A DNA stretch of 23,959 nt from a virus, in IMG/VR virus record IMGVR_UViG_3300013212_000029, positions 1 to 23,959 of that record. One strand, 5' to 3'. The notes beneath the pieces were generated by a model. It was not told the DNA's origin. It ran no database searches and worked only from the letters and a program-made list of their open reading frames with translations. Position 1 is the stretch's first letter, and each line of letters begins with the position of its first letter. Shown here piece by piece: positions 1 through 23,959 of the stretch. A program made the translations under genes and the position numbers.

Positions 1-171
1 AACTTCAGTAAACGTACCAGCACCTGACACAGCAGTCGCACCGTTCTTACTTATTGTGACAGTAGGTGCAGTCTGACCAGTCTTAGGCGTAAAGCCATCG
101 GTAGAGTCAACCAGTAATACTGGAATACGCCTACGAGCCGCTGTTGCTTCTGATAGTTTGATTTGAAACAT
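1..171 (-). CDS. Truncated phage protein, N-terminal 57 residues only
   Basis: The reading frame opens with ATG at 171 and stays open to the window edge, so only the first 57 residues are present. The N-terminus (MFQIKLSEATAARRRIPVLL) is followed by Thr/Val/Gly-rich sequence that looks like the beginning of a beta-rich virion protein. It starts 3 nt after the stop codon of the fibre-like gene upstream, which places it in the leftward structural operon. I do not recognise a family. A tail, fibre or decoration protein is likely from position alone. Confidence 0.6.
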   Translation of the reverse strand, partial: MFQIKLSEATAARRRIPVLLVDSTDGFTPKTGQTAPTVTISKNGATAVSGAGTFTEV

Positions 172-174
172 ATG

Positions 175-1290
175 TCACCCGTTAAACATTGTAAACGATG
201 CAGACGATCCGCCACCACCACCGCCAGTTCCTGTAGTTACATCCTCTAACACTAAATCGTATTGGCAAAGCGTTGTTTCAGGAGCAGTAGTCGTAAGCCA
301 CGTTCCAGTGTTACTAGGTCTATACACTAGATTGTGATCAAAGGTTTGCCACGCTGGAGCAAAGTTACTGTTAATACTAAAACCGACTAAGTTATTATTT
401 GAGCCGTTGCCAGTTTGAATTACAATGTAATACGTTGTCCCACCAGTCAACGTAGCCAACGTGTCCGTAAACTCAAACAAGTGGTTAAAATAAAACTGTG
501 TAGCCTGTGCGTTATTAAAATTGTATGTGACAGACTGCAATGTAGTGTTTGCTGAGTCTATGATACGTATGGTTGCAGTCGTGTCTGACGTGAACCCCAT
601 ACGAAAAGCATAAACATGCCATCCTCGTATCTTGTAAGACGTAATAGTGGACGGTAAGGAAAACCGCATAGCAACTTGGCTATTAGTGCCAGACGTACCA
701 ATTAAATCGTGTGGAAGAGTAAATGGAGCAGGGTAACCGTACCAGTTAGTTGCAGTACCAATTGCAAAAGCAGGAACTGCACGTTCAGCCGTAGTACCAT
801 TCATTGAATAATGTGTAACAGAATTTGCTTCTGCCATATTGGATAGAGATGTTCTTGCGCTAATTGTGTATCCAGCAGTCCAGTTTGTGTCTGGCTGGAC
901 TACTAAAGCATACGCAGTACCTTTAGTGAGTGATGCGTTTAACCCAGTTAGTACAACGTAGTTATTTGTAATTGTTGGAGCAACCCCAATACTAAAAGTA
1001 TTTGCATCAACGGTTGCTGAGTTTATGTATGTACCATTAGGAATACCCGGAGGCACATTAGTTACTGCGTTAGTAATGCCTTGGAATCCATAACGTAATG
1101 TACTTGCAGCAGCGATAGTTTCTGCCGTTGCTTGAAATGCAATACGTGTGTACGTACCTGTTTCTGGAGCAATGAAAATCATGCCCTGACTATTAGTCGT
1201 GTTGGGTCCAATAGTGCGAACATTGAAACTGTAGTTAGATGATGGAAACGCAGTTTTGCAAGCAGGTAATCGCCAGTTTACTTGTGCCAT
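175..1290 (-). CDS. Beta-rich fibre-like virion protein with poly-Gly tail
   Basis: 371 residues, rich in Thr, Asn, Ser and aromatic residues with alternating hydrophobics, as expected for stacked beta-sandwich domains. Two halves look alike: a hydrophobic strand, then an 'LT-L/GG-T-Y-lvvq' segment near residues 113-132 (TGLNASLTKGTAYALVVQ) and again near 278-292 (LTGGTTYYIVIQTG). This suggests two copies of one carbohydrate-binding or jelly-roll-like domain. The C-terminus is GTGGGGGGSS followed by a short hydrophobic end (FTMFNG), an arrangement I associate with phage tail or receptor-binding proteins. The start overlaps the stop of the gene before it (TAATG). The role as a receptor-binding or decoration protein is inferred. 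Confidence 0.7.
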   Translation of the reverse strand: MAQVNWRLPACKTAFPSSNYSFNVRTIGPNTTNSQGMIFIAPETGTYTRIAFQATAETIAAASTLRYGFQGITNAVTNVPPGIPNGTYINSATVDANTFSIGVAPTITNNYVVLTGLNASLTKGTAYALVVQPDTNWTAGYTISARTSLSNMAEANSVTHYSMNGTTAERAVPAFAIGTATNWYGYPAPFTLPHDLIGTSGTNSQVAMRFSLPSTITSYKIRGWHVYAFRMGFTSDTTATIRIIDSANTTLQSVTYNFNNAQATQFYFNHLFEFTDTLATLTGGTTYYIVIQTGNGSNNNLVGFSINSNFAPAWQTFDHNLVYRPSNTGTWLTTTAPETTLCQYDLVLEDVTTGTGGGGGGSSASFTMFNG

Positions 1291-1580
1291 TATCTTACTT
1301 TCAGGATGTTTCCATCCACGTCTGCTACGTCAAGCGTAATGGTTTTACCTATAAGACCTGTTCCGTATAAATCAATTAATGATTTAAATATGTAATCCCA
1401 AGGGCTACCCATTGAAAATGGCTCTTCTTGTGCAGCGTAACCATTCCATTCAATACTCGTGTATGGAGAACCATTCAAGTAGTAAGTCTCGGTGTCACTG
1501 TATATGATTGATCCATCGTCTTGCTCCATTGGAGTTTGGACTAGCCGCTTACCGCAATCAAGTACATTTACGACTTGCAT
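1290..1580 (-). CDS. Small phage protein of unknown function
   Basis: 96 residues, acidic and aromatic, without signal peptide or membrane segment. It contains ETYYLNGSPYTSIEWNGY and ends in a beta-strand-like, basic stretch (GNILKVR). I do not recognise the family. It sits between the holin-like gene and the fibre-like gene and overlaps the latter's start by one base (TAATG), so the two are probably translated together. A structural or tail-accessory role is the simplest guess; there is no direct evidence. Confidence 0.65.
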   Translation of the reverse strand: MQVVNVLDCGKRLVQTPMEQDDGSIIYSDTETYYLNGSPYTSIEWNGYAAQEEPFSMGSPWDYIFKSLIDLYGTGLIGKTITLDVADVDGNILKVR

Positions 1581-1583
1581 TAC

Positions 1584-1868
1584 TTACTCACTTACCTTTT
1601 TAAGCGACTTCTCAATAACCAAATTAAACGCCTGTACGGTACGCAACCCAAGAGTGCCAAGCAGGAATGATAGCCCAATCATCTGATGTGGCTTCTCCCA
1701 GCCAAGTTGATGAGCCATTATGGGTGTAAGGTAGATAGCTGACGCAGTGCCAGACAAAACTGTTATAGCTCCTTGAATTACATTTCTGATCTTCTTCCAG
1801 TCAGTGCCGATTAGTGCACCAATAAAGCCAGCAAGTAGCGTATGCAAATCAATCTGAAACTTGTCCAT
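1584..1868 (-). CDS. Holin-like small membrane protein
   Basis: 94 residues with three hydrophobic segments: about 10-22 (LLAGFIGALIG), 30-51 (Gly/Ala/Ser-rich) and 63-85 (IGLSFLLGTLGL). The short charged tail (EKSLKKVSE) is typical of phage holins, which end infection by forming membrane lesions. No endolysin is visible in this window. The start overlaps the stop of the adaptor-like gene (TAATG). Membrane location is seen in the sequence. Holin function follows from size, topology and phage context and is not proven; a membrane-bound virion component is the alternative. Confidence 0.6.
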   Translation of the reverse strand: MDKFQIDLHTLLAGFIGALIGTDWKKIRNVIQGAITVLSGTASAIYLTPIMAHQLGWEKPHQMIGLSFLLGTLGLRTVQAFNLVIEKSLKKVSE

Positions 1869-2605
1869 TATCCTTGTCCTAACACTGGAGGTATTGAGAA
1901 TGGACCACCTGCTTGTCTAAGTCCTGCGTCCAGTTGCATAAAGAGCTTCATACGCCCTTCGTTATACCAATTACGCCAGAACATTCTGTCACCTAGTGTC
2001 GGGTCATCAATGTTCTTCATGATTAGCTTGGTTGCAACCCAAGCAGGAATCATCTGTTTCATAAGGTCATCTGGAATAAACGAAAGAGATGTTCCACTAG
2101 CGTTAGTAATATCGGGTATTCCGTAACCGTAAAGTTTTACAACGGTAGATGTTGCGTTTGAGCAAAATGGATATAGGCTGACAGAATAGTTATCCATCCT
2201 ATACCAGTTAGTAATGTTTGCTAATGTTGTAACAACCGTGGAAGCATATGCCAAATCGTTAGCACGTACGCTTGATTCAGATGCGTGAACTAGTCTTGTA
2301 GAGCCAATATATGTATCTGTTACAAACCAAATTGTAGAAAGAGCAGGACTAGGATTTGCCATAGTTGTAAGCAAAACATTTCTAGTGTTTGTTGTATACG
2401 TCAAATCTCCAGATACCTGAAACGCTACGCACGTTCGACAGATTTCAGATACTGCTTCGCCTATGAAGCTACGTATTGTAGTATCGGATTCATTACCAGC
2501 AGCAACTGTGCCATCACCGGCACTCACAATGCCCACTGTGGAGTTTGTTGCTTCGTTAAGCAACTTATACGTCTCAAGGGTTAACTGAGCCATTGTAAGA
2601 GCCAT
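1868..2605 (-). CDS. Head-tail adaptor-like protein 2
   Basis: 245 residues. The N-terminal helix (TMAQLTLETYKLLNEAT), a helical segment starting around SFIGEAVSEICR, a beta-rich middle and a helical C-terminal part (IPAWVATKLIMKNIDD, then WRNWYNEGRMKLFMQ) match the general build of podovirus head-completion or adaptor proteins that sit under the portal. It follows directly after a gene of similar build, overlapping by one base (TAATG). An exact family cannot be assigned by eye. The connector role is inferred from architecture and position after portal and capsid genes. Confidence 0.6.
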   Translation of the reverse strand: MALTMAQLTLETYKLLNEATNSTVGIVSAGDGTVAAGNESDTTIRSFIGEAVSEICRTCVAFQVSGDLTYTTNTRNVLLTTMANPSPALSTIWFVTDTYIGSTRLVHASESSVRANDLAYASTVVTTLANITNWYRMDNYSVSLYPFCSNATSTVVKLYGYGIPDITNASGTSLSFIPDDLMKQMIPAWVATKLIMKNIDDPTLGDRMFWRNWYNEGRMKLFMQLDAGLRQAGGPFSIPPVLGQG

Positions 2606-3252
2606 TAGACTGGCCTCCTTGCATACGTTGCAGCAAACGACTCAACCATACCGAGTCGATCTACATATTTAGATTGATATAACTGAAAGCCTTCACCATC
2701 TTTAGATTGCATTGCTCGTTCAACTAGAACACCGTAAACGAGACAGTCATGAGCAACCGCAGGTAATGGACACTCAGTAGCGTCTGTCATTGATTGTGCA
2801 ACGCCAGCAGAATCATAAACCCAATAATCACCAGGAATAGCATAACCTTCAAGCATCAGACCTTGAGTAATAATTGCCGCAGGTGGTGGATAAACTGACA
2901 CTTTGTTCATACCAGTAAATACGGCTATACACGGGAATGATGATGATGCATCACCGCGAACCATATCAACCTTACGGCTGTAGCCATCAAGTATACGCAT
3001 ACGCTGATAATCACCGGCAGTGTTTTTTACCTGTACATTACGTACGCGATAAATATCAGGAGCGCAATACTCTGATGTATCAACAGCCAGATCAAGATAC
3101 CTTCTGCCTGTAAAGCAGTCAGTTGACCTGGCTATTTGATTAGATACTTCTAAAATAAGGAGGTCAAGACCAAACGGATCCTGATCTGATTCAGAACCAA
3201 AGTAATGGCGTCCAAGAAGACGTATACGACGTTTGATCTCACCTCTAGTCAT
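2605..3252 (-). CDS. Head-tail adaptor-like protein 1
   Basis: 215 residues with the layout of phage adaptor (gp4/DUF6682-like) proteins. An N-terminal helix (TRGEIKRRIRLLGRHYFG) precedes a helix that carries LDLLILEVSNQIARSTDCF. A beta-rich core (YLDLAVDTSEYCAPDIYRV) follows, with a PPP turn at VSVYPPPAA, and then C-terminal helices (LVYGVLVERAMQSKDGEGF). Such proteins extend the portal ring and connect head to tail. It overlaps the preceding and following genes by single bases. The family assignment comes from pattern recognition and should be confirmed by profile search. Confidence 0.65.
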   Translation of the reverse strand: MTRGEIKRRIRLLGRHYFGSESDQDPFGLDLLILEVSNQIARSTDCFTGRRYLDLAVDTSEYCAPDIYRVRNVQVKNTAGDYQRMRILDGYSRKVDMVRGDASSSFPCIAVFTGMNKVSVYPPPAAIITQGLMLEGYAIPGDYWVYDSAGVAQSMTDATECPLPAVAHDCLVYGVLVERAMQSKDGEGFQLYQSKYVDRLGMVESFAATYARRPV

Positions 3253-4337
3253 TAGGAGTAGCTTCCGTCTCGTGCCGTAACAAGATCACACAGTAGGCGA
3301 GCAGTAGGTGTAATTGCGTTAATCTGGCAAGCAGCAATACCACGATAGAACTTATAGTTATCTTCAAGTGCTCCTGAAGAGTTAATAAATCCGACCTGTG
3401 GCTGAATTGGCAAGTAGTACTCGCCACCAGTTTGGTTGATGCTTGTAAATACAACTGCACTCATAGCTGTAGCACTGGTATGAACGTAGTTGTTAGCCAT
3501 AAGAGGTGCGCCAACAACACGTTTAAACGTAAACGACATTGCCTGACCGGTGTCTTGAACACCAGTGATTTGTACAACATCGGTTGCAACAAGAGTAATT
3601 GCACTACCGCCAGCACCATCAGTACCAGTCATTGCAATAACAGTATTTTGAATAGTAAACAGATCACCAACAGCCATAGGTGTTGTTGCAGTAAAACGTG
3701 TAACAGTGAGAGCAGTTACAGCATTTGCAAGAACAGGAACACCATTTGGTTGCAATGAAAGTTGAACTATAGACCGTGGTGCACTACTTGTACCAAATCC
3801 GGTTGGTGTTGTCTGCACAACGTAATACGGAGTGTTAGCCAAGAAACCACTTGCAGCGGATGTAAAGACTACGTCGTTGATAGCAAGTAGTGGGCAGTTA
3901 GCAATGTTTGCACTACCAATAACCAATGCACTTGTTGTTTGCGATGTAGACGCATGAGATACAGAAGCTGTTGCAGAACTGGTTGCCATTGCTGGCAACA
4001 TTGAGTTGTGATTTCTAAATGCAATATTGTCTTTAGGCATTGCAGAAATAGTTGTCCACGTTGCACCATCACGACTGCCCTGTACTGCAAACTGAAATCC
4101 GTTTACAGCATTAGATGTAGCAGTACCAGTAGTAGCAGTTGGAGGAGCAAGCAAAAATCGCATCCACAACGTTGAATGAGTTCCATTAGAGCCAAACGGA
4201 AATATGGACATTCCGTTGCTGTAATAATTGTTTCCAGACGCAGCAGCTGTACCATCACCAAGAACGCCTGTTACCCATGCTGCCGATCCATCATTAATGA
4301 TGAACGGTGTTGGGGTAAGCAAAAAATCTTTTGCCAT
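3252..4337 (-). CDS. Capsid-associated protein, long paralogue
   Basis: 361 residues, Ala/Thr/Val-rich and beta-rich, no membrane segment. The N-terminus MAKDFLLTP and C-terminal DNYKFYRG...ARDGSYS match the smaller neighbour at 4380-5000 (MARDFLLNF, DNYRFFRV, AKDGII), so the two are paralogues. This copy carries about 150 extra residues in the middle. A good ribosome site (AAAGGAAA) lies 6-7 nt before the ATG. A strong intrinsic terminator sits between the two paralogues, so this gene and those after it should be expressed less than the capsid gene. Head decoration or minor capsid function is inferred. Confidence 0.65.
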   Translation of the reverse strand: MAKDFLLTPTPFIINDGSAAWVTGVLGDGTAAASGNNYYSNGMSIFPFGSNGTHSTLWMRFLLAPPTATTGTATSNAVNGFQFAVQGSRDGATWTTISAMPKDNIAFRNHNSMLPAMATSSATASVSHASTSQTTSALVIGSANIANCPLLAINDVVFTSAASGFLANTPYYVVQTTPTGFGTSSAPRSIVQLSLQPNGVPVLANAVTALTVTRFTATTPMAVGDLFTIQNTVIAMTGTDGAGGSAITLVATDVVQITGVQDTGQAMSFTFKRVVGAPLMANNYVHTSATAMSAVVFTSINQTGGEYYLPIQPQVGFINSSGALEDNYKFYRGIAACQINAITPTARLLCDLVTARDGSYS

Positions 4338-4349
4338 AATTTTCCTTTC

Positions 4350-4375
4350 AAAAAAGGGAGGGTTTCCCCTCCCTC
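4350..4375 (-). terminator. Intrinsic terminator between the capsid paralogues
   Basis: On the minus strand an 8-bp stem AGGGAGGG / CCCTCCCT with a GAAA tetraloop is followed directly by six T. It lies after the major capsid and short-paralogue genes and before the long paralogue, so it should reduce read-through into the adaptor and tail genes. Confidence 0.9.
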
Positions 4376-4379
4376 TGTA

Positions 4380-5000
4380 TTAGATGATTCCATCTTTTGC
4401 GTTAACAATTGCGCCTGAGCACAATGCTGTCACTGTGTGACCTGTACCTACTGGGGCATTATTAGCACCCGTCCCAAGTACATGAGTCATAACGCGAACG
4501 CGGAAGAATCGGTAGTTATCGTCAGATACAACTGATCCTTGTGCACCACGAGGATCAGACGCACCAGTAATTGTGACCTGACCTGTTACAGTTCCTGCTG
4601 GTGCAGAAACTGGAACAAACGCCTGCAACGACGAGTCACCACTTATTGTTGTAGCTGTAGCGTAAAGCACTTTTAGTGCTTGTACATCAACAGGCAAAGT
4701 AGCAATAATACTAAAGTTAACACCATCTTTACTTGCTTCAACAAGCGGAGCAAAAACAATGCTATCTCCAGTGCCACCACCAGTTACCGCTGTAACGTTA
4801 ACATTTAGTTTTACAAACAAATGCGATCGATTGTTTTGTCCACCTATGCCACCAAGATCAACAACTGATGTACTACCATTGACCAAAAGTCCTGTAGTAC
4901 CAGTTGAATAACCAGTGTTTGCAGTAAGTGTAGGAACCGAAAGAATAGCTGTACCACTTAAGGCCAACGTACCAAAGTTTAGAAGAAAATCTCTTGCCAT
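4380..5000 (-). CDS. Capsid-associated protein, short paralogue
   Basis: 206 residues, beta-rich, with no membrane segment or signal peptide. It begins MARDFLLNFGTLALSG and ends with DDNYRFFRVRV followed by NAKDGII, ends that recur in the 361-aa protein at 3252-4337. It starts 9 nt after the major capsid gene, with ribosome site AAGGAGA, and its stop is just before a strong terminator. It is therefore probably expressed at capsid level, as expected of a head decoration or cement protein. That function is inferred from position and expression logic. Confidence 0.68.
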   Translation of the reverse strand: MARDFLLNFGTLALSGTAILSVPTLTANTGYSTGTTGLLVNGSTSVVDLGGIGGQNNRSHLFVKLNVNVTAVTGGGTGDSIVFAPLVEASKDGVNFSIIATLPVDVQALKVLYATATTISGDSSLQAFVPVSAPAGTVTGQVTITGASDPRGAQGSVVSDDNYRFFRVRVMTHVLGTGANNAPVGTGHTVTALCSGAIVNAKDGII

Positions 5001-5009
5001 TGGTTCTCC

Positions 5010-6059
5010 TTATGCAACCTTGATGTTGAACACGCGGCCTACAGCACGTACATGAGGCATCCAAAGACCAACACCCCAGTCGAAAACGATGTTGTGAAGA
5101 ACGCCGTTTTCCTTGGAAAGACCAAGGTACGTAGGCTTAAATGGACCACTCTGCCATCCTGTTGCATAGCCGGAGCCATAGCGAACAGCATAAATGGACT
5201 CAAGTCCAGTAGCAGTAGTTGCTTCAATACCAGCCGACGTTTCATCCTTAAGAACGTGTGTAATACCGTCTACACGACGTCCAACAGAACGAATTGTTGC
5301 AGCCTTGTACTTTTCAACAGGACGGTCAAACGAGTCACGGGTAATGTCGAAACCTGCGCCGATGCCCATGTTCCTGATAGCAAACTCAATACGACGCTTG
5401 AGACGCTCAGATACGTAAAGGACTACGCCATCCCCATCAGGACTGTTCATGTTGTCAAGCAACTGTTGCATTTGCAGCATCATGTTGTTAGCAACAGCAG
5501 CTGCGGAAGTAGCAGTTGTAAGGTCTGTGCCACCAGCGTTGACTGACATTTCACCAGGAATATCAAACTGATCTGGGTTTGCAAGTCGGTAACGAAGTCC
5601 AGGGAAACAATCGACGTCACCCGTAGGTGTCGTCGGGTCATTGTTTATGAATTTCGTATTGAAATCATAAGCAAACGATTCCATAAAAATCTGGACCTGT
5701 GCTTCGATTGGATCAACAATGTTGTTAGGCTGATCAAGAAGTACGTGGTCAATCTGAATCTTGTTACGAACAAGATACATAGATTCTTCGTACTGCTTTG
5801 GCTTACCCTTAGAAACAGTTGGTTCCTCGTTTACCGTTGCCCAGTTAATGGTCGGAAGTGAACCTGTCTGGTTCGTAAACCGAACGCCAACCTGGCGAAG
5901 CGATGGAGAGGTTGTCAGCGGGATGTCTTTTAGGGCATTCCACGTCTTGTGAAGAGCCTTTGTAATTTCTTTTACAAGAGGATCGTTGGAGATGATTGCC
6001 TGATCGGCAAGAGTCATAGCCTGTGTATCAAGCAGGACTGCACCAGCTGCGATTGCCAT
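5010..6059 (-). CDS. Major capsid protein (HK97-fold candidate)
   Basis: 349 residues. Position after portal and scaffold, size, and content fit a major capsid protein. An N-terminal arm (about 1-50) precedes a region QVGVRFTNQTGSLPTINWA, then a long helix-like segment around MYLVRNKIQIDHVLL (spine-helix-like), an Ala/Met/Gln-rich helix (VANNMMLQMQQLLDNM), and a C-terminal beta-rich part ending in WMPHVRAVGRVFNIKVA. Such proteins form the T-number shell. The ribosome site AAGGAAT lies before the ATG. No delta-domain protease gene is seen nearby, so assembly may rely on the separate scaffold. Confidence 0.88.
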   Translation of the reverse strand: MAIAAGAVLLDTQAMTLADQAIISNDPLVKEITKALHKTWNALKDIPLTTSPSLRQVGVRFTNQTGSLPTINWATVNEEPTVSKGKPKQYEESMYLVRNKIQIDHVLLDQPNNIVDPIEAQVQIFMESFAYDFNTKFINNDPTTPTGDVDCFPGLRYRLANPDQFDIPGEMSVNAGGTDLTTATSAAAVANNMMLQMQQLLDNMNSPDGDGVVLYVSERLKRRIEFAIRNMGIGAGFDITRDSFDRPVEKYKAATIRSVGRRVDGITHVLKDETSAGIEATTATGLESIYAVRYGSGYATGWQSGPFKPTYLGLSKENGVLHNIVFDWGVGLWMPHVRAVGRVFNIKVA

Positions 6060-6072
6060 TTGTTTCTATTCC

Positions 6073-6963
6073 TTAAAGAGTTCCACGGCCTCGAGTAATT
6101 CCGAGTAACGAACCAAGACTTGTACGCTGTTGCCCGTTACCACCTCCGGTTGGAGCCATCCTTGCGGCTTGACCGTTACCCATTGGTTGTGGAGCGCGTT
6201 TTGTCTGATTCATTCGACTTGCAATTTCAGGAGCCAAAGACTGTGCGATTGTACGCACCTGTTCGTGGACTGCTTGAGCTGCATCCATAGGGTCAAAACC
6301 CGCTTGAATGAGATTGTCCACCAAACCCGGTGCGCGTTGTGCAAGTGGAAATTGCTGTACTGCAACATCACGTTGCTGCATCAACATATATCCCTGCACT
6401 TGAGTCATCTGTTGCTCATAGCGGTATTTGGCAATTTCTGCCTCTTGCTGCATTTGAGCGACAGCTGGATCAATGATTTGCGAATCGGCTAACTGCTGAT
6501 ATCGGTTACGGATTTGATTTTCATAAGCAGTTTGTTGTTGCTGCTCCATGACTCGATCAATGTCATCCGATGACTGATACCCTTGTTGCTCAAACTGTTC
6601 AATGACTCGACCCCAGCGGCCAAGTTTTGATTCTAGTTCGTCAGCCGTTCGAGCACGTTCGTTTACTTCACGAAAGCGCTCATATGGAACAGGTTGTGGA
6701 GAAGTAGGCTCCGCCTGATATTGGTTCTGATTTTCATATTGAAGTCCAAGAATGTCATCTACAACATCCGTGTAATCAATTTCCGAAGAATCATTACCAC
6801 CATATTCCGCATCTTGACCTGCTTGCTCACTTGTCGCCCATTGTGAGTTATCATCGGGACCGGCGTTATCCCGAATAAAGTCCGTTACTGCGTTACCTAA
6901 CCCTGTATCGCCGGAATCCACTGCTGGTGAATCAGTAGTTCGTGTCACCATCTCTTCAGGCAT
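6073..6963 (-). CDS. Scaffolding-like protein
   Basis: 296 residues. The first 90 are acidic and disordered. A motif VPYERFREVNERARTADELE, typical of phage scaffold proteins, follows near 93-112. A Gln-rich coiled coil runs from about 130 to 200, and the C-terminus is basic (LLGITRGRGTL). Scaffold proteins copolymerise with capsid protein through a basic C-terminal helix and leave before DNA packaging. The gene lies between portal and capsid, the usual site for scaffolds, and has a strong ribosome site (AAGGAGA). The alternative, an internal virion protein, is less likely. Confidence 0.78.
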   Translation of the reverse strand: MPEEMVTRTTDSPAVDSGDTGLGNAVTDFIRDNAGPDDNSQWATSEQAGQDAEYGGNDSSEIDYTDVVDDILGLQYENQNQYQAEPTSPQPVPYERFREVNERARTADELESKLGRWGRVIEQFEQQGYQSSDDIDRVMEQQQQTAYENQIRNRYQQLADSQIIDPAVAQMQQEAEIAKYRYEQQMTQVQGYMLMQQRDVAVQQFPLAQRAPGLVDNLIQAGFDPMDAAQAVHEQVRTIAQSLAPEIASRMNQTKRAPQPMGNGQAARMAPTGGGNGQQRTSLGSLLGITRGRGTL

Positions 6964-6978
6964 GTAAGAGTTCTCCTT

Positions 6979-9276
6979 TTATTTTAGCACACCGTTGTTT
7001 GTTGATTTGCCATTTTGTGGCTTAGGTGTGTTGCGATCTGTTCCTGAGACCACATTGTTTGCAATATCAGCAACGTGCTTTTGAGCATATTGCTCACCAG
7101 CTGCTGCTGTTTGTGCTTGAATTTTCATAAGGTCAGATTGCGTTTTTACTTCGTGCAATGCTAACTGTTTTTGTAAATCGATTTGTGCTTTGGCTTGCTC
7201 AACTTCAGGATTAAATTGCTCTTGCTTAGATGCAAGTTGTGCTTGTATCTTTTGTTGTTCCATTTGCATCTGTTGTTGTTGCATAGCCATTGCTTGCTGT
7301 TGCATCTGTTCTTGCTTTTGTTTAGTAAGCTGCAAGTTATCCAAAATGTCAGATGTTTCTGGCAGTTGAATCATACGAATAGCCAATGCGTTTGTATCTG
7401 CATCTTGTGGATCACCAAACAGACCCATTTGCCGAAGCAATAGAATCTTCTGTAGTTTCTGCTCTGGTGTATCCAACATTGAGCTACCAGGTACATAAAC
7501 AACACGGAACTGTCCGCCGTTACGAATCTGATCAAAGGTAATCACACCTTGATTGATTTGATTTCGTGGGTTAATTTGGTCATCGACAGAACCAATAAAT
7601 GGTGTAACTGCATACTGATCAACTAATGAAATCTCCCAGTCTTTGATTTTACTAATTGAGATTTCAATGTCGGCACGAATATAACTATGTTGCGTATTGT
7701 CTGCTCGCTGAAGTAACGTTACTGCTTCAGCAGGAGTACCCGCTGGTGCTTGTCCTTGACTTACATCGTGCAAGCCGGCAATGTCTGCCATATCTTTTTC
7801 AAGGGCTTGCATAAACGGAATCAAGTCTTGAGAAATACCGGGCGCTCGCATGATTTGTGGTGGGTTTGAACCACGGTCGTAGTAGACCTTGCGGTAAATG
7901 CGACTGTTATCATCGAGGTCATCAGCGGCTTTATCAAATGCATCTGCTCCAACACGAGACAACCTTTCAATCATCAAGTAGTCTTTGTTAGTTTCAAACT
8001 GCTCTAGCCATCGACTATAGATGCGGTTGTACGTTTGTTGTAGTGGGCAAAGGTCAAAGCAAAGACTATGACCATAAGGAGTCCCTGATCGAGGTTGCCA
8101 TCGAAGAGGAATAAAAGGAAAGTCATCTTTCTTCTTGTATGGCCAATCGCCGGCGTAAAGTAATGCACGGTTTGTACTTACTATGTATCGCCCGTTTTCA
8201 TATTGAGAAGTAGGTTTCTCCCAATATTCATATACAATAGCACAATGCTTACGACTGTCTATGTTGTTAAGTCTTGCGCTCGATGGTTGAACCCAGCCGT
8301 TACCAGAACCATTTGCACCTTCAAGATATGAGTCAACATATCCTGCATTTTGTCCTGCAATAGCATCAGGTGATACAGCTTTACCTGCATTACCGTAGTT
8401 ATCTACAAACCATGAAAGTGGCTTTATACTCGCGTGTATCATCCAGCGAATGTCATGATCTCTTTGAGCTGTAGGATCCATCATAACGTTAAAGCAAGGA
8501 AGAATTTCTTCTTCAACATCTCCCAGCGGTAGAGATTCGTATCCATTTATTGAGCCGTCATCCATGCTCATTTTAGGCACTATGATTTCAGCGCTAGCCT
8601 TCCAATACACCTTTACAAACGATGTACCAGTAATACAAGCCCAGCGTACGCGCTCTTTAGTCTGAGTCTCACGATCAAACTTGCGGGTGTAATGTCCAGC
8701 AATAAAGTTCGCTTCATCTGCGGCAGCTTGGTCTTTAGGATTCTGTGATAGTGGCACAGCTCGTGCGTCAGGAGCAACTTGAGTTAATTTACCAACCACT
8801 CCATCAATAAGTGGTCTCATTTTGTTGACCGTTACATAACGGTTAGGTTCAGAAGGATTCTGCAACTGTACTAAGTTACGAGTCTGACTATTAATACGAA
8901 ACCACTGCCGACCTTCAAAAAACGCAAGAGCCTGTGCCCATTCAAGTTCCATTTCCTGACGCGCTTTGTAAGCGGTGTCAAACTGTTCCTTGACGTAGTT
9001 GACTACTTTAACTGCTTCTTCCGGTTGTTCTTTAGGGTCTACTGCCCATTTATTAGCATCATGGTCAAGTGTAAGGTCATCTTTATCAGTAAGGTTTAAA
9101 TTGCCTACATCAAAAGAACCACGAGTACCTGTATTGTCTGGCATTTGCATTGCCATAGCATTCTGTTGAATCTCAGCCATGCCGGGTGGATTCATTTGTA
9201 CTGCTTCAGATCGGTTGTACATACCCGAAGTTAATGTTGGCTTTTTCTTACCAAATCTAGGGAATGGTATTGCCAT
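6979..9276 (-). CDS. Portal protein (P22-type family)
   Basis: 765 residues, the length of P22-like podovirus portals. Visible markers are the helical N-terminal wing (EMELEWAQALAFFEGRQW), VNKMRPLIDGVVGKL, the region CITGTSFVKVYW, a CFNVMMDPTAQRD segment, and the helix near IAGLHDVSQGQAPAGTPAEA that corresponds to the stem/crown junction. The C-terminal 130 residues are extremely Gln/Met-rich and coiled-coil-like (barrel or tail end). Twelve copies should form the DNA entry channel that docks the terminase. The start codon overlaps the stop of the 47-aa membrane protein (TAATG). Confidence 0.9.
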   Translation of the reverse strand: MAIPFPRFGKKKPTLTSGMYNRSEAVQMNPPGMAEIQQNAMAMQMPDNTGTRGSFDVGNLNLTDKDDLTLDHDANKWAVDPKEQPEEAVKVVNYVKEQFDTAYKARQEMELEWAQALAFFEGRQWFRINSQTRNLVQLQNPSEPNRYVTVNKMRPLIDGVVGKLTQVAPDARAVPLSQNPKDQAAADEANFIAGHYTRKFDRETQTKERVRWACITGTSFVKVYWKASAEIIVPKMSMDDGSINGYESLPLGDVEEEILPCFNVMMDPTAQRDHDIRWMIHASIKPLSWFVDNYGNAGKAVSPDAIAGQNAGYVDSYLEGANGSGNGWVQPSSARLNNIDSRKHCAIVYEYWEKPTSQYENGRYIVSTNRALLYAGDWPYKKKDDFPFIPLRWQPRSGTPYGHSLCFDLCPLQQTYNRIYSRWLEQFETNKDYLMIERLSRVGADAFDKAADDLDDNSRIYRKVYYDRGSNPPQIMRAPGISQDLIPFMQALEKDMADIAGLHDVSQGQAPAGTPAEAVTLLQRADNTQHSYIRADIEISISKIKDWEISLVDQYAVTPFIGSVDDQINPRNQINQGVITFDQIRNGGQFRVVYVPGSSMLDTPEQKLQKILLLRQMGLFGDPQDADTNALAIRMIQLPETSDILDNLQLTKQKQEQMQQQAMAMQQQQMQMEQQKIQAQLASKQEQFNPEVEQAKAQIDLQKQLALHEVKTQSDLMKIQAQTAAAGEQYAQKHVADIANNVVSGTDRNTPKPQNGKSTNNGVLK

Positions 9277-9419
9277 TACAAGTACCTGTCATCCTGACGT
9301 ATAAACGCCTGTAATTCGTTATGCATTTGTCGCCACCAACGTAATTCCCATGTTATTAATCCTAAAAACACAAGAATACCGGTAAGTAGCAGATAAAGAA
9401 TAATACCACTGGACATCAT
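9276..9419 (-). CDS. 47-aa single-span membrane protein between terL and portal
   Basis: Reading the minus strand from ATG at 9419 gives 47 residues. They comprise a short polar start (MMSSG), a hydrophobic span of about 18 residues (IILYLLLTGILVFLGLIT), an aromatic/basic membrane edge (WELRWWRQ) and a polar tail (NELQAFIRQDDRYL). The ATG overlaps the terL stop in an ATGA arrangement, and the stop overlaps the portal ATG in TAATG, so it fits exactly between two essential genes with coupling on both sides. That fit and the clean topology argue that it is real. Function is unknown; a membrane anchor, pinholin-like or superinfection role is possible. Confidence 0.75.
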   Translation of the reverse strand: MMSSGIILYLLLTGILVFLGLITWELRWWRQMHNELQAFIRQDDRYL

Positions 9420-11143
9420 ACGAACTTGTCCTCGTCCTTGTTACCAAGCCAGTGTGGCTTATTTGCTTTAGCATTAGTGTGTGGACACTGTACTGGATAC
9501 TCACGCCACATAACACCATAGCGAAGGCTATCTAACGCGTGGTCGCTTTTAGTGCCAGGATCAAGGTCTTCAGGGTCTTTTGGGTTTGCCATAGCGCCTT
9601 TTAGTTCACGGATAAGATTAGGACATGCTCCACGTACTATGCGAAATCTTGGCATCATATTGCCTTCTTTCACACGACTTGCAACAAGCCATTCCTTTAA
9701 TCTACGCCAACCAGCCTTGCGGTCTTTTACAGCACGTACAGCTGGGAGTCCTCGCCTCCACCACACTTCTACTGGATATTCACCTACCCGCTGATCAACA
9801 TTCTCCGGAGGAAAAGTATTAGCGTAGTCAAAAGCAATTGCTTCTAATCGAGTTTGCCATAGTCCTTCTCGGAGGTTCTTTTTTATAGGAGTTGCCCACT
9901 GACGCTTTTCAAGTGCTTCTAAAACTTTCATTGCTTGATGTGAAGACACCAAACCGGCTTCGTAACATTCACCAATTACATAAACATCTTCATTCTCGTC
10001 GCTTGCATAGATAAGACTTGCGGCTGGAGCACCTGTACCAAAGTCATGACTTGCCCATATACGCCACCAAGGTGCTACGTCAACACTATCAACAACGTGC
10101 CATGGTTTGCCTTGTAAATCAACTTCTTTGAAATCAGGGAAGAACACTCCTCCAACTCCAACTTCGTGTTGGCATTCGCGAAGAAACGAAATGATGCCGT
10201 AGTCATCTATTTCACGTTGGCATACTTCAAGGTCTTTATGTGCCCATGTCGGTGTGCCGGCGGTAATTTTGTATCCAACACGTCCGTCTTCACGTTCCAC
10301 AGGCTCGTATTGCAAACCTTCGACTGCAGGAACAATAGGTGACTGTATGCGGTTTTGTAGCATATCTAGTTCACCGTTAAGTACCTGTGCCATGACGGAG
10401 TTGGCATGAATCTTATTCTGAACAAATACGATTGCACAGTCAGTACTCTTAGCAGGAAGGATAGTTTGCGTTATGGTTGCTATCTTCTTTTCAACCCGGT
10501 TAACAGAATCATCAAGCTCATCAATATCGTCCAAGATAATCATGTCAGGACGAAGGTGATCAAGTTTGACACCGCGAGCACCAGTGTCCAAACCGAATGC
10601 AAGAACGTTGAATCCGTTTGCTGTACGTAGTTTGGATGCGTTCCATCCTTTAGAAAAGCCATAGCGGTTTAAAGCCCTTTCAATACCGCACCTTTCCATT
10701 GTGTGAGCAATGTCAGATACGTGACGGTCAGCTGCTTCTTGCGTTGAACAAACGTACAAAAGAAATCTACGAGAACCTTTAACCGCAATACGAGCTGCAA
10801 TATGTTCCATTGTGGTGGACTTACCCCCTCCACGGAACCAGCACTCAATCAATGCAGGAGGTGGTGCACCGGCAGTTATACCTTCTGCCCAATCCCACGC
10901 GCGTATGTGATGCACACCTAACTCACTCGATGTAGCGTGAGGTGCGTATGTTCTAAGCCAATGTTTGTAATCCAATTGAGCTCCATCAATAGCAAACGCG
11001 CGACCGGAATCATAATCACCAGTCTCAATAACTTGGCCAATCTGTTCTTCTAAAGCTTCAAGTAAAGCAACTGACAATGGCTTATTGGAACTTGTCAGAT
11101 GTCTAAACTCTTTAGGAGTTGTTCGTTTGAGGTTGTTCGACAT
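9416..11143 (-). CDS. terL: Terminase large subunit (ATPase and nuclease)
   Basis: 575 residues. The ATPase has a Walker A-like loop WFRGGGKST at 102-110 (a GGGKS variant rather than GxxxxGKS), and Walker B MIILDDID at 201-208 with the catalytic acidic pair. The coupling region GLDTGARGVK lies near 184-193. The nuclease has WASHDFGTG near 363-370 (first metal-binding Asp 367) and a late acidic motif SDHALDSLRYG near 540-550. It cuts concatemers and drives DNA through the portal encoded next to it. The start lies 32 nt inside the preceding gene. The ATGA overlap leads into the small membrane protein. Confidence 0.92.
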   Translation of the reverse strand: MSNNLKRTTPKEFRHLTSSNKPLSVALLEALEEQIGQVIETGDYDSGRAFAIDGAQLDYKHWLRTYAPHATSSELGVHHIRAWDWAEGITAGAPPPALIECWFRGGGKSTTMEHIAARIAVKGSRRFLLYVCSTQEAADRHVSDIAHTMERCGIERALNRYGFSKGWNASKLRTANGFNVLAFGLDTGARGVKLDHLRPDMIILDDIDELDDSVNRVEKKIATITQTILPAKSTDCAIVFVQNKIHANSVMAQVLNGELDMLQNRIQSPIVPAVEGLQYEPVEREDGRVGYKITAGTPTWAHKDLEVCQREIDDYGIISFLRECQHEVGVGGVFFPDFKEVDLQGKPWHVVDSVDVAPWWRIWASHDFGTGAPAASLIYASDENEDVYVIGECYEAGLVSSHQAMKVLEALEKRQWATPIKKNLREGLWQTRLEAIAFDYANTFPPENVDQRVGEYPVEVWWRRGLPAVRAVKDRKAGWRRLKEWLVASRVKEGNMMPRFRIVRGACPNLIRELKGAMANPKDPEDLDPGTKSDHALDSLRYGVMWREYPVQCPHTNAKANKPHWLGNKDEDKFV

Positions 11144-11909
11144 CTTCTACTATTTCTGCATCTTGTATATCTTCAGTTGTATCTTGCTTGTGTTGACGTA
11201 GTAGTTTATTGATACCAGACTTAATACCGGCAAGCTCATCTGAATCACGGACATTTGTTTTAACTACGTCTACAATCTGCATAATTAACATAAACGCCTG
11301 ATCTGCTTCCAGCGTATAAGCCTTTGTCTGCATCATGCGTTGCTCGGCTTCCACAAGGTCAGTACGGCGGTTAATTAGGTCAAGTACATCTTTACTGGCT
11401 GAGTACTCATCCAATCGTTCCTTGAGCAAGTCACCTATCTGTTCAAATGCATCTATGAAGTCAGGTGACCCTAGTTTTGACCTAGCAAGGTTATACGCTG
11501 ATTCAATCTTGCGGTACTGCTCAATGCCTACGCCTTCAGCTGCGGCTTCTGCACGTTGATCAAGTAGTGCAGTCACATACGCTGTATCGTCACGTAGGCT
11601 AAATAGGTCTGGGTCATCACGGTAGGAATCGACTTTCTCAAGAAGTTCCTTACCTACCTTACTAAAGCGTTTGCGGTTAGCCTGAAAGAGATGACCTAGA
11701 TAGCGTGGGGTTTCTGACTTACGTAAATGTGCTCCACCGTGAGCCATGCAATACTCTTGACCTGATAGTGCTAACGCTCTACACCTACGCTTAGTTCCAT
11801 CTTTGTCAACTAAGGCACTACAGACAAGGGCTTCGCCATGAGGCGTCTTACGATAGACACGCCCATCTCGTTCAATGTAGTTGCCATTGACCTCTTGGAT
11901 GTAATTCAT
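11112..11909 (-). CDS. Putative small terminase subunit with N-terminal zinc-finger-like motif
   Basis: 265 residues, first gene of the packaging operon and overlapping terL by 32 nt. An N-terminal Cys/His cluster (Cys30, Cys43, Cys54, His57, within RRCRALALSGQEYCMAHGGA) resembles the short 'RCR...C..HGG' modules found at the start of phage terminase-related and homing proteins. The rest is charged and helical, with an acidic tail (EDIQDAEIVEDVEQPQ). Small terminases are helical DNA-binding rings that select the packaging site. The assignment rests on position and the Cys/His module. A -10 box 7 nt before the ATG, with no ribosome site, suggests a leaderless mRNA. Confidence 0.6.
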   Translation of the reverse strand: MNYIQEVNGNYIERDGRVYRKTPHGEALVCSALVDKDGTKRRCRALALSGQEYCMAHGGAHLRKSETPRYLGHLFQANRKRFSKVGKELLEKVDSYRDDPDLFSLRDDTAYVTALLDQRAEAAAEGVGIEQYRKIESAYNLARSKLGSPDFIDAFEQIGDLLKERLDEYSASKDVLDLINRRTDLVEAEQRMMQTKAYTLEADQAFMLIMQIVDVVKTNVRDSDELAGIKSGINKLLRQHKQDTTEDIQDAEIVEDVEQPQTNNS

Positions 11910-11916
11910 ACGTACA

Positions 11917-11924
11917 AGTATACA
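11917..11924 (-). promoter_or_regulatory. -10 box of the terminase operon, leaderless type
   Basis: On the minus strand TGTATACT ends 7 nt before the ATG at 11909, and no purine-rich ribosome site lies between. It directly follows the terminator of the operon upstream, as expected for an operon boundary. Confidence 0.6.
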
Positions 11925-11929
11925 GGCAT

Positions 11930-11957
11930 AAAAAAATGGGGCCGTAGCCCCATTTCT
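11930..11957 (-). terminator. Terminator ending the virion-internal protein operon
   Basis: A 7-bp stem ATGGGGC / GCCCCAT with a 4-nt loop (TACG on the minus strand) is followed by six T on the minus strand. The plus strand also has a T-rich side, so it may work both ways. It separates the gene ending at 11972 from the terminase promoter. Confidence 0.9.
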
Positions 11958-11971
11958 TTTTTAGTGTAAAG

Positions 11972-13207
11972 TTATTGATTTACAAACTTACGTTGAATTT
12001 CTGCCGCCGTAGCACCTTTACCGTAATTAGCTGTGCGATAGGCGTCAAGTGTGCGCTCACCACGACCAGCCGTCATGCCTTCCCTAGCTGCATCATTTTG
12101 ATTGATTGCACCAACAAGACCTTTTTCATTACCTTTAGCCTTAAGCAACTTATCGTCAGCAATCTTGTCATTAAATCGAGCCATGATTTTAGATTGGTCA
12201 TCAGAATCAAGTCCGTCTTTATTCATTTGACTTTGAAGATAGTTGCGACCTGTCTCAATTCCCTTACGCAGCGTAGCATCAAATGCAGAACCTAAGTAAG
12301 ACTCAGGGTCACGCATTGCTTTGTTTTGACCACGAGCTTGCTCACCAATCCCACGCAACGAACTTGCTGGTTTGGGAGCTGGATTAACAGCTTGTTGTCC
12401 GCCTGATTTACCACCACCAACACCGGGTGGCTTAACAAAAGCAGCTGGTTGAGCTGTTGCTCGTTCACGATATGGCATTATCGTTTTAAAGAATTTATCC
12501 GATATACCGCCAGTTAAAGCAGATAGGTCTTTTTGAGTTTGACCCGGACTTATAACCTCACGAACGTTAAATGGAATATCTCCCAAAACGTCATTTAGGC
12601 GGTGATCACGACCACCAACGCCGTCTTTATACGGCAATTTATGACCATACCGAGCCATATCAATGTAAGGTTCAGCAGCACCGAAAAGGTCACCAGCAGT
12701 CTTAGCACCGTAAAAAGAAAGACCAAACTTGCCAGCCAACTTTCCAGCAGGAGAGTTCATTAACGTAGCAACAGGTCGTGCAACTTTACCAACTGCTGAC
12801 CCTAATTGAGACATACTAGAAGGACGTAAAGCACCACGTTTAGCGGCGTTAGCGGCAACGCGTTCAGCAAAATTTCTGCCGGCTACTAATCGCTCACCAG
12901 CAGGTAGCCTAGGTGGTGTACCACTTGAAGGTGGCGTAGGTGGTGGAGTAAATCCCTCGGTTCTAATGCGACTTGGGTTTACCTGAACGCCACGAGTATC
13001 AAAACGAGGATTGGTTCTAATACTACTGCCGTTAGTTCTAGTACCACTGCCTACTGCAACTGGTGGCCTTGAGGGACTACTAGCACCAGGTGGCCTAGAA
13101 GGCGTGTATGCGTCCTTTGCTACATAGTAGGCTTTCTTCATAGCGTCCGTGCTGTTACGTCCACCTAGCCATATTTTATACGATGGAAATATACTCATCG
13201 TTAGCAC
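11972..13207 (-). CDS. Basic low-complexity protein, probable internal virion protein
   Basis: Up to 411 residues. GTG at 13207 has a well-spaced AGAAGGGT ribosome site; ATG at 13198 is the alternative. The first 110 residues are Pro/Ser/Arg-rich and disordered (TPPPTPPSSGTPP). An Ala/Gly-rich middle carries ERVAANAAKRGAL and AGKLAGKFGLSFYGAKTAG. The C-terminal part is charged and helical (QSKIMARFNDKIADDKLLK). I know no matching family. Composition, and its place in an operon of other basic proteins beside the packaging genes, suggest a DNA-ejection or virion-internal protein. This is inference. Confidence 0.65.
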   Translation of the reverse strand: MLTMSIFPSYKIWLGGRNSTDAMKKAYYVAKDAYTPSRPPGASSPSRPPVAVGSGTRTNGSSIRTNPRFDTRGVQVNPSRIRTEGFTPPPTPPSSGTPPRLPAGERLVAGRNFAERVAANAAKRGALRPSSMSQLGSAVGKVARPVATLMNSPAGKLAGKFGLSFYGAKTAGDLFGAAEPYIDMARYGHKLPYKDGVGGRDHRLNDVLGDIPFNVREVISPGQTQKDLSALTGGISDKFFKTIMPYRERATAQPAAFVKPPGVGGGKSGGQQAVNPAPKPASSLRGIGEQARGQNKAMRDPESYLGSAFDATLRKGIETGRNYLQSQMNKDGLDSDDQSKIMARFNDKIADDKLLKAKGNEKGLVGAINQNDAAREGMTAGRGERTLDAYRTANYGKGATAAEIQRKFVNQ

Positions 13208-13308
13208 TTACCCTTCTTGCACATAGGGCACTTGCATCCAGAAGGATGAGCCTTCTTTACACCCATCATGTCGGACATCGTCTTCGTTGATTTAATTACT
13301 TTAGCCAT
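13201..13308 (-). CDS. 35-aa Cys-rich knuckle microprotein
   Basis: ATG at 13308 opens a 35-residue frame that fills the gap between two genes. The N-terminal half is basic and Met-rich (MAKVIKSTKTMSDMMG). The C-terminal end holds four Cys in GCKCPMCKKGKC, a compact zinc-binding candidate. Upstream AAGAAGGTGTAAAG supplies a ribosome site, and the frame ends over the start of the next gene. The first residues resemble other basic proteins of this operon. Function is unknown; it could be a small virion or DNA-binding protein. Confidence 0.65.
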   Translation of the reverse strand: MAKVIKSTKTMSDMMGVKKAHPSGCKCPMCKKGKC

Positions 13309-13310
13309 CT

Positions 13311-13805
13311 TTACACCTTCTTCTTTACACTTGCCATTACGGCTTTACCCATTGCACTTTGCCCAGAATAAGCTGGACGTTTTACAGTGGCTATCGTTTT
13401 AGTCATGTTGTGCTTTGGGCGATACATACGTGCTCGTTCATCCAAACCAGCCATAGTACCACCGCCAGTTTTTTGCGCCTCACCTGTCGAAAGGAAATCA
13501 GCACCATAACCTTTTTCAAGAGCTAATTCTGCAAGAGCACTAACTGGTGCACTCAGTAATGGTGCAGCTATTTTAGTTACTAATGGCATACCAACTCTTG
13601 CAATAGTAGGGGCTGCCTTGACCATGGCTGGAATTGCTTTAGGAGCCATTCGAGCAACTGTTTTACCAACATTACGTGCAATGTTTGATATATTATGAAC
13701 ACCTAGATGCAACGCTTTGTCTTTAACAGTATGATCTATAACATGACCTACTTCAGATAAAGTCTTTTGACGTGGTGTTTGATATTCACCTTTTTTACCT
13801 CCCAT
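13311..13805 (-). CDS. Ala-rich amphipathic protein, probable internal virion protein
   Basis: 164 residues, strongly basic. The centre (about 47-95) is a long Ala/Pro/Met-rich, membrane-active-looking stretch (APKAIPAMVKAAP, IAAPLLSAPVSALAELAL), flanked by Lys/Arg-rich ends (ASVKKKV). This resembles proteins ejected through the envelope with the DNA. Start and stop are tightly packed with neighbours (TAATG with the 79-aa gene). I do not recognise a named family. The ejection role is an inference from composition and neighbours. Confidence 0.62.
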   Translation of the reverse strand: MGGKKGEYQTPRQKTLSEVGHVIDHTVKDKALHLGVHNISNIARNVGKTVARMAPKAIPAMVKAAPTIARVGMPLVTKIAAPLLSAPVSALAELALEKGYGADFLSTGEAQKTGGGTMAGLDERARMYRPKHNMTKTIATVKRPAYSGQSAMGKAVMASVKKKV

Positions 13806-14044
13806 TACTTTGCCCCTCCTTTGTAGCCTTTCCCAATAACAACTCGACCTCTTGGTCGAAGGTGTTCCTTGCGCTCAACACCCATGATTTGAGACATAGA
13901 AGGAAGTGTTTTAAATCCATGTTCTTTCATTTCCATTTTTTGCATCTGTGCTTTAGTAGGGGTTTTTTTAAGCCCATGCTCAAGACGTTCGATATCCGGT
14001 CGGCCTCGCATAAAAGTATGTGCGTAATTGATGTTTTTTTGCAT
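13805..14044 (-). CDS. 79-aa basic protein of unknown function
   Basis: 79 residues, rich in Lys, Arg, His and Met. It contains two loosely similar segments, each with 'EHG-K' (LEHGLKKTPTKAQMQ and KEHGFKTLPSMSQIM), which points to an internal duplication. It ends RVVIGKGYKGGAK. No membrane or signal segment is present. It overlaps the next gene as TAATG and lies 6 nt after the previous one. Its composition matches the rest of this operon of presumed virion-internal proteins. No family is recognised. Confidence 0.6.
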   Translation of the reverse strand: MQKNINYAHTFMRGRPDIERLEHGLKKTPTKAQMQKMEMKEHGFKTLPSMSQIMGVERKEHLRPRGRVVIGKGYKGGAK

Positions 14045-14050
14045 ATCTAA

Positions 14051-14614
14051 CTAACGTTTCCCAAGCATCTGTTTCATTTGATTCATTTTTTGCATTCTAG
14101 GATCTACATTAGCATTAGTTGAACGCTGTGCATTCAATGCATTCATAGCTCCCATCATTCCCTGTCCTACTGGTGCTCCGTTTGCTGGCTGACTTGGCAT
14201 AGATGTACCCATTGGAGGCATTGGCATTGCACCTCTCATATTAGGTTTACTCATTGGTGACGGCATATTTGGAGGCGGCATGTTTTGGTTTTGTGGTTGT
14301 GCACCCATCATCTGAGACATGTTCATACCAGACATATTTATCATTGGATTAGGATGTTGCATCTCTTGCATTTGCGGATTTTGCTGTTGTGTCCTATATT
14401 GACCAAGCATCTGACGTAAACCATTTTCATCCATCTGATTGTTGTCTTGTGGATGGCGTTTATTCATTCCCAATGCTTGTGTCATTGGAGACATATTAGA
14501 AGCACGTCCAAATGCATCTTGAAGAGAATGCATAGGATTACCCATCATCTTCATAGGATTCATTTGACCCAATGAGCGCCCTAGATTTACATTAGGCATA
14601 CGGAAGTTAAACAT
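14051..14614 (-). CDS. Met-rich disordered protein (about 19% methionine)
   Basis: 187 residues of which 35 are Met, with many Asn, Gln and Pro and almost no large hydrophobic core. Short repeats of M-N-P-M / PNM / QMM type run throughout (for example NPMKMMGNPMHS and MINMSGMNMSQMM). It ends basic (QKMNQMKQMLGKR). The frame is intact and coupled to the upstream gene by TAATG, so it is not a sequencing artefact. No family is recognised. It could be a flexible virion-internal protein. Confidence 0.65.
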   Translation of the reverse strand: MFNFRMPNVNLGRSLGQMNPMKMMGNPMHSLQDAFGRASNMSPMTQALGMNKRHPQDNNQMDENGLRQMLGQYRTQQQNPQMQEMQHPNPMINMSGMNMSQMMGAQPQNQNMPPPNMPSPMSKPNMRGAMPMPPMGTSMPSQPANGAPVGQGMMGAMNALNAQRSTNANVDPRMQKMNQMKQMLGKR

Positions 14615-14865
14615 TAATTACAGTTCCATGCCCGAAGACTTTTGTTGATTCTGCTATTCGGGTCTTTAGCAGTTTTTGCAGAGGTATTAACCTTTTTCAT
14701 GCCTTCCATACGAGCGCAGAATGATTTTCTACGTGCTGCGTCTTTAGGCGTTTTAGGGCTTGGGGCAGGAGGTTTCAAGTTTAACCCTTCGGCTTTTTTA
14801 AAATGCGCACGACCAGCCGCATTTAAACCACCTTTGGGATTCTGATATTTTTTTACAACACCCAT
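14614..14865 (-). CDS. DUF6321-like small basic protein
   Basis: 83 residues with the recurrent phage signature KKYQNPKGGLNAAGR near the start, then ARRKSFCARMEGMKK and a terminal DPNSRINKSLRAWNC block. I associate this pattern with a widespread environmental-phage family (DUF6321-like), often encoded near structural genes. Function is unknown. It is the first gene of the leftward operon 14865-11972. Its ATG lies 7 nt after a TACAAT box without a ribosome site, so it is probably read from a leaderless mRNA. Confidence 0.7.
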   Translation of the reverse strand: MGVVKKYQNPKGGLNAAGRAHFKKAEGLNLKPPAPSPKTPKDAARRKSFCARMEGMKKVNTSAKTAKDPNSRINKSLRAWNCN

Positions 14866-14872
14866 GATTAGG

Positions 14873-14878
14873 ATTGTA
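14873..14878 (-). promoter_or_regulatory. -10 box of the leftward virion-protein operon, leaderless type
   Basis: TACAAT on the minus strand is 7 nt before the ATG at 14865, with CCTAATC between and no ribosome site. The same 7-nt spacing occurs at the terminase operon. It is back to back with the rightward promoter at 14894. Confidence 0.55.
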
Positions 14879-14893
14879 CATCATGCCATGTAG

Positions 14894-14899
14894 TATACT
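14894..14899 (+). promoter_or_regulatory. -10 box of the rightward methyltransferase operon
   Basis: TATACT on the plus strand, about 33 nt before the ATG at 14933, with an AGG-type ribosome site between. The same TATACTTGC string occurs at the minus-strand promoter near 20292. The divergent arrangement with 14873 leaves about 15 nt between the two boxes, so one regulator could control both operons. Confidence 0.55.
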
Positions 14900-14932
14900 T
14901 GCAACCGCAGATATGCAGGTATAGAATGACCT

Positions 14933-15340
14933 ATGCTCTCTACAGTTGTGTATGAACCATTGATTATTAATGCGTTGCTTGCATACTGTGTGTCACCTAA
15001 CGGGAAGCACATACAGCATATTTCTGGAACTTACACAGATGATACGTTGCATACGTTTGAGTGCTGGTATGTACAGATATTTACAGACAAGATATGGAAG
15101 TTCTTTGTAGTAAATACAGAAGATGACCGTATTAGCCTTGAGTTTTTTAACGACGAACTACGGGCAAGTCGCAATTTTGAAATGTACCAAAAACGGTACA
15201 AAGGAGAACAGAATGGAATCAGAACAAAAGTCCGAAGAGATGCAATATCCTCTGTCGGTCAGGGAGTTGGAGATCTTGGGTCATCTAGCCAAGGGTCGAA
15301 CGGCAAAGATGATTGGGGCAGCTCTGGGAATCTCTTTTAG
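14933..15340 (+). CDS. Small aromatic-rich protein overlapping the LuxR-type gene
   Basis: 135 residues if read to its stop. The first 90 look like a real globular protein (CWYVQIFTDKIWKFFVV, EDDRISLEFFNDELRAS), while the last 40 overlap the next gene in another frame and are Gly/Ser-rich (VGDLGSSSQGSNGKDDWGSS). It lies immediately after the rightward promoter. No family is recognised. The 128-nt overlap is much longer than elsewhere in this phage. The protein may have gained its tail by loss of an earlier stop, or the end may be non-functional. Confidence 0.55.
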   Translation: MLSTVVYEPLIINALLAYCVSPNGKHIQHISGTYTDDTLHTFECWYVQIFTDKIWKFFVVNTEDDRISLEFFNDELRASRNFEMYQKRYKGEQNGIRTKVRRDAISSVGQGVGDLGSSSQGSNGKDDWGSSGNLF

Positions 15341-15449
15341 GACAGTTCAGTTTCACGCTGACAATATGTACTGGAAGTTGAATGTCAGTGGTATGGATGC
15401 TCGTACCCGTGCTGTCAAGAAGGCAAAATCACTGGGACTCATCGACTAA
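15213..15449 (+). CDS. Small LuxR/GerE-type HTH protein
   Basis: 78 residues from ATG 15213, chosen because AAAGGAG lies 6 nt upstream and earlier codons give no family-like sequence. The body is a lone LuxR C-terminal domain. LSVRELEILGHLAKGRTAKM holds the conserved RE..(V/I)L, and the recognition helix lies in ISFRTVQFHADNMYWKL (family pattern 'S..TV..H...i..KL'). There is no receiver or autoinducer domain. Such stand-alone modules bind DNA as dimers. It is coupled to the methyltransferase gene (TAATG), so it probably regulates that operon or phage timing. Confidence 0.85.
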   Translation: MESEQKSEEMQYPLSVRELEILGHLAKGRTAKMIGAALGISFRTVQFHADNMYWKLNVSGMDARTRAVKKAKSLGLID

Positions 15450-17071
15450 TGCGTTACCTAAGTGTATGCAGTGGGATAGAAGCGGCTTCGGTTGCTTGGC
15501 ATGACTTAGGTTGGACTCCAGTTGGGTTTTCGGAAATCGAAAAATTTCCTTCAGAAAGTTTAGTAAAACGCTTTCCGGATGTGCCCAACTATGGAGATAT
15601 GACTAGGTTTAAGGAATGGAATCTTGATCGAGATACAGTTGACATTATTGTCGGAGGAACCCCCTGTCAGAGTTTCTCAGTCGCAGGATTGCGAAAAGGA
15701 CTCGATGACTCCCGTGGCAACCTTGCCCTCAGTTTCGTTTCAATGGTTGAGTTCTATCAGCCAGAATTCTTTATCTGGGAAAACGTTCCCGGAGTTTTGT
15801 CATCCAACGCCGGAAGGGATTTTGGTTCCCTGCTCACAGCGGTGGGGTACATCGGGTATGGGTGGGCCTACCGAGTGCTTGACGCTCAACACTTTGGAGT
15901 CCCCCAACGACGTCGTCGCGTCTTCCTTGTCGGACATATTAGTGGAGATCCACGACGTGCCGGAGAAATACTTATTGAGTCCCAAAGCTTGCGAGGGTAT
16001 TCTCAGGCGAGCCGAAAGCCGAGGCAAAAAACTTCCACCGGTGCTGAAAGCCGCACTGATGCGGAGAGTCACTTATGGCCGGCAACAATCACAGGAACTA
16101 TAGACGCTCACTACGGTGACAAAATGGGGTTAGAAAATCAGCACATCAATAGCGGTGCTACTCTGTTTGTTCCGTATGCTTTTAATCCTGCGAATGTACG
16201 TCTCAGTAATGAAGTACCGTTTTTAGATAAGACAGGAACCCTACTCGCATCAATGCACAAGAATGGGGACAACCAGCAATGCGTGTTGTATACCCATCAC
16301 CCAAGCGATGGTAGGTTAACTGAAGAAACTTCTACAAGTGGAACACTTACCGCTCACATGGGTACAGGTGGTGGGAATGTCCCATTAGTCCAACACATCT
16401 TTCGTAAGAGCACTCGTCCCAAATGCAAAGACGGTGAAGAGACTTGGGTAAATGATGGTGTGTCAAATACCTTAAATTGTTTTGACATAGGTGACATACA
16501 AAGTACAAACCTTGCTGTTCAGTCAATTGCTATAGCCGAAAACAGTATAGGAAGACAACCTATGAATGGTGGGAATGGCGACGGATATACAGTTGATGGC
16601 CCAATGTACACATTGAATGCCACTGGGGTTCATTGTGTTGCCCATAGCCACGCTTTTAAGATACGAGGCGGTGGTAATGGTGATGGCTCTCGAGGCGGCC
16701 CTGTAGGCGGAACAGGAGGTACAGGCTACTTGGGACAAGATGAGATGGCGTTTACGGTTGCTGCATCTCAGGATCAGTATGTAGCACATGATGTTGCTAA
16801 CACATTACGTGCTAATCCGGGTAGTGGAATTCGATCTGATGGGTCACCTGTTGAATCGTTGGTGTATGGCAATGATAGCAACAACTGGATAGTTCGACGC
16901 CTGATGCCTATTGAGTGTGAGCGATTACAAGGGTTTCCAGACAACTGGACGGATGTGCGTGACCAGACACCAGATGGCCCTAGATACAAAGCAATCGGAA
17001 ATTCTATGGCTGTGCCTGTGATGGCGTGGCTAGGGAAGCGGATACAGGAGAGCAAAGACAAGCATGGTTGA
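15449..17071 (+). CDS. DNA (cytosine-5-)-methyltransferase
   Basis: 540 residues. The motifs of C5 methyltransferases are all present: I LSVCSGIEA at 4-12 (AdoMet), IV GGTPCQSFS with catalytic Cys73, VI ENVPG at 111-115, VIII QRRRRVF at 153-159, IX IECERLQGFPDNW, and X GNSMAVPVMAW near 517-527. About 300 residues separate VIII from IX, longer than usual. This region is made of at least six degenerate 'TL-x-A...G....V' units, so the target-recognition part is repetitive. It methylates cytosine in phage DNA, probably against host restriction. No cognate endonuclease gene is visible. Confidence 0.93.
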   Translation: MRYLSVCSGIEAASVAWHDLGWTPVGFSEIEKFPSESLVKRFPDVPNYGDMTRFKEWNLDRDTVDIIVGGTPCQSFSVAGLRKGLDDSRGNLALSFVSMVEFYQPEFFIWENVPGVLSSNAGRDFGSLLTAVGYIGYGWAYRVLDAQHFGVPQRRRRVFLVGHISGDPRRAGEILIESQSLRGYSQASRKPRQKTSTGAESRTDAESHLWPATITGTIDAHYGDKMGLENQHINSGATLFVPYAFNPANVRLSNEVPFLDKTGTLLASMHKNGDNQQCVLYTHHPSDGRLTEETSTSGTLTAHMGTGGGNVPLVQHIFRKSTRPKCKDGEETWVNDGVSNTLNCFDIGDIQSTNLAVQSIAIAENSIGRQPMNGGNGDGYTVDGPMYTLNATGVHCVAHSHAFKIRGGGNGDGSRGGPVGGTGGTGYLGQDEMAFTVAASQDQYVAHDVANTLRANPGSGIRSDGSPVESLVYGNDSNNWIVRRLMPIECERLQGFPDNWTDVRDQTPDGPRYKAIGNSMAVPVMAWLGKRIQESKDKHG

Positions 17072-17291
17072 TCACTACCGTAAAGGCCCTAGTCCAAGGC
17101 AGTTCGCCATGGATTGGGGTTTGAATCCACATCTATTCAATGTAATCAAATACGTGGCTCGGTGTAACCACAAGCAGTACAAGAATCAAGACCTGCATAA
17201 AGCAATCTGGTACTTGGTTGTAGAGCTGACCGATGATGAAGAACTATCGGATCAGATAGTAGAAGCAGTAAAAAAACACTCCATCAGTTGA
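17064..17291 (+). CDS. DUF3310 family protein
   Basis: 75 residues. DHYRKGPSPRQFAMDWGLNP followed by VIKYVARCNHK and DLHKAIWYLVVEL matches the DUF3310 pattern (DHY...iqp.d....w......iKYv.R...K...DL.Ka..Yl) found in many phages, sometimes described as a nucleotide-kinase-like SaV protein. Biochemical function is not established. The ATG lies inside the end of the methyltransferase gene (8-nt overlap). The stop codon sits inside the stem of the terminator at 17275, so the last residues are encoded by the hairpin. Confidence 0.85.
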   Translation: MVDHYRKGPSPRQFAMDWGLNPHLFNVIKYVARCNHKQYKNQDLHKAIWYLVVELTDDEELSDQIVEAVKKHSIS

Positions 17292-17300
17292 TGGAGTGTT
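17275..17300. terminator. Bidirectional terminator between convergent operons
   Basis: A 12-bp perfect stem AACACTCCATCA / TGATGGAGTGTT closes around GT. On the minus strand it is followed by at least six T; on the plus strand by a T-rich stretch. It ends both the rightward methyltransferase operon and the leftward SSB operon, and it contains the stop codon of the DUF3310 gene. Confidence 0.9.
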
Positions 17301-17331
17301 CTGTGTTTTATTTGACGTCTTATTGCGTGTT

Positions 17332-17730
17332 TTATTCCGCAAATGGGTCATCAATATCCTGCATAGGTGCAGCCTTCTTGATGCCGGTAGATGACTCGGT
17401 AAAGCCACCAGGTTCTCCATCTTTAGGACGATCAAGACCAGAGATGTCATCTACGATGATTTCGTAGACTTTACGCTTAGTGCCATCCTTGGCTTCAAAC
17501 TCACGTACGCGGAGTTTGCCATCTATCGAAACCAAGCGTCCCTTTTTCAGATACGTACCAGCAAAGTCGGCTGATTGTCCGAACGCAGATGCTTCAAAGA
17601 AGTCTGTTTCTTTTTCTCGTCCCTTCCGATCAACTGCAATACGCAATCCTGCAACTGTCTTACCTGCATTCGTGGTGCGAATTTCAGGATCAGCACATAG
17701 CCTTCCGATTAATACAACTCTATTAAGCAT
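17332..17730 (-). CDS. ssb: Single-stranded DNA-binding protein
   Basis: 132 residues with a bacterial-type OB fold: MLNRVVLIGRLCADPEIRTT, then the beta strands VAGLRIAVDR, TDFFEASAFGQSADF, YLKKGRLVSIDGKLRVREF and YEIIVDDISGLD. The C-terminal linker is short and ends DDPFAE, related to the acidic DDxxPF tip that recruits partner proteins, though the final Phe is not the last residue. It coats single-stranded replication intermediates. AAAGGAATT precedes the ATG. It is the last gene of the leftward nucleotide-metabolism operon, just before the shared terminator. Confidence 0.93.
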   Translation of the reverse strand: MLNRVVLIGRLCADPEIRTTNAGKTVAGLRIAVDRKGREKETDFFEASAFGQSADFAGTYLKKGRLVSIDGKLRVREFEAKDGTKRKVYEIIVDDISGLDRPKDGEPGGFTESSTGIKKAAPMQDIDDPFAE

Positions 17731-17741
17731 CCGTAATTCCT

Positions 17742-18011
17742 TTAATCGTCGAACGTAGTCATCTCGCTGATAGGGCGATATGGCTTCTTTGGGGCAAGGT
17801 ACTGAATAACAGTTTCTGCCAGTTCAAGCATTACCCGATTAGGAACAATCACACCGTCATTGCGCTGGGAATAAATGTAGTTCCAAGCCTGAAGTGGCGC
17901 CCCAACATATGGGTCATTGTTATCAACTGTAATGTGATATTGAATACCATCACTGTAAGACAGTTTGATATCAACATTACAATCACGGCTGTTGGTGATT
18001 ATCGTTGTCAT
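17742..18011 (-). CDS. 89-aa protein of unknown function
   Basis: 89 residues, soluble and slightly acidic. It starts with a beta-like stretch (MTTIITNSRDCNVDIKLSYS), then GIQYHITVDNNDPYVGAP, a helix (MLELAETVIQYLAP) and an acidic tail (MTTFDD). A purine-rich ribosome site (GAGAAGAAG) is present inside the end of the preceding gene, which it overlaps by 29 nt. It comes just before ssb in the same operon, so a replication-linked role is plausible. No family is recognised. Confidence 0.65.
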   Translation of the reverse strand: MTTIITNSRDCNVDIKLSYSDGIQYHITVDNNDPYVGAPLQAWNYIYSQRNDGVIVPNRVMLELAETVIQYLAPKKPYRPISEMTTFDD

Positions 18012-18165
18012 TCTTCTTCTCTAGTTCCTTGATACGTGCCTGCATCTTGTTCATCTTGACGTTGATTAAGTCAAAATAGGTTGTTATTGCGTTGAGTTGA
18101 TCAATAAGATGAACCATCATTGCCGGCGTAAAAACAACCTGCTCTTCTGTTTTTTCTGCTTCCAT
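17983..18165 (-). CDS. 60-aa coiled-coil microprotein
   Basis: 60 residues. The centre (MMVHLIDQLNAITTYFDLINVKMNKM, about residues 16-41, broken here by its Leu/Ile heptads) continues into a charged helix (QARIKELEKKNDNDN). This gives a likely short coiled coil that could dimerise. It has its own extended -10 promoter with a good ribosome site (AGGGAGAGG). It overlaps the next gene by 29 nt, so the two may act together. Function is unknown. Confidence 0.65.
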   Translation of the reverse strand: MEAEKTEEQVVFTPAMMVHLIDQLNAITTYFDLINVKMNKMQARIKELEKKNDNDNHQQP

Positions 18166-18184
18166 TATTCTACCTCTCCCTGTA

Positions 18185-18193
18185 AGTATACCA
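18185..18193 (-). promoter_or_regulatory. Extended -10 promoter before the 60-aa gene and ssb
   Basis: TGGTATACT on the minus strand is a match to the extended -10 form TGnTATAnT with one difference. The leader TACAGGGAGAGGTAG carries a ribosome site before the ATG at 18165. It lies just downstream of thyX and gives the last three genes of the operon their own promoter. The box and leader are nearly repeated at 20419. Confidence 0.7.
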
Positions 18194-18198
18194 GCGGT

Positions 18199-18837
18199 TT
18201 ACTTGTTTAGGTAGTACTTTTCAAAGGACAACGCAGTAACTGGAATTACTTCTGTAAGAACATTCCAACAATCTGTTGCAATTTCCCGGTGTTCTTCTTG
18301 CGTGTGATCATCCATACGTACACGGCAGTAATGAAGCCAGTCACGCACTGTGCCTTTCATGTAAAGACGTGTCCCTACACAGAGTGGCAATACCATTCGT
18401 GCAGTTTCCAGTGCTACACCGCTTTCTACTAGTTCTTTGTACGCCCGAACAGAGTACAAGATAGACGCCAGTGCCTTATTATCCATATTAAGTTGGTTTT
18501 CAGGTTCTTCAAATGCAACGCTCCCTTGCCTGTTTGTAGGACCTTTTTTACGCATCTTAGGCAAATCCATTTCAATCTTCGATGGGTCTGCATAGCGCTG
18601 GCTAAACTCTTGGAATGTAAAGCTCCTGTGCCTAAGAATTTGAGCTGCAATAGCCCTTGATGTGTAGATTTCCATGACTACGTCAACCATTTGAAAGACA
18701 GACCAGTGTCCGCCTTTCATGCAGTAGTTAAGTAACCGCTCGTAATCAGGGTTGTCTTCAAAATCAGACGATACTCGAGCAAGATGAATCATAAATGCTT
18801 CAGCGTCTGGCTGAATAAACTTAAGGGTTGCTGCCAT
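18199..18837 (-). CDS. thyX: Flavin-dependent thymidylate synthase
   Basis: 212 residues. The ThyX signature RHRX7S is present as RHRSFTFQEFS (Arg69, His70, Arg71, Ser79), preceded by the substrate-binding region GGHWSVFQMVDVVMEI and followed by QRYADPS. The later LETARMVLPLCVGTRLYMKG matches the conserved 'R..LP.....' FAD/dUMP segment. The enzyme makes dTMP from dUMP using methylene-THF and FAD. The start overlaps the dUTPase stop (TAATG). dUTPase supplies its dUMP, so the two genes form a short dTTP pathway. Confidence 0.95.
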   Translation of the reverse strand: MAATLKFIQPDAEAFMIHLARVSSDFEDNPDYERLLNYCMKGGHWSVFQMVDVVMEIYTSRAIAAQILRHRSFTFQEFSQRYADPSKIEMDLPKMRKKGPTNRQGSVAFEEPENQLNMDNKALASILYSVRAYKELVESGVALETARMVLPLCVGTRLYMKGTVRDWLHYCRVRMDDHTQEEHREIATDCWNVLTEVIPVTALSFEKYYLNK

Positions 18838-19304
18838 TACTTAGGGGTGTCCAATTCGTCATACTGAGTCAAATCTTCGACGGACAGAGAACTAACCCCT
18901 GTGCTACCAAAACCGCCTGTACGGGCAGCTGAGGTGGTTATATGCGCCGCTGTTGCGCTCTCCACGAAAACCATTTGCGCTATGCGCATTCCTGCATTGA
19001 TATGGAATTCATGTTTACCTGCATTGAAGAGAAGAACGCCAATTTCTTGGTCGTAGTCAGCATCAATGATTCCGGGTGCGTTAAGTACAAAGACTTGTTG
19101 TTTAAACGCTAAACCAGATCGGCTACAAACTAACCCCATAATGTTGTCTGGCATTACGGTTTTTACGCCTGTACGTATAAGTACGCACTGACCAGGCATG
19201 ACGAAATCTGACTGTTGAGCAAAGAGGTCATACCCAGCGGATTTCTCTGTGCTTTTGATTGGCATAAGAGTAGGATTGCCATCTACAGGTTGAAAATAGT
19301 ACAT
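18837..19304 (-). CDS. dut: dUTP diphosphatase
   Basis: 155 residues from ATG 19304; the frame is open to ATG 19343, which would add 13 basic residues overlapping the upstream gene. I prefer 19304 because the fold begins right after it. All five motifs of trimeric dUTPases are visible: I AGYDLFA, II SRSGLA, III near GIIDADYDQEIGVLLFN, IV RIAQMVF, and V RTGGFGSTG near the C-terminus. It hydrolyses dUTP to dUMP, which keeps uracil out of phage DNA and feeds ThyX next to it. Confidence 0.93.
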   Translation of the reverse strand: MYYFQPVDGNPTLMPIKSTEKSAGYDLFAQQSDFVMPGQCVLIRTGVKTVMPDNIMGLVCSRSGLAFKQQVFVLNAPGIIDADYDQEIGVLLFNAGKHEFHINAGMRIAQMVFVESATAAHITTSAARTGGFGSTGVSSLSVEDLTQYDELDTPK

Positions 19305-19312
19305 CAAATAGG

Positions 19313-19528
19313 TTATTTTTTCTTTGTGTTTTGTTTTGACCATTTAGAAAGGCTGTTGTTACTAGACTTTGGGCCTACATAACCACCACCAGCAGCCTTG
19401 TATTTTTGTGTAGCAAGTTGTGCTTTACGTGCTGACCATTGGCCAGGGTCTCCACCCTTGGTTCCGGCTGTAACACTAGCAACAACACTTTTCCACTTAG
19501 CAGGATCACGCTTTACGGCACTTGGCAT
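19313..19528 (-). CDS. DUF5872-like small basic protein
   Basis: 71 residues, very basic. KRDPAKWKSVVASV, then GQWSARKAQLATQKYK and SSNNSLSKWSKQ, match the 'KRDP.kW..v....GkWSArKaQla...Yk..GG.Y.g.kss.nSLskW' pattern I know from a small phage and giant-virus family (DUF5872). Function is not known; the basic character suggests nucleic-acid or virion binding. AAAGGAAAT lies before the ATG. It is the first gene after an attenuator-like hairpin. Confidence 0.65.
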   Translation of the reverse strand: MPSAVKRDPAKWKSVVASVTAGTKGGDPGQWSARKAQLATQKYKAAGGGYVGPKSSNNSLSKWSKQNTKKK

Positions 19529-19540
19529 AGTGATTTCCTT

Positions 19541-19580
19541 TTAATAACAAAAACCACTCCGGTGCTTATTCAGAGTGGCT
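19541..19580 (-). terminator. Attenuator-like terminator in the 5' leader
   Basis: On the minus strand the stem CCACTC / GAGTGG (extended to 8 bp with one wobble) with a 13-nt loop is followed by TTTTTGTT. It lies between the promoter at 19624 and the DUF5872-like gene, so it should stop part of the transcription before the dUTPase/ThyX genes. Confidence 0.65.
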
Positions 19581-19623
19581 CATTTGATTGTTGTTTTAAC
19601 ACTCACCGTTTGGTGGCGTAAAT

Positions 19624-19632
19624 ATTGTACCA
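19624..19632 (-). promoter_or_regulatory. Extended -10 promoter of the dUTPase-ThyX operon
   Basis: TGGTACAAT on the minus strand is an extended -10 box. The expected start near 19617 gives a leader of about 90 nt that contains the attenuator-like hairpin. The promoter begins inside the terminator region of the HTH gene upstream. Confidence 0.6.
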
Positions 19633-19637
19633 GACAG

Positions 19638-19668
19638 CAAAAAGACCAACGTGGCCGGTTGGTCTTTC
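19638..19668 (-). terminator. Terminator of the HTH/DUF2829-like gene
   Basis: A 10-bp stem AAAGACCAAC / GTTGGTCTTT with a 7-nt loop, followed by five T on the minus strand. It starts two bases after the stop of the gene ending at 19670, so it closes that two-gene unit. Confidence 0.9.
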
Positions 19669-19669
19669 T

Positions 19670-20092
19670 TCACTTCACTACCTGCTTGTTGGCGTTAACA
19701 ATATGGTCCATTATCTCCAACGTGAGTACAATCCAGTCTTTAGCTGCCAAGTCTTCAATGGATAGGTCAAGTCTGTAGATTACGAGTTCGCATCCAGTTT
19801 CTTCATTGGCTTGTATAAACCACTTATCGTCTACGTCATAGTAACAGAAAAGCTTCTCAGGCCAAGACCTACGCCTAAACGGCAAACCAGTCTCAATCAA
19901 GCTAACGATGGCACATAACGATGTAGGCTTTAGGTTAACCTCACCTCGGTAGTAAGCCGCCTTGATCCGATACACATGCGACTTACTAATGCCAAACGTC
20001 CTACCAATAGCATCTAACGTCATGTCCTGATTGAGCATCTCACGTATCTTCTCAATGTGATTAGGCGTTAGTTTTTGTCTTTTGTTCACCAT
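19670..20092 (-). CDS. HTH protein with C-terminal DUF2829/Tad2-like domain
   Basis: 140 residues from ATG 20092 (GGGAGG just upstream; codons before it belong to the overlap with the previous gene). The N-terminal HTH is MTLDAIGRTFGISKSHVYRIK at about residues 23-43, shown here by its GRTFGISKSHVYRI core. The C-terminal region (about 56-128) has the layout of small phage DUF2829 proteins: a helix and 'G--fRR-sW' (TGLPFRRRSWPEKLF), then beta strands, ending LSIEDLAAKDWIVL. The fusion suggests a regulator that responds to a ligand. The domain assignment is by pattern and needs structure prediction. Confidence 0.65.
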   Translation of the reverse strand: MVNKRQKLTPNHIEKIREMLNQDMTLDAIGRTFGISKSHVYRIKAAYYRGEVNLKPTSLCAIVSLIETGLPFRRRSWPEKLFCYYDVDDKWFIQANEETGCELVIYRLDLSIEDLAAKDWIVLTLEIMDHIVNANKQVVK

Positions 20093-20273
20093 TAACCTCC
20101 CAGTCATCATGCAAAAAATGGTCGGCAACAATCAGTATCGAAATAGATGTGCCCCGCACGTACGTAATCTTCTTTAGTTTTTGTGACGCTCTGATGTAAT
20201 CACCAGTCTTCCACTCTACCCGTCGAACGTGCGTACCCGCACGTATGGCTTCCAACGCTTCTATGCCTGTCAT
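20061..20273 (-). CDS. DUF2829/Tad2-like small protein
   Basis: 70 residues. GIEALEAIRAGTHVRRVEW, then GDYIRAS and a terminal LHDDWEV, reproduces the small phage DUF2829 pattern ('eAl.al..G..v.R..W....yi.......dW.v'). That family includes Tad2, which captures signalling molecules of the Thoeris defence. Whether this copy binds such a molecule cannot be seen. It has its own extended -10 promoter and ribosome site GGTGGAG, and overlaps the HTH-fused relative by 32 nt. The two related domains side by side suggest duplication. Confidence 0.6.
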   Translation of the reverse strand: MTGIEALEAIRAGTHVRRVEWKTGDYIRASQKLKKITYVRGTSISILIVADHFLHDDWEVNGEQKTKTNA

Positions 20274-20291
20274 GTTTTTTACTCCACCGCA

Positions 20292-20300
20292 AGTATATCA
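20292..20300 (-). promoter_or_regulatory. Extended -10 promoter of the DUF2829-like pair
   Basis: TGATATACT on the minus strand, 18 nt before the ATG at 20273, with ribosome site GGTGGAG between. The downstream string CTTGCGGT recurs near 22120, where CACCGCAAGTAT is repeated. Confidence 0.65.
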
Positions 20301-20418
20301 TTACCTACATGGGTATGAGTTCTACGGTGGGAGAAGTGATTGAACTAGGGATATTCTGTATGAGGTGGGGAGGGAGAGGGAGTATATACCCCGGCACACA
20401 TAGTCCTACCCCCCTGTA

Positions 20419-20424
20419 AGTATA
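20419..20424 (-). promoter_or_regulatory. -10 box with leader resembling that at 18185
   Basis: TATACT on the minus strand followed by TACAGGGGGGTAGGACTATG. The string GTATACTTACAGGG is shared with the promoter-leader at 18185. The ATG at 20401 would open only an 18-residue Pro/Ser-rich frame ending at 20345, possibly a leader peptide or chance. Confidence 0.5.
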
Positions 20425-20496
20425 CACAGTACTAAAGAGGGAGAGGAGGAGTGCGCAAGAAAACACAGCAACGCCCGACTGGATAGGAGGGCGTAC

Positions 20497-20521
20497 TGCA
20501 CCTAGCTTTAGCGAAGGTGCA
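20497..20521 (+). repeat. Hairpin repeat copy 1 (AGCTTTAGCGAA loop)
   Basis: Stem TGCACC/GGTGCA, 6 bp (7 if the next T-A closes), around a 13-nt loop TAGCTTTAGCGAA. All seven copies read in the same direction on the plus strand. Confidence 0.85.
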
Positions 20522-20573
20522 CGGTCGGATGGTGAGAAGGAAGGGTGGCACAGCCTGACGTACACACCACAAC

Positions 20574-20598
20574 TACATCAAGCTTTAGCGAAGATGTA
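20574..20598 (+). repeat. Hairpin repeat copy 2 (AGCTTTAGCGAA loop)
   Basis: Stem TACATC/GATGTA, 6 bp, around a 13-nt loop AAGCTTTAGCGAA. The stem differs from copy 1 at several positions on both arms, so pairing is kept while sequence is not. Confidence 0.85.
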
Positions 20599-20670
20599 TA
20601 AGACGCTGCATATATTAGCCACACTAACATACACACCACAACAATGTGTCACGAACTCAGCAATGAATAG

Positions 20671-20686
20671 TCTCGCTTTAGCGAGA
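20671..20686 (+). repeat. Hairpin repeat copy 3, compact variant
   Basis: TCTCGC TTTA GCGAGA: a perfect 6-bp stem closed directly on the GC-TTTA-GC core, without the extra loop bases of the long copies. Confidence 0.7.
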
Positions 20687-20694
20687 TCGAACTA

Positions 20695-20720
20695 CCGGCG
20701 CGAATGCGCCGGAAATTTTT
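20695..20720 (+). repeat. GC-rich hairpin followed by AAATTTTT
   Basis: CCGGCGC GAAT GCGCCGG forms a 7-bp stem, followed by AAATTTTT, so it resembles an intrinsic terminator on the plus strand. A related hairpin followed by AAAAATTTTT lies at 22024-22048. Confidence 0.6.
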
Positions 20721-20768
20721 GCGTATGATTGTGCAAGTGATTCGTAGGATAATACGTGCGGGGTAAGA

Positions 20769-20774
20769 TACAAT
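20769..20774 (+). promoter_or_regulatory. -10 box of the lipoprotein cassette
   Basis: TACAAT on the plus strand, about 55 nt before the ATG at 20830. The putative leader has a hairpin CGAAG/CTTCG at 20784-20806 and an AAGGGG ribosome site. A second candidate box, GATAAT at 20748, lies inside the inverted 14-mer. Confidence 0.4.
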
Positions 20775-20829
20775 ACATACGTGCGAAGCTGCTCTGCTGC
20801 TCTTCGACACACACAAGGGGTTTACCTAG

Positions 20830-21156
20830 ATGATCTTACAGCGTCGAACATTACAATATGTTCCTTTATCGGCTATTGCATCCGTCATAGCCGAACATGC
20901 AGGGTTGGAATTTGATAGTGATATGTTATTTCGTTTGATCAGTAGTGAGTTTGACAATCCGGACAATAACGACGGGGTTGTGACTTGCGTTCGCGCAGTG
21001 CTTGATGCATTGTGCAATCTACCGGCGGATGGTCTGGGATACGATCTGGATCTGACTGATGACGAGTGCGAACATCTTAGCTGCACGTTCCATGTGGTCA
21101 ACGAAGTTTTCCCTGACGATTACACGGCCTGTATAGTCTGTGAAAGTGGTGAATAG
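20830..21156 (+). CDS. Acidic Cys-containing protein of unknown function
   Basis: 108 residues, acidic, with helical content (LSAIASVIAEHAGLEFDSDM) and a Cys-rich second half (VTCVRAVLDALCNLP, ECEHLSCTF, CIVCESGE). The last of these could bind a metal through C-x2-C. No signal or membrane segment is present. It is the first gene of a rightward three-gene cassette and is followed at once by a tiny lipoprotein. I do not recognise the family. Its base composition is richer in G than the left half of the window. Confidence 0.6.
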   Translation: MILQRRTLQYVPLSAIASVIAEHAGLEFDSDMLFRLISSEFDNPDNNDGVVTCVRAVLDALCNLPADGLGYDLDLTDDECEHLSCTFHVVNEVFPDDYTACIVCESGE

Positions 21157-21157
21157 A

Positions 21158-21268
21158 ATGCAAGTTTGCAAGTTTGTTGCAGTTGTTGCAGTCGCGCTCT
21201 GTCTTATGGCAGGGTGCGGTTGCACGGATGGCAGGATTGAGAATGCTACCGAGGGGGTTTCACACTGA
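21158..21268 (+). CDS. 36-aa lipoprotein
   Basis: ATG at 21158 opens a 36-residue frame. MQVCKFVAVVAVALCLMAGC is a textbook lipoprotein signal peptide: Lys at position 5, a hydrophobic core, and the lipobox LMAGC with Cys20 as the lipid-bearing residue. A mature tail of 17 residues (CGCTDGRIENATEGVSH) remains. The stop overlaps the next ATG (TGATG), and the gene starts directly after the previous stop. Small phage lipoproteins act as o-spanins or in superinfection exclusion; either is inference here. Confidence 0.75.
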   Translation: MQVCKFVAVVAVALCLMAGCGCTDGRIENATEGVSH

Positions 21269-21498
21269 TGGAAGATAAATCGTTGTCGTTTGATGCGTTC
21301 CGGGCACACGTTGACCGATACATTTCTCGGCGGATCGGGGTTTCACTGGAAGATTTGGCTGACGTGGATATCTGGGATTGGTACACGGAGGAATCCGCCC
21401 CTGTGTCGTGGTGGAAGATACAGATAAAGGAGGCGGCACAGTTTGTAATGGAGTCGCAGGATTGTGTAGATTCTGATTTGCTTAGTTTGTTCGATTAG
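21268..21498 (+). CDS. DUF5419-like small protein
   Basis: 76 residues, acidic and Trp-rich. FDAFRAHVDRYISRRIGVSL followed by DLADVDIWDWY and a terminal helix (KEAAQFVMES) resembles the short actinophage DUF5419 pattern ('f...v...i..r.G.s..Dl.D....d.y..g..p..a'). Function of that family is unknown. It is translationally coupled to the lipoprotein and ends just before a strong terminator. The family match is by eye and moderate. Confidence 0.6.
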   Translation: MEDKSLSFDAFRAHVDRYISRRIGVSLEDLADVDIWDWYTEESAPVSWWKIQIKEAAQFVMESQDCVDSDLLSLFD

Positions 21499-21508
21499 AA
21501 TCCAGCCG

Positions 21509-21549
21509 GGGACCCTGTCAGCATTCTGGCGGGGTTCCTTTTATTTTTA
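21509..21549 (+). terminator. Terminator of the lipoprotein cassette
   Basis: GGGACCCTGTCAG / CTGGCGGGGTTCC pairs over 13 positions (three G-T wobbles) with a 4-nt loop CATT, followed by TTTTATTTTT on the plus strand. Confidence 0.88.
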
Positions 21550-21558
21550 TAATCCTGC

Positions 21559-21591
21559 AAAAGTTTTGGACGCTTTAGCGTACATACTTTT
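21559..21591 (+). repeat. Hairpin repeat copy 4, two-tier variant
   Basis: Core ACGC TTTA GCGT (4 bp), flanked by an outer 6-bp stem AAAAGT / ACTTTT with asymmetric internal loops. Confidence 0.6.
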
Positions 21592-21705
21592 AAGGGATTA
21601 GTCAGTGCGCACAGTAACTGTACTGATGTGATTATGTATTACATTCGCACTGATACAAACCACCTACTCATAACACTGTCTCTATCCTTTTATACATCTC
21701 AGGTT

Positions 21706-21730
21706 TACGTCGAGCTTTAGCGAAGGCGTA
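21706..21730 (+). repeat. Hairpin repeat copy 5 (AGCTTTAGCGAA loop)
   Basis: Stem TACGTC/GGCGTA, 6 bp with one T-G wobble, around a 13-nt loop GAGCTTTAGCGAA. Confidence 0.85.
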
Positions 21731-21854
21731 CCCTTCACTGACGTAACGCTTGCAGTAGTACAGCTCCTACCTTTCTGTGTCTCGAGGGAGTATACACGCA
21801 CCACGCAGGTACGTTACACACAAAAAAGGAAAAAGAAAACAGTATGAATTGGTC

Positions 21855-21879
21855 TACACCAAGCTTTAGCGAAGGTGTA
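21855..21879 (+). repeat. Hairpin repeat copy 6 (AGCTTTAGCGAA loop)
   Basis: Stem TACACC/GGTGTA, 6 bp, around a 13-nt loop AAGCTTTAGCGAA. Confidence 0.87.
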
Positions 21880-21933
21880 TCTACATAAATAGTACCTGCA
21901 TAGATAGGGTGAGTGATCGTACCTTACTCTCCT

Positions 21934-21956
21934 ACACTGAGCTTTAGCGAAGGTGT
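21934..21956 (+). repeat. Hairpin repeat copy 7 (AGCTTTAGCGAA loop)
   Basis: Stem ACACT/GGTGT, 5 bp with a T-G closing wobble, around a 13-nt loop GAGCTTTAGCGAA. Confidence 0.85.
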
Positions 21957-22278
21957 TTAAAACAAACGGTTACACAATTAGGTCACGATCGAGTAGATTG
22001 CCAGGTGAGAACAGACAATGGTCGGTGCGCGCAGCGCCAAAAATTTTTATCAAAAATGGGCTTGCATTATCCTACGAATTTATTGCATCTTGCTGCAGCT
22101 CTTAGCGTTGCCTGCTGCCGCACCGCAAGTATGACATAGTTATAATTGGCGGTGAATTGTGATATTTGTTATAACGATTTGGGTGTATTTGCATAATATT
22201 CCACACTTTGCATAATCATACGATTCGTGTTGTTTGTAGTAGCTCGGAGGGTTTATAGACTGGATTGTACCTGCGGTA

Positions 22279-22287
22279 TGGTATAAT
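22279..22287 (+). promoter_or_regulatory. Consensus extended -10 box, leaderless type
   Basis: TGGTATAAT is a perfect extended -10 box. Only five bases (TAGAC) separate it from the ATG at 22293, and there is no ribosome site, so the mRNA probably begins at or next to the start codon. No good -35 element is visible. Confidence 0.7.
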
Positions 22288-22292
22288 TAGAC

Positions 22293-23075
22293 ATGATTCA
22301 CATAGAACACGGGGCGGCTGCCGAATCAGCTCGCGCGGCGTTGATAGCGTCAACGGTCAAGATAACCGTCATTAGTGGTAATGACAAAGTTGGTAAAGTT
22401 GCAACAACACAAGTATCCCAACTTACCTGTGACAAGCTGGGTACACCGTGCCCGTTTCGGCATGCTGGTTGCTATGGTGAGGGTGGGCGGGTTGCTATGA
22501 CTAGCAGAATGTTAGAGTTAGCATCTAACGCGCTTGGAACGTCTGTGTCCTTGATGGATATTGCAACGGCTGAGGCTGCTGGTATTGACACCTTACGAGG
22601 TAATCGGCCGCTACGGTTGCACATTGTTGGTGATAGTCCAACCGATTCAACGGCTACGATTGTCAGTCTGGCCTCTGAACGTTATATGTCACGGGGCGGG
22701 TTTCCGGTTTGGACATATACGCATGGATGGAGAGAAGTAGCTCGTACATCGTGGGGTGGTGTTTCGGTCTTGGCATCGTGTGAAACCATACAGGACCTTG
22801 ATGCGGCTCATGCTAAAGGATACGCGTTGTCTATGGTGGTTGACGTGCACGGGGACAAAGTCAAGCCGTATCGGTTAGGTAATGGCATGTTGGCCATCCC
22901 TTGTCGTGAACAAGTTGGCTCAGCTGAGAATTGCACATCGTGCCGGTTGTGCTTTGACGGTGAAAAACTGCGGCGTTCTAACGCTGTGATTTTGTTTGCC
23001 GTGCACGGTCAACAAAGTCGTAAAGCTAAGGCGGCGATCGCGCGGAAACAGTTTATTGATTTGGATTCCGTTTGA
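22293..23075 (+). CDS. Cys-rich Gp88-like phage protein, possible Fe-S protein
   Basis: 260 residues. A first Cys group (Cys46, Cys53, Cys60 in CPFRHAGCYGEGG) and a second (Cys204, then Cys214, Cys217, Cys220 in NCTSCRLC) could hold a metal or Fe-S cluster. Between them, regularly spaced beta strands (LRLHIVGDS, FPVWTYTHGW, VSVLASCE, ALSMVVDVHG) suggest a TIM-barrel-like fold, as in the phage Gp88 and Gp37/Gp68 groups that resemble radical-SAM proteins. The canonical CxxxCxxC is absent. The family call is tentative and function is unknown. It is preceded by a leaderless promoter and coupled to a membrane microprotein. Confidence 0.6.
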   Translation: MIHIEHGAAAESARAALIASTVKITVISGNDKVGKVATTQVSQLTCDKLGTPCPFRHAGCYGEGGRVAMTSRMLELASNALGTSVSLMDIATAEAAGIDTLRGNRPLRLHIVGDSPTDSTATIVSLASERYMSRGGFPVWTYTHGWREVARTSWGGVSVLASCETIQDLDAAHAKGYALSMVVDVHGDKVKPYRLGNGMLAIPCREQVGSAENCTSCRLCFDGEKLRRSNAVILFAVHGQQSRKAKAAIARKQFIDLDSV

Positions 23076-23146
23076 TGGGGTTTATGGGGCTAGTGCTCTG
23101 GTTAGTATGTTTTTTTGTTGTGCTGTATATGTGGCACCGCAGATAG
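23075..23146 (+). CDS. 23-aa membrane microprotein
   Basis: ATG at 23075 overlaps the stop of the Cys-rich gene (TGATG). The 23 residues are almost entirely one hydrophobic span (MGFMGLVLWLVCFF, then VVLYMW) ending in a positively charged HRR, which would orient it with the C-terminus inside. Length, composition and coupling suggest a real single-pass microprotein. Function is unknown. Confidence 0.5.
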   Translation: MGFMGLVLWLVCFFVVLYMWHRR

Positions 23147-23161
23147 TTGGGGTTGTGTTAT

Positions 23162-23184
23162 GCCGGGCGGTTTATCTGCCCGGC
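23162..23184 (+). repeat. GC-rich hairpin overlapping a ribosome-binding site
   Basis: GCCGGGC / GCCCGGC is a perfect 7-bp stem with a 9-nt loop. The right arm runs into GGCGGGAGA, the ribosome site for the ATG at 23199, so folding would hide part of it. Confidence 0.6.
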
Positions 23185-23198
23185 GGGAGAATGACGCT

Positions 23199-23438
23199 AT
23201 GGGTAAAATGGGCATCAATGCGCGATTACATTCGCGATCTACGTTTGGTGGTAAGTTTGCTGTGACGTTTCAACGTCAACAATTTTCACGACCGTATTCG
23301 GAATCAGCTTTGCGGGCGGGGGCGCGGGTGTATCCTTGTCCTACATGCGGTTGTGAGAATCGCCTATCGGCTGCTGATGTTGGGCGGGGCTACCAGTGCG
23401 ACAGCTGCGCACGGCGGGACGAAGGCGTAGGGTTTTGA
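23199..23438 (+). CDS. Zinc-ribbon small protein
   Basis: 79 residues from ATG 23199, chosen for the GGCGGGAGA ribosome site; the frame is open further left to 23115 and 23160. The N-terminal half is basic (MGKMGINARLHSRSTFGGKF). The C-terminal half is a zinc ribbon: CPTCGC, then a spacer and CDSCARRDEG (C-x2-C ... C-x2-C). Such proteins bind nucleic acid or act as small transcription partners. No family name can be given. The hairpin at 23162 may control its translation. Confidence 0.6.
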   Translation: MGKMGINARLHSRSTFGGKFAVTFQRQQFSRPYSESALRAGARVYPCPTCGCENRLSAADVGRGYQCDSCARRDEGVGF

Positions 23439-23453
23439 AAAAGGATTAGGACA

Positions 23454-23693
23454 ATGGAAAAAACACTTACCGAGAACGGCATTATGGTGGACACCGCGCC
23501 AACCGGGACATGGATAACCGCGGCCGCATGGGCCGAGTCACTTATCGCGTTCAATGCGTTTGCTGACACCGATTGGTCGATCGAATCAGAAACAGAGTGC
23601 AGAGCTGTTATCATAGTGTCAGGGGATGCATACACCTATGAGATTACTGACGGGGACAGGACTGTAGAAGCTATCAGCATCTTTGGACTGTAA
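23454..23693 (+). CDS. 79-aa acidic protein of unknown function
   Basis: 79 residues, acidic, Thr/Ala-rich, with a helix-like middle (ITAAAWAESLIAFNAFAD) and beta-like end (CRAVIIVSGDAYTYEITDGD, IEAISIFGL-like close). No signal, membrane span or Cys cluster. A ribosome site (AAGGATTAGGA) precedes the ATG. It is followed by a strong inverted repeat at 23703. The family is not recognised. Confidence 0.6.
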   Translation: MEKTLTENGIMVDTAPTGTWITAAAWAESLIAFNAFADTDWSIESETECRAVIIVSGDAYTYEITDGDRTVEAISIFGL

Positions 23694-23702
23694 TGCTGGT
23701 CT

Positions 23703-23744
23703 GGCAGGGCGGAAATTTTCCGCTCTGCCGAGTCGGGGCGGCAG
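23703..23744 (+). repeat. Two mutually exclusive hairpins
   Basis: Hairpin A pairs GGCAGGGCGGAAA (23703-23715) with TTTCCGCTCTGCC (23717-23729), 13 bp with one wobble. Hairpin B pairs CTGCCG (23725-23730) with CGGCAG (23739-23744). They share the stretch 23725-23729, so only one can form at a time. Eight A follow. A third small stem GTTAC/GTAAC lies near 23763-23779. Confidence 0.65.
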
Positions 23745-23820
23745 TCAAAAAAAACCGGGCGGTTACATAAGGCGTAACAGTTTAGGACATAAGCAATCAA
23801 TCCGGAAAGGACAAAGATAA

Positions 23821-23959
23821 ACAGTCTGCTTGCTCAGTGCCTTGAGTTACACTCTGGCACGTCAAGGCAAGCAGTACTATATCTGTAGTCTGTCGGATGA
23901 TTGCACACAAGAATTGGAATCTAATGCATGGTTATATGAGTATGATCAGTTGCTGCTTG
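23821..23959 (+). CDS. Open frame running off the window edge, start unclear
   Basis: From 23821 a frame stays open for 46 codons to the window end and looks protein-like (LLSALSYTLARQGKQYY, ELESNAWLYEYDQLLL). No ATG is present in it; TTG at 23830 or 23842 are possible starts, and AAAGGA at 23806 is too far from them. A competing ATG frame opens at 23897 in another register. The first bases also form a nested stem-loop (8-bp CTGCTTGC/GCAAGCAG at 23826-23874), so this could instead be leader RNA. No function can be assigned. Confidence 0.3.

Follow-up and report, generated by a model that had tools for sequence, protein, structure and literature searches.

Two intergenic regions of a tailed phage carry a family of small plus-strand hairpins in which the stems change while the loop stays constant, and for this reason the comparison of copies shows selection acting on the folded strand and its loop, not on the DNA sequence. 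The conserved folded strand is most likely RNA. Our best explanation, to which we give an even chance, is that the regions hold two similar structured-RNA modules, each repeating one binding hairpin for a putative partner. In this phage control region it is clearly a strand's fold, rather than its DNA sequence, that has been conserved. None of the described families that we tested covers the hairpin arrays.

The hairpins and their two regions

The window, that is the whole stretch of DNA analysed, is a 23,959-base IMG/VR fragment from environmental DNA, whose ORFs match a major head protein, portal, terminase, thymidylate synthase, dUTPase, SSB and methyltransferase. The earlier note had described five same-strand hairpins with one loop between 20497 and 21956, and this was borne out: the window contains just five perfect matches to AGCTTTAGCGAA (20504, 20581, 21713, 21862 and 21940), always on the plus strand, and nine window sites lie within two mismatches of it against 1.7 expected, a number reached in none of 100 shuffles. 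All five share the loop N-AGC-TTTA-GC-GAA on stems of 5–6 bp, which, as also claimed, differ from each other and stay paired, two of them with one T.G each.

Region A is the gap separating a leftward gene (start 20273) from a rightward gene (start 20830). It holds hairpins A1 (20497–20521, plus strand; TGCACC-T-AGC-TTTA-GC-GAA-GGTGCA) and, 77 nt further on, A2 (20574–20598, plus; stem TACATC/GATGTA). Region B extends from a strong terminator to the start of the DUF7227 gene (22293–23075, plus) and holds B1 (21706–21730, plus; TACGTC/GGCGTA, with one T.G), B2 (21855–21879, plus; TACACC/GGTGTA) and, 78 nt past B2, B3 (21934–21956, plus; ACACT/GGTGT, with T.G as the closing pair). The terminator (21508–21549, plus) is the intrinsic one of the upstream gene, parts that gene from array B and is kept in L006, L007 and L008. 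Between the arrays sit a 108-aa gene (20830–21156, plus), to which no family was assigned, and a 76-aa gene (21268–21498, plus) of phrog_519, function unknown. A TATAAT-like box comes after each array, so that the five copies lie outside gene leaders. The TATAAT at about 22279–22293 ends a few bases 5' of the DUF7227 ATG and is kept in relatives; the DUF7227 transcript is probably leaderless. On the left, array A is adjoined by small Tad2-like genes (Thoeris anti-defence 2-like, PF11195; 19670–20273 in the window, where the matches fall below the Pfam cut-off, and 2966–3202 in L007, where the match exceeds it), one of which carries an HTH fusion.

The 13-nt loop of the earlier note stands as a sequence but not as an undivided loop. 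Since some family copies read AGC-TTTAT-GC-GAA, the cap is better drawn as an N-A / G-A-A 2x3 internal loop, two invariant G-C pairs and an apical loop of TTTA or TTTAT. The arrays are non-coding, because the hairpins lie in differing frames and some loops carry a 1-nt insertion, which rules out a shared protein-coding reading. An exact GCTTTAGC at 9465 is isolated inside the terminase ORF and forms no hairpin of the family type. A complementary target for the loop was sought on the minus strand of the window, and no site was found at up to two mismatches.

Covariation and conservation among relatives

IMG/VR scans yielded six close-relative contigs (3300007973_000071, 3300046820_001024, 3300016474_000518, 3300013126_000405, 3300042519_001196 and 3300008113_000089) which add 24 copies, giving 29 in seven contigs. 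In the relatives, too, every copy lies in region A, between divergent genes, or in region B, upstream of the DUF7227 gene. The stem consensus of the 29 copies is TRCRYC/GRYGYA. In measures that are inflated by the relatedness of the copies, 99.4% of the pair cells pair and 18 cells show compensatory double changes, neither value being reached in any of 500 shuffles, while sliding the partner column by 1–3 positions as a control lowers pairing to 13–48%. Counting instead how many pairs show a double change gives a value not above the shuffles (202/500), because double-sided variation is limited to three of the six stem pairs.

Compensation is also seen between orthologues. Among the six relatives A1 reads TGCGCC/GGCGCA or TGCACC/GGTGCA; at A2, TACATC/GATGTA is replaced by TGCATC/GATGCA or TACACC/GGTGTA; and B3 has orthologues with TATGCC/GGCGTA. 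The same covariation pattern in paralogues and orthologues would be hard to explain otherwise. Homologues in relatives and covariation above chance had been set beforehand as the test of whether structure and loop are selected on the plus strand, and both were found. Between orthologous copies in A or B, identity is about 98–99% in the loop, 83–87% in the stems and 69–76% in the spacer. Copy number differs by one among relatives, with a tandem extra copy in region B, at the position of B1, in three of four contigs. The paired hairpins are 76–82 nt apart in A and 77–78 nt apart in B, and in both a GC-rich hairpin then follows; the sequences between the hairpins of A and of B are too diverged for common descent to be claimed.

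A covariance search indicates that the family is restricted to this small clade. Other relatives by head protein, thymidylate synthase or DUF7227 gave nothing convincing, and a bacterial and archaeal genome collection gave four chance-like matches only (L233–L236, bacterial genomes with poor or partial stems). Weak covariance matches in L199, L221, L222, L223 and L227 represent one identical sequence, within the ssb gene in L199, and are likewise taken as chance; in most single pattern-scan matches the stem is not formed. In a farther relative, L190 (head protein 93% and thymidylate synthase 79% identical), the matching non-coding stretches carry the caps GAGC-GAA-GCGA, GAGC-GTA-GCGA and GAGC-GTAT-GCGA on unrelated stems. 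Over all loci compared, a stem of 5 bp or more frames 8 of the 24 distinct sites of GAGCGNAGCGA but just 1 of the 16 sites of its reversed control. The window family thus probably belongs, as one variant, to a broader class of GA/GC-capped hairpins, to which homology is inferred. In 13 Pseudomonadota genomes GAGCGNAGCGA is about 2.4 times commoner than its reversed control (about 300 vs 123), and it is possibly a widespread stable hairpin cap.

Neighbouring elements and the folded molecule

Directly 5' of A1 lies a hairpin (20471–20494, plus; ACGCCC-(GACTGGATAGGA)-GGGCGT) with compensatory changes in relatives, which is broken in L008. The earlier note had added two hairpins with a GC-TTTA-GC core to the family. 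The one at 20671–20686 (plus; TCTCGC-TTTA-GCGAGA) is a related tetraloop hairpin without the GAA side, and in the relatives of the phage it is conserved, keeping TTTA on an altered stem (CCTGC/GCAGG in L008). The one at the base of region B (21570–21581, plus; ACGC-TTTA-GCGT) is a different element, because its loop is exchanged between relatives (TTTA, GCCA or GAA). Further into region B a long-loop hairpin (21602–21653, plus; TCAGTGCG...CGCACTGA) shows a compensatory change from C-G to U-A in L008. A helix enclosing B2 may be formed by the invariant GCAGGTA (21805–21811) and TACCTGC (21893–21899) on the plus strand; this pairing (21805–21899) is only a candidate, because TACCTGC is also an instance of the motif TACYTGC. 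That motif has 19 sites in the window against 7.4 expected (e.g. 20289–20295, 21893–21899 and 22268–22274), adjoins TATAAT-like boxes in several intergenic regions and is perhaps an operator or promoter part.

Both arrays close with a conserved GC-rich hairpin and a T run on the plus strand. For array A this terminator-like border is CCGGCGC-GAAT-GCGCCGG followed by AAATTTTT (20695–20720, plus), with GAAT or GCCA as loop among relatives, and for array B a GC-rich hairpin followed by AAAAATTTTT (22024–22048, plus). The T runs begin 3–5 nt past the stem, which is not the standard terminator form. Beyond the borders lies a 16-nt repeat, CGTAGGATAATGCAAG, with two copies after array A (20722–20758, plus; three mismatches each) and an exact, inverted copy after array B (22061–22076, minus). 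At up to three mismatches the window has five matches, including 22207–22222, against 0.17 expected, and in the window and four relatives the repeat follows at least one array, on the plus strand after A and on the minus strand after B.

As for the strand, five imperfect stem cells are T.G when read on the plus strand and none is A.C, the sole other being a T-T at one stem end. This bias is suggestive of the plus strand and not proof, because the T.G cells reflect about three independent events. The T.G-containing copies fold with -7.8 and -5.9 kcal/mol as plus-strand RNA, compared with -1.5 and -2.4 kcal/mol as minus-strand RNA and -1.8 (in another fold) and -1.2 kcal/mol as DNA. We put RNA ahead of DNA, as roughly twice as likely, because of this wobble use and these folding energies. 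The hairpins share the orientation of the downstream genes, and other nearby helices, at 20471–20494 and in TCAGTGCG/CGCACTGA, covary too. Neither array is preceded by a convincing sigma-70 promoter, the window region having two promoter-like sites against 3.9 expected.

Our preferred explanation would have the arrays transcribed as similarly built structured-RNA segments read from the plus strand, each with two to four copies of the one small hairpin. What is recognised would be the cap, with its A.G (and N.A) mismatches and an unpaired A opposite, two G-C pairs and the UUUA(U) loop, and the outer stem might serve as a handle only. One RNA-binding protein of phage or host may bind the repeated caps, a partner RNA being less likely; among the ORFs scanned no RNA-binding protein was recognised. 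Such an array might exert its regulatory effect by serving as a multivalent platform or sponge, flanking the small operon 20830–21498 and preceding the DUF7227 gene. More tentatively, and with rather less confidence than in the general explanation, we suggest a previously undescribed two-copy phage non-coding RNA with five or six protein-binding hairpins in all, acting beside the anti-defence-like (Tad2-like) genes as a multivalent decoy or scaffold for an RNA-binding protein of phage or host. Should the hairpins have a binding partner, their loop offers a ready bait for it.

Alternatively, the hairpins might form in single-stranded DNA near a replication origin, the plus strand being exposed as lagging-strand template of a rightward fork and recognised by a primase, an initiator or an SSB-sensitive factor, in the manner of G4-type or ssi priming signals. 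We regard this as unlikely, though it is the strongest of the competitors. Region A is the point at which gene direction diverges and, in two relatives, a local minimum of cumulative GC skew, but the skew tracks gene direction and is not necessarily the sign of an origin. The 16-nt repeats flank the arrays in opposite orientations, and adjacent hairpins carry GNA/GNNA loops on two G-C pairs, which are extraordinarily stable in DNA (PMC4686876). L190 moreover has a minus-strand GNA hairpin near 18456 among plus-strand genes, which does not follow transcription. Against this stand the T.G-containing copies, which are unstable as DNA, and the position of an HTH protein gene followed by a DnaB helicase gene about 8 kb away in one relative. 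Origins often lie within initiator genes, e.g. lambda O.

Less probable still, and improbable on the whole, are untranslated mRNA hairpins with a general role in transcript stabilisation or processing or in gene insulation, in which the cap would be a stable fold with no specific ligand. GA/GNA caps are indeed used in relatives, in two cases followed by a T run as in terminators, and the excess of the bare cap motif in the Pseudomonadota sample points in the same direction; however, none of the five copies in the window has a T run, all lie outside gene leaders, and their loop is far stricter than stability alone demands. A mobile or expanding palindromic repeat, which the earlier note had offered as another possibility and which the region B tandem copy and the varying copy number would suit, is already disfavoured and very improbable as the main reading, because all copies lie in two syntenic places, their number differs by one and none occurs elsewhere in a 54.6-kb relative.

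Comparison with known elements

An Rfam search at the gathering cut-off and at E<=5 matched no family to the region. Intrinsic (rho-independent) terminators have a T run immediately behind the stem; the sequences behind the five hairpins are CGGTC, TAAGA, CCCTT, TCTAC and TTAAA, and none of the five was called as a terminator. REP/BIME elements originate from a RAYT (Y1 transposase) and carry GTAG/GGAG as a foot tetranucleotide; here the 5' flanks are AC, AC, TT, TC and CC, without a REP-type GTAG foot, and no RAYT-type (Y1) transposase was found among the ORFs scanned.

The SAS/ESAS elements of cluster K mycobacteriophages (start-associated sequences with extended inverted repeats), in which the 13-bp repeat GGGATAGGAGCCC sits at start codons and is accompanied by 17-bp inverted repeats, resemble the present family in being repeated, mostly same-orientation inverted-repeat elements of phage non-coding DNA, kept in position among relatives and of unknown function (PMC3203893). 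However, ESAS conserve the arms and vary the spacer (PMC3203893), whereas the window copies vary the arms under a fixed loop and are not beside start codons, so that membership was rejected. The PeSLs (promoter-early stem-loops) of T4-like phages (Arbiol 2010 and Comeau 2014, cited in PMC4503421) are likewise repeated intergenic stem-loops; they are described as early promoters coupled to a terminator stem-loop that move about from gene to gene, whereas the window hairpins have no T runs and are fixed in two places. GOLLD and ROOL, ornate large phage RNAs (PMC12286853), are also structured non-coding RNAs in phage-related sequence, but the window modules are simple hairpin strings. By analogy, the arrays may work like a multivalent hairpin array, and we claim no membership of a named family.

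GNA/GNNA DNA mini-hairpins such as d(GCGAAGC) are exceptionally stable and likewise have two G-C pairs beneath a tiny loop (PMC4686876). The caps GC-GAA-GC and GC-GTA-GC of L190 are exact cases, whereas the window family has TTTA/TTTAT loops and an asymmetric mismatch block under the G-C pairs. More broadly, the hairpin arrays hint at an unnamed and more widely used building block of phage intergenic regions, namely small GA/GC-capped hairpins whose tiny loops can be exchanged.

The small hairpins, together with a giant ORF, led us to consider promoters of the N4 type. Promoters of the N4 virion RNA polymerase have a 3-nt hairpin loop and depend on an encoded giant vRNAP; the loop here is not 3 nt, and the giant ORF matches a methylase and a kinase and no polymerase, though a very diverged polymerase within it is conceivable. 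This single ORF of 4431 aa occupies 32855–46150 of the relative contig 3300008113_000089 (L336–L338) and carries in its C-terminal half a C5-cytosine methylase and a polynucleotide-kinase-like AAA_33 domain, as in a giant polyvalent protein.
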